45,139 bases of DNA from Bacteroidales bacterium (lineage in GTDB: Bacteria > Bacteroidota > Bacteroidia > Bacteroidales > WCHB1-69), in NCBI GenBank assembly GCA_017506175.1, contig JAFVNW010000009.1, forward strand, positions 66,754 through 111,892. The letters are read 5' to 3'. The notes under the pieces were generated by a model. The model was not told where the DNA came from, ran no database searches, and saw only the letters and a list, made by a program, of their open reading frames with translations. Position numbers and translations under genes: made by a program. The number at the start of each line of letters is the position of its first letter. The stretch's first letter is position 1. This document shows positions 1 through 45,139 of the stretch, one piece after another.

Positions 1-2
1 AG

Positions 3-131
3 AATCCGAAAGAGATGGAAGCAATAGAGAAGGAGAACAGCAAGAACACGAAAAAAACATGGTTGATTTTCCTTATGATTCTGGTGGTCGTCATCATTGC
101 AGCCATTATTTTCCAGATGCTTCAGAAATAG
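3..131 (+). CDS. C-terminal fragment of a small membrane protein (5' end outside window)
   Basis: An open frame enters from the left edge and gives 42 residues before a TAG stop. It is a charged stretch rich in Lys and Glu followed by one strongly hydrophobic segment (WLIFLMILVVVIIAAIIF) that ends six residues before the stop. This is the topology of a tail-anchored or C-terminally anchored inner-membrane protein. No family can be assigned from so little sequence. A new promoter lies between it and efp, so it is probably the end of a separate transcript. The frame is supported by composition only. Confidence 0.5.
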   Translation, partial: NPKEMEAIEKENSKNTKKTWLIFLMILVVVIIAAIIFQMLQK

Positions 132-187
132 CAGGCAGGCGTCTGTTAATAAATGTTAACAGGCTATAGAAAAAAGCATTTTTTTCG

Positions 188-195
188 TACTTTTG
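188..195 (+). promoter_or_regulatory. Bacteroidota -7 box upstream of efp
   Basis: TACTTTTG fits the TAnnTTTG -7 consensus of the primary Bacteroidota sigma factor. It lies 38 bases before the efp ATG, which leaves a short AT-rich leader. No convincing TTTG -33 element was seen at the usual spacing. Confidence 0.7.
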
Positions 196-233
196 CAGTC
201 CGAAATTTATAACCCAAATATTAAATAGATTTT

Positions 234-800
234 ATGGCAACAACAGCAGATTTTAAAAATGGATTGTGCATAGATTACAATAATGATTTGTGGTCAATCG
301 TTGAATTTCAACATGTTAAGCCGGGCAAAGGTCCTGCTTTCGTAAGAACCAAACTGAAAAACCTGAGAACCGGTCGTGTTTTGGAGAACACTTTCACTGC
401 GGGTGTAAAGATTGATTTGGCGAACGTGGAACGGCGTCCTTACCAATATTTGTATAAAGAGACCGATGACATGTACGCTTTTATGCACTCGGAAACCTTC
501 GAACAGATTTCCATCCCCGAATCATTGATTAGCAATCCCGGCCTTTTGAAAGAGGGGCAATCTGTTGAAGTGATGTATGACGTAAAGACCGATACTCCGC
601 TCACATGCGAACTTCCTCCGTTCGTTGAATTGGAAGTCACCTACACCGAACCCGGTGTAAAGGGCGACACGGCCACCAACTCCGCCAAAAGAGCAACCGT
701 TGAAACCGGCGCCGAAGTATTCGTACCACTTTTCATCGAAACCGGTGAACTCATCAAGGTGGACACCCGCACGAACAAATACGCGGAAAGAGTCAAATAA
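234..800 (+). CDS. efp: Translation elongation factor P
   Basis: The 188-residue product has EF-P length and its three-domain layout: an N-terminal KOW-like domain, a central OB domain and a C-terminal OB domain. The conserved loop PGKG places the tip lysine at residue 32, the residue that enters the peptidyl-transferase centre and is post-translationally modified in some bacteria. EF-P relieves ribosome stalling at polyproline stretches in the cytoplasm. No modification gene (epmA, epmB, ymfI) is visible nearby, so the state of K32 is unknown. The start is the first ATG after a clear -7 box. The TAA stop overlaps the ATG of the next gene by one base (TAATG), so the two are translationally coupled. 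Confidence 0.96.
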
Positions 801-1786
801 TGAAGTTTAAGAATCCAATCTCAGTTGAGGAACTGCTCAGCAAGTTCCATATTCAGGCTGTAGTGAAGGGAAATCCCGACACACAAATCACGGGTATCAA
901 CGAACTCCACTCCATAGTCGAGGGAGACTTGTCGTTTGTGGATAACTCAAAATATTACGACCGGATGCTAAAAAGCAACGCCGCCGTCATCCTGATAGAC
1001 AAGGAGATTGATTGCCCGACCGATAAAGTCCTGCTCATCACCGAAGACCCGCTGAAGGCCTATCTTACGGTTGTAGCTCATTTCACTTCTTTCAATCCAC
1101 AAAGCGAACCGATTCATCCATCCGCCCAAATTGGTGAAGGGACGGTGATACAACCCTGCACCTTCATCGGTGAGAATGTCGTCATCGGGAAAAACTGCAT
1201 CATCCACTCCAATGTGAGCATCTATGCCGACACAGTGATCGGCGACAACGTCATCATCCATTCTGGAAGCGTGATAGGAGCAGACGCTTGCTATTTCCAA
1301 CGTCGGCCAGGTGGATGGTTGAAGATCGAATCTTGTGGGCGCGTTGTCATCGGCAATGATGTGGAAATCGCGTGCAACGTCTGCATCGACCGCGGCGTCT
1401 CCGGCGACACCATCATCGGCGACGGCTGCAAATTCGACAACCTCGTCCAAATCGGCCACGACACCATCATCGGCAAAAACTGCCTGCTGTGTTCGCAATG
1501 CGCCATCGCCGGCTGCTCGAAACTGGAAGACGAAGTGGTGATCTGGGCCAAATCAGTGGTCAATAAGGACGTCACCATCGCCAAAGGCACCACCCTGCTC
1601 GCTTTGTCAGCCCTTGACAAGAGCGTGACCGAACCGAACCAGACACTTTTCGGTGCTCCAGCCATTGAAGCCCGCAAGAAATGGCGCGAAATGGTCATCG
1701 CAAAGCAAATCCCCGATTTGGTAGAAGAGTTCAAGAAACTCCAACAAGAGGTTTCCACACTGAAAGCCAAACTTCTGACAAAATAG
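800..1786 (+). CDS. LpxD-family UDP-3-O-acylglucosamine N-acyltransferase
   Basis: The 328-residue protein has an N-terminal uridine-binding-type domain (about 1-100), then hexapeptide repeats of a left-handed beta helix (about 105-285), then a C-terminal helix with heptad-like charge pattern. The segment with GHD places a His at residue 220, where LpxD enzymes carry the catalytic base, and the IGADACYFQ and IDRGVSGDTIIG blocks match LpxD. LpxD adds the second 3-hydroxyacyl chain to UDP-3-O-acyl-glucosamine from acyl-ACP in lipid A synthesis. It is coupled to efp and not to lpxC, lpxA or fabZ. Many Bacteroidota carry a second LpxD-like copy beside efp, so this may be the paralogue and not the main lipid A enzyme; the acyl chain or even the substrate could differ. 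The family call is firm and the exact role is less so. Confidence 0.85.
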   Translation: MKFKNPISVEELLSKFHIQAVVKGNPDTQITGINELHSIVEGDLSFVDNSKYYDRMLKSNAAVILIDKEIDCPTDKVLLITEDPLKAYLTVVAHFTSFNPQSEPIHPSAQIGEGTVIQPCTFIGENVVIGKNCIIHSNVSIYADTVIGDNVIIHSGSVIGADACYFQRRPGGWLKIESCGRVVIGNDVEIACNVCIDRGVSGDTIIGDGCKFDNLVQIGHDTIIGKNCLLCSQCAIAGCSKLEDEVVIWAKSVVNKDVTIAKGTTLLALSALDKSVTEPNQTLFGAPAIEARKKWREMVIAKQIPDLVEEFKKLQQEVSTLKAKLLTK

Positions 1787-1800
1787 AACGCATAAATGAA

Positions 1801-1831
1801 AATCCTCTCAACATTTGGGAGGATTTTTTTT
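1801..1831 (+). terminator. Rho-independent terminator after the lpxD-family gene
   Basis: AATCCTC (1801-1807) pairs with GAGGATT (1819-1825), and a run of T follows to 1831. The upstream side is A-rich, so the hairpin may also work for the convergent ogt gene on the minus strand. Confidence 0.85.
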
Positions 1832-1870
1832 GGAAATAATAAAAGTCAATATCCGTCTCTCATTCCCAAC

Positions 1871-2440
1871 TTAACAAACAACGGCATCAGATAATGGGTC
1901 GGTTTCCAGTTGCAGAAGCCGGCGCTTGGCATCCAAACCGCCGGCATATCCTGTAAGGGAGCCGTCGGAACCGAGTACTCGATGGCAAGGCACGAGGATG
2001 GAAATCGGATTGGCCCCAACAGCATTGGCGACAGCACGAACGGAAGCGGGACTTCCAATTCGGGAGGCCAATGCTCCGTAGGAAATGGTTGTGCCAAAGG
2101 GAATTGTCAGCAACGCCGACCACACCCTCCTTTGGAACTCCGTCCCGGTAAGAATAACGGGAATATCAAATGCTGTGCGTTTTTTTGAAAAATACTCGTC
2201 CAGCTCCGTCATACATGTTTGCAAAGACGGCGTTAATCGCTCCTCAAAATCGGCGTTCAGTGCTTGACAGACACGGTTGCCCACGCGTTCACAACGATTT
2301 TCCGTCATCCAATCGCAGAGGCAGATTTCGTCACCGAAAGCCCCCAGTAGCAACCGTCCAACAGGAGACGTATATCCAACAACAGAAATCATGGCAGCTT
2401 TCGCGAAGGGATTGGGATCAGACAATAAGGGCCCGGGCAT
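1871..2440 (-). CDS. ogt: Methylated-DNA--[protein]-cysteine S-methyltransferase
   Basis: The product transfers the alkyl group from O6-alkylguanine in DNA to its own cysteine in a suicide repair reaction. The active-site motif PCHR places the acceptor Cys at residue 152. The preceding RAVANAVGANP block (Arg135) is the helix-turn-helix arginine-finger region, and GYAGGLDAKRRLL at the C-terminus is standard. Length is 189 residues from the chosen ATG. The frame stays open further upstream to 2485, but a TATCTTTG -7 box at 2457-2464 lies inside that extension. The ATG at 2440 is the first one downstream of it, so it is preferred. It is a single-gene transcription unit, convergent with the lpxD-family gene. 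No Ada-type regulator domain is fused to it. Confidence 0.93.
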   Translation of the reverse strand: MPGPLLSDPNPFAKAAMISVVGYTSPVGRLLLGAFGDEICLCDWMTENRCERVGNRVCQALNADFEERLTPSLQTCMTELDEYFSKKRTAFDIPVILTGTEFQRRVWSALLTIPFGTTISYGALASRIGSPASVRAVANAVGANPISILVPCHRVLGSDGSLTGYAGGLDAKRRLLQLETDPLSDAVVC

Positions 2441-2456
2441 AGTATTTGAATTTTTA

Positions 2457-2464
2457 CAAAGATA
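2457..2464 (-). promoter_or_regulatory. -7 box of ogt
   Basis: On the minus strand this reads TATCTTTG (TAnnTTTG). It sits 17 bases before the ATG at 2440 and decides the start of ogt. Confidence 0.65.
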
Positions 2465-2515
2465 AACTTCTATAATTGTCCGCAATGGTGAGTGAACTGG
2501 GACAAGTGAAGTATG

Positions 2516-2541
2516 AAAAAGGGGGCTCGAGAATTGCCCCC
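2516..2541 (-). terminator. Terminator of the flavodoxin-like gene
   Basis: On the minus strand GGGGGC (2541-2536) and GCCCCC (2526-2521) form a GC-rich stem around a 9-base loop, followed by TTTTT (2520-2516). It lies 12 bases past the stop of the flavodoxin gene. Confidence 0.85.
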
Positions 2542-2552
2542 TTGAATCACAA

Positions 2553-3149
2553 CTATTTTACCAGATTTGGGATTTCCTCATCGCTCGGGTTGGTGAACCC
2601 AGCCTTCCAAGTTGCCGTCGGATAAGCAGCTTTCAAATCCTCGCAAGCTTTGTCGATGGAACTGCCACCGGAAGTGGCGAACGGGATGATGGTCTTGCCA
2701 GAGAGGGGGTATTGTTCAAGGAAAGTATTGATGATGGTGGGGGCTGTGTACCACCAAATCGGGAAACCGATGTAGATGGTCTCGTACTGATCCCAATTAT
2801 CCACTTTATTGGCGATGGCGGGACGTGAGGTTTTGTCTTTCATTTCAACGGAAGAGCGCGATTTGTCGTTGCGCCAATCAAGGTCGGCTTCCGTATAAGG
2901 GGTTTCTGGCTTGATTTCAAAGAGGTCGGCATCGGCGGCTGTCGCAACCTTTTGCGCAAGTTTAGCAGTGGTGCCCGTGGCGGAGAAGTAGGCTACGAGG
3001 GTAGTTTTGGCGGCTGAAGCGGCAAGGGTGGAATCCTGCACACAAGCCGTCGTGTCGGCGCTGTTTTCTTGGGAATCCTTGTTGCTGGTGCAACCCAATG
3101 TAAGAACTGACAAAATCGCAGTCATAATAAACAATGATGATTTTTTCAT
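2553..3149 (-). CDS. Flavodoxin-like lipoprotein
   Basis: The 198-residue protein starts with a lipoprotein signal peptide ending in LTLGC (lipid-modified Cys20), then a linker rich in Ser, Asp and Ala, then a flavodoxin domain from about residue 48. The phosphate-binding loop of FMN is visible as YFSATGTTAK, and the IGFPIWWYTAPTIINTFLE block is typical of the flavodoxin_4 type. Such proteins carry electrons through FMN. The unusual point is location: the lipid anchor puts an otherwise cytoplasmic fold at the cell envelope. The redox partner is not known and no reductase lies next to it. It has its own promoter and terminator, so it is monocistronic. Confidence 0.88.
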   Translation of the reverse strand: MKKSSLFIMTAILSVLTLGCTSNKDSQENSADTTACVQDSTLAASAAKTTLVAYFSATGTTAKLAQKVATAADADLFEIKPETPYTEADLDWRNDKSRSSVEMKDKTSRPAIANKVDNWDQYETIYIGFPIWWYTAPTIINTFLEQYPLSGKTIIPFATSGGSSIDKACEDLKAAYPTATWKAGFTNPSDEEIPNLVK

Positions 3150-3198
3150 TTTTTGATATTTTTTAAGTGAGTAATACTATCTCCATTGAAAATGCGTG

Positions 3199-3206
3199 CA
3201 AAAGTA
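3199..3206 (-). promoter_or_regulatory. -7 box of the flavodoxin-like gene
   Basis: The minus strand reads TACTTTTG, a perfect TAnnTTTG match, 49 bases upstream of the ATG at 3149. Confidence 0.7.
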
Positions 3207-3235
3207 GCACTTTTTTTCTAAAAGGAATACGAATA

Positions 3236-5470
3236 TCAAAAGCCTTCCGCCAATACGCTCCACCACCGCTTCATCTCCTCCACATCCAGCACGCCCAACG
3301 CAAAACCTTTTCTCGTTAATTCCACCGGAAGAATCTCGTCATACTTGTCGAAGGCGGGGGTTTCTTTCGGATAAAGCAGACTCATCGGGTCGAGAGGCTG
3401 AGACATCTCATCTTTCACGATTCTGAAAAAATCGCCGGGAGAGACCGACAGCGTGAACTGCATATAGTATGGGCGAAGGGAATCGAACCCTTTCATTCCC
3501 AGCCTTTTAGCGCATTTCAAACGCAGGAATCGCTCCAACGCCAAGAAAGAGTAGCTTCCCAGCCACGGCATCAAACAGTACATATTGCCGCCCAACGGCA
3601 ACAGCGGGTTCAGCCCCAATCCTGACTTCATTGCGGCATCGCGGGCCTGTGCCAAACGCGCGCGCGCATGGTCGAGCAGGTAGGGATAAACCGTTTCCTC
3701 CTGCAGCACCCTCTTCATCCTTTCCAAGATGCGTGTGTGAATATCGCCCGGCTCCAAACCGAAATAGGCCGGGACAATTCCTTTCACCGGATGGCAATAA
3801 ACGATGTGACGGTTCACATCCACCTCCTCCACCACCCACACGCGTCCGGCGATGGCAATTTTGTCATACACTGGCGGCGGCTTCACAATTGTGCCGATTT
3901 CCCGCGACTCGCAACGCACACTGTACTCCTCGTTTTCCTGAAAAACCGCATAGAACTTAAAGTTGTTCACCAGTCTCTCCCCCTTCAACCCGACAATCAG
4001 CCCATTGCTTTCTGTTCTTTGAATATATTGATTTTCAAGAAGATGACGGAGCAAAACGCGAAAATCGTCTTGCGAAATATTCTTAAAATAGCTCAATGTG
4101 AGCACATTTTGCGCCAATTCGGCGGGCGACATCTCGCCGCCGGAAGCCAATGTGCTCATCGTCTGATGGAATAGAAGACTGTAAGGAAGTCTTCCCGTGC
4201 GGGGCGGCTCCACCCATTTTTCCTCAAGATAAAGCTGCACCAAAGCGATGCCCTGCAGGAGCTTCCACGGAATAGTGTCGGGCAGGAGTGCTCTGGCTTC
4301 AGCGTGGTCTTCGCGCATGACGAACCACATTTCCGACGGAGCACCCCGCCTACCCGTCCGCCCCATCCGCTGCAGGAACGAGGACACAGTGTAAGGTGCG
4401 TCAATCTGGAAAGCGCGCTCCAAGCGCCCAATGTCGATGCCGAGTTCCAACGTAGAGGTGGTGCAGACCGTGTCCAGCGAGTCGTCCTCCTTCATAATCT
4501 CCTCTGCGCTTTGGCGGTAGGAAACCGACAGGTTTCCGTGGTGGATGAGGAAGCGGTCGGGCTCGTGCTTCGCCTCGCAATATTGCCGCAGCGTGGCGGT
4601 CACCACTTCGCACTCCTCGCGTGAGTTGGAGAATACCAGACACTTGTGGCCGCGGGTGTTTTCAAGGATGTACTCCAACCCCGGATCGAAGATGGACTGG
4701 ACGGCTTTCAATGGCGCGTTGAGGTCGTTTTGTGAGGGTTTGTTGATGCCCTCCGTCGTGGCCTGCGGACCAGAATTGTAGAAATGCTGCATTGAGATTC
4801 GCCAACGCGCGCCGCCGCTCTGGATGCGGGGAATGACGGTATCACGGCCAGTTCCATCGGAAAGGAAATGTCCGACGGCTTGCAGGTCGCCAATGGTGGC
4901 TGAAAGCCCGATACGGCGGGGTTGGACACCGGCGAGGCGCGCCAGCCGTTCAATCAAACAGAGTGTCTGTCCGCCACGGTCGCCACGCAAAAAAGAGTGG
5001 ATTTCGTCAATCACGATGAAACGCAAATCCCCAAAAAGATGCGGAATTTCGGAATGCTTGTGCAAGAGCATCGCCTCAAGCGATTCAGGCGTGATTTGCA
5101 GGATGCCGGAGGGGTGCTTCATCAGCCGTTTTTTCTGCGATTGCGAAACATCGCCGTGCCAATGCCACACCTCAATGCCACTCTCCGCACAGATGTCGTT
5201 GAGACGTGAGAACTGGTCATTGATGAGCGCTTTCAACGGGGCAATATAGAGGCAACCGATGCTGGTGGGCGGCTCTTCCTGCATCAGCGTGATGATGGGG
5301 AAAAAGGCCGCTTCGGTTTTGCCGGAGGCCGTCGATGCGGAGAGCAATACGTTTGCATCGGTGTTGAAGATGGCATCCCCCGCCGCCGCCTGTATGGCCC
5401 GCAGGTTTTCCCATCCGCTCTGATAGATGTAGTGCTGGATGGTGGGAGAATATCGGGAAAAAAGGTTCAT
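3236..5470 (-). CDS. Lhr-like superfamily 2 DEAD/DEAH helicase (triad member)
   Basis: The 744-residue protein carries a full set of SF2 motifs: Walker A STASGKT (about 46-52), DEIH (155-158), SAT (190-192), the TSTLELGIDIG motif and QRMGRTGRRG (motif VI). A long C-terminal region of about 350 residues follows, as in the Lhr core family and in BrxHI of BREX systems. It should couple ATP hydrolysis to movement on or remodelling of nucleic acid. Its ATG overlaps the stop of the upstream ATPase gene (ATGA, 5467-5470), so the two are translationally coupled. Together with the TerB_N/TerB_C gene it forms the triad discussed in the findings. There is no nuclease, methylase or PglZ domain here or adjacent. 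Function beyond helicase activity is inference. Confidence 0.88.
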   Translation of the reverse strand: MNLFSRYSPTIQHYIYQSGWENLRAIQAAAGDAIFNTDANVLLSASTASGKTEAAFFPIITLMQEEPPTSIGCLYIAPLKALINDQFSRLNDICAESGIEVWHWHGDVSQSQKKRLMKHPSGILQITPESLEAMLLHKHSEIPHLFGDLRFIVIDEIHSFLRGDRGGQTLCLIERLARLAGVQPRRIGLSATIGDLQAVGHFLSDGTGRDTVIPRIQSGGARWRISMQHFYNSGPQATTEGINKPSQNDLNAPLKAVQSIFDPGLEYILENTRGHKCLVFSNSREECEVVTATLRQYCEAKHEPDRFLIHHGNLSVSYRQSAEEIMKEDDSLDTVCTTSTLELGIDIGRLERAFQIDAPYTVSSFLQRMGRTGRRGAPSEMWFVMREDHAEARALLPDTIPWKLLQGIALVQLYLEEKWVEPPRTGRLPYSLLFHQTMSTLASGGEMSPAELAQNVLTLSYFKNISQDDFRVLLRHLLENQYIQRTESNGLIVGLKGERLVNNFKFYAVFQENEEYSVRCESREIGTIVKPPPVYDKIAIAGRVWVVEEVDVNRHIVYCHPVKGIVPAYFGLEPGDIHTRILERMKRVLQEETVYPYLLDHARARLAQARDAAMKSGLGLNPLLPLGGNMYCLMPWLGSYSFLALERFLRLKCAKRLGMKGFDSLRPYYMQFTLSVSPGDFFRIVKDEMSQPLDPMSLLYPKETPAFDKYDEILPVELTRKGFALGVLDVEEMKRWWSVLAEGF

Positions 5471-6804
5471 ATCGTGAAATCCGCAAACTGGTCGTCAATC
5501 GGTTTGTCCTCCGCTGCCGGCTTGGCATAACTGAAGGCATCGGAAGAGAGAATCTGCTGTATTTTCATCTCAGGATGTTGATAGAGAATGTCCAAAAGCT
5601 CAATGAAGTCGCGGATGACCTCGCGCGGCGTGATATTCGTGCTCGCTCCGATTCTCCCGTACTCAATCTTGATGAAATCTTCCAAATCCTTGTCGGTGAT
5701 AGCTGATTGATAGCCATAAAGTCCTGAATGCAAATTAGTTAACTTCTCCGTCAGCACCAACATTTCCTCGTATGTCAGCGGTTGCAGACGGATGACGGGG
5801 GCTAGAAGGTCCTGCGCGCCGGCGGTGGAGAACTTGCCCTGCTGCAACCTTGAGCGCAACGCCTCATAGCTATACACCCCGCGATGGTTGTCCTCGATGC
5901 ATTGCGGCGTGCCGCACATAATCGTGCCGATGTACTGCGCCTTGCCCTGCAACGCATCGTTGTACATCGTAAGCATCTTCTCGTAATTGTACTGCCGCGT
6001 GATGCTGTTGGGGATTTTGTAGATGTTGACCAACTCGTCAACCAGCACGAGCATGCCCGCATAGCCCGCCTGCCGGAAGAAGAAGGCGAAGAGTTTGAGG
6101 TACTCGTACCAATCGTCATCAGAGATGATGACGGTGACGCCCAATTCCTGCCGAGCCTCCGACTTGGTGGTGTACTCGCCACGGAACCACTTGAGCACCT
6201 TGCCCTTCAGCTCGTCATCACCATCGGTGAAAGCCTTGTAATAGAGCGACAACAACTTGGCAAAATCGAAACCGTGCACCAAATCCTGCATCTGGCGGAT
6301 AACGGCAAAAATCTGCAGTTCCACCTTTGCGGCAAAGCTGGGGCTATCGGGACTGACGCCGAGTTCAGAAGCAACTTGTGTTTGAACATTGTTGATCCAG
6401 CGATCAAGAACGAGGGTAAGTGCACCACCTTCGGGACGGGTCTTCACGCTCAGGTTTCTAATCATTTCGCGGTAAGTGGCAAGCCCTTGTCCGTGCGTAC
6501 CCTGAAGGCGGCGCTCAGGCGAGAGGTCGGCATCGACCACAACGAAATTCCTGTCCATCACGTAGTTACGTATAATTTGGAGAAGAAAGGACTTGCCGCT
6601 GCCGTACTTTCCAACAATAAAGCGAAAGGAGGCGCCACCTTCGCCGATGATATGGACATCGTGGAGCAACGCTTCGATTTCCTTACGCCGCCCGACTGTG
6701 ATGTACGGGAGTCCGATGCGCGGAACCACGCCACCCTTCAAGGAGTTGAGGACAGTTTGCGCGATTCGGCGTGGGATTTTGGGAGTGATATTGCTTTCGT
6801 TCAT
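5467..6804 (-). CDS. BrxC/BrxD-type P-loop ATPase (DUF2791 family, triad member)
   Basis: The 445-residue protein has Walker A GKYGSGKS at 65-72 and Walker B MLVLVDE at 251-257. The region after Walker B, with ITRQYNYEKMLTMYNDALQ and IGTIMCGTPQ, matches what I remember of the BrxC/BrxD (DUF2791) ATP-binding proteins, an AAA-like ATPase group. It is the size of BrxD (about 440 residues), much shorter than BrxC. It probably acts as a DNA-associated ATPase working with the coupled helicase. A clear -7 box 55 bases upstream means the ATPase-helicase pair can be transcribed without dtd and the TerB gene. No PglX, PglZ, BrxA or BrxB lies in the window, so this is not a BREX locus. The family call is fairly firm; the biological role is unproven. 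Confidence 0.85.
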   Translation of the reverse strand: MNESNITPKIPRRIAQTVLNSLKGGVVPRIGLPYITVGRRKEIEALLHDVHIIGEGGASFRFIVGKYGSGKSFLLQIIRNYVMDRNFVVVDADLSPERRLQGTHGQGLATYREMIRNLSVKTRPEGGALTLVLDRWINNVQTQVASELGVSPDSPSFAAKVELQIFAVIRQMQDLVHGFDFAKLLSLYYKAFTDGDDELKGKVLKWFRGEYTTKSEARQELGVTVIISDDDWYEYLKLFAFFFRQAGYAGMLVLVDELVNIYKIPNSITRQYNYEKMLTMYNDALQGKAQYIGTIMCGTPQCIEDNHRGVYSYEALRSRLQQGKFSTAGAQDLLAPVIRLQPLTYEEMLVLTEKLTNLHSGLYGYQSAITDKDLEDFIKIEYGRIGASTNITPREVIRDFIELLDILYQHPEMKIQQILSSDAFSYAKPAAEDKPIDDQFADFTI

Positions 6805-6858
6805 AGGTACAGTTCCCTTACTTACATGATTTTACTGATATATTTTAATCTCGGGGCG

Positions 6859-6866
6859 CAAAAGTA
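6859..6866 (-). promoter_or_regulatory. -7 box for the ATPase-helicase pair
   Basis: The minus strand reads TACTTTTG in the 68-base gap between dtd and the ATPase, 54 bases before the ATPase ATG. It gives the pair a promoter separate from the dtd transcript. Confidence 0.65.
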
Positions 6867-6872
6867 AAGAAA

Positions 6873-7319
6873 TTATTCGGAAGAATCAATGAGGATGGTC
6901 ACCGGGCCGTCGTTAATGAAATCGACTTTCATATCAGCACCGAAATGTCCTGTAGCCACACGCACCCCGTATTCACGACTGAGGATTTCGTTGAAGTAAT
7001 CATACAACGGGCGGGCCTGTTCGGGACGGGCGGCACCAACAAACGAAGGGCGATTGCCCTTTCGACAGTCGCCATAGAGGGTGAACTGCGAAATGGAGAG
7101 GATCTCTCCGCCCACATCGGCCAGCGACAGGTTCATCTTGCCATCCGCATCCTCAAAAACGCGCAAGCCAGAAACTTTCTTGGCCATATAGGCCACATCG
7201 TCCTTCGTGTCAGTATGGGTGATTCCCACCAACACCACAAATCCCTTGTCAATTTTGCCTACGGTTTCCCCGTCAATCCGAACCTCTGCATGCGTTGTGC
7301 GTTGAATAACTACTCTCAT
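6873..7319 (-). CDS. dtd: D-aminoacyl-tRNA deacylase
   Basis: The 148-residue protein has the DTD family length and both signature motifs: SQFTLYGD, and a C-terminal NDGPVT that carries the Gly-cisPro chirality check. It hydrolyses D-amino acids (and mis-charged glycine) from tRNA in the cytoplasm, which keeps D-residues out of proteins. It stands between the TerB_N/TerB_C gene (82-base gap) and the ATPase gene (68-base gap), all on the same strand. No -7 box was found directly before it, so it is probably read through from the TerB promoter. There is no evident functional link to its neighbours. Confidence 0.96.
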
Positions 7320-7401
7320 TTCTTTGTGTTTATTATAGAATGGTTTATCATCATTTTCACTTATTCCGCCGTTATGCGGCCCACTTCCCGAAGGAGGGTC
7401 G

Positions 7402-8940
7402 TCACTCCCCTATCATTCCCTTCAACTCCTCCAGATAATCCTCGATGACCTCCGGACCGTTGCCATTGTCAGTCAGCACGGTATCCTGAAATTCATCCAT
7501 CAGGTGCTCGTTGACGCTGTCCATCATCACGCCTTCGGGGATGTGCTTTTCGCGGAGGAAGGCACGCCAGTCGCCACCGGAAATCAGCCGACGGAGGAAC
7601 TCCATCTCATCGTCATCCAAAAGGTCCGGCTGAGTGGATTGAGCGGGCTGAACAGCTTGCAGTTCAACGGGAACGGGCTGCGACTCCAAAATTTCCATCC
7701 CTTCCATCCGTTCCTCATCGCTGAGCAGGGCTTCGCGAATTACGGAGGCATCGCTGCGGATGTCGGCGAGTTTAGAGAAGTCAACCTGTATTTTCGGGCG
7801 AGCGGCTTCTGCCTTCTCTTTCAGATAATGATCAATTACTTTTTGTATAATTAATTCAATATCAGCATCATACAATTTTTGAGTCGTTTTCGACATCCCT
7901 TGGGTGACCAAACGCAAGCGACGGTCGGTCTCGTGAAGCAGCATCCCCAAAAGCACGCCACGTTTGCCAAGCTGCTTGTAAACATCCAACGTCCAGAGCC
8001 CATTGCGACAGATATACTTCCTGCGTTCAGAAATGCTGAAAACGTAATCTTTCGGAGGATGGGGATTGTAGAAAACGGCGGCCTCGAACATCGGGTGCCC
8101 CGTCTGTCGCTTCAGCCCGCACATCAGGTTTTCGAAACGGTGATGCTCGCGTTTTTCAATAACTGGAGCGGCTTTGCGAATCACACCAACGACCACCTTC
8201 TGCACATCTTGGGGCGATTTTTTGTATAAAATGGACTTTTTAACATTGAAAGTGGAATAATTGCAGGCGGTTTCAAACAAGATATCGTCATTTTCATTGT
8301 CACGATTGGCGAAAATGGCCGCTGCCATATCCTCCCGCAATTCAGTGGAAAAGAACTCGCTCCGTCGGTCAATCAGGTTGTAATAAGCGACATAGTCGCG
8401 CATCCAATTTTCGAGATAGCGCAGCAGTTTGGGCTCGTTTTCGCAATAGCCGTCACGCAAATCCTCCAGAATCTCCAAGCCCACTTCGGGATTTTCAACC
8501 CCGACCTGCATCAGCGTTTCGTAGATATAGACGAAAAGGTACGAGAGCGAGGTGTCGGGATGCTGGCCGCGACGCCAAAGTTTGCGAAGGGTGAAATAAC
8601 TCCGCAACTGTCTGACATTCATTTCCTTATAAACAGGAAAATAACATTGAAAGGGCACGATTTCATCTGCGGAGTCTTCAAAGTCGGCCATCATCGCCGC
8701 CTGTTTATAAAAACTCTTACTGCGGGTGATTGTCCACGGCTCAGCGTTAATCGTCTCCATCAGCTGCTGCAACTTCGGCGGGGCATCATCAAAATCGGAA
8801 TAAACCGGAACTTGACGACCTGTATCCTCACTGCTGGAACTGCGCACAAAATCCCAATAGCCAAGAAAAGGCTTCCAGTCAGTATCGGGATCATCCCCTA
8901 AAGGGACGTCAACATAGTAATTATTAATGTCTTCGTTCAT
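7402..8940 (-). CDS. TerB_N and TerB_C domain protein (triad member)
   Basis: The 512-residue protein has a TerB_N-like region (about 70-270, with [20 protein letters not shown] and [15 protein letters not shown]) and a TerB_C-like C-terminus (about 410-510, including [19 protein letters not shown] and [14 protein letters not shown]). Between them lies a variable segment rich in Glu, Pro and Gln. These two domains flank a TerB core in tellurite-resistance-related proteins; no obvious TerB core is visible here. In many genomes such proteins are encoded with a DUF2791 ATPase and an SF2 helicase, as here, and are thought to act in stress or DNA-processing responses. No signal peptide or membrane segment is seen, so it is cytoplasmic. 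It is the promoter-proximal gene, with its own -7 box. Domain assignment is from memory and moderately firm. Confidence 0.75.
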
Positions 8941-8965
8941 TTTGTACGAGTAGCAAACGCGAGTG

Positions 8966-8973
8966 CAAAGTTA
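8966..8973 (-). promoter_or_regulatory. -7 box of the TerB_N/TerB_C gene
   Basis: The minus strand reads TAACTTTG (TAnnTTTG), 26 bases before the ATG at 8940. The promoter faces away from that of kce about 140 bases off. Confidence 0.65.
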
Positions 8974-9057
8974 CTAAAAACAATTAAAAATAGTATAGGT
9001 GAGATATGTGTCGGTGCATTGAATTATGGCCAGATTCACCGCCAGCAAACCATCATT

Positions 9058-9107
9058 ATTCATTCATCAATAATCATTAAAAATTCATTCATCAATAATC
9101 ATTAAAA
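9058..9107. repeat. Perfect tandem duplication, 2 x 25 bp, upstream of kce
   Basis: Bases 9058-9082 and 9083-9107 are identical 25-mers beginning ATTCATTCATC and ending CATTAAAA. The second copy ends five bases before the kce -7 box, so it covers the -33 region. The position suggests paired regulator sites or a recent slippage duplication. The rest of the 242-base gap between the TerB gene and kce holds the two promoters and AT-rich leader sequence. Confidence 0.9.
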
Positions 9108-9112
9108 TGTTG

Positions 9113-9120
9113 TACCTTTG
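9113..9120 (+). promoter_or_regulatory. -7 box of the kce operon
   Basis: TACCTTTG matches TAnnTTTG, 62 bases before the kce ATG. No TTTG is found at the usual -33 position, which is occupied by the second 25-bp repeat. Confidence 0.7.
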
Positions 9121-9182
9121 CACGCTTATTGCAAGCCAATTGTAAAATTTGCAATCAATTAATAATCAATAAAATAAAAAAA

Positions 9183-10016
9183 ATGGAAAAATTAGTCATT
9201 ACCGCTGCCATCTGCGGCGCTGAAGTTTTGAAAGAACACAACCCCGCTGTCCCCTACACTGTTGCAGAAATTGTACGCGAAGCCAAGTCGGCTTACGATG
9301 CCGGCGCCAGTGTCATCCACCTGCACGTTCGTTACGACGATGGCACACCCACCCAAAGCAAGGAGCGTTTCAAGGAATGCATCGATGCCATCTACCAAGT
9401 CTGCCCCGACATCATCATCCTCCCCTCTACCGGCGGCGCAGTCGGCATGACCGACGACGAACGCCTGGAACCCACTGAATTGGATGGAATTGAGATTGCC
9501 ACTTTGGACTGTGGGACCTGCAACTTCGGCGGTGACGACATCTTCATCAACACCGAAAACACCATCAAGCACTTCGGCCAGCGCATGATTGAACGCGGCA
9601 TCAAACCCGAACTCGAGGTTTTCGACAAGAGCATGATTGAGATGGCCGTTCGTCTCGCCAAGAAGGGCTTCATCAAAGAACCTTTCCATTTTGACTTCGT
9701 AATGGGCGTGAACGGCGGTATCGGTGGCGACATCCGCGACTTCGCCTTCCTGCGCGGCAGTATCCCAGCTGGCTCCACCTACACCGTCGCCGGCGTCGGC
9801 AGGTACGAATTTCCCGTTGCTGCCATGTCTATTCTCGACGGCGGCCACGTGCGCGTTGGCTTCGAAGACAACGTTTACCTTTCCAAAGGTGTGCTCGCCC
9901 GCTCCAACGGCGAACTGGTTGAGAAGGTTGTCCGCATCGCCAAAGAGTTCGGCCGCGGCATCGCAAACCCGACCGAAGCTCGTGAAATCTACGGGCTGCC
10001 CGCAAAGAAATTCTAA
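9183..10016 (+). CDS. kce: 3-keto-5-aminohexanoate cleavage enzyme
   Basis: The 277-residue product belongs to the BKACE/Kce family. Kce condenses 3-keto-5-aminohexanoate with acetyl-CoA to give acetoacetate and 3-aminobutyryl-CoA, a central step of lysine fermentation. The metal-site residues are recognisable: Glu14, the HLH pair His46 and His48, and Glu228 with Arg224 in GGHVRVGFEDN. They lie at or within two residues of those remembered for the characterised Cloacimonas enzyme. The frame stays open upstream to 9129, but the ATG at 9183 gives the normal N-terminus (MEKLVITAAICGAE). Kal and Kdd, the usual partners, are not beside it. Other BKACE members act on other beta-keto acids, so the substrate is likely but not certain; kamE 5.4 kb away supports the lysine role. 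Confidence 0.9.
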   Translation: MEKLVITAAICGAEVLKEHNPAVPYTVAEIVREAKSAYDAGASVIHLHVRYDDGTPTQSKERFKECIDAIYQVCPDIIILPSTGGAVGMTDDERLEPTELDGIEIATLDCGTCNFGGDDIFINTENTIKHFGQRMIERGIKPELEVFDKSMIEMAVRLAKKGFIKEPFHFDFVMGVNGGIGGDIRDFAFLRGSIPAGSTYTVAGVGRYEFPVAAMSILDGGHVRVGFEDNVYLSKGVLARSNGELVEKVVRIAKEFGRGIANPTEAREIYGLPAKKF

Positions 10017-10041
10017 TGCGAACAGTGAACTCATAATCAAG

Positions 10042-10893
10042 ATGAAGAAAGTTGCGATCATCACAGGTGCCGACGGCGGAATGGGACAAGTACACACCCA
10101 AACAGTGGCACTTGCCGGCTACCACGTCATTATGGCCTGCCATCATGCGGACAAAGCTCAGCACGTTTGCGACCGCATCCGCAAGGAGACCGACGGCGAT
10201 ATAGAGGTGATTCAGCTCGATTTGGCTTCATTTTCAAGCATTTACGCTTTCGCAAAAGAAATAAAAACGCGGTTCAATCATCTGGATTTGCTCCTCAACA
10301 ATGCCGGCACACTGCTTCACCATGCGGGGACCACCGCCGACGGCATTGAAAGGACTGTTGGAGTGAACTACCTTGGCCACTACCTGCTGACGCAACAGCT
10401 GAAAACGCTGATGCCGAACGGCTCTCGCATCGTCAACATGGTGTCGCTCACCTTCCGTTTCGGCAAAATCAACCACGACCTCTTCACGCCTGTTGACCAG
10501 AAACATTTCAACCGCTTCACCACCTATTCCGATTCGAAACTGGCGTTACTCTATTTTACGCTTGACATGGCTCAGGAGCTCAACAACAAAGGGATTCTCG
10601 TCAACTGCGCCGACCCTGGCATCGTGAACACAAACATCATCCGAATGGGCAACAAAGTGGTTGACAAATTGTGCGACTGGTTCTTCCGTCCCATCATCTA
10701 CCAGCCACCGAAAGGAGCCTCCACAATGCTCTACTTAGCTTTAGATGAGAACGTTACAACGACTGGCGGCTGCTATGCGAGAAAAAAACAAGTCAAATTG
10801 AAAAAGGAACTTCTGGACAGTCCCTACCGCCCGCTTCTGAAAAAGAAAACCGACAAAATCATTGAAAAAATCACAAATAATTTAGTGATCTGA
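10042..10893 (+). CDS. Short-chain dehydrogenase/reductase, retinol-dehydrogenase-like
   Basis: The 283-residue protein is a classical SDR. The cofactor motif TGADGGMG is at 8-15, NNAG at 86-89, the catalytic Ser at about 135 and the catalytic pair YSDSK (Tyr162, Lys166). The extended C-terminus, ending in Lys-rich sequence after GGCYARKKQVKL, resembles the retinol-dehydrogenase/WW-oxidoreductase type of SDR. It starts 25 bases after kce and has no promoter of its own, so it is probably co-transcribed. It is not 3,5-diaminohexanoate dehydrogenase (Kdd), which has a different fold arrangement. The substrate is unknown; a role in handling a carbonyl intermediate of the pathway would be speculation. 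Confidence 0.85.
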   Translation: MKKVAIITGADGGMGQVHTQTVALAGYHVIMACHHADKAQHVCDRIRKETDGDIEVIQLDLASFSSIYAFAKEIKTRFNHLDLLLNNAGTLLHHAGTTADGIERTVGVNYLGHYLLTQQLKTLMPNGSRIVNMVSLTFRFGKINHDLFTPVDQKHFNRFTTYSDSKLALLYFTLDMAQELNNKGILVNCADPGIVNTNIIRMGNKVVDKLCDWFFRPIIYQPPKGASTMLYLALDENVTTTGGCYARKKQVKLKKELLDSPYRPLLKKKTDKIIEKITNNLVI

Positions 10894-10957
10894 AATCAGT
10901 GGACTGCGATTATTATCCAAAGCAATTCACCATTCACCACCCACAAAACACAAAGAA

Positions 10958-11722
10958 ATGCTGAAAATCGAAAATTTACATGTGGCCATTGAGGGGAGAG
11001 AAATCCTGAAAGGCGTTAATTTACAGATAAACAAGGGCGAAGTTCACGCCATCATGGGACCGAACGGAACGGGTAAAAGCACGCTCGCATCGGTTATTGC
11101 GGGCAAAGAGAAATACGAAGTTACCGAAGGCAGCATCACTTTCAACGGCAAGAACCTACTGGAGATGTCGATTGAGGACCGCGCCCGCGAGGGCATCTTC
11201 ATTGGCTTCCAATACCCTGTGGAAATCCCCGGCGTAAGCATCACCAATTTTATGAAAACCGCAGTGGAAGAGGTGCGCAGGTACCGCAATCTGCCTCCAC
11301 TTTCAGAGCTGGAATTCCGCAAGATGATGAAAGAGAAGGAGAAAGTGGTAGAATTGACCGAGAAGTTGAGCGGACGCTCCGTGAACGAGGGATTCTCCGG
11401 AGGTGAAAAAAAGCGCAACGAGATTTTCCAGATGGCCATGCTTGAACCCGAACTCGCCATCCTTGATGAGACCGACTCCGGCTTGGACATCGACGCACTG
11501 CGAATCGTAGCCAACGGCGTAAACAAACTGAAAAGCCCCGACAACGCCACTATCGTTATCACCCACTATCAACGGCTTTTGGACTACATCGTCCCCGACG
11601 TAGTCCACATCCTCTTCGATGGGAAAATCGTGAAAACCGGTCCGAAAGAGCTGGCCCTTGAATTGGAAAAACGTGGCTACGAGTGGATTAAAAATGAATA
11701 TGAACAGCAAAAATTACAGTAA
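10958..11722 (+). CDS. sufC: Fe-S cluster assembly ATPase SufC
   Basis: SufC is the ABC-type ATPase of the SUF iron-sulfur scaffold (SufBCD). The 254-residue protein shows Walker A GPNGTGKST (34-42), signature SGGEKKR (147-153) and Walker B LAILDE (166-171) followed by the SufC-typical TDSGLD. There is no membrane partner; SufC is a soluble cytoplasmic ATPase. The gene is followed four bases later by sufD. sufB, which normally precedes sufC in Bacteroidota, is absent here: the upstream genes are the SDR and kce. No -7 box is visible in the 64-base gap before it, so it may be read from the kce promoter. Confidence 0.95.
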   Translation: MLKIENLHVAIEGREILKGVNLQINKGEVHAIMGPNGTGKSTLASVIAGKEKYEVTEGSITFNGKNLLEMSIEDRAREGIFIGFQYPVEIPGVSITNFMKTAVEEVRRYRNLPPLSELEFRKMMKEKEKVVELTEKLSGRSVNEGFSGGEKKRNEIFQMAMLEPELAILDETDSGLDIDALRIVANGVNKLKSPDNATIVITHYQRLLDYIVPDVVHILFDGKIVKTGPKELALELEKRGYEWIKNEYEQQKLQ

Positions 11723-11726
11723 CGTA

Positions 11727-13079
11727 ATGACTCCATTTACCGATTTTATCCAGACGCTGTTTGCCGAGAACAAGCCACAACTTCCTTATACAAAAGAAGT
11801 CGAAAAAATCAGAGAAGAAGGGCTGCGCACGTTTTCCGAAAAAGATTTCGTGGTTTTCAAAAAAGAGAACAAAGAGATTTTCGAAAAATCCATCGCCAAT
11901 TCCACAAATTGGCAGTTGCAATTGACCACCCCAGCCTATCGCCCTGTGGAGGAATACTTTAAGTGCAAGGTAGAAAACATTGACTCTCAGATGTTTTTCT
12001 TCCAAAACGGATGGTTCGTCAATGATGGGGAAAAACTGTTTGTCAATGAAAAAGGGGTGATTATCGGTTCGCTTTTCGCTGCTTTGGAGCAATATCCGCA
12101 GCTGGTGCTCCCCTACCTCACCGAACACCCCTCCGAAAAAGAGGACACGCTTTCCGCATTAAACCGAATGCTCTTCAGCGACGGTCTATTTGTCTATGTT
12201 CCTGACAATGTGGTTGTTGAACGTCCCGTGCAACTCATTTCCCTCATTGATTCCAATCAAGACCTGCTGCTGAACAACCGCAACCTGATCATAGTCGGGA
12301 AAAATGCACAACTCACTTTCATCCAATGCGATGACTCCATCCACTTCAATAAGAGCTTTATCAACAATGTGACGAAGACCTACTTGGACGAAAGCGCGAA
12401 ATTCTTCTATTACAAAATGGAGAACAAGGACGCCGAATCGCTATTATTCAACGAGTTGGAAGTGATGCAGAAGGCACATTCCGAATTTTATTCCAATGCG
12501 ATGACCTTCAATGCTGGGTACATCCGCAATCGGCTGAACGTCTATCTCAAAGAGCCCTTTTCCCGCGCCAACCTGTACGGCCTATATCTGGTGGACAAAA
12601 AGCAACATGTTGACAGTCAGATATTTGTGGACCACCAGATGCCAGACTGTGAAAGCAACCAGCTTTACAAGGGCATTGTGGATGAGTCGGCAACCGCCCA
12701 TTTCCTCGGGCACGTTTTGGTGCGCCCAGATGCACAAAGGACCATGGCCAACCAGACCAACCGCAACATCGCGCTGACCGACGAAGCACACATCACCTCC
12801 AAACCCTTCCTTGAAATCTACGCCGACGATGTGAAATGCAACCACGGCACAACAGTAGGTCAGCTGGACGAGGAGGCGATGTACTACATCCGCACGCGTG
12901 GCATCTGCGAGCATAGCGCACGCAAGCTGCTAATGTTCGCTTTCGCCAACGAAATCGCAGACTTCATCCTAATCGACTCATTAAAAGCACGTTACAAAGA
13001 GATGATCCGCAAACGCCTCAACGGAGAACTCACCATTTGCGACCATTGCGTGCTGCACTGTCCCTACGTACATGAATAG
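11727..13079 (+). CDS. sufD: Fe-S cluster assembly protein SufD
   Basis: SufD forms the SufBC2D scaffold with SufB and SufC. The conserved C-terminal block DVKCNHGTTVGQLDEEAMYY, followed by IRTRGI, identifies the family; its His is the residue implicated in cluster assembly. The frame is open upstream to 11658 within sufC, but the ATG at 11727, four bases after the sufC stop, gives a normal 450-residue SufD and is chosen; ATGs at 11694 and 11700 cannot be ruled out. The last 13 residues hold a CX2CX3C cluster (Cys438, 441, 445) just before the stop. sufS and sufE, often next in the operon, do not follow: panC comes 127 bases later. Confidence 0.94.
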   Translation: MTPFTDFIQTLFAENKPQLPYTKEVEKIREEGLRTFSEKDFVVFKKENKEIFEKSIANSTNWQLQLTTPAYRPVEEYFKCKVENIDSQMFFFQNGWFVNDGEKLFVNEKGVIIGSLFAALEQYPQLVLPYLTEHPSEKEDTLSALNRMLFSDGLFVYVPDNVVVERPVQLISLIDSNQDLLLNNRNLIIVGKNAQLTFIQCDDSIHFNKSFINNVTKTYLDESAKFFYYKMENKDAESLLFNELEVMQKAHSEFYSNAMTFNAGYIRNRLNVYLKEPFSRANLYGLYLVDKKQHVDSQIFVDHQMPDCESNQLYKGIVDESATAHFLGHVLVRPDAQRTMANQTNRNIALTDEAHITSKPFLEIYADDVKCNHGTTVGQLDEEAMYYIRTRGICEHSARKLLMFAFANEIADFILIDSLKARYKEMIRKRLNGELTICDHCVLHCPYVHE

Positions 13080-13205
13080 ATTGAAGTTTTTCATAAAAAA
13101 ACAACAATTTATGCAAAAATCTTGTAATTTTACTGATTAAAATTTGAAACCCCGACTTTCATTTAATACACTATATATCAATCAATTATAAAAGAAGAAA
13201 AAGAA

Positions 13206-14042
13206 ATGCAGGTTGTAAAAACGGTGGATGAACTGAAAAATGCAATGTTCCGTATCCGTCCCACAGGCAAAACAGTGGGACTTGTACCGACGATGGGGGC
13301 ACTGCACGAAGGCCATCTTTCATTAATCAAAAGGGCTCGCAAAGAGAACCAGATAACGGTCTGCTCCATTTTCGTGAACCCCACACAATTCAACAATCAG
13401 GATGACTTGGCAAAGTATCCGAGGACACTGGATGACGACTTGAAATTGATCGAACCCTACGTTGATTTCGCGTTCGCCCCCACTCCCGAGGATGTTTACA
13501 AAGTCCCGGCAACCGAACATTACGACTTCGGCACGCTGGAAAGAGTAATGGAGGGCCCGATGCGCCCCGGCCATTTCAACGGCGTGGCCATCATCGTCAA
13601 ACGCCTGTTCGACTGGGTACAGCCCGACCGCGCCTACTTCGGAGAGAAGGATTTCCAGCAGATTGCCATCATCAAGGACTTGGTGCGCCAATACAAACTG
13701 CCCATCACCATCGTCCCCTGCCCCATCGTGCGTGAAGATAGCGGCCTCGCTCTCAGCTCCCGCAACAAACGCTTGAGCGAAGACGAACGCAAGCGTGCCG
13801 CCAACATCTACAAGATTCTGAAGGCCTCCACCCAATTGGAAACCACCAAAGTTGCTGACATCCAAAAGTTTGTGGCCGATGAAATCGCCCACAACCCAGG
13901 ATTCAAACTCGAATACTACGAAATCGTGGATGGAGAAACGCTGCAAATCCTCAGCGACCTGAACGACAGCGACTCGGTGGTCGGCTGCATCACCGTTTAT
14001 GTGGGCGAGGTCAGACTGATTGACAATATTAGATATAAATAG
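13206..14042 (+). CDS. panC: Pantoate--beta-alanine ligase
   Basis: PanC joins pantoate and beta-alanine with ATP, through a pantoyl-adenylate, to make pantothenate, the CoA precursor. The 278-residue sequence has the ATP-binding PTMGALHEGHLSLI (HxGH type), FVNPTQFN, the FGEKDFQQ block and LALSSRNKRL, all diagnostic. panD follows 41 bases downstream, so this pair makes and uses beta-alanine. The 126-base gap before it holds AT-rich sequence with a weak promoter-like TAATTTTAC but no clear terminator. panB is not in the window. Confidence 0.97.
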   Translation: MQVVKTVDELKNAMFRIRPTGKTVGLVPTMGALHEGHLSLIKRARKENQITVCSIFVNPTQFNNQDDLAKYPRTLDDDLKLIEPYVDFAFAPTPEDVYKVPATEHYDFGTLERVMEGPMRPGHFNGVAIIVKRLFDWVQPDRAYFGEKDFQQIAIIKDLVRQYKLPITIVPCPIVREDSGLALSSRNKRLSEDERKRAANIYKILKASTQLETTKVADIQKFVADEIAHNPGFKLEYYEIVDGETLQILSDLNDSDSVVGCITVYVGEVRLIDNIRYK

Positions 14043-14083
14043 TAAGCTGTAAACCGTGAACTGAACATCTTAATAAACGAATC

Positions 14084-14425
14084 ATGCAAATTGAACTTTT
14101 AAAATCGAAAATACATCAAGTGGCTGTAACAGAGGCCAATTTGAATTACGTGGGCAGCATCACCATCGATGAGACATTGATGAAAGCCGCCAATATGATT
14201 GAGAACGAAAAGGTTCAGGTTTTGAACATGAACAATGGCGAACGCCTTGAGACTTACGTCATTAAAGGCAAAAAAGACTCCGGTGTCATCTGCCTCAACG
14301 GCCCCGCCGCCCGCAAGGTAGCCGTCGGCGACATCGTTGTCATCATCTCCTATTGCTCCATGGATTTCGAGGAAGCCAAGAAATTCAAACCCACCATCAT
14401 CTTCCCCAAGAACAACAAAATCTGA
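14084..14425 (+). CDS. panD: Aspartate 1-decarboxylase precursor
   Basis: PanD decarboxylates aspartate to beta-alanine for pantothenate synthesis. The 113-residue proenzyme carries the self-cleavage site YVGS with Gly24-Ser25, exactly where PanD is cut to generate the N-terminal pyruvoyl group. The block with [21 protein letters not shown] is also family-typical. It pairs functionally and positionally with panC just upstream. A conspicuous inverted repeat follows 26 bases after its stop. Confidence 0.97.
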
Positions 14426-14451
14426 CCTTGACGCTATACGCTGATATTCGA

Positions 14452-14494
14452 TAATGGATTGTTCCGAACTTATCAAAGGGCTGACAATCCATTA
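14452..14494 (+). repeat. 11-bp perfect inverted repeat between panD and gpmA
   Basis: TAATGGATTGT (14452-14462) and ACAATCCATTA (14484-14494) are exact reverse complements around a 21-base loop. No T-run follows, so it is not a classical intrinsic terminator. It could be an mRNA hairpin, a processing or stability element, or a protein-binding site. Confidence 0.75.
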
Positions 14495-14561
14495 CCTCAT
14501 AACTAAAGAAACAAGCAGAGAAAAACCAATTAAATAACTGATAAACAAACAATTCACAACA

Positions 14562-15314
14562 ATGACTCATCGAGTAGTATTAGTTCGCCACGGCGAAAGC
14601 GAATGGAACAAAGCCAATTTATTCACAGGATGGACCGACGTAGATTTGTCGGAAAAGGGGCTGCAGGAAGCGGCCGAAGCTGGCAAAAAGTTGAAAGAGG
14701 CCGGCTTCTGCTTTGAATACGCCTATACCTCCTTCCTCAAACGCGCCATCAAAACCCTCCACATCGTCTTGGAAGAGATGGATTTGCTGTGGATTCCCGA
14801 AGAGAAGAGCTGGCGTCTGAACGAAAAGCACTACGGTGCGCTACAAGGGTTCAACAAAGCGGAAATGACCGCCAAGTACGGCGCCGAACAGATCAAACTG
14901 TGGAGACGCAGCTACGATGTGCGCCCCGAAAGTCTGACTGATGATGACGAGCGCAACCCCGCCAACGACATCCGCTACAAGAACATCGACGACCCGCAAG
15001 CCAAACCGCATACCGAAGCCCTTGTGGATACCATCAACCGCATCGTCCCCTACTGGGAAAACGTGATTTTCCCGAAAGCCAAAGAGTGCCACGACATCAT
15101 CGTCGCCGCCCATGGCAACAGTCTTCGCGGAATCATCAAATACCTGAAAAACATCTCCGAAGAGGACATTGTCAACCTCAACCTCCCCACCGGCATTCCC
15201 TACGTGTTTGAATTCGACGACAATATGAAACTTCAGAAGGACTACTTCCTCGCCGACCCCGAAACCCTCAAGCAATTGATGGACGCCGTTGCCAACCAAG
15301 GAAACAAGAAATAA
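14562..15314 (+). CDS. gpmA: 2,3-bisphosphoglycerate-dependent phosphoglycerate mutase
   Basis: The enzyme interconverts 3- and 2-phosphoglycerate in glycolysis and gluconeogenesis. The 250-residue protein belongs to the histidine phosphatase superfamily: [10 protein letters not shown] carries the phosphorylated His10, [12 protein letters not shown] is the mutase-specific block and AAHGNSLRG carries the second catalytic His. The length and the [11 protein letters not shown] insertion separate it from simple phosphatases. It sits between panD and kamE without obvious functional relation. No -7 box was found in the 136-base gap before it. Confidence 0.96.
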
Positions 15315-15395
15315 TGAGAAATGAGCGATGAGTAGTAAAAGCTACTGCGCACCTCACACATAAAAAAGTAATAACAGAGAAAAAAATCAAAGAAA

Positions 15396-16187
15396 ATGAG
15401 TGGTGGTTTGTATTCAATGGATCAAAAGGATTTTGATCAGACATTAGATTTAACCAAAGTAAAGCCGTATGGCGACACGATGAACGACGGTAAGACACAA
15501 TTGAGTTTCACGCTGCCGGTTCCTTGCGGTGAGGAAGCCGTTGAAGCGGCCAAACAGCTGATGAAGAAGATGGGTTTCGAGAACCCTTTGGTTGTTTACT
15601 ACAAAGAGCTGACCGAAGGTTACACCTTCTTCAACTGCTACGGCTCCACCGTCCATACCGTTGACTTCTCCTCGATCCATGTTCCGAAGGTGGAGTCCAC
15701 CGTGATGGACATGCACGAAACCGACGAGTACATCCGCGAACATATCGGACGCAAGATTATCGTCATCGGAGCCAGCACCGGCACCGACGCACACACCGTC
15801 GGCATTGATGCCATCATGAACATGAAAGGCTATGCAGGTCACTATGGCATTGAACGTTATGAGATGTTCGAGGCACTGAACATGGGCAGTCAGGTCCCCA
15901 ACGAGGAGTTCATCGCCAAAGCCATTGAGATGAAAGCCGACGTGCTGCTGGTCTCACAGACCGTGACCCAGAAGGATGTCCATATCAAGAACCTCACCGA
16001 ACTAGTGGAAATGCTGGAAGCAGAAGGACTTCGCGACAAGGTGATTCTCGTTTGCGGAGGCCCCCGTATCTCGCACGAACTGGCACAGGAACTGGGGTAT
16101 GATGCTGGTTTCGGAAGCGGCTCTTACGCCGATGATGTTGCCTCCTACGTGGCACAGGAACTTGCCCGCCGTATGCACAAAGAATAA
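15396..16187 (+). CDS. kamE: Lysine 5,6-aminomutase beta subunit
   Basis: KamE is the cobalamin-binding subunit of the adenosylcobalamin- and PLP-dependent mutase that moves an amino group in beta-lysine (or D-lysine) to give 3,5- (or 2,5-) diaminohexanoate in lysine fermentation. The 263-residue protein has the B12 base-off motif DAHTVG with His133. In the NMKGYAG block Lys144 matches the residue known to bind PLP in the Porphyromonas and Clostridium enzymes. An N-terminal dimerisation-type domain precedes it. The alpha subunit gene kamD normally sits directly upstream; here gpmA occupies that place and no kamD is in the window. Kce, acting later in the same pathway, is encoded 5.4 kb upstream. 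Confidence 0.94.
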   Translation: MSGGLYSMDQKDFDQTLDLTKVKPYGDTMNDGKTQLSFTLPVPCGEEAVEAAKQLMKKMGFENPLVVYYKELTEGYTFFNCYGSTVHTVDFSSIHVPKVESTVMDMHETDEYIREHIGRKIIVIGASTGTDAHTVGIDAIMNMKGYAGHYGIERYEMFEALNMGSQVPNEEFIAKAIEMKADVLLVSQTVTQKDVHIKNLTELVEMLEAEGLRDKVILVCGGPRISHELAQELGYDAGFGSGSYADDVASYVAQELARRMHKE

Positions 16188-16193
16188 GATCTC

Positions 16194-17348
16194 TTGAAAA
16201 AAGTCATTGCCTGCGTTACCAACGACCTTTACAGCGACCAACGGGTTGACAAGGTCTGCAACTCATTGACTTCCATGGGTTTTGAGGTGCTTTTGGTAGG
16301 ACGCCGATACGCTGACTCGCCTGACCTTTCTGAGCGACGGTATAAAACCGACAGGATGCGCCTTCTTTTCAGAAAAGGAGCGAAATTCTACGCCGAATTC
16401 AACATCCGCCTCTTCTTCTATCTCCTTTTTAGAAAATGTGACATTCTCATTTCCAATGATCTGGACACGCTATTACCATGCTTTCTTGTGAGTCGCCTGA
16501 AACGGAAACGCATTGTTTACGACAGCCACGAGTATTTTTGCGGCGTGCCTGAGATCATCGGACGGCCATTTGTCCAGAATACATGGCGTTCAATTGAACG
16601 GTTCTGTTTTCCGAAATTGGAGGATGTGATTACTGTAAACCAATCCATTGCAGATCTATACGACAAAGAATACCCAATGCGGAAAAATCCCGTCAATGTG
16701 GTGCGCAACATCCCGACGCGAAGCAAGCCGCCCATCACTGAAACCCGTGCTACCCTTGGAATGCCTTTGGATAAGAAAGTTCTTCTGCTGCAAGGGGCTG
16801 GTATCAATGTGGACCGCGGTTCTGAAGAACTGGTTGAAGCAATGAAATATGTTGATAATGCTATCCTTTTCATCGTTGGAAGCGGGGATGCCGTACCTGG
16901 ATTGAAAAAGAAGGTGATGGAGGAAAATCTTCAAGAAAAAATACAGTTTATTGATAGACAGCCCTTCGCAAAACTATTCAATTATACCTATTGGTCGGAC
17001 ATTGGATTTTCGTTGGACAAAGACACAAACATCAACTATCGTTATAGTCTTCCGAATAAGATTTTCGACTACCTGAAAGCAGAAACGCCCGTTATCGTGT
17101 CCAATTTGCCGGAAATTGCCAAAGTAGTCAGAGAAAACGAAGTCGGGATTATCGTGCAAGACCATCAACCACAAACCATTGCGAATGCGATTAATAGTCT
17201 CTTAAAAGATGAGCAGTTGCTGCAACGCCTCAAGCGGAACACAATTGCTGCATCAGAAAAATACTGCTGGGAGAACGAGGAAATGGTCTTGAGAAAGATT
17301 TATCTGGATGAAGCAATAAACGATAGTCAATGTAAAAAAAACTCGTAA
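16194..17348 (+). CDS. GT4-family glycosyltransferase
   Basis: The 384-residue protein has the two-Rossmann GT-B layout. The N-terminal half contains YDSHEYF and ISNDLDTLLP, and the C-terminal half has VLLLQGAGINVDRG, LFIVGSGDAVPGL and the donor-site region with NKIFDYLKAETPVIVS. It should transfer a sugar from a nucleotide donor onto a glycolipid or polysaccharide at the cytoplasmic membrane. The start is TTG, six bases after the kamE stop; it gives the standard N-terminus MKKVIACVTND, and no nearby ATG does. The close spacing to kamE suggests read-through, although the function belongs with the envelope genes downstream. Acceptor and donor are unknown. Confidence 0.85.
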   Translation: MKKVIACVTNDLYSDQRVDKVCNSLTSMGFEVLLVGRRYADSPDLSERRYKTDRMRLLFRKGAKFYAEFNIRLFFYLLFRKCDILISNDLDTLLPCFLVSRLKRKRIVYDSHEYFCGVPEIIGRPFVQNTWRSIERFCFPKLEDVITVNQSIADLYDKEYPMRKNPVNVVRNIPTRSKPPITETRATLGMPLDKKVLLLQGAGINVDRGSEELVEAMKYVDNAILFIVGSGDAVPGLKKKVMEENLQEKIQFIDRQPFAKLFNYTYWSDIGFSLDKDTNINYRYSLPNKIFDYLKAETPVIVSNLPEIAKVVRENEVGIIVQDHQPQTIANAINSLLKDEQLLQRLKRNTIAASEKYCWENEEMVLRKIYLDEAINDSQCKKNS

Positions 17349-17353
17349 CTTTG
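17346..17353 (+). promoter_or_regulatory. -7 box for the GT2-reductase-SGNH operon
   Basis: TAACTTTG matches TAnnTTTG. Its first three bases are the TAA stop codon of the GT4 gene. It lies 19 bases before the ATG of the GT2 gene, so the leader would be about a dozen bases. Confidence 0.65.
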
Positions 17354-17372
17354 CACACTTTTAGCGAAGCTT

Positions 17373-18401
17373 ATGCGACTGAAACTAGCCATCGTGATTT
17401 TGAACTGGAACGGAAGGGAGTTCTTGGAACAATTTCTTCAGAACCTGATTGCGCAAACGCCTGATTGGGCGGAAGTTGTGGTGGCGGACAATGCCTCTAC
17501 AGATGATTCCATCCCTTTTCTACAAAACCATTTCCCCAATGTCAGAATCATCCAAAATGACAAGAATTACGGTTTCGCACAAGGCTATAATGTGGCTTTG
17601 GCGCAATTAGACTGCGATTTTTACTGTCTGCTGAACTCCGACATTGAAGTGACCCCCCACTGGGTAGAACCGGTAATTGCGCTGATGGAAAGCGACACGA
17701 GGATTGCGGCAGTGCAGCCGAAAATCCGTAGTTTCTATGACCGCGAGAAATTCGAGTACGCTGGTGCAGCGGGCGGTTTCATCGACAAATACGGCTACCC
17801 GTTTTGCCGCGGGCGCGTTTTCAACACGCTGGAAGTCGATGAAGGACAATACGATACCGCGATGGATGTGTTTTGGGCGACAGGCGCGGCATTGTTTGTT
17901 CGCAGCGACGTCTATCGCGAACTTGGCGGGTTAGACGACGACTTTTTCGCCCACATGGAGGAAATAGACCTCTGCTGGCGCATCAAGAATCACGGCTACC
18001 GCATCGTCATCGAGCCGAAATCAATCGTCTATCACGTTGGCGGAGGCACGCTTCCCAAAGAGAACTCCTTCAAAACCTTTCTGAATTTCCGCAACAACCA
18101 CTTTCTTCTGCTGAAGAACCTGCCTAAACGGAGGTTGTTCCCCACCCTTTTCGTCAGAATCATTCTGGACAATGTGGCAGCGCTCGTGTTCCTTCTCCAA
18201 GGTCATGCGAAAGATTTCACAGCGGTTTATAAAGCACATTTCGCGCTGTTCAAACAATTCAAGCAATTCTCTGCAAAACGAAAAGCGTCTGAAGTCAAGG
18301 CATTTGCGGCCTACAAGGACGTTTATCACGGCTGTATCCTCGTCAATTACCACCTCAAACGCCAACACTATTTTAACGGCACACGATTTTTAAAGAAATA
18401 G
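17373..18401 (+). CDS. GT2-family glycosyltransferase (rhamnosyltransferase-like)
   Basis: The 342-residue protein is a GT-A fold glycosyltransferase of the WbbL/rhamnosyltransferase type. It shows VILNWNGREFLEQFL at the N-terminus, VVADNASTDDS, YGFAQGYNVAL, the nucleotide/metal motif NSDIEVTP and the acceptor-side block FAHMEEIDLCWRIKNHGYRI. A hydrophobic amphipathic stretch around 255-280 may associate it with the membrane. It probably adds a deoxyhexose or similar sugar to a surface glycan. The next gene starts two bases after its stop, and the following three form a tight operon with it. The exact donor cannot be read from sequence. Confidence 0.88.
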   Translation: MRLKLAIVILNWNGREFLEQFLQNLIAQTPDWAEVVVADNASTDDSIPFLQNHFPNVRIIQNDKNYGFAQGYNVALAQLDCDFYCLLNSDIEVTPHWVEPVIALMESDTRIAAVQPKIRSFYDREKFEYAGAAGGFIDKYGYPFCRGRVFNTLEVDEGQYDTAMDVFWATGAALFVRSDVYRELGGLDDDFFAHMEEIDLCWRIKNHGYRIVIEPKSIVYHVGGGTLPKENSFKTFLNFRNNHFLLLKNLPKRRLFPTLFVRIILDNVAALVFLLQGHAKDFTAVYKAHFALFKQFKQFSAKRKASEVKAFAAYKDVYHGCILVNYHLKRQHYFNGTRFLKK

Positions 18402-18403
18402 CT

Positions 18404-19207
18404 ATGGTTGAATTTTTTTTCGGCAATTTCTACTACTACTTTTTACTTGCCATGACGCTTTTGGCAGTGGTGGTATTCATTGTGTTACAATTCATTACGC
18501 CAGCATACGGGATGACGTTCAACAACCGCTGGGGAATCTCCATCCGAAGCAATTGGGGCTGGGTATTGATGGAGTCGCCCGTTTTCCTGCTGATGCTGGT
18601 CATTTATCTTAGTGCCATCATTCCCGGTGCACCCTACACCATCCAAACGTTTCCGTGGGTCACCTTCTCGATGTTCATTTTCTTTGAAATCCATTACTTG
18701 CAACGTTCCTTCATTTTTCCTGGCTTGATGCGCGGGACGAGCAAAATGCCGCTCTCCATTATCTTCTCAGGCTTTTTCTTCAATATGATGAACGCCTATA
18801 TGCAAGGCGGCTGGCTGTGTTACGTTTCGCCGGAGCAATACACCCTCAGTTGGTTCTGGTCGCCTCAATATATCATCGGGACCCTCATGTTCTTTGCAGG
18901 AATGATCATCAATATGCATTCCGACAGGATCATACGCGAACTGCGGAAGGACAAAAAAGACAACAACTACTACCTGCCCACCGGATTTTTGTTCAACAAG
19001 ATCAATTCCGCCAATTTCTTCGGTGAACTGATGGAATGGGCCGGTTTTGCCATACTGACATGGTCGTTACCCGGCGCCATCTTCTTCTTGTGGAGTTTCG
19101 CCAACATCGTGCCGCGCTCAAAAGCCGTTTTTGAACGCTACAGCCAATTTTTCGGCGACAATTTCAGAAAACTGAACCGCTACAAAATCTTCCCATACAT
19201 CTACTAA
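18404..19207 (+). CDS. Steroid 5-alpha-reductase-like membrane reductase (SRD5A family)
   Basis: The 267-residue protein has six to seven hydrophobic segments. Its C-terminal half matches the NADPH-binding core of 3-oxo-5-alpha-steroid 4-dehydrogenases: GMIINMHSDRIIRELRK, YLPTGFLFNKINSANFFGE, WSLPGAIFFLWSF and a terminal FPYIY. Two residues line up with the human SRD5A2 catalytic pair as I remember it: Glu57 in WVLMESPVFLL and Tyr98 in IHYLQRSFIFP. The family reduces a C=C bond conjugated to a carbonyl in steroids, or the alpha-isoprene unit of polyprenol (SRD5A3). Here it is packed between glycosyltransferase and SGNH genes (2- and 3-base gaps), so an envelope lipid is a plausible substrate, as is a host steroid. 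The family is firm, the substrate unknown. Confidence 0.85.
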   Translation: MVEFFFGNFYYYFLLAMTLLAVVVFIVLQFITPAYGMTFNNRWGISIRSNWGWVLMESPVFLLMLVIYLSAIIPGAPYTIQTFPWVTFSMFIFFEIHYLQRSFIFPGLMRGTSKMPLSIIFSGFFFNMMNAYMQGGWLCYVSPEQYTLSWFWSPQYIIGTLMFFAGMIINMHSDRIIRELRKDKKDNNYYLPTGFLFNKINSANFFGELMEWAGFAILTWSLPGAIFFLWSFANIVPRSKAVFERYSQFFGDNFRKLNRYKIFPYIY

Positions 19208-19210
19208 TCC

Positions 19211-20584
19211 ATGAAAGCGTTCAAAATCGTCATTTTCATTTTCGCCATTCTCATCGCCTTAGGTGTATTATGCTATTTTTTTCCAAAAAAAGGCATCAAA
19301 ATCGGACCATTCGACTTTGGCTTTGCAACGCTTGAGAGCGTGCTGACCAACAAGGAGCAGGCTCCGAAACTCGCTGACATTGACACCGTCAAGCCGATGG
19401 AAGAGATGTTGAAGGACTCTTTGCTAAGAGCGAAACAAGACACGATTGAACGCTATTTGGAGATTATGCACAACCATATCTCACGCATATACACCCCCGA
19501 AGACAATCCCGACTACTTCAACGATTTTTTTGCGAAAGCGAAGATGGCGCGAGCCAACGGGCGGACCATTCGCGTACTGCACTACGGCGACTCGCAAATA
19601 GAACTTGACCGCATGAGCAGCGACCTCCGACAGTTCTTCCAAGGGAAATTCGGCGGCGGTGGTCCCGGACTGCTCCCCATCGTACAGAATGTACCTTGCG
19701 CCACTGTCACCCAATCATCAAGCGACAACTTCCTGACCTATAGCGTTTTTGGTCCTGGAAACCGTGATAAGGAACGCAAATACGGGATAATGACCAAATA
19801 CTGGCGTGTGCAGGGCAGCGGCTCCTGCCACATATCACACACGCGCGGCAACAAGGTGCGACTACTGCTCAACGACCAATCCGGCAACTTCGAAGCAACT
19901 TTGAAATCCGACGATTTCGAGGAAACGAAGAGCTGCGACAGCATTGGCGGTTTTCATATTCTGCAATGGAATCTACCCAGTGAATTCTCCAAGTTTTCCG
20001 TAATATTCAAAGGCTCCGCCGATTTGTATGGTCTGATGGTGGACAATGGCAGCGGAATTGCTGTGGACAACATTGCACTGCGCGGCTGTTCCGGAACCAT
20101 ATTCACCAGCATCAACGCCTCCCTTCTGCAACAAAGTTACCGGCAAACCGATGTGGGGATGATTATACTCCAATTCGGAGGAAACTCCATGCCAGCCATC
20201 GGAAGCGAACAGGGAATCGAAAATTACAAAAACAATATTGCAAAGCAAATCAAGTACTTACAAGGTATTTACCCCAACACGCCGATTCTCTTCATCGGTC
20301 CTTCCGACATGTCTAAAATGGTGAACGGAAGCATGCAAAGTTATCCACTGATGGAAGCAATGGTACAAGCGATGAAGGAGGCGGCCCTTGAAAACGGAGC
20401 GGCTTTCTGGAACATCTACGAAGTGATGGGCGGGCACAACTCCATGCTAGCGTGGGTTCACGAGGGACTTGCCGGACAAGACTACGTTCACTTCTCCCCT
20501 GCCGGCGCTCGCAAGATCGGCAGCCATCTCGTCGATGCCTTCTCCACCATCTATGACTATTACTGCGTAAGCCAGGATAAATAA
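19211..20584 (+). CDS. Membrane-anchored SGNH/GDSL hydrolase
   Basis: The 457-residue protein has an N-terminal signal anchor (about 5-24) and a periplasmic or surface SGNH domain. Block I is HYGDSQIE with the nucleophile Ser128, the Asn block is LQFGGNSMP, and block V is DYVHFSP with Asp424 and His427. A long insertion between block I and block III (about 140-300) resembles the beta-sandwich-containing SGNH proteins of Bacteroidota. Such enzymes remove or transfer O-acyl (usually O-acetyl) groups on glycans. It starts three bases after the reductase gene and precedes a second SGNH gene by 11 bases. The usual MBOAT acyltransferase partner is not in the window. Confidence 0.85.
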   Translation: MKAFKIVIFIFAILIALGVLCYFFPKKGIKIGPFDFGFATLESVLTNKEQAPKLADIDTVKPMEEMLKDSLLRAKQDTIERYLEIMHNHISRIYTPEDNPDYFNDFFAKAKMARANGRTIRVLHYGDSQIELDRMSSDLRQFFQGKFGGGGPGLLPIVQNVPCATVTQSSSDNFLTYSVFGPGNRDKERKYGIMTKYWRVQGSGSCHISHTRGNKVRLLLNDQSGNFEATLKSDDFEETKSCDSIGGFHILQWNLPSEFSKFSVIFKGSADLYGLMVDNGSGIAVDNIALRGCSGTIFTSINASLLQQSYRQTDVGMIILQFGGNSMPAIGSEQGIENYKNNIAKQIKYLQGIYPNTPILFIGPSDMSKMVNGSMQSYPLMEAMVQAMKEAALENGAAFWNIYEVMGGHNSMLAWVHEGLAGQDYVHFSPAGARKIGSHLVDAFSTIYDYYCVSQDK

Positions 20585-20595
20585 TGAATTGATCC

Positions 20596-21870
20596 ATGCA
20601 GAAGTTTTACAATCGTTTTTGCATTCACCTATTTTGCTGCAGCCTGCTGATAGTATCAGCCTGCCAGCACATACCTGCCCAAGCAAATCCATTCAAGCCA
20701 GTCCCCGTTGACACCGTTGATGGCGCCAACTACGCCGCCGACACGCTCGTTTTTGACATCGACAGCAGCAACCTCAAGGATTTTTTCGTAAAATTCGACA
20801 GCGTTGTCAAGTCCGGTCAGGGCAACATCAGCATTTTACATATCGGGGGCTCGCACGTGCAGGCAGGAACATTCTCACATCGCATCCGCCGCAACATTCT
20901 CCTCTCCTGCCCTGACATGATTACAAGCCGCGGCATCGTCTTTCCATACTCTGCCGCGCCCAAATGCAACAATCCGAACGACTACAGGGTAAAGAAAAAC
21001 GGCTCCTACACATTGATCCGAAGCGTCTTCCTACCTCATCCCAAGCCATTGGGTGCCAGCGGGATAGCAGTCTATACTTCCGATTCCGCCGCCACCATCA
21101 CCATCAAGATGAACGACAAAGACCTGAACTTTGCGACCAACCGGTTGACTTTGATGGGCTACCCGGAAGACACGGCGTGCATACTCCCCACTCTCATTGT
21201 CAAGGACAAAGAGTACGAACCCGTGGAGTACAGCAAAGTCACCCGACGCTATATCTACCAATTTCCCGACACGCGCGACTCTTTTCTGATCAAACTGAAT
21301 ACGACAGGCCATAACGGCACCTTCGTGGTCACTGGCATTTTACTGGAGAACATGAACAAGCCCGGCATCACCATTCACTCCATCGGCGTGAATGGTGCTC
21401 GAGTGGACTCCTACCTCAACTGCATCAATTTCGATGAAGACCTCGAGTTAATCACACCCGACCTCGTCATTTTCGGCATCGGCATCAATGACGCCATGGG
21501 CGATGCGTTCGATACGGTTGCCTTCGAACGGAAATACTTGGAACTCGCCGCAAAATTCCGCGCTGCCAACCCCGACTGCGCATTCATCTTCCTGACCAAC
21601 AACGATAGCTTCAACAAATCAGGCAAGAAATACTATGTCAACAAGAATGGTGAACTCGCCCGCCGCGCTTTCTATCGCATCGCAAAAATGACAAATGGTG
21701 CGATTTGGGACCAGTTTGCCATCATGGGCGGACTAACCTCCATGGACAAATGGCGGATCGCAGGCTATGCACAAACCGACCGCGTGCATTTCACCACCAA
21801 AGGCTACAACTTACTCGGAGACTTGTTTTTCAATGCCTTTATCGATGCCCAAGACAAATGTCTGAAATAG
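20596..21870 (+). CDS. SGNH-hydrolase lipoprotein with GGSH nucleophile motif
   Basis: The 424-residue protein begins with a lipoprotein-type signal ending LIVSAC (Cys23). Its SGNH motifs are modified: block I reads IGGSHVQAG (Ser86, with Gly in place of the usual Asp before it), block III reads FGIGINDAMG and block V is TDRVHF (Asp395, His398). All four SGNH residues are therefore still present. The middle region (about 90-280) is a beta-rich insertion. With the preceding gene it forms the two-gene SGNH pair commonly seen in Bacteroidota envelope clusters. Acetyl-ester transfer or hydrolysis on a surface polysaccharide is the likely activity. A possible weak hairpin lies 160 bases downstream. 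Confidence 0.82.
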   Translation: MQKFYNRFCIHLFCCSLLIVSACQHIPAQANPFKPVPVDTVDGANYAADTLVFDIDSSNLKDFFVKFDSVVKSGQGNISILHIGGSHVQAGTFSHRIRRNILLSCPDMITSRGIVFPYSAAPKCNNPNDYRVKKNGSYTLIRSVFLPHPKPLGASGIAVYTSDSAATITIKMNDKDLNFATNRLTLMGYPEDTACILPTLIVKDKEYEPVEYSKVTRRYIYQFPDTRDSFLIKLNTTGHNGTFVVTGILLENMNKPGITIHSIGVNGARVDSYLNCINFDEDLELITPDLVIFGIGINDAMGDAFDTVAFERKYLELAAKFRAANPDCAFIFLTNNDSFNKSGKKYYVNKNGELARRAFYRIAKMTNGAIWDQFAIMGGLTSMDKWRIAGYAQTDRVHFTTKGYNLLGDLFFNAFIDAQDKCLK

Positions 21871-22029
21871 ATTGAGGGGTGAAGACATGGTTTCCGATTT
21901 TAACTGCATTTTGTCCCAATTCCGTCCCAAAGAAAGTAATTAAGGAAAAATAAAATAGCTGATTTCCAATTAGTTACACAACAATAGGTAACTGGACACT
22001 CATTTGCTTAAGATTGTCCTCATTGATAT

Positions 22030-22051
22030 CGCGATCTTTGTCGCGTATTTT
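22030..22051 (+). terminator. Possible weak terminator after the SGNH operon
   Basis: CGCGA (22030-22034) and TCGCG (22041-22045) form a five-base GC stem followed by TATTTTT. It sits between the convergent SGNH operon and the antitoxin gene. The short stem makes this tentative. The rest of the 196-base gap shows nothing else. Confidence 0.4.
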
Positions 22052-22066
22052 TAGGAAGAACCCAAA

Positions 22067-22399
22067 CTACCAAAGCGGCACTCTTCCAAGCTTGCCAAGG
22101 TCAAGTGTTGCGGTTTCTGCTCCAAGAGCCTTGAACGCACGCATAATGGTGCTGTAGGCAATGCCTTTGCCACTCTCTATCTTTGAAATAAAGGATTTTT
22201 TGACACCCATGCGTTCTCCCAGCTCATCTTGTGTCAGCCCCTGTCTCTTCCGAGCCTGTTTAATAGCCTCACCAATGAAGTAGTCATCAACCTCTTTTTT
22301 GACGTTGGCTTCGAATTCATCACGTTCAGTCGTTCCAACTTTGCCAATGAATTCGTCAAGGACTTCGTCTTCCGTATAAAACTTCTTGTTGTTTTCCAT
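22067..22399 (-). CDS. HigA-type antitoxin, XRE helix-turn-helix
   Basis: The 110-residue protein has a C-terminal XRE-type helix-turn-helix (about 45-95: QARKRQGLTQDELGERMGVK and SFISKIESGKG). The N-terminal part is acidic and probably binds the toxin. It lies nine bases after the stop of a RelE/HigB-like toxin gene. The order toxin first, antitoxin second is that of HigBA modules, in which the antitoxin represses the shared promoter. No promoter of its own is visible. The call rests on domain plus context. Confidence 0.85.
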   Translation of the reverse strand: MENNKKFYTEDEVLDEFIGKVGTTERDEFEANVKKEVDDYFIGEAIKQARKRQGLTQDELGERMGVKKSFISKIESGKGIAYSTIMRAFKALGAETATLDLGKLGRVPLW

Positions 22400-22408
22400 A
22401 TTGTATAT

Positions 22409-22738
22409 TTATTTGTTGTCAAAATAGCATTTGCGTATTAATTCTGCTTTCTCAATCTCCTTTTTCGGCGTTTTCGATGTCTTTTTCACAATGCCGTGAG
22501 TAGCCACAATTAGAGATTTCGTTTGATTATCCCAAAATGAAAACAATCGGTAATAGTTACTACCATACAATGTGCGAAATTCCCATATATCAGTGTTATT
22601 GAGTTTCTTGAATATATCACTATCCTTTACCCCCAAACGTACTTTTTTGACATTGAAAAGTATTTTCTTTCTTGCTGTTTCATTGATGTTTTTGAGAAAG
22701 TCATAAGCTTCTGGCAGATAGATTACCTTTATTTCCAT
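22409..22738 (-). CDS. HigB/RelE-like toxin (phage-derived Gp49-like family)
   Basis: The 109-residue basic protein has the RelE-fold pattern of the Gp49-like/HigB group: an N-terminal beta hairpin and helix (YLPEAYDFLKNINETARKKI), then IWEFRTLYGSNYYRLFSFW with the Glu-Phe-Arg and Tyr-Arg residues typical of ribosome-dependent mRNA interferases, then ATHGIVKKTSKTPKKEIEKA at the C-terminus. It would cleave mRNA on translating ribosomes unless bound by the antitoxin. It has a perfect -7 box 22 bases upstream and a near-palindromic operator beside it. It is intact, with no frameshift. Activity is inferred from the family. Confidence 0.88.
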   Translation of the reverse strand: MEIKVIYLPEAYDFLKNINETARKKILFNVKKVRLGVKDSDIFKKLNNTDIWEFRTLYGSNYYRLFSFWDNQTKSLIVATHGIVKKTSKTPKKEIEKAELIRKCYFDNK

Positions 22739-22759
22739 TTCAATTCAAATTAGAGAGGG

Positions 22760-22767
22760 CAAAGATA
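22760..22767 (-). promoter_or_regulatory. -7 box of the toxin-antitoxin operon
   Basis: The minus strand reads TATCTTTG, a perfect TAnnTTTG, 21 bases before the toxin ATG at 22738. Confidence 0.7.
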
Positions 22768-22771
22768 TAAA

Positions 22772-22793
22772 AAGTTTTCCATATAGGAAACTT
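22772..22793. promoter_or_regulatory. Near-palindromic operator candidate of the toxin-antitoxin operon
   Basis: AAGTTTTCC and GGAAACTT flank ATATA. The 22-base stretch equals its own reverse complement at 18 of 22 positions. It covers the -33 region of the operon promoter, the expected place for autorepression by an XRE antitoxin. Confidence 0.6.
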
Positions 22794-22836
22794 TTTTTGA
22801 AAAAAATCTCCGTGCTCACAGAAGGCCGCTCACAGC

Positions 22837-24681
22837 TCACTCAACGGAAACGGATTTAGCCAGATTTCGGGGTTTGTCAACATCGCAGCCGCGCAGCACA
22901 GCCACATGGTACGCCAACAGCTGCAAGGGTACACACGAAATCAGCGGGGTGAGCAATTCCAGCGTCTCAGGGATTTCAATACAGAAATCCGACATGGCCT
23001 TCACCAGCTGGTCGCCCCGCGTCACAACAGAGATGATCTTCCCCTTGCGGGCAATTACCTCTTGGATATTGCTGACGGTCTTCTCGTAAGTTTCCTGCTC
23101 CGTGGCCAGCACCACCACCGGCATCTCCTCATCAATCAAGGCAATCGGACCATGCTTCATCTCCGCCGACGGATAGCCTTCGGCATGGATATAGGATATC
23201 TCTTTCAACTTTAGCGCACCTTCAAGCGCCACTGGGAAGTTGATGCCGCGCCCAAGGTAAATTGCGTTCGTCTTGCTGACGAAATACTTGGCGATTTCCT
23301 TGATTTGGTCGTTCAATTTCAAGGTCTCCTGCACCTTGTTGGGTATTTCCTCCAGGCTATTTATAATAGTATGGTATTCCGACATGGAGAGTGTACCTTT
23401 TTTACGGGCAAGGCCGAGTGCCATTAGCGTCAAGACGGTGACCTGCGCGGTGAAGGCCTTGGTGGAGGCGACACCGATTTCGGGGCCGGCATGGGTGTAG
23501 GAGCCGGCATGTGTTGCACGCGCCAACGTGGAGCCGACCACATTGCAAATGCCGATGACCGTGGCTCCCTTCGCCTTTGCCAATTCCACAGCGGCGATGG
23601 TGTCGGCCGTCTCTCCCGACTGCGAAATCGCGATAACCACATCATCCTCGTAAATCAGAGGATTGCGATAACGGAATTCAGATGCATATTCCACTTCCAC
23701 CGGCACACGCACGAGGTTTTCGAAAAGATATTCCGCCACATTGCCCGCATGCCAAGAAGTCCCGCAGGCAACAATGATAAAGCGGCGGGCGTTCATCAGT
23801 TTCTGCTCATATTCAATGATTCCGCCCAAGGAGACCACATCCTTTCGCACATTCAGGCGACCGCGCATACTGTCGCGGATGGCCTTCGGCTGCTCAAAAA
23901 TCTCCTTCAACATATAGTGTTCGAAACCGCCTTTTTCCAACTGGTCAAGATTCATCTCCAGTTTCTGTAGGTACGGACGTTTCTTCGCATTGTCGTTAAT
24001 ATTTCTGATTTCCAACTTCTTGCCAGGGCGTGCCAAAGCCACGTCGCCATCATCCAAATAAACGACCTTCTTGGTGTATTCCACAATGGGCGTGCCGTCA
24101 GAGCCGATAAAATACTCGTTATCGCCCATGCCTATCAACAGCGGACTGCCTTTTTTGGCCAGAATCAGTTGGTCAGGCTCATCGGCGGAGAGGAGGGCCA
24201 GCGCATACGTACCGACCACGCTCGTCAGAGCAATGCGCACCGCCTCGAAGGTGCTGACCTGCTCGGTTTTGATAATATCCTCAACCAGATGAACGAGAAC
24301 CTCGGTATCCGTTTCGCTCTTGAACTCATATCCGCGGTTCATCAGCTCTTTCTTCAGAACGAGATAATTCTCAACAATCCCGTTGTGAATCAGTGCCAAT
24401 TTTCCATCCTCGGAGAGATGGGGATGGGCATTCTGGGTGGTGGGCTCGCCGTGCGTAGCCCAACGGGTATGGCCAATTCCCGCATGGGAAACCGTGTTCT
24501 TGTCGGAACAATACTCATCCAAATCGGCCACAGTTCCGCGGCATTTATAGACTGAAATCCCGTTCTCCTGGGAAAGGGCGACACCGGCGCTGTCGTAGCC
24601 GCGATATTCCAAGCGTCTGAGCCCTTTAATCAAAATCGGGTATGCTTCCTTGCATCCCGTATAAGCGACAATTCCACACAT
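22837..24681 (-). CDS. glmS: Glutamine--fructose-6-phosphate aminotransferase (isomerizing)
   Basis: GlmS makes glucosamine-6-phosphate from fructose-6-phosphate and glutamine, the entry step to UDP-GlcNAc for peptidoglycan and LPS. The N-terminal glutaminase domain begins MCGIVAYTG, with the nucleophile Cys exposed after Met removal; this fixes the start at the ATG at 24681 and not the in-frame TTG two codons earlier. Two SIS isomerase domains follow (ACGTSWHAG, VASTKAFTAQ, AEMKHGPIALID), and the C-terminus LAKSVSVE is standard. Length is 614 residues. It is the third gene of an operon, 11 bases after the DUF4270 gene. No glmS ribozyme is expected in this phylum and none was recognised. Confidence 0.97.
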   Translation of the reverse strand: MCGIVAYTGCKEAYPILIKGLRRLEYRGYDSAGVALSQENGISVYKCRGTVADLDEYCSDKNTVSHAGIGHTRWATHGEPTTQNAHPHLSEDGKLALIHNGIVENYLVLKKELMNRGYEFKSETDTEVLVHLVEDIIKTEQVSTFEAVRIALTSVVGTYALALLSADEPDQLILAKKGSPLLIGMGDNEYFIGSDGTPIVEYTKKVVYLDDGDVALARPGKKLEIRNINDNAKKRPYLQKLEMNLDQLEKGGFEHYMLKEIFEQPKAIRDSMRGRLNVRKDVVSLGGIIEYEQKLMNARRFIIVACGTSWHAGNVAEYLFENLVRVPVEVEYASEFRYRNPLIYEDDVVIAISQSGETADTIAAVELAKAKGATVIGICNVVGSTLARATHAGSYTHAGPEIGVASTKAFTAQVTVLTLMALGLARKKGTLSMSEYHTIINSLEEIPNKVQETLKLNDQIKEIAKYFVSKTNAIYLGRGINFPVALEGALKLKEISYIHAEGYPSAEMKHGPIALIDEEMPVVVLATEQETYEKTVSNIQEVIARKGKIISVVTRGDQLVKAMSDFCIEIPETLELLTPLISCVPLQLLAYHVAVLRGCDVDKPRNLAKSVSVE

Positions 24682-24692
24682 AGTCAATGGTT

Positions 24693-26006
24693 TTAGTAAG
24701 CGGTATAATAGACCTCCAGACGGAGGCGGTCGGCAAACGATGGGTCAGTCCCGCGCAACACGAGGCGGTTTCCTCGGATACCCGCACCGCTAATTACGAT
24801 ATTGATTCCTTTGTCATTGATTCCATTCCTTTGAAGCTGCTGAATGTAATTCGTGATTCGGAACCTGTATTCCTTTGTATTTTCATCATAAACCCCTCCG
24901 AAATAGTTCGAGGAGGTAAAGCTCGCATCATCAGGGAGATAGGTAGTGGTACCAGCGCTCGTCACAAGCTGCAGGCCCAGATTATAGGGCTGGAAGAAAT
25001 AGGAGGCATCCGTTGAGACATTGGCAATCACCAGTTCAGCACGGTTGATGACGTATCGTTTGCCATAAAGCGTGTCCATCAGTGCGGGCATGGAGATGTG
25101 CGTTTTCACCCCCGCCATCGGCTGCACATAAAGCATCTGCCTCCCCAAAGTCGTATCCTGTTGAATGACCTGACGGCGGAAGTCGGTGGATGCGGTCGAA
25201 TAGTCGTGGGTAAAGAAATTATAGCGGACGCAGTTCGTGCTAATAGGGAAAGTGTATTTTTTATGCTCTGAATCGTTGGCCGTATAATAAATGGTGATGC
25301 CCGACATCGCGGAGGTGAGGCTGATATAGGAGAGGCTGCCCGCACCACGAGTGGCAGTAGTGGCTTTCACCACCAAGCCGTAAAAAGCAGATTGAAATGC
25401 CGCCGTGTTGGCCAAGTCAGAACTGTTCATGTAAAGCAGGCGGTTTCCGAAGTCGTTGGAAAGGCGGAGACGTGCATGGGCCGCATAGCGAATGGTGTCC
25501 AAGGTCACAGGGGTTGTCGGACGCGGATAGAACGATGCATTGGAATAGAGCAGGTTCGTCCCGAAATGCGACGGATGGTCGTCGTTGCTATAATAGTTAT
25601 CCTTGTCGAGCTGTTCCGACAATTCATAAACTTCAAAGAGCATAGGCGAGAGTGTGTCGCCGAAAAAGCCCGAATATTGCAGGGAGAGCACAACTGAGTC
25701 GAGTGAGACAACTTCATCGGGGCCAATCAGCACGGTGTTGGAACCGGCGAGGTCGAATTGCGTGCAGAACCCGGCTTCTGTCCGGCCGAAAACGGGATCA
25801 TTGACCGCTCCCACCACATTATTGAGAAGATTCTTGGTATAGAGGGAGTCTTCCAGCACGGAGTACGCGGTAATCGGAAGTTCCATGAATTGAGCATTCA
25901 AGAGGTCGTCATCTTGGAGGCTAAGTCCGATGGTGTCGATTTCCTTCTTACAGCCGCAGAAAAGGATTGTAGAAAGAAAGAGCAAGATAAATGAGCGATA
26001 TTTCAT
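24693..26006 (-). CDS. DUF4270 family lipoprotein
   Basis: The 437-residue protein starts with a lipoprotein signal ending FCGC (Cys19). The rest is beta-strand-rich with no transmembrane segment. The IDTIGLSLQ opening, the LDSVVLSLQY strand and the C-terminal RLRLEVYYTAY match the DUF4270 family of Bacteroidota outer-membrane lipoproteins. Function is unknown. The gene lies six bases after the GT5-like gene and 11 bases before glmS. As I recall, DUF4270 next to this short GT5 protein is a recurrent Bacteroidota arrangement, which hints at a shared envelope role. Confidence 0.82.
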   Translation of the reverse strand: MKYRSFILLFLSTILFCGCKKEIDTIGLSLQDDDLLNAQFMELPITAYSVLEDSLYTKNLLNNVVGAVNDPVFGRTEAGFCTQFDLAGSNTVLIGPDEVVSLDSVVLSLQYSGFFGDTLSPMLFEVYELSEQLDKDNYYSNDDHPSHFGTNLLYSNASFYPRPTTPVTLDTIRYAAHARLRLSNDFGNRLLYMNSSDLANTAAFQSAFYGLVVKATTATRGAGSLSYISLTSAMSGITIYYTANDSEHKKYTFPISTNCVRYNFFTHDYSTASTDFRRQVIQQDTTLGRQMLYVQPMAGVKTHISMPALMDTLYGKRYVINRAELVIANVSTDASYFFQPYNLGLQLVTSAGTTTYLPDDASFTSSNYFGGVYDENTKEYRFRITNYIQQLQRNGINDKGINIVISGAGIRGNRLVLRGTDPSFADRLRLEVYYTAY

Positions 26007-26012
26007 TGAAAA

Positions 26013-26837
26013 TTAGAAAGTTATAGGTTGTTTATCCATCAAATCGTCATAGAAGCGGTCATATTCATCCACATAATTTTCGATATTGGGATGATAGAAC
26101 AAGGGACGGGGGAAGAGACGCAGGGCCTCCTTCGCTTTCGGCAGCACTTCGTCATGGCCGACGACCATCGCATCCGAAAACTCGGCGGCTTTTCGCACTA
26201 CCGACAGATAGTCGGGATTTTCAAGACCTCCGACGAACTTCTCATCGATGCCGGTACCCACAAGTTTCTTGGCGAAATTCGGATCCAGAGAACCTTCGAA
26301 ATGGTCATTGTAGAGGCTGGTCACGATGCGTGTGTCTTGGAACAACGGATTGTCTTTATAGCATGTCTTGATGAAAATGGGCACCATGGAGGAGATCCAA
26401 CCGTGGCAATGGATGATGTCGGGGACCCAGCCCAGCTTGCGGACGGTCTCGATCACGCCCTTCGCAAAGAAAATCATCCGTTCGTCGTTGTCGGGGAAGA
26501 AATTGCCGGCATCGTCGGCGAAAATCTGCTTTCTCTTGAAATAATCCTCGCTATCAATGAAGTATATCTGCATTCTCACCACCTGAAGAGAAGCGACTTT
26601 GATAATCAACGGGTGATCGGAATTGTCAAGAATGATATTCTGACCGGAAAGGCGAATCACCTCGTGAAGTTGGTTTTTTCGCTCGTTGATACATCCGAAC
26701 TTGGGCATAAAAGTTCGGATTTCATTGGCGCGCTCCTGAATGCCCTGAGGAAGGAATCGGCAAATATTGGAAATATAACTATCTGGTAGATAAGGATATA
26801 TCTCAGAAGCAACATATAAAATTCTCTTTTTCGCCAT
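26013..26837 (-). CDS. GT5 glycogen/starch synthase-like protein, catalytic N-domain only
   Basis: The 274-residue protein matches the N-terminal domain of GT5 glycogen synthases (ILYVASEIYPY at the start, DNDERMIFFAKGVIETVRKL and PDIIHCHGWISSMVPIFIK). It has no second Rossmann domain, where donor-binding residues lie. The ADP-glucose-contacting KxGGL motif expected soon after the first strand is also missing: the sequence there reads LPDSYISNICRFLPQG. It is therefore unlikely to be a working glycogen synthase. The stand-alone form is, to my knowledge, conserved in Bacteroidota, so it is not a random truncation. It leads the operon with the DUF4270 lipoprotein and glmS. Its role is unknown; a regulatory or sugar-binding function is possible. 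Confidence 0.8.
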   Translation of the reverse strand: MAKKRILYVASEIYPYLPDSYISNICRFLPQGIQERANEIRTFMPKFGCINERKNQLHEVIRLSGQNIILDNSDHPLIIKVASLQVVRMQIYFIDSEDYFKRKQIFADDAGNFFPDNDERMIFFAKGVIETVRKLGWVPDIIHCHGWISSMVPIFIKTCYKDNPLFQDTRIVTSLYNDHFEGSLDPNFAKKLVGTGIDEKFVGGLENPDYLSVVRKAAEFSDAMVVGHDEVLPKAKEALRLFPRPLFYHPNIENYVDEYDRFYDDLMDKQPITF

Positions 26838-26855
26838 AAGCTATAAATTTGTTTG

Positions 26856-26863
26856 CAAAGATA
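26856..26863 (-). promoter_or_regulatory. -7 box of the GT5-DUF4270-glmS operon
   Basis: The minus strand reads TATCTTTG, 18 bases before the ATG at 26837. A second -7 box for the divergent CDF gene lies about 110 bases away at 26974. Confidence 0.7.
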
Positions 26864-26973
26864 CAAAATTTTTTAAAAACGGCCCTCGCCACATTGATTT
26901 TTTCGATTTGTTAAAAAAAATTAAAAAAAGATTGGAAAATTGGCGCACAAGGCGGTATGACAAGGAGAATGTG

Positions 26974-26981
26974 TAATTTTG
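26974..26981 (+). promoter_or_regulatory. -7 box of the CDF transporter gene
   Basis: TAATTTTG matches TAnnTTTG. It lies 45 bases before the chosen ATG and inside the longest possible reading frame, so the longer N-terminus is excluded. Confidence 0.65.
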
Positions 26982-27005
26982 CGGCCGCTAACCAAAAAGG
27001 AATCT

Positions 27006-27029
27006 ATGCTAAAAAAGCTCCACCGATGA
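27006..27029 (+). CDS. Possible seven-codon upstream ORF overlapping the CDF start
   Basis: ATG at 27006 opens MLKKLHR and stops at TGA (27027-27029). The stop overlaps the CDF start codon as ATGA. The frame lies just after the promoter, so it would be the first start met by ribosomes. It may couple translation to the transporter gene or be chance. Confidence 0.3.
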   Translation: MLKKLHR

Positions 27030-27922
27030 CAGAATTGGACAAGAACAACGACAAGACCAAAGCGGCATACAAGGAAGGGACTTGGTCGATTATTGTCAAC
27101 ACGTCTCTTTTCGGGCTCAAATTCTGGGCGGGGATCGCCACCGGCTCCGTCGCTCTGATGGCCGATGCATGGCACACCTTGTCGGACTCCATCAGCTCCA
27201 TCATCGTCATCATCGCCGCCGCACTCACCAAGCGGAAACCCGACCGGTCGCACCCCTTCGGACATGGCCGCTGGGAGCAGATCGCCTCGCTACTCATCGG
27301 TGTCCTACTCGCCATCATCGCCTACGAGTTCCTGACCGATGCCATCAACAAGCTACAAGACAAGCAGCCCACCTCTTTCGGTCCCATCGCCATCGCTGTC
27401 ACCATCGTTTCCATCATCGTGAAGGAAGGAATGGCGCAATACGCCTTCCAGCTCGGCCGAAAAAGCGGCAACGTCAGCGTCAAGGCTGATGGCTGGCACC
27501 ACCGTACCGATGCGTTGTCGTCGGCGGTCGTGCTCGCCGGCATCCTCTTCGCCAACCGATTCTGGTGGATAGACGGCGCTCTCGGCATCGCCATCTCCAT
27601 CCTCCTTTTCTATGCAACCTATGAAATAACCAAAGAAACCATCACGAAAATCCTAGGGGAAACTCCCTCGCAAGAACTGATAGACGAAATCACGCTCAAA
27701 GCGAAAGGCATCTGCCAATACGAGCTTCAGCCTCACCATTTCCACATTCACAACTACGTCACCCATCAGGAACTCACCTTCCATATCCGCTTGGACGGCG
27801 CACTGAGCATCAGCGAAGGGCACGCCATCGCCACCCAACTGGAGGAAATCATCCGCAACGACTACGGCATTGAAGCCACAATCCACGTGGAACCACTTGA
27901 TTACAAACATACCAGCGATTGA
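27026..27922 (+). CDS. Cation diffusion facilitator (CDF) family transporter
   Basis: The 298-residue protein has about six hydrophobic segments and a cytoplasmic C-terminal domain. Metal-site residues are visible in two related helices: ADAWHTLSDS with Asp47, His50 and Asp54, and KADGWHHRTDA with Asp155, His158 and Asp162, the typical HxxxD layout of CDF site A. CDF proteins export divalent cations (Zn, Fe, Mn, Co) in exchange for protons. The C-terminal region has several histidines (PHHFHIHNYV), consistent with metal sensing. The frame is open upstream to 26957 but a promoter lies in it, so the ATG at 27026 is used. The metal cannot be told from sequence. Confidence 0.92.
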   Translation: MTELDKNNDKTKAAYKEGTWSIIVNTSLFGLKFWAGIATGSVALMADAWHTLSDSISSIIVIIAAALTKRKPDRSHPFGHGRWEQIASLLIGVLLAIIAYEFLTDAINKLQDKQPTSFGPIAIAVTIVSIIVKEGMAQYAFQLGRKSGNVSVKADGWHHRTDALSSAVVLAGILFANRFWWIDGALGIAISILLFYATYEITKETITKILGETPSQELIDEITLKAKGICQYELQPHHFHIHNYVTHQELTFHIRLDGALSISEGHAIATQLEEIIRNDYGIEATIHVEPLDYKHTSD

Positions 27923-27947
27923 TTTTTTCACCTAAACTCCATACACT

Positions 27948-29144
27948 ATGAACTACTCCAAAATCCAAGTCCCCAACGGATCGACCATCTTCCTCAACAA
28001 TTCCAAAAGTCTATTAATCAGGTTGTTGATTGCCACATTCCTTTATAAGGACGAGATCTTGGACATCTCGGCCGACGAATCCGAGGATGTGAGGACGGTG
28101 CACACCGCACTGAAAAGCATCCGCAGGGCGCGCAAACTGTCGTGGGAGACGACCACCGCCATCACGGCGAACGACTGCGGAGCCGGATACCGTTTTCTGT
28201 TGTCGGTACTGGCGACGACGGATGGGAATTGGATTCTGACGGGAAGTCCGCGCCTACTCAAGCGTCCGGTGCGCCCACTGGTGTCCGCTCTATTGAGCAT
28301 CGGCGCCGACATCGATGAGTGCGAATGCGGCCTGCGCATCCACGGCCATCCCTTGCAAAGCAAAGAGATGACCATCCACTGCGAGGAGAGCAGCCAGTTC
28401 GCAAGCTCGCTGCTGCTGATATCCCACAAAATAGGGCTGCAACAACTGCACATCCTTCCTCCAACCCCACCCTCCATGCCCTACATCAACATGACACGCT
28501 CGGTGGTGAATGCCATGCTGGGGGGGAGTACCGTCAACCTGGAAGCCGACTGGAGCACCGCCGCCTTCTGGTACGCTTTGGTCGCGACATCCGAAAAGCC
28601 TCGCCGGCTCTTTCTGAAAAACCTCCGACTCGACGGTCTGCAAGGGGACCGGATTGCCGCCGACCTGTTTGCGAAAATGGGCGTAAAATCCGAACAAACC
28701 GAGGCGGGCGTCTGGATTGAAAAGCACGGCAATCCGCGCATTGGCGAACTCGACATTGACCTGACCGACAATCCTGATTTGGCCCCCGTGCTTGCCACGA
28801 CAGCGGTGCTCTACCCCTTCAAACTCACTCTGAGCGGCATCGGCAATCTGAATTTCAAGGAATCGAACCGCATCGACATTCTCACGACCACGCTGGCCCG
28901 TTTCGCGCCCACCTGCTACCATTGCAGCAAAGACGACGAATCCCTGACCATTGACGGAACACGCAGATACACCCTGCCTGAGCAGGTCATCCCGATAGAC
29001 ACTTGGAACGACCATCGGATGGTGATGGCTTTCGCACTGCTCACCCAACGTCATCGCGTACTTCTGGCCGACACGCGCTGCGTCAAGAAATCCTACCCTG
29101 AATTTGAAAATTATTTGCATGCGGTCCAATCAGTTCAAAAATAA
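27948..29144 (+). CDS. aroA: 3-phosphoshikimate 1-carboxyvinyltransferase (EPSP synthase)
   Basis: AroA joins shikimate-3-phosphate and PEP in the aromatic amino-acid pathway. The 398-residue protein is slightly shorter than the usual 425-430. Recognisable parts are SKSLLIRLLIATFL (substrate-binding Lys-Ser), GAGYRFLLSVLA (a modified form of the GNAGT..R motif), DNPDLAPVLATTA, NLNFKESNRI (KESxR), NDHRMVMAFAL and VKKSYPEFENYL at the end. The GNAGT loop reads DCGAGY, and several loops are shortened, a divergence seen in other Bacteroidota. The gene starts 25 bases after the CDF gene, so it probably shares that promoter. No other aro genes are near. Confidence 0.9.
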   Translation: MNYSKIQVPNGSTIFLNNSKSLLIRLLIATFLYKDEILDISADESEDVRTVHTALKSIRRARKLSWETTTAITANDCGAGYRFLLSVLATTDGNWILTGSPRLLKRPVRPLVSALLSIGADIDECECGLRIHGHPLQSKEMTIHCEESSQFASSLLLISHKIGLQQLHILPPTPPSMPYINMTRSVVNAMLGGSTVNLEADWSTAAFWYALVATSEKPRRLFLKNLRLDGLQGDRIAADLFAKMGVKSEQTEAGVWIEKHGNPRIGELDIDLTDNPDLAPVLATTAVLYPFKLTLSGIGNLNFKESNRIDILTTTLARFAPTCYHCSKDDESLTIDGTRRYTLPEQVIPIDTWNDHRMVMAFALLTQRHRVLLADTRCVKKSYPEFENYLHAVQSVQK

Positions 29145-29148
29145 AATG

Positions 29149-29156
29149 TACTTTTG
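29149..29156 (+). promoter_or_regulatory. -7 box of the terC-dxr-rseP operon
   Basis: TACTTTTG, a perfect TAnnTTTG, sits four bases after the aroA stop and 17 bases before the terC ATG. Confidence 0.7.
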
Positions 29157-29173
29157 CATCCAATTTTTCAAAT

Positions 29174-30268
29174 ATGAATGAAATCATCTCTTTTTGCTGT
29201 TTTCTGGCCCTTGTCATCCTTCTCCTAGCTCTTGATTTAGGTGTATTCCATAAGAAAGACCACGTCATCGGAACAAAGGAGGCAGCTATCTGGACAGCCA
29301 TCTGGATTGGTATAGCCCTGCTATTCTGCGGTTTCATCTACTTGAAAGGAGATGTCATCCACGGGATTGACTCTGTGGAGAGGCTGAACGAAATCAATAT
29401 CAAGCACCATCACGGGCTGAATTTGAGCAATATCACGGAAGAGAACCTTGACGAGGGGATTAAGACCTACCGCCACACGTTGGCATTGGAATATCTGACG
29501 GGCTATCTGACGGAGAAGGCGCTGTCAATTGACAACATCTTCGTGATGATAATGATTTTCATGGCTTTCGGTGTGGAAAAGAAATACTATCACCGCGTGT
29601 TGTTTTTCGGCATCATCGGGGCGATTGTACTGCGTTTCCTCTTCATTTTCGCCGCCGGCGCACTGATTGAACGTTTCGACTGGATTCTACTGCTGTTTGG
29701 CGCCGTGCTTGTATTCACCGGTGTGAAAATGTTCCTGGAACGCAACAAAAAGGAAAACATCGATGTGGCTCACCACCCCGTCGTCAAATTCCTGTCCAAA
29801 AGGAAATTATCGACCACAGAATTCCACGGGCACGACTTCTTCGCCAAGATTGACGGCAAATGGCTCTGCACCCCACTGTTCATTGTATTGATAATCATCG
29901 AGTTTTCGGATGTCATTTTCGCTTTCGACTCCATCCCCGCCATTTTCGGAATCACGCAAGACACCTTCATCGTGTTCTATTCCAACATCTTCGCCATATT
30001 AGGGCTGCGCTCCCTTTTCTTCCTGTTGGAAAGCATTATGGACAAATTCTACTACCTGAAAATCGGACTGGCCGTACTGCTCGCCTTCATCGGGGCAAAG
30101 ATGATACTGCCTTTTATTTTCGAAGGATTCCACATCGACACAGGCACTTCGCTGCTGGTGATTGTGGGGATTTTATTAATCAGCATTTTCGCCTCGATTT
30201 GGTTTCCTCCCAAAGGAGCAAAAGTGCAAACAGTTGAAACTAAAGGGAACAAGAAGTCGGAGGATTGA
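29174..30268 (+). CDS. TerC/Alx family integral membrane protein
   Basis: The 364-residue protein has about eight to nine transmembrane segments. It carries the TerC acidic motifs in membrane helices: LLALDLGVFH near the N-terminus, KALSIDNIFVMI in the middle and EFSDVIFAFDSIPA later. Members export manganese (Alx, MntP-like role) or were first linked to tellurite resistance. No TerD or TerB gene lies next to it; the TerB-domain gene is 20 kb away and on another strand. Its TGA stop overlaps the dxr ATG by one base. The cluster terC-dxr-rseP is therefore one operon with mixed functions. Mn export is inference from the family. Confidence 0.92.
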   Translation: MNEIISFCCFLALVILLLALDLGVFHKKDHVIGTKEAAIWTAIWIGIALLFCGFIYLKGDVIHGIDSVERLNEINIKHHHGLNLSNITEENLDEGIKTYRHTLALEYLTGYLTEKALSIDNIFVMIMIFMAFGVEKKYYHRVLFFGIIGAIVLRFLFIFAAGALIERFDWILLLFGAVLVFTGVKMFLERNKKENIDVAHHPVVKFLSKRKLSTTEFHGHDFFAKIDGKWLCTPLFIVLIIIEFSDVIFAFDSIPAIFGITQDTFIVFYSNIFAILGLRSLFFLLESIMDKFYYLKIGLAVLLAFIGAKMILPFIFEGFHIDTGTSLLVIVGILLISIFASIWFPPKGAKVQTVETKGNKKSED

Positions 30269-31431
30269 TGGAAAAAAACAGAAAAAGAATCGCCTTGCTT
30301 GGTTCCACAGGCTCTATCGGCACTCAAGCGATAGAAGTGATTGAGCAGTTCCCAGAGTTGCTTCAAATAGAGGTACTTACAGCCTTCTCCAACGCGGATT
30401 TGCTGATTAAACAGGCCAAAAAATGCAAACCCAATATAGTGGTCATCGGGAAGGAAGACCTTTACAAATACGTCAAGGAGGCCTTGTGGGACGACGACGT
30501 CAAGGTGTTTGCAGGAATGCAAGCCATCAACGAGGTGGTTCAGATGGAGTGCGTTGACATGGTGCTTTCGGCCATTGTAGGCGTGGCGGGGCTGGCGCCT
30601 ATCTTCAAGGCGATAGAAGCGGACAAACAGATTGCGTTGGCCAACAAGGAGACTCTGGTGGTGGCGGGAGAACTGATGACCCGAACCGCATACGAGCACG
30701 GAGTAAACATCTATCCCGTTGATTCCGAGCACTCCGCCATATTCCAATCCTTGGCCGGCGAATTTCACAACCCCATCTCCCGTCTCATCATCACCGCTTC
30801 TGGCGGGCCCTTTCTGCATAAGAATCGCGGATTCCTGCAAACCGTCACCAAGGAGCAGGCACTCAAGCACCCGAACTGGAAGATGGGAAATAAAATCACC
30901 ATCGACAGTTCCACGCTGATGAACAAGGGTTTGGAGGTGATTGAGGCGAAATGGCTGTTTGCCGTCCCACTTGAAAAGATAGAGGTGCTGGTGCATCCAC
31001 AGTCCATCGTACACTCCTTGGTCGAGTTTGCCGACGGCTCCATCAAAGCGCAGTTGGGGCTTCCCGACATGAAACTGCCGATTCAGTACGCGCTGACCTA
31101 TCCGCAGCGGATGACGAGCGACCTGCCGCGCCTGAACTTCGCCGAGCATCCGACACTGACATTCGAAGCGCCTGACTTAGAGACGTTTCCATGCTTGGCG
31201 TTAGCCTACGAAGCCTCCCGAAAAGGCGGTTGCCTCCCCTGCGTGATGAACGCCGCCAACGAAGCGGCTGTCAGCCTTTTCCTACAGGATAGAATCGGAT
31301 TCAACGACATTCCGAAGATTATTGAAGACGCATTGTCGCAAGCCGATTTCTGCATCCCCTCCACCATTGAAGAATATTTACAAATAGATAAGGAAACCAA
31401 AATCAAAACTTTAGAAAAAAACAGCAAATAA
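30268..31431 (+). CDS. dxr: 1-deoxy-D-xylulose 5-phosphate reductoisomerase
   Basis: Dxr converts DXP to MEP with NADPH, the committed step of the non-mevalonate isoprenoid pathway. The 387-residue protein has the NADPH loop GSTGSIGTQ, the LANKETLVVAGE block, the metal/substrate motifs DSEHSAIFQ and ASGGPF, STLMNKGLE and HPQSIVHS. The start is the ATG in the TGATG overlap with terC; the in-frame TTG one codon earlier is less likely. The stop overlaps the rseP ATG (TAATG). dxr next to rseP is a widespread bacterial neighbourhood. Confidence 0.97.
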   Translation: MEKNRKRIALLGSTGSIGTQAIEVIEQFPELLQIEVLTAFSNADLLIKQAKKCKPNIVVIGKEDLYKYVKEALWDDDVKVFAGMQAINEVVQMECVDMVLSAIVGVAGLAPIFKAIEADKQIALANKETLVVAGELMTRTAYEHGVNIYPVDSEHSAIFQSLAGEFHNPISRLIITASGGPFLHKNRGFLQTVTKEQALKHPNWKMGNKITIDSSTLMNKGLEVIEAKWLFAVPLEKIEVLVHPQSIVHSLVEFADGSIKAQLGLPDMKLPIQYALTYPQRMTSDLPRLNFAEHPTLTFEAPDLETFPCLALAYEASRKGGCLPCVMNAANEAAVSLFLQDRIGFNDIPKIIEDALSQADFCIPSTIEEYLQIDKETKIKTLEKNSK

Positions 31432-32939
31432 TGGGAATTTCTACACAAATCCTCGGGTTAATAGTCAGCATATCCTTCTTGGTCATCATTCACGAGTTGG
31501 GACACTACACCTTCGCACGCATTTTCCACACCCGCGTTGATAAATTCTACATGTTTTTCAATCCCTATTTCTCCATTGTCAGATTTAAAAAGGTGAATGG
31601 GAAAATGCGTTTCAAGTTCTTCTCGCGCAACACACCCGACCCGCTGAAAAAGATGATGCGTGAAGACGGAACTCCCGCCTTGGATGAAAAGGGGAAACAG
31701 CTCTACGAACCAATGACGCAGGCCGATCTTGACGCGCTGCCGGACGACGACTGGCGCAAATATCCTGGGACGACCGAATGGGGCATCGGCTGGATTCCTT
31801 TCGGCGGCTACTGCGCCATCAACGGAATGATTGACGAAACCACCAAACCGGGTGAGCTGCCCGCAGAACCGCATCCTTACGAGTTCCGTTCCAAACCCGC
31901 CTGGCAACGCCTATTCATCATCATCGGCGGCGTGCTCGTCAACTTCGTGGCCGCCCTCATCCTCTATGTCGCCATCTTCTTCACTTGGGGCGAACAGTAC
32001 ATCCCCATGGATAATGCCGAGTACGGAATTTACTTCTCCGAAACCGCCGTTAAAGCCGGCTTCCAGAACGGCGACAAAATCATCTCCGTTGACGGGAAAA
32101 AGTACGAAAAGCTCGGGGACGCCACCTCTGCTATCCTCATAGATGGCGCACAAAGGGTTAATGTGCTCCGTGCCACCACCGATTCAACCGCAGCCGACAC
32201 AGTCACCGTCTATCTCAAAAAGGACTTCGCCCAAAAAGTCATCGGCAACAAAGAAAAATTCATCTGCAAATACAATATGCCCTTTGTAATCGACTCCGTT
32301 AACGCAGGTTCCATCGCCGAAAAAGCAGGGCTGAGGAGAGGCGACAGTCTGATTGCTGTGAACGGACAAGAGATGTCCTCGTTCTTCGATTTCCAAAAGA
32401 CATTCGCCGAAAAGAAAAACACCGCCATAGAATTGGTCTATATACGTGACAATCAAGCTGATACAGCCATGGTCACGCCTGACACGGAAGGCAGAATCGG
32501 CATTCAAGCAGTCAATTTCATCAACCAATTTGAATCCAAGACCGTGGAATACGACTTTCTCGCCTCCATCCCGATGGGGATTCGCAAGGGATTCGAGACA
32601 CTCGGCGATTACGTGAAGCAGTTAAAACTGATATTCACGAAGGAGGGAGCCACACAGCTCGGCGGATTCGGCACCATCGGCAGCATCTTCCCCAAAGTTT
32701 GGGATTGGCAAATCTTCTGGAACATGACCGCTTTCCTCTCCATCATCCTCGCATTCATGAACTTCCTGCCGATTCCAGCGTTGGACGGCGGCTACATATT
32801 ATTTATATTAGTGGAGATGATTACAGGCCGCAAGCCCAGCGACAAGTTCATCGGCTACGCCAACACCATCGGCTTCATCCTGCTCTTCGCCCTGCTCATC
32901 TATGCCAACGGACTTGACATTCTGCGGGCGTTTCATTGA
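31431..32939 (+). CDS. rseP: Site-2 intramembrane metalloprotease RseP
   Basis: RseP cuts anti-sigma factors and signal peptides within the membrane. The zinc motif HELGH (21-25) lies in the first transmembrane helix and the third ligand motif LDG (451-453) in a later helix. A hydrophilic insertion of about 100 residues follows the first helix, two PDZ-like domains lie between about 200 and 370, and the C-terminus has further membrane helices. The 502-residue length suits the two-PDZ RseP form of Bacteroidota. It overlaps dxr by one base and ends the operon. An anti-sigma substrate is not visible in the window. Confidence 0.95.
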   Translation: MGISTQILGLIVSISFLVIIHELGHYTFARIFHTRVDKFYMFFNPYFSIVRFKKVNGKMRFKFFSRNTPDPLKKMMREDGTPALDEKGKQLYEPMTQADLDALPDDDWRKYPGTTEWGIGWIPFGGYCAINGMIDETTKPGELPAEPHPYEFRSKPAWQRLFIIIGGVLVNFVAALILYVAIFFTWGEQYIPMDNAEYGIYFSETAVKAGFQNGDKIISVDGKKYEKLGDATSAILIDGAQRVNVLRATTDSTAADTVTVYLKKDFAQKVIGNKEKFICKYNMPFVIDSVNAGSIAEKAGLRRGDSLIAVNGQEMSSFFDFQKTFAEKKNTAIELVYIRDNQADTAMVTPDTEGRIGIQAVNFINQFESKTVEYDFLASIPMGIRKGFETLGDYVKQLKLIFTKEGATQLGGFGTIGSIFPKVWDWQIFWNMTAFLSIILAFMNFLPIPALDGGYILFILVEMITGRKPSDKFIGYANTIGFILLFALLIYANGLDILRAFH

Positions 32940-32987
32940 ACTTAAAGCCAAGCAACTCCAATTATCAATTGTCAATCAAATATTATA

Positions 32988-33938
32988 ATGTATAATTTCG
33001 CTCTTATCGGTGCAGCCGGTTACATCGCACCACGGCACATGCAAGCCATCAAGGACACCGGCAATAATTTAGTGGCTATTTTAGACAAATCTGACAGCGT
33101 CGGCATCATCGACCGCTATTTCCCTAATGCAGCCCTTTTCCTTGAATCGGAACGTTTCGACCGCCATATCTACCGTCTTTCCAAGAAAGGCGCGGACCAG
33201 AAGGTCGATTACATCTCCATCTGCTCCCCAAACTACCTTCACGATGCACACATCCGCCTCGCGCTGCGCAACAATGCTGACGCCATCTGCGAAAAGCCGC
33301 TCGTGCTCAACACGTGGAACCTCGACGGACTGGAAGACATGGAGAAGGACACCGGCAAAAAAATCTACCATATTCTGCAACTCCGTATTCACCCTTCTGT
33401 ACAGAAATTGAAAGAAAAAATCGATGCCGACAAATCAGGGAAGATTTATGACATTGACCTGACTTACATCACAGGACGCGGCAAATGGTACTACTACTCA
33501 TGGAAGGGCGACATTGCCAAGTCGGGCGGCATCACCACCAATATCGGCGTGCATTTCTTCGACATGCTGACCTACATTTTCGGAGAGGTGAAAGAGAACA
33601 TCGTCCACTACAAATCCGACTCCACTGCGGCGGGCTTCCTGCAATTGGAACGTGCCCGCGTGCGCTGGTTCCTCAGCTTAGATGCGGACTTCATCCCGGC
33701 AGAAATCCGGCAAACCGGCAAGACCACCTTCCGCTCAATCAAAATCGGCGATGAGATGTTCGAGTTCAGCGATGGATTCACCGATTTGCATACCCAGGCC
33801 TACAAGAGAATCCTCGCCGGCGAAGGTTTCCGCCTCAAAGATGCACGCAACTACGTATCCATCTGCCAAACCATCCGCAGCACCGACCCCGTCGGCATCA
33901 CTGGCGACTACCATCCGTTCCTGCAACGACTCAAATAA
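32988..33938 (+). CDS. wlbA: UDP-GlcNAcA 3-dehydrogenase-like oxidoreductase (WlbA/WbpB type)
   Basis: The 316-residue protein is a Gfo/Idh/MocA oxidoreductase. It resembles WlbA/WbpB, which oxidise UDP-N-acetylglucosaminuronic acid at C3 on the way to diacetylated mannuronic or glucuronic acids in LPS. Family-diagnostic stretches are ALIGAAGYIAPRHMQAIKDT at the start, SICSPNYLHDAHI, CEKPLV with the catalytic Lys, LTYITGRGKWYY, TNIGVHFFDML, FSDGFTDLHT and LAGEGF. The other genes of that pathway (wbpA, wbpE, wbpD, wbpI) are not nearby. galE follows 49 bases later. The match is from remembered sequences and is strong in spread and spacing. Confidence 0.88.
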   Translation: MYNFALIGAAGYIAPRHMQAIKDTGNNLVAILDKSDSVGIIDRYFPNAALFLESERFDRHIYRLSKKGADQKVDYISICSPNYLHDAHIRLALRNNADAICEKPLVLNTWNLDGLEDMEKDTGKKIYHILQLRIHPSVQKLKEKIDADKSGKIYDIDLTYITGRGKWYYYSWKGDIAKSGGITTNIGVHFFDMLTYIFGEVKENIVHYKSDSTAAGFLQLERARVRWFLSLDADFIPAEIRQTGKTTFRSIKIGDEMFEFSDGFTDLHTQAYKRILAGEGFRLKDARNYVSICQTIRSTDPVGITGDYHPFLQRLK

Positions 33939-33987
33939 CAATTGTCTGATGACATTATGATTGACGACCAACCATTAATATAATAAA

Positions 33988-35013
33988 ATGAAAATTCTTG
34001 TTACAGGAGGGAATGGTTACATCGGCTCGCACACCCTCATCCAACTTATCAGAAGCGGGGAATTCGAGATGGTTTCAGTTGACAACCTCAGTCGCTCGGC
34101 GGCAGGAACGATGGACCGCATTGAAGCAATAACCGGAGTGAAAGTCAAGAACTATGCCGTGGACATCTGCAACCGAGAGGACTTCTTCTCTGTTTTTGAG
34201 AAAGAGGGAAAGATTGATGGGATCATCCATTTTGCCGCATACAAGAGCGTACCCGAATCGGTGGACGAGCCTGTAAAGTACTACCGCAACAACCTCAATT
34301 CACTGCTCAATGTGATTGAAGCCTGCGAAAAGTTCAGCGTTCCGAACCTCATTTTCTCTTCCTCTTGTTCCATTTATGGAGATGTTGAACAATTACCCGT
34401 CACGGAGGAGACTCCCGCCGGCGAAGCAGCCTGCCCCTACGCGCACACAAAGCAAATTGGTGAGCAGATGATTCGGGCTTACGCATTGAAACACCCCGCC
34501 CTGCAATCCATCCTGCTGAGATATTTCAACCCTGTTGGCGCCGACATGAGCGGACTGAACGGCGAGCTATCGCCCGACAAGCCCAACAACCTAATGCCCA
34601 TCATTATGGAAACGGGCATCGGCAAACGTCCGGAGATGACAGTTTACGGCACCGACTACGACACCCGCGACGGCTCATGCATCCGCGACTACATTCATGT
34701 GACCGACATCGCCGACGCGCACGTCAAAGCCCTGCAATTCCTGATTAGAAAAGAGAACAAAACCAACTGCGAGGTCTTCAATCTGGGAAGCGGACACGGC
34801 GTCTCCGTGCTGGAAATGCTGCACGCTTTTGAAAAAATCACCGGTAAAAAGCTGAATTACAAGCTCGGACCACGCCGCCAAGGCGACATACCCGCCATCT
34901 ACAGCAACAGCACAAAGGCCAAACAACTCCTCGGCTGGGAATGCAAATACGGCGTGGAAGAGATGATTCTTTCCGCGTGGAAATGGGAAGAACATCTGGC
35001 TAAAAAGGGTTGA
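33988..35013 (+). CDS. galE: UDP-glucose 4-epimerase
   Basis: GalE interconverts UDP-glucose and UDP-galactose (and sometimes the N-acetyl forms). The 341-residue extended SDR shows the NAD motif GGNGYIGSH (7-15), FSSSCSIYGD with the catalytic Ser, YAHTK (Tyr151, Lys155), RYFNPVGAD and RDYIHVTDIADAH. It supplies sugar donors for surface glycans and fits the nearby WlbA-like oxidase and the envelope genes. It has a 49-base gap to wlbA and no promoter box of its own, so the two may be co-transcribed. Specificity for GlcNAc forms is possible but unproven. Confidence 0.95.
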   Translation: MKILVTGGNGYIGSHTLIQLIRSGEFEMVSVDNLSRSAAGTMDRIEAITGVKVKNYAVDICNREDFFSVFEKEGKIDGIIHFAAYKSVPESVDEPVKYYRNNLNSLLNVIEACEKFSVPNLIFSSSCSIYGDVEQLPVTEETPAGEAACPYAHTKQIGEQMIRAYALKHPALQSILLRYFNPVGADMSGLNGELSPDKPNNLMPIIMETGIGKRPEMTVYGTDYDTRDGSCIRDYIHVTDIADAHVKALQFLIRKENKTNCEVFNLGSGHGVSVLEMLHAFEKITGKKLNYKLGPRRQGDIPAIYSNSTKAKQLLGWECKYGVEEMILSAWKWEEHLAKKG

Positions 35014-35130
35014 TTCCTTTTACGATGAAAAGATAAGACTCGGCGTGCATCAATGCGCCTCATTGGGTGCGCAGCAATTCAAAAGCGAGTAGCGCGAAAC
35101 ATCTTCCGAACCGGAGAACAGTTTCCCGAA

Positions 35131-35168
35131 AAAAATCCCCGAAAGCGAAACTTTTTCCCTTCGGTTTC
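35131..35168 (+). other. Three short complementary elements in the tsaC leader
   Basis: GTTTC (35131-35135), GAAAC (35147-35151) and GTTTC (35164-35168) allow two mutually exclusive hairpins. The second stem can extend to six pairs (CGAAAC with GTTTCG). They lie in the 191-base gap between galE and tsaC, where no promoter or terminator was seen. Short stems make this tentative. Confidence 0.25.
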
Positions 35169-35204
35169 GTAATCAATCCTTAGCAACTCTCAATCTTTTT
35201 AACT

Positions 35205-35768
35205 ATGACAGAAGAAATACAAAAGTGCGTGGATTTGTTGTTGGCGGGAAAAACCATTCTCTATCCCACCGACACGGTTTGGGGAATCGGCTGTGATGCA
35301 ACCAACGAAGCGGCGGTGCGCAGGGTTTTCGATCTCAAGCAGCGCCAAGAGAGCAAAAGCATGCTGGTTTTGCTTGACAGAATGGACAAAGTGCCGCTTT
35401 ATGTCGAACGTATTCCGTTGATTGCGTGGGACTTGGTTCCCAACACCGACCGCCCTACTACTTTCATTTATCCTACTGCTAAAAATTTACCGGCCAACAT
35501 GGTTCCCCACGACGGAACCATCGCCATCCGCATTGTACATGAGGGTTTCTGCAGTAAACTGATTCACGCCCTCGACCGTCCGCTGGTCTCCACTTCCGCC
35601 AACATCTCCGGCACCCCCTCCCCCGCCACCTTCAGTGAAATTGCCCCCGCCATCCGCGATCGCGTAGATTACTGCGTACCGGAGGAATTTTCGGACTCCA
35701 CCGACTTCAAGCCATCGCGCATCATCAAATTCATTGACGACTACAACTTCACCATCATTCGCGAATGA
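35205..35768 (+). CDS. tsaC: L-threonylcarbamoyladenylate synthase (Sua5/YciO/YrdC family)
   Basis: The protein makes threonylcarbamoyl-AMP from threonine, bicarbonate and ATP for the t6A37 modification of tRNAs reading ANN codons. The 187-residue, single-domain form (no Sua5 C-terminal domain) has ILYPTDTVWGIGCD at the N-terminus, the KQRQESKSMLVL binding strip, IAIRIVH and the VSTSANISG nucleotide loop. It could alternatively be a YciO-type paralogue, but the complete KxR and SxN motifs favour TsaC. It is separated from galE and ends at an inverted repeat shared with the convergent peptidase gene. Confidence 0.92.
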   Translation: MTEEIQKCVDLLLAGKTILYPTDTVWGIGCDATNEAAVRRVFDLKQRQESKSMLVLLDRMDKVPLYVERIPLIAWDLVPNTDRPTTFIYPTAKNLPANMVPHDGTIAIRIVHEGFCSKLIHALDRPLVSTSANISGTPSPATFSEIAPAIRDRVDYCVPEEFSDSTDFKPSRIIKFIDDYNFTIIRE

Positions 35769-35805
35769 TTTTTTGCAGACATTGTTTTAAGGATTAATAA
35801 ATGCA

Positions 35806-35839
35806 GAAAGCGCTTTGAGAGAATTCCCAAAGCGCTTTC
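35806..35839. terminator. 12-bp perfect inverted repeat, likely bidirectional terminator
   Basis: GAAAGCGCTTTG (35806-35817) pairs with CAAAGCGCTTTC (35828-35839) around a 10-base loop. It lies between the convergent tsaC and C25 peptidase genes. Neither side has a long T-run, so termination is likely but may be partial. Confidence 0.7.
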
Positions 35840-35869
35840 AACTTATTTAACGATAATGTTGAGGTGAAA

Positions 35870-38800
35870 TTACTTCTTAATGATTTTGCCTGTGTAAACC
35901 CCCTCGTCATTGAAAATGGAAATGATATACATGCCATTCGCCAACGAATGAATATCCATGGAATAGATTGAATTGGAGGAATCCACATTTACAGAAGACA
36001 ATTTCTTACCGTTGAGGTCGAACAGGGAGATGGTCACCATTCCCTTCGTGAATTCGGGGAGGGAGATGTTCACCTTGTCAACGGTGGGATTCGGATAGAT
36101 GCTGAATGTGTTGCCTGCGCTTTCCTGGATGGCGAGCGGAGCCATATCTCCATACATCGGGAAGTTGATAAAGTCAACGCCGGCATTGTAAGAGCCTCCA
36201 AAATAAGCACCATTGTAAAGTTCAAACTTGATGGTGTGCGTGCCCGCGCTGATGGGGAAGGCAGCACGGCTCCAGCTGGTGGAGGTGGTCAGGCATTCCA
36301 TCTGAACACCGTCAATAAAGAAACGGAGTTCGTGCGAACCATAATAGGCGCTGGTGGAGAGTCGGCGATAATATGAGATGGAATCATTGGCGGTGGCTTG
36401 AATGGACAATGAAAGCGTGGATTTATTGCCTTGGCTCATGCCAGTCTTCGGAGAAACGCAGTAAGTGCCCTCATACGGATTGGAGCTGTTGATATACCAT
36501 GGATTGCTGCTGTTCGACCATGGAAATTCCGTAAGCGTACCGCTCTCGAAATCTTCAACAGCAGAACCCACGAACAGATAAACGGTATCGACATAAGAGT
36601 AAGCGCCAGCCCAGACATGCTGGATAAACGGGATGATGAACGGATTGGGAACGTCATTGGCCAGCTGAATGGTAAATTCGGAAACAGCACTGCTGTTGGC
36701 GGCAATGTCTCCCAAATAAAGGTTGTCGTCCTGAATCGTGACCTTGTCGTAAGCGCAGGAAAGCGTTGAATAAACGCCGACAGCGGCGGCATGACCAGTA
36801 TTCACGGTTGTAATACGGAGGGCGCAGGTTTCGCCCGGATCGTTCGCGCCGTTGTTATTTCCCTGAACTTCAGCGGACTGAACCAAACCGCCTCTCAAAA
36901 TCGGGGCGCGCAGCATCTGGTTGAAATTAGTGGTCGTAGTCTGGTTGCCGTCATATTGGGTGGTAATGGTGAATTGGGCAATCGTACCGTCGGCAACGTT
37001 GTCGGCGATGGAAATGCCAAATGCGCTGGGCACAAACTCTTCAGCACCTTGAGCCAGCGACGCCAATGAAACGGAGTTGTTGTTGATGGTCACATCCGTG
37101 CACGCGGTTGACAACGTCGAGGTGATGCTGGCGGCACCGGCGACACCCAAGTTGCGAAGCGTAACATCGTAGGTCAATGTCGCTCCATAATTCGGTTCCA
37201 CATCATTGGCGATTCTCGGATTAGAGGTCACAACGTAGCTTCCCTCGGGGACGATGGCGGTAATGGTCTGGAAATAGGTCTGATAATGCTGTGCGGAGAC
37301 GGCCAGTTCATAGTTGATGCCGGGTTCGGCTGCAGCGAAAGTCAACGTGGCAGCACCGGTGGCATCGGCGGTGGCAGCTGCGATCGCCTCACCGTCAGCG
37401 GTCAAAGCAACATAGGCGTACGGAACAGCCGTGACATCCAGTGTGGTGGTGCCGGCCATCAGCACGTCGAGTGCGGTAACGTCCATTTCTTCAGGCTGTG
37501 TGTACCACGGCATCATGGAGGGGTCGCCCAAAATGTGGTAGATTTCCCAATAATAGAGCTTGTTAGAAGAGCTGGAAGCCTCAACCGAGAGGTTGCCTGC
37601 CGTGATCATGGAGCCCCCCGTGATGTACCAGTCGCTGAAAGCCTCGCCATGCGTGTGAAACATGCGGTCGTAAGCACCTTTGCGAGAAGCATCATATTCT
37701 GGATTGGCAGTGACATTGGAGCGAACACCAACCGACCAGTAGAAATCCTCGTCCCAAAGCGTACTGTTCGTGCCGCCAATATAGGCGACGGCACCTTTGC
37801 CTGCCGTACGGGTGACGGCCTCGCCAAAGCACTCGTTTTCGTCAAACTTATTAGACAGACAGCAGTTGCCGATCATGAAGCAGTATTTGTCCAAATTGCT
37901 CATAGCGGGCACTTGGCTGGTGACGAATTCAGGATCAGCCCATCCTTCTTCGCTGCAGTGAGCCGTGTAGTTGGCATAACCAACACCTGCTCCTATTTCC
38001 TGCCTAATGGTAGCCGCCTGATTGGAGCTATTATATAAATGAAGGTAAACGGTCTCGTACCCAGCAGCATCCTCGTTGATGTAATTGTCGTGCAAGTAAT
38101 TCATCTGCCCGTTGGCATGAGTCGGCGACCAGCTGTTGTCGGAACCTGCGACCAAAACGGCCTTGTCCAAATAGGTGGGGTCGGGCATGGTCATCTGTTC
38201 ATACTGCAGAGTTTTACCAACGACGGTCTGCAACTGGGTGGCATTCTGGACGGACAAACGACCGTAGAAGCAATCCGGAATATTGTCGCCATTTGTCCAA
38301 GTGAAGTAATAGAGGTCGGTCTTATGGCTGTCGGACTGACCGTTGAAAACGGGCATTTGGGCAATGTCGCCGATGAGCAGGACAAAGGTTGGCGCTGGGT
38401 TGTCAACAGTGGCATTGGTGTATTTTCCCTTGATGAAAGCAGCGATGGAAGTGGTGGTGGTTCCCACACCCGGGTCATCCGTATAGGCGACCTCGACATT
38501 AAAGCCGCAGCGTTTCTTCCAATCGACGAAATCATCAAAGCCATTGCGGAACATGCTGTTAGCCACAATCAAATACTTGATGGGCTGTTCGAAGACCGAT
38601 TCGCGAGTGGGCTGGATGGGATTCATCACCTTGGACTGCAAGCCGTTGAAGATGCTATTCCCATGTAGATTCTTCATCTCGTAGGTGGCTGGAATATCGG
38701 CATTTTCAAAAGAGAAAACGACTTCCACATCGGAAAAAACGCGATAGGTGTCGGTGGCAGGGTTGTATTGGATGGGAGAAAAGTAAACAGTAGCAAGGTT

Positions 38801-39271
38801 CATATTGCGGAGGATACCCGTCTTCTCAACCCTAATCACGTCGTGGGTAGTGAAAGCGTCGGTTTGATATACGGCGGCATTCCGAGTGAAAGGAGGATTG
38901 TCCTGCGACTTGAAGGCATCGGGCTGGGCGGGATAGAGCGGGTGGTGGATTCCCAACTCTTCTCCTGAGAAATCATTATAATGTGAAGAGATGATTTCGT
39001 ATGAGACATTGTCGCAAAGAGGGATTTCCATCAACTCCGTCAGGATGGGGAGTTCGGGACTTCCTACCACGCGCGAGGGGGTGGTGGACGGCATCACAAC
39101 GCGACTGAACCAACCTTGTTCGGTGTGGATGTCATAAGAGGAAATTTCCGCAGAAGTGAAGCGGATCTGCACCCTGTCGAAATTATTTTCCACGAGCGTG
39201 TAGTTTTGCGCATTCAAAACGCTGATTAATAAGCAGAAAAATGCCAATAGAGCCGTGTTTTTTTTCATCAT
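35870..39271 (-). CDS. Gingipain-like C25 cysteine peptidase with T9SS sorting domain
   Basis: The protein of 1133 residues has a signal peptide (cleavage after LNA, about residue 21), a gingipain-type propeptide (to about 220) and a C25 catalytic domain. The catalytic dyad is visible: His438 in ANYTAHCSEEGW and Cys471 in GNCCLSNKFDE, in the same context as the arginine-gingipain dyad. An Ig-like domain (about 600-680), repeat-rich beta domains, a jelly-roll domain (about 900-1035) and a type A T9SS C-terminal domain (about 1050-1133: FSIYPNPTVDKVNISL, MYIISIF, GKIIKK) follow. It is exported by Sec, carried across the outer membrane by T9SS and probably attached to the surface. The frame opens at TTG 39277; the first ATG at 39271 is chosen. 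Cleavage specificity is unknown. Confidence 0.93.
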   Translation of the reverse strand: MMKKNTALLAFFCLLISVLNAQNYTLVENNFDRVQIRFTSAEISSYDIHTEQGWFSRVVMPSTTPSRVVGSPELPILTELMEIPLCDNVSYEIISSHYNDFSGEELGIHHPLYPAQPDAFKSQDNPPFTRNAAVYQTDAFTTHDVIRVEKTGILRNMNLATVYFSPIQYNPATDTYRVFSDVEVVFSFENADIPATYEMKNLHGNSIFNGLQSKVMNPIQPTRESVFEQPIKYLIVANSMFRNGFDDFVDWKKRCGFNVEVAYTDDPGVGTTTTSIAAFIKGKYTNATVDNPAPTFVLLIGDIAQMPVFNGQSDSHKTDLYYFTWTNGDNIPDCFYGRLSVQNATQLQTVVGKTLQYEQMTMPDPTYLDKAVLVAGSDNSWSPTHANGQMNYLHDNYINEDAAGYETVYLHLYNSSNQAATIRQEIGAGVGYANYTAHCSEEGWADPEFVTSQVPAMSNLDKYCFMIGNCCLSNKFDENECFGEAVTRTAGKGAVAYIGGTNSTLWDEDFYWSVGVRSNVTANPEYDASRKGAYDRMFHTHGEAFSDWYITGGSMITAGNLSVEASSSSNKLYYWEIYHILGDPSMMPWYTQPEEMDVTALDVLMAGTTTLDVTAVPYAYVALTADGEAIAAATADATGAATLTFAAAEPGINYELAVSAQHYQTYFQTITAIVPEGSYVVTSNPRIANDVEPNYGATLTYDVTLRNLGVAGAASITSTLSTACTDVTINNNSVSLASLAQGAEEFVPSAFGISIADNVADGTIAQFTITTQYDGNQTTTTNFNQMLRAPILRGGLVQSAEVQGNNNGANDPGETCALRITTVNTGHAAAVGVYSTLSCAYDKVTIQDDNLYLGDIAANSSAVSEFTIQLANDVPNPFIIPFIQHVWAGAYSYVDTVYLFVGSAVEDFESGTLTEFPWSNSSNPWYINSSNPYEGTYCVSPKTGMSQGNKSTLSLSIQATANDSISYYRRLSTSAYYGSHELRFFIDGVQMECLTTSTSWSRAAFPISAGTHTIKFELYNGAYFGGSYNAGVDFINFPMYGDMAPLAIQESAGNTFSIYPNPTVDKVNISLPEFTKGMVTISLFDLNGKKLSSVNVDSSNSIYSMDIHSLANGMYIISIFNDEGVYTGKIIKK

Positions 39272-39327
39272 TTTCAATATAAATTATTAATAATTAAAAC
39301 ATTGCTAAAAGAGACGCTATCAAGTGG

Positions 39328-39335
39328 CAAAAATA
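39328..39335 (-). promoter_or_regulatory. -7 box of the C25 peptidase gene
   Basis: The minus strand reads TATTTTTG (TAnnTTTG), 56 bases before the ATG at 39271. It diverges from the -7 box of the other T9SS gene 49 bases away. Confidence 0.65.
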
Positions 39336-39383
39336 CAATATTAATATTTAATGGCAACTAATTTCTATATAAAAAAAATAACC

Positions 39384-39391
39384 TAACTTTG
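39384..39391 (+). promoter_or_regulatory. -7 box of the duplicated T9SS cargo gene
   Basis: TAACTTTG fits TAnnTTTG and lies 67 bases before the ATG at 39459. Confidence 0.65.
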
Positions 39392-39399
39392 CAGCGGTT

Positions 39400-39417
39400 T
39401 CTGGAGGACAATCCAGA
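39400..39417 (+). other. Small hairpin at the 5' end of the T9SS cargo transcript
   Basis: TCTGGA (39400-39405) and TCCAGA (39412-39417) pair around a six-base loop. The position is at the expected transcription start, so the mRNA would begin with a stem that could protect it from 5' decay. Confidence 0.5.
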
Positions 39418-39458
39418 GCAAGTTATTCTAAGAATTTTTAACCAAAAACATTTATTAT

Positions 39459-42400
39459 ATGAAAAAGTCTCTATTCTTGTTTTCTCTTACATGTTTGGCG
39501 ATGCTTTTGTTGATGCCGAACATCCAAGCGCAGACAGCCATTGCCAGCTGGCATTTCGGAACCGCACTCACCCCGACAGCTGGAAACAATGTTTACCAAA
39601 CCCATTATGATGCCGAATGCGGCGAAGGGACCATCTATTACGACGGGACCAACGGATCTTCCGTTTGGATTTACAGTACGTTGAAGACTTCAACCACGGC
39701 GAGCGTTCCCGGCGATGTGCAACCCTGCGGACAAACGGCAAAAACAAACTCGATTCAAATCATCAATGCCAACCCAGGCGCCAATGACAGCTGCATCGTG
39801 TTCAAATTCAGCACGATTGGTTTTGAGAACATCACCATCGGCTACGAAAGCCGAGGAAGCAGCACCGGCTTTACCACTCACACATGGGCCCACAGCACCG
39901 ATGGTGTCAATTTCACCACCGACACCAGCCTGGAAGGCATGAACACAAGCGCTACTGGCACGTGGCCGCGTTACAACGTCTCCTTCAGCAATTTCTTGGA
40001 CGATGCCGAGTTCGCCTACATCCGACTGACTTTCACTGGCGCGACCGGAACTACCGGCAACAACTACATTGACAATATCGTCATCTCCGGCTCGACCAAT
40101 GCCGCCACCACCGAACTCCCCGTTTTCGACATCACTGCCGGACGTTATTGCGATGCCCAGACCATCGCGATGAGTTGCCCGACCGAAAACGCCGCTATCT
40201 ACTACACACTTGATGGTTCCACACCGACCGAAACCGACGGCACTTTGTATGAAGAACCTATCACCCTTTCCACCACCACTACGGTAAAGGCCATCGCCAT
40301 TGCTCCGGGGTTTGCAGCCAGCGCCCTCCAAAGCGCCACCTACACCTTTGCGAGCGAAGTGGCCGACATCGCCTCCTTCAAGGCTGCCGACAATAACGCA
40401 TACTGCAAAATCGGAACCCCAATCACCGTAGTTCACCGCACAGGTAACTATATGTACGTTCAAGATGAGAACACCGGCCTCGTCATTTACGGCAGCGGCT
40501 TGCCAAACTACACGAACGGGACCGTCATCGCCTCTGGGGCCTGCGGGGTACGCACACTCTACAACAACACCAGCAACAACTACAAAATGATCGAGTTGAC
40601 CGACTTCTCGCACGACCCTGCGGCAGTCACGACAGGCACTCCCGTGCAACCGACAAGCGTCACCATCGCCGACCTCCGCGCCAATTGGGAGAACTACGAC
40701 TCCCGCCTCGTGGAAATCACCCCCGTCACCTTCAACCAAGGCAACTATTCCTACACAACCACCATGCACCAAGGAAGGGACTCCATCCTGCTCCGAAACT
40801 TGATTGGCGGGATCAGCTACAGTACTCCGGTGCCCACACTGAGCGCCACAGTACGAGGCTTCGCTCTTAACAGCGCCACCGAAACCGACTCCCAATTCAA
40901 GAGCATCTGTCCCCGGTCCATTGACGACATCATCGACCTCACGCCCAGTATCACCATCGAATCCCCCATTAACGGAATGACCTACGAAAGCGCAGACCCG
41001 ATTTCCATCGATATTACAACAAGCAACTTCGAATTCGAAAACGGCTCCATGATTCAATTCCATGCCGTTTCCAGCACCGTTGACACCACCTTCAACTGTC
41101 CGAATGCAATGATGCTGGCACTGATTGAAAGCACAAACCTCCCGCTCCCTGTCGGCTCTTACACACTCTCAGCCGCCTTCGTCAATGCAGACCTAACTCC
41201 ATTCTCCCCCATCGTTTCCGACACGATTCACTTTGAAATCGTCGCCACCCACATTGCCATCGAGCCGTCGGTCAGCGAACTGACATTCACGGAAACGGGC
41301 GAAACACAAACCTTTACCGTAAACGCCTTCCATTTGGCCGAGGACATCACGCTGAGCACCGACAACAGCGCGTTCACCATCTCCCCCACCACCCTGCCCA
41401 GCAGCGCGACCAATGAAATCGTAAGCGTCACCTTCATCGGCACGGCGGATGCCACCGCTACACTGACACTGACCAGTGGCGACATCACCGCAACCGTTGC
41501 CCTCACCAGCGACCTGCCGATCGACGAAGTGATTTACAGCACAGGCTTTGAAGCTAACGAGGGATTTGCTGCCGGCAACGTTTACAACAACACTTCCGAA
41601 GCCTTCACCGGTCCAGAAGGACAACAATGGGGCACCACTTTCGGAACGCCTTCCACCACCTCTCCAGCAATCGGCGAACAATCCATGCAGATGCGTTGGT
41701 ACACAAGCACCCCCAACGATTTCGGCTATACCTACACCAATTTCAATCTGCACAATGTAACCAAAGTGGCCTTTTCCGCTAAAAACAGCAACGGACTGAA
41801 GGTCAATGTCAGCCGATCGGTTGATGGTGGGCTCACCTACGAAGAGGATTCCGTATATACGCTCTCATCCAATGTTCAGAGATTCATCTACAATGTCAGC
41901 GATTCAGGACAATTCTACTCCGTCCGCATAAAATTCCAACTGGCTCTGCCCGAAACAGCTCCGAGCAGCACTTCCCGTCTCTATCTTGACTCGGTGGTTG
42001 TTTACGGCGTTACGGGACTTGAACCACAAGTGGTTGCCGACCCCGTCATTTCGGAAGCGTCCGGCACCTACTTCGAGCCTATCTCCGTCACCATATCCTG
42101 CGAAACCGAAAATGCAACAATCCGTTACACAACCGATGGCACCATCCCGACCGAGGAGGACAACCTCTACACATCTCCCCTGCTGATTGATTTTTCCATG
42201 ACACTCACTGCCAAGGCCTTTCACGCCTCCCTTGACCCGAGCACACCAGCAAGCGCCACCTACACCTTCCCGACAGAAGTCAGCACCATCGCCGACTTCA
42301 AAGCCGCCAACACCGCAACCAACAACACCCCCTATCGAATCACCGGGGACGTGACCTTCGTTTTCAGAAGCGGCAGGAACATATTCATTCAGGACAACAC

Positions 42401-43154
42401 CGGCGGCCTGATGGTTTATGACAACGCCAACGCCGTCGTCACGGGCACATACAATGAGGGCGACATCATCAGCGGAGGCATCTGCGGCACCTACTCGCTT
42501 TATCACGGCATGACGGAGATGATTCCGCTCACCGACTGGGCAGCATCCACCAGCCAGACCACAGTGGTGCCTGAAACACTTACTGTGAATGACATCAGCA
42601 GCGACTACGACACTTGGGAATCCCGACTGGTATTCATCGACAGCGTCATCTTCCAAGATGGATTCACCTTCGTAGCGGGCACTTCAGGCTCCCCGATTGA
42701 TTTCAGCGACATCACCGGCACGATGGCCTTGTACAACAACTTCAAGACGTTGGACACCACGATCAATGCAGGCGACACCAGCGATCTTATAGGCTTCGTC
42801 GCCATTTACGATGGCAGCTACCGCATCTACCCGCGCTACAATGCCGACATCATCCCGCATCCATACACCGCTCCGGAAGACACCGTGCCTGACGACTCGA
42901 TCTTCATCGCCCACTACGAACTTGTCCACCTGACTGTCTTCCCGAACCCCACCACTGAAAGCATCCAAATCACTTCCGACGCACAAGGCGGCAGCATTGA
43001 AATCATCAACGCCTTCGGACAAGTCATCTACCGCGAAGAACACCCGACCTACCCGATGACACTCTCCTTGGCCAACCGCGCAAAAGGCACCTACTTCATC
43101 CGCATCACCGATGCCAAGAAACAGGTTGTCGTGTCGAAAGTAGTGAAAATGTAG
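39459..43154 (+). CDS. Large secreted T9SS cargo protein with duplicated modules
   Basis: The 1231-residue protein has a signal peptide (to about residue 24, ending IQAQ) and a type A T9SS sorting domain (about 1155-1231: VFPNPTTESIQI, NRAKGTYFIRITD). Between them a three-part module appears twice: a beta-sandwich (26-212 and 690-850, both ending in a Y/L-x-D-x-V-V strand), a chitobiase C-terminal-like Ig domain (221-297 and 859-937, with YYTLDGSTPTETDG and RYTTDGTIPTEEDN), and an OB-like domain (300-490 and 940-1133, starting ADIASFKAADNN and STIADFKAANTA). An adhesin-like linker (500-685) separates the copies. No catalytic motif was recognised. Surface binding of carbohydrate or protein is the likely role. 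It diverges from the C25 peptidase gene. Confidence 0.9.
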   Translation: MKKSLFLFSLTCLAMLLLMPNIQAQTAIASWHFGTALTPTAGNNVYQTHYDAECGEGTIYYDGTNGSSVWIYSTLKTSTTASVPGDVQPCGQTAKTNSIQIINANPGANDSCIVFKFSTIGFENITIGYESRGSSTGFTTHTWAHSTDGVNFTTDTSLEGMNTSATGTWPRYNVSFSNFLDDAEFAYIRLTFTGATGTTGNNYIDNIVISGSTNAATTELPVFDITAGRYCDAQTIAMSCPTENAAIYYTLDGSTPTETDGTLYEEPITLSTTTTVKAIAIAPGFAASALQSATYTFASEVADIASFKAADNNAYCKIGTPITVVHRTGNYMYVQDENTGLVIYGSGLPNYTNGTVIASGACGVRTLYNNTSNNYKMIELTDFSHDPAAVTTGTPVQPTSVTIADLRANWENYDSRLVEITPVTFNQGNYSYTTTMHQGRDSILLRNLIGGISYSTPVPTLSATVRGFALNSATETDSQFKSICPRSIDDIIDLTPSITIESPINGMTYESADPISIDITTSNFEFENGSMIQFHAVSSTVDTTFNCPNAMMLALIESTNLPLPVGSYTLSAAFVNADLTPFSPIVSDTIHFEIVATHIAIEPSVSELTFTETGETQTFTVNAFHLAEDITLSTDNSAFTISPTTLPSSATNEIVSVTFIGTADATATLTLTSGDITATVALTSDLPIDEVIYSTGFEANEGFAAGNVYNNTSEAFTGPEGQQWGTTFGTPSTTSPAIGEQSMQMRWYTSTPNDFGYTYTNFNLHNVTKVAFSAKNSNGLKVNVSRSVDGGLTYEEDSVYTLSSNVQRFIYNVSDSGQFYSVRIKFQLALPETAPSSTSRLYLDSVVVYGVTGLEPQVVADPVISEASGTYFEPISVTISCETENATIRYTTDGTIPTEEDNLYTSPLLIDFSMTLTAKAFHASLDPSTPASATYTFPTEVSTIADFKAANTATNNTPYRITGDVTFVFRSGRNIFIQDNTGGLMVYDNANAVVTGTYNEGDIISGGICGTYSLYHGMTEMIPLTDWAASTSQTTVVPETLTVNDISSDYDTWESRLVFIDSVIFQDGFTFVAGTSGSPIDFSDITGTMALYNNFKTLDTTINAGDTSDLIGFVAIYDGSYRIYPRYNADIIPHPYTAPEDTVPDDSIFIAHYELVHLTVFPNPTTESIQITSDAQGGSIEIINAFGQVIYREEHPTYPMTLSLANRAKGTYFIRITDAKKQVVVSKVVKM

Positions 43155-43171
43155 TGAATGCAATACAAAAG

Positions 43172-43204
43172 AAAGAGAATTGTCACAGGCAATTCTCTTT
43201 TTTT
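43172..43204 (+). terminator. Rho-independent terminator after the T9SS cargo gene
   Basis: AAAGAGAATTG (43172-43182) pairs with CAATTCTCTTT (43190-43200) around a seven-base loop, with a T-run through 43204. It begins 17 bases after the stop codon. Confidence 0.9.
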
Positions 43205-43249
43205 AATTTCAAAAGGCAAACAAAGATATTTCCAATAGCGAAATTTTCG

Positions 43250-43257
43250 TATTTTTG
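43250..43257 (+). promoter_or_regulatory. -7 box of the POT transporter gene
   Basis: TATTTTTG matches TAnnTTTG, 54 bases before the ATG at 43312. Confidence 0.65.
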
Positions 43258-43311
43258 CCGCTTGAAAGAGAATCAGACATTTCAATATTTTATAAACCAA
43301 ATTAAATCATT

Positions 43312-44979
43312 ATGTTTCTACAATTCTGCAAAGATCACACCACATTAGTGATTTTGATCGCCATTCTCGTTGTAGTCATTCCGTTTTTAATTTATTACGT
43401 GATGGCTGCCAAAAAAGGACACCCGAAAGGGCTGATTGCCGCTGCGCTGAGCAACATGGGCGAACGTTTCGGCTACTACATCATGAACGCCGTTCTGCTG
43501 CTGTTCATCGCCTCCAAGTTCGGTATCAGCGACGATGCCGCTGGCTGGATTTACGCGGTCTTCTATTTTAGCATCTATGTTCTCAGTTTGCCCGGCGGTA
43601 TCCTGGCCGACAAAATTCAGAATTACAAGGGAACAATCATGTCCGGTCTGATTGTGATGGCACTAGGCTACCTCTGTCTTTCCATCCCCGTTTTCGGAGG
43701 CGACCCAGGCAATATCCCCACTTGGGTACTCATCTTCACCTGCTTCGCACTGCTGCTTATCGCAATCGGCAACGGCCTGTTCAAAGGCAACTTGCAAGCC
43801 ATTGTCGGACAGATGTACGACAATTTCGAAGCCGAAGCCGCCAAGAAAGGTCCCGAAGCCTTAGCAGAAGCCAAGCAAAAACGCGATGAAGGTTTCCAGA
43901 TTTTCTACGTATTCATTAACATCGGCGGTGTCATTGCTCCGTTCGTTGCCCCGTTGCTGAGAAGCTTCTGGCTGAAAGCCCACAATCTGGCTTACAACTC
44001 CGACCTCCCGCGCCTTTGCCACAAATACATCGACAACGGCGGTCTGCAGGGCAATGACTTGGACAACCTCAACCAATTGGCTGCAGCCGCACAATCCGGC
44101 ACCCCAATGACCGACATGAGCACCTTCTGCACCCAATATCTGGACGTTTTCAACACCGGTGTCCACTACTCATTCTTCGCTTCCGTTGCGGCCATGCTCA
44201 TCTCCTTCATCATTTTCACCTGCATCAAGAACAAACTGCCCAATCCCGTCAAGAAAGAAAAGAGTGCGGTTGTTGACTACACTCCCGAAGAGAGAGCCGC
44301 CAATGCCAAAGAAATCAAACAACGTATGGCTGCTTTGTTTGCAGTACTCGGTGTTGCCGTATTCTTCTGGTTCTCATTCCACCAGAATGGTCAGTCACTG
44401 TCCGTTTTCGCCCGCGATTTTGTCAACACGAGCAGCATCGCCCCCGAAATCTGGCAATGCATCAATCCGTTCTTTGTAATCGTGCTCACCCCGATTATCA
44501 TGCTCATCTTCGCGGCACTCACTCGCAAAGGCACCCCGGTTTCCACCCCCAAGAAAATCGCCTTCGGTATGTTTATCGCCGCTTGCGCCTATATTTTCCT
44601 GACCATCATCGCTATTGCCAAACAATATCCCTCCGATCTCGAATTCGCCACTTGGACCGATGCAGCCAAAATGGCCGTCAAATCCAGTCCGGCAGTGCTC
44701 TTGCTCACCTACTTCTTCCTGACGGTAGCCGAATTGTTCATCTCCCCGCTTGGGCTCTCCTTCGTTTCCAAAATTGCGCCTAAACACCTGCAGGGTATCT
44801 GCCAAGGCTTGTGGTTGACCGCAACCGCCATCGGAAACCTGTTCATCGCCCTCGGTGTAACGATGTTGAACAACTTCCCGAAACAATGGATGTGCTGGGC
44901 TGTTTTCGCAGCCTTCTGCCTGCTCTCCATGGGTGTGATGTTCGGAATGCTGAAGTGGCTGGAAAAAATCACCAAATAG
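43312..44979 (+). CDS. Proton-dependent oligopeptide transporter (POT/PTR family)
   Basis: The 555-residue protein has about 12-14 membrane segments and the POT signatures: NMGERFGYYIMN near the N-terminus (the ExxER-type proton site in reduced form), FKGNLQAIVGQ, and the PTR2 motif FYVFINIGGVIAPFVAPLL. A cytoplasmic loop (about 170-190) is rich in Glu, Ala and Lys. POT proteins import di- and tripeptides with protons across the inner membrane. This suits a proteolytic organism with a secreted C25 peptidase encoded nearby. It is monocistronic with its own promoter and terminator. Confidence 0.93.
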   Translation: MFLQFCKDHTTLVILIAILVVVIPFLIYYVMAAKKGHPKGLIAAALSNMGERFGYYIMNAVLLLFIASKFGISDDAAGWIYAVFYFSIYVLSLPGGILADKIQNYKGTIMSGLIVMALGYLCLSIPVFGGDPGNIPTWVLIFTCFALLLIAIGNGLFKGNLQAIVGQMYDNFEAEAAKKGPEALAEAKQKRDEGFQIFYVFINIGGVIAPFVAPLLRSFWLKAHNLAYNSDLPRLCHKYIDNGGLQGNDLDNLNQLAAAAQSGTPMTDMSTFCTQYLDVFNTGVHYSFFASVAAMLISFIIFTCIKNKLPNPVKKEKSAVVDYTPEERAANAKEIKQRMAALFAVLGVAVFFWFSFHQNGQSLSVFARDFVNTSSIAPEIWQCINPFFVIVLTPIIMLIFAALTRKGTPVSTPKKIAFGMFIAACAYIFLTIIAIAKQYPSDLEFATWTDAAKMAVKSSPAVLLLTYFFLTVAELFISPLGLSFVSKIAPKHLQGICQGLWLTATAIGNLFIALGVTMLNNFPKQWMCWAVFAAFCLLSMGVMFGMLKWLEKITK

Positions 44980-45000
44980 CCACTGATTTCTCATAAACAA

Positions 45001-45046
45001 AAAAGGGGGTGACTAAAAAGTGATTTTTTTATTCACCCTCTTTTTT
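45001..45046 (+). terminator. Terminator after the POT transporter gene
   Basis: AAAAGGGGGTGA (45001-45012) pairs, apart from one G-T position, with TCACCCTCTTTT (45033-45044), and T continues to 45046. The last 93 bases of the window show no gene. Confidence 0.8.
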
Positions 45047-45139
45047 ATTACTAAAGTTCTGTGATGGATCTTCAAAGTGAAGGGGCGGGATTATTGTCGG
45101 CGGATGGGTGTGACTTATGGGAGGGGGAACGAGATTTAA

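Follow-up and report, generated by a model that had tools for sequence, protein, structure and literature searches.

Ter-linked DNA-processing systems, in which TerB_N/TerB_C proteins occur with an ATPase and a helicase, have reportedly been predicted by comparative genomics. A prior hypothesis of such systems is cited in the Shango report (PMC10250203), where Shango is described as a TerB-type protein, an ATPase and a DEAD/DEAH helicase; according to the same report, the three-gene system of P. aeruginosa PA14 lowers plating 10–100-fold for many phages and that of E. coli lowers it ∼10-fold on two phages. The mechanism of Shango was entered as unknown in PMC10855318. In BREX, BrxD and BrxHI have been proposed as a loader–helicase dyad (PMC12839542), and PMC12278908 places SngC with BrxHI, DruE and DpdJ, and HamB with the Ski2 helicases.

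The window (the whole 45,139-nt stretch that was analysed) carries three minus-strand genes at 3236–8940, for which ORF and Pfam searches indicated a TerB_N/TerB_C protein, a BrxC/D-family ATPase and an SF2 helicase (Table 1). The best PADLOC matches of the three proteins were the SngA, SngB and SngC profiles. The ATPase scored 637 bits with the SngB profile versus 161 with BrxD, and the helicase 913 bits with SngC versus 419 with BrxHI. Based on these profiles, the genes almost certainly represent sngA, sngB and sngC of Shango, a known anti-phage system. PF05099 (TerB) is listed for Shango in a review table and is lacking in the window SngA, yet the SngA profile and the partners match, and the missing TerB was treated as a feature of a subtype and not as defining the system. 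Taken as a whole, the reading that we favour, with a little more confidence than doubt, is a Shango system that is probably chromosomal, has come to enclose a dtd gene and is still under selection, and in which SngA would serve recognition.

The initial annotation had already recognized the three proteins and their strand, the likeness of two of them to BrxD and BrxHI outside BREX, and the ATGA coupling of the ATPase and helicase genes (a 4-bp overlap); the Pfam families that it named (TerB_N, TerB_C and BrxC/BrxD) were all found. Its guess of a compact anti-phage system, with the ATPase working with the helicase, agrees by homology with the protection against phages described for Shango in PMC10250203. 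Since the phage assays in P. aeruginosa published there concern this named system, its statement that no experimental role was known was wrong.

Table 1. Features of the Shango locus in the window (all on the minus strand).
Feature	Position	Strand	Evidence and remarks
sngA	7402..8940	-	512 aa; PADLOC SngA E 2.5e-65; Pfam TerB_N and TerB_C; without PF05099 TerB
TerB_N domain of SngA	8146..8769	-	residues 58–265; Pfam E 7.9e-24
TerB_C domain of SngA	7420..7833	-	residues 370–507; Pfam E 1.3e-23
dtd, D-aminoacyl-tRNA deacylase, between sngA and sngB	6873..7319	-	PF02580 E 9.9e-62; TIGR00256 above its cut-off
sngB, BrxC/D-family P-loop ATPase	5467..6804	-	445 aa; PADLOC SngB E 5.1e-192, 636.8 bits; PF10923 BrxC_BrxD E 2.1e-169
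sngC, SF2 helicase	3236..5470	-	744 aa; PADLOC SngC E 3.4e-275, 913.4 bits; DEAD E 2.1e-29, Helicase_C E 1.5e-18
TAnnTTTGC element ∼25 bp upstream of the sngA start	8965..8973	-	motif count; kept in G011
TAnnTTTGC element between dtd and sngB	6858..6866	-	motif count; kept in G011

Architecture and evolution of SngA

Conserved residues of SngB include GKYGSGKS (65–72), which we take to be the P-loop, and an acidic LVDE (254–257). The frames of sngA, sngB and sngC are intact both in the window and in a sister species (G011). The dN/dS values between these two were 0.032 for sngB and 0.041 for sngC, showing that both sequences are under strong purifying selection, and 0.29 for sngA. Segments of sngA varied in DNA identity between 85% and 99%, and dS was lower in sngA (0.14) than in sngB (0.36); this suggests recombination, so that the dN/dS of sngA is a rough figure.

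For comparison, 65 of 89 loci were kept (all three genes complete, SngC >650 aa, SngA >430 aa; 58 of the 65 belonged to the best 80 of 514 SngB matches). In all 2080 pairs of these loci, identity was lowest for SngA, with a median of 28% versus 69% for SngB and 68% for SngC. Among the 25 pairs with SngB identity >0.9, 14 were listed, and in 14/14 the dN of SngA exceeded that of SngB and SngC, by ∼3.5 to 8 times for SngB; these pairs share loci, the dS of SngA was also raised in many close pairs, and part of the excess may be alignment error. The fast change of SngA may stem from weak constraint and need not be the sign of an arms race. Distances and splits were compared in 61 of the 65 loci (L031, L033, L034 and L035 excluded). 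The SngA and SngB distances correlated at 0.90, with SngA changing at ∼4.5 times the rate of SngB, and 6 of 29 supported SngA splits conflicted with SngB splits, a number equal to that for SngB versus SngC. SngA changes in step with SngB, and a freely swapped SngA cassette was rejected on the distance correlation and the split comparison.

The TerB domain is metal-binding. At E ≤ 0.1, PF05099 was found in 0 of 57 SngA proteins of this lineage, window included, and the window SngA gave E 6 with a TerB profile built in this analysis. The initial annotation had cast the TerB protein as a sensor; TerB_N and TerB_C are indeed present, and the TerB domain proper is absent. The 57 aligned sequences were the window SngA and those of 56 of 58 loci, L073 and L106 being excluded; the SngA of L106 combines TerB_N with TerB_C and lacks TerB, and that of L073 has TerB_N only with the profiles built here. 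In a tree of 107 SngB tips, SngA architecture followed SngB phylogeny. The clan of 86 tips includes 11 that are not labelled TerB_N-TerB_C, of which seven have an SngA cut by the contig end, one a split SngA (L041), two a TerB_C under threshold (L045 and L073), and one is without SngA (L111).

The N-terminal part of SngA is variable, with 12 of the 57 sequences matching YjbR at E ≤ 0.1. Within TerB_N, the polar residues Q80, R113, R119, R123 and E141 do not vary across the 57 aligned sequences and are 94–100% conserved over the 65 loci. One relative has four tandem sngA genes, 56–62% identical, ahead of a single sngBC. When the PDB was searched by sequence, no match was obtained for the window SngA, nor for SngB with three query sequences. 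A profile of the 57 SngA proteins matched the YjbR-like entry 2kfp (E 1.9e-10) and all else at E 0.2 or worse; a profile of 29 SngA proteins matched 2h5n (E 1.7e-4) in the region holding TerB in other lineages; and the best match of the SngB profile was at E 0.016. Neither for TerB_N and TerB_C nor for SngB did these sequence and profile searches reveal a clear relative of known structure.

We tentatively propose, at somewhat less than an even chance, that Shango divides into lineages according to the architecture of its SngA (TerB_N-TerB-TerB_C; TerB_N-TerB_C, the form in the window; TerB_C without recognisable TerB_N), that a conserved motor of SngB and SngC serves a fast-evolving recogniser, SngA, and that sngA arrays widen the range in some genomes. 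If so, TerB would be dispensable for the core mechanism.

Proposed mechanism and distribution

A mechanism of recognition, loading and helicase action, predicted from the domains, seems to us evenly balanced between right and wrong. SngA would be the recognition subunit, meeting a phage-specific signal via its fast-changing parts and using TerB_C for contact with the conserved machinery. The AAA+-like ATPase SngB would couple this signal to SngC, either loading the helicase or activating it, and SngC, an Lhr/BrxHI-like SF2 helicase, would unwind and act on the invading DNA, such that its replication is blocked or the DNA is exposed to host nucleases. The Pfam search found no nuclease domain in the SngA, SngB or SngC of the window.

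The strongest competitor, which we give perhaps one chance in a few, is that SngA is itself the effector, toxin-like or acting on nucleic acids and triggered by SngBC, its fast change coming from phage inhibitors or weak constraint. The three proteins have no other candidate effector domain, and the invariant polar residues of TerB_N might make up an active site or a ligand site. However, four parallel SngA proteins per SngBC fit variety in recognition better than copies of an effector, and no enzyme match was obtained for the window SngA. If SngA is the recogniser, the mechanism becomes open to direct test through exchanges of SngA and through the naturally occurring array of four sngA genes; activity of the TerB-less lineage would mean that TerB is not essential to the core mechanism.

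The linkage of the three genes was assessed in the loci of the best 80 of 514 SngB matches, a sample that over-represents the lineage of the window. SngA lay upstream of SngB in 78/78 loci with >300 bp upstream, and SngC downstream in 73/75 loci with >300 bp downstream, in line with the co-occurrence that the initial annotation had proposed to test; the two loci without SngC had 973 bp (L049) and 6997 bp (L066) left downstream. A PADLOC scan at E ≤ 1e-10 matched 45 families among 105 immediate neighbours in the longer loci of the 80, versus 13 families among 104 ORFs taken from the window and from six loci of congeners, with a control unmatched by taxon and with families not equal to proteins, as several can match one protein. 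Among the 25 listed of these 45 families, two were matched by 3 neighbours and the others by 1. These counts are no more than suggestive of enrichment of Shango loci near defence genes, which the initial annotation had proposed to check; such enrichment did not hold for the window itself, where 31 other ORFs at 9–45 kb gave one weak match (NsnC, 3.9e-11).

It is improbable that the locus is a Ter-type system by which the host copes with DNA damage or stress, with phage defence not its chief role. The near flanks of the locus are ordinary metabolic and translation genes, and the best NCBIfam match of SngC was TIGR04121, a ligase-associated DNA-damage helicase, although at 203.8 of 850 bits it fell far below the cut-off. 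Against this reading, homologues protect against phages (PMC10250203), the PADLOC SngABC profiles outscore others, and presence is patchy: Shango turned up in 6 of the 393 genomes searched from this order, weakly in one of them, and PF10923 in 3 of 60 genomes searched (own genome included). A phage-borne system was rejected, as no SngB match at E ≤ 1e-5 was found among 50,697 phage records; a pattern search of IMG/VR for SngB confirmed 0 of 30 pattern matches, by a method that may miss relatives. The window Shango is probably chromosomal.

The dtd gene within the operon

The genes sngA, sngB and sngC lie on a common strand in the usual order, as first annotated, but a complete dtd gene, overlooked at that time, lies between sngA and sngB, so the three Shango genes are not contiguous. 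A promoter-like box precedes sngB. The motif TAnnTTTGC, which resembles the -7 box of Bacteroidota promoters, occurred 18 times in the window versus 5.65 expected, and 0 of 100 shuffles reached 18. The dtd gene probably shares the sngA promoter, and the box ahead of sngB is a possible separate promoter of sngBC.

The layout sngA-dtd-sngB was found in the window and in G011, with dtd 98.6% identical and in the same position, and was absent from 80 other Shango loci. Nor did the Shango loci retrieved from G037, Paenibacillus, Sulfitobacter and Klebsiella, or 20 further Bacteroidota regions, contain dtd. In two Shango-less congeners (G001 and G012), dtd adjoins lpxD and is 70–71% identical to the window dtd; dtd is therefore probably a resident gene and an incidental passenger of the operon. 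In five of the seven Shango-less congeners with dtd, it does not adjoin lpxD.

A dead Shango, uncoupled by dtd and decaying, is unlikely. The dN/dS of sngA and a spacing unlike the usual tight operon (sngA-sngB gap ≤100 bp in 71 of 78 loci among the best 80 of 514) would fit such decay, but all three frames are intact in both species, sngB and sngC are strongly constrained, and the promoter-like boxes ahead of sngA and sngB are conserved. Slightly less probable still is that dtd functions as a fourth part of the system, for instance by clearing D-aminoacyl-tRNA or a similar adduct made during infection. Its presence inside the operon of two species, its strong constraint (dN/dS 0.04, window versus G011) and the congeners with dtd away from lpxD, which leave a long-fixed site unproven, speak for such a role. 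As a conserved Shango component, dtd was rejected by its absence from all the other loci and regions surveyed and its place next to lpxD in two congeners that lack Shango (G001 and G012); moreover, the promoter-like box divides it from sngB. With dtd in its midst, the locus offers a naturally occurring example of an operon for defence tolerating the separation of sngA from sngBC.

Comparison with known systems

That the triad is a remnant or a new type of BREX (BrxD plus BrxHI without the rest) is very unlikely: the BrxD (1e-47) and BrxHI (7e-126) profiles do match, but the SngB and SngC profiles score far higher, SngB reached 164.8 bits versus the 350 of the NCBIfam BrxD equivalog cut-off, the constant partner of the ATPase is SngA, and PF10923 matched a single protein in the whole genome, namely the window SngB (in an assembly 91% complete, with a profile that may miss some BrxC). 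As in the BrxD-BrxHI dyad of BREX type 2, to whose members they are related, the ATPase and the SF2 helicase of the locus are linked; the locus differs from the dyad in these scores and in the single PF10923 protein. We know of no BREX counterpart of SngA.

Hachiman HamAB is likewise a defence based on an SF2 helicase, but HamA is a nuclease, a domain that Pfam did not find in the window SngABC. Among the predicted Ter-linked systems, Shango is the experimentally tested member. With the Shango systems of PA14 and E. coli, the locus shares the TerB-type protein, the ATPase and the DEAD/DEAH helicase, a likeness based on the PADLOC profiles and the published description. It differs in the dtd inside the operon and in an SngA without PF05099 TerB, a domain that the SngA proteins of Sulfitobacter and Klebsiella have; the SngB proteins of these two are 38–41% identical to the window SngB. 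The system itself is already known, and what these sequences would add to it is a TerB-less SngA lineage, a fast-changing SngA, an array of four sngA genes and an operon split by dtd.

Identity and context of the Shango locus

The four genes at 3236-8940 lie head to tail on one strand in the order sngA, dtd, sngB and sngC, and in identity the locus is an ordinary member of the known anti-phage system Shango. The BrxD and BrxHI profiles of PADLOC also matched the window proteins, at a quarter to half of the bits of the Shango profiles, and the NCBI BrxD model scored far under its cut-off on SngB. The three proteins described in the initial annotation (a TerB_N/TerB_C protein, a BrxD-like ATPase and a helicase) were borne out by Pfam and PADLOC, and the dtd gene among them had been overlooked. 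What makes the locus moderately interesting is that its SngA lacks TerB and evolves rapidly, and that a split by a housekeeping gene is tolerated.

Genes of the Shango locus and two neighbouring genes, with their profile matches (window positions)
Gene	Position	Strand	Pfam	PADLOC
sngA	7402-8940	minus	TerB_N, TerB_C	SngA, E 2.5e-65
dtd	6873-7319	minus	Tyr_Deacylase	
sngB	5467-6804	minus	BrxC_BrxD	SngB, E 5.1e-192
sngC	3236-5470	minus	DEAD, Helicase_C	SngC, E 3.4e-275
flavodoxin gene	2553-3149			
methylguanine (6-O-) DNA methyltransferase gene	1871-2485			

One flank holds genes for elongation factor P (efp), LpxD, the methyltransferase and the flavodoxin, and the other holds genes for a BKACE enzyme, a short-chain dehydrogenase, an ABC ATPase, a SufBD protein and a pantoate ligase. 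The window Shango is not within any recognised defence island; 31 other window ORFs at 9-45 kb gave one weak PADLOC match. Among the immediate neighbours of other Shango loci, 45 PADLOC families were matched in 105 proteins, compared with 13 families in 104 control proteins, which were not matched by taxon and also had defence-like matches, among them AbiEi, DpdF, DndA and SspA. The families mad3 and mad8 each matched three of the 105 neighbours, and mad3 also one of the 104 controls. On a Sulfitobacter plasmid (L034:8169-13746), genes for a PD-(D/E)XK nuclease and a UvrD-type helicase directly follow sngC, with AbiE genes nearby.

When PF10923 was searched in 60 genomes, three had it, namely the window genome, its sister species G011, and also G037, a member of another family with sngA, sngB and sngC and without dtd. 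The SngA profile was found in 6/393 genomes of the order (one of the six weak) and in 23/395 of the phylum, the window genome included in all these counts. With Klebsiella Shango as the query, 689 of 5426 E. coli genomes gave matches, 437 of which cover at least 80% of the query. A SngB scan of GTDB genomes gave at least 514 encoded relatives among at least 590 pattern matches, and the best 80 of the 514 were used for the analysis of linkage. In these, sngA was 5' of sngB in all 78 loci whose upstream sequence exceeded 300 bp (gap of at most 100 bp in 71), and sngC was 3' of sngB in 73 of the 75 loci whose downstream sequence did so (gap of at most 100 bp in 66/73, with the 4-bp overlap seen in the window in 34/73). 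Inserts with unrelated reading frames were also observed; they separate sngB from sngC by 0.6 to 2.6 kb in L054, L076, L078 and L083, and sngA from sngB by 2.1 kb in L049. Another split Shango, with divergent sngA and sngB, is in a genome of the same order (L030:7921-11557, G089), where the contig stops after sngB.

The dtd gene inside the operon

None of the 80 other Shango loci contained dtd. The sister species G011 has the identical gene order in the corresponding location next to lpxD and efp, and its DNA is 92-94% identical to that of the window; the flavodoxin gene that separates sngC from the methyltransferase gene in the window is missing at that place in G011. A TAnnTTTGC box, which we take to be the Bacteroidota -7 box, was found upstream of sngA and again between dtd and sngB, and each of the two boxes is conserved in G011. 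Over the whole window the pattern is in excess (18 observed vs 5.65 expected).

In G001 and G012, two congeners that lack Shango, efp and lpxD are followed by dtd in the same convergent orientation. There, dtd lies closely 3' of another reading frame, and a TAnnTTTG box was absent within 320 bp upstream of it. Thus dtd is probably a resident gene, which the Shango genes and the methyltransferase gene (between sngC and lpxD) probably came to flank on both sides. Against a long-fixed site stand the location of dtd away from lpxD in five other Shango-less congeners (G003, G004, G006, G008 and G010), the absence of a dtd match in four of the 12 congeners searched, and the gene of the other flank, BKACE, which in G001 and G012 does not share a contig with dtd. 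The eight matched congeners showed 99% (G011), 67-72% (six) and 51% (one) identity to the window dtd, and most other genera of the family 45-56%; the dtd sequence alone is not decisive on residency, since dtd of three genomes of genus g17 and of G251 is as close as that of the congeners.

Variation of SngA

Between the window and G011, dN/dS was 0.032 for sngB, 0.041 for sngC, 0.040 for dtd and, as a rough value, 0.29 for sngA; therefore, selection maintains sngB and sngC, and sngA is fast-changing. The flanking genes gave 0.009 (efp), 0.059 (lpxD) and 0.036 (BKACE). Unlike efp, lpxD, dtd and BKACE, the methyltransferase gene was fast-diverging, with a dN/dS of 0.30 and 84% protein identity. 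SngA protein identity was 69% at residues 1-64, 89% at 65-128, 84% at 385-448 and 95-98% elsewhere, and in a comparison of 65 loci conservation was again lowest at residues 1-64, together with 417-448. Since the DNA identity of sngA ranges from 85% to 99% along the gene and dS is low, recombination is likely, and the dN/dS of sngA is rough.

Where all three genes were complete (65 loci), the identity of SngA was under that of both SngB and SngC in 2080/2080 pairs, with medians of 28%, 69% and 68%, respectively. SngA dN exceeded that of SngB and SngC in all 14 closest pairs, some sharing loci (about 3.5 to 8 times SngB), the ratios being rough because many dS values approach or exceed 1. Over 61 loci, SngA and SngB were correlated in their tree distances (0.90), with SngA about 4.5 times as fast; for the most part, therefore, SngA moves together with its partners. 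The fast-SngA pattern could also arise from weak constraint alone. Variation of SngA to recognise different targets would be expected to yield arrays such as that in G811 (contig 30, L204:1166-13982), in which four tandem sngA genes, 56-62% identical to one another, precede a single sngB and sngC; each of the four has TerB_N, TerB and TerB_C according to profiles made here. Such arrays would be analogous to the multiple specificity subunits of other systems. The genome G691 belongs to the same genus as G811 and has a lone sngA on one contig and a sngABC on another.

For the window's lineage, 57 SngA were searched (E<=0.1): all 57 had TerB_N, 56 had TerB_C and none had TerB. A YjbR match at the N-terminus was observed in 12 of the 57 (E<=0.1, best 1.1e-5), and the start of the profile of this set matched the solved YjbR-like protein 2kfp (E 1.9e-10). 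A further 29 SngA, of which 24 belong to other lineages and five are of the window's type, had TerB_C in 29, TerB_N in 23 and TerB in 16. In a tree of 107 SngB, a sample biased to the window's lineage, the 14 TerB_N-TerB-TerB_C loci were separate (support 0.994), six TerB_C-only loci grouped (1.0), and a clan of 86 (1.0) contained all 75 TerB_N-TerB_C loci, its other 11 having SngA cut, split, missing or borderline; L211, with SngA cut, fell outside all three groups. No description of Shango lineages by SngA architecture was found among the open-licence papers searched.

Proposed roles and known systems

The P-loop of SngB is intact and accompanied by a conserved acidic motif, and SngC has the helicase motifs. 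From homology to BrxD-BrxHI, SngB would load or activate SngC, and SngA may be the recogniser; we infer these roles and their order of action, and the data show the membership in Shango, the linkage, the constraint and the variability. BrxD is assigned to the ORC-Cdc6 type of ATPases, and it has been proposed to act as a loader or activator of BrxHI (PMC12839542). With Shango cloned from P. aeruginosa PA14, many phages plated 10 to 100 fold less well, and for two phages an E. coli Shango gave a reduction of about 10 fold (PMC10250203). The mechanism is given as unknown in a resistance study (PMC10855318), and a review table enters TerB (PF05099) for Shango (PMC10952713). In a published helicase tree, SngC is grouped with BrxHI, DruE and DpdJ (PMC12278908).
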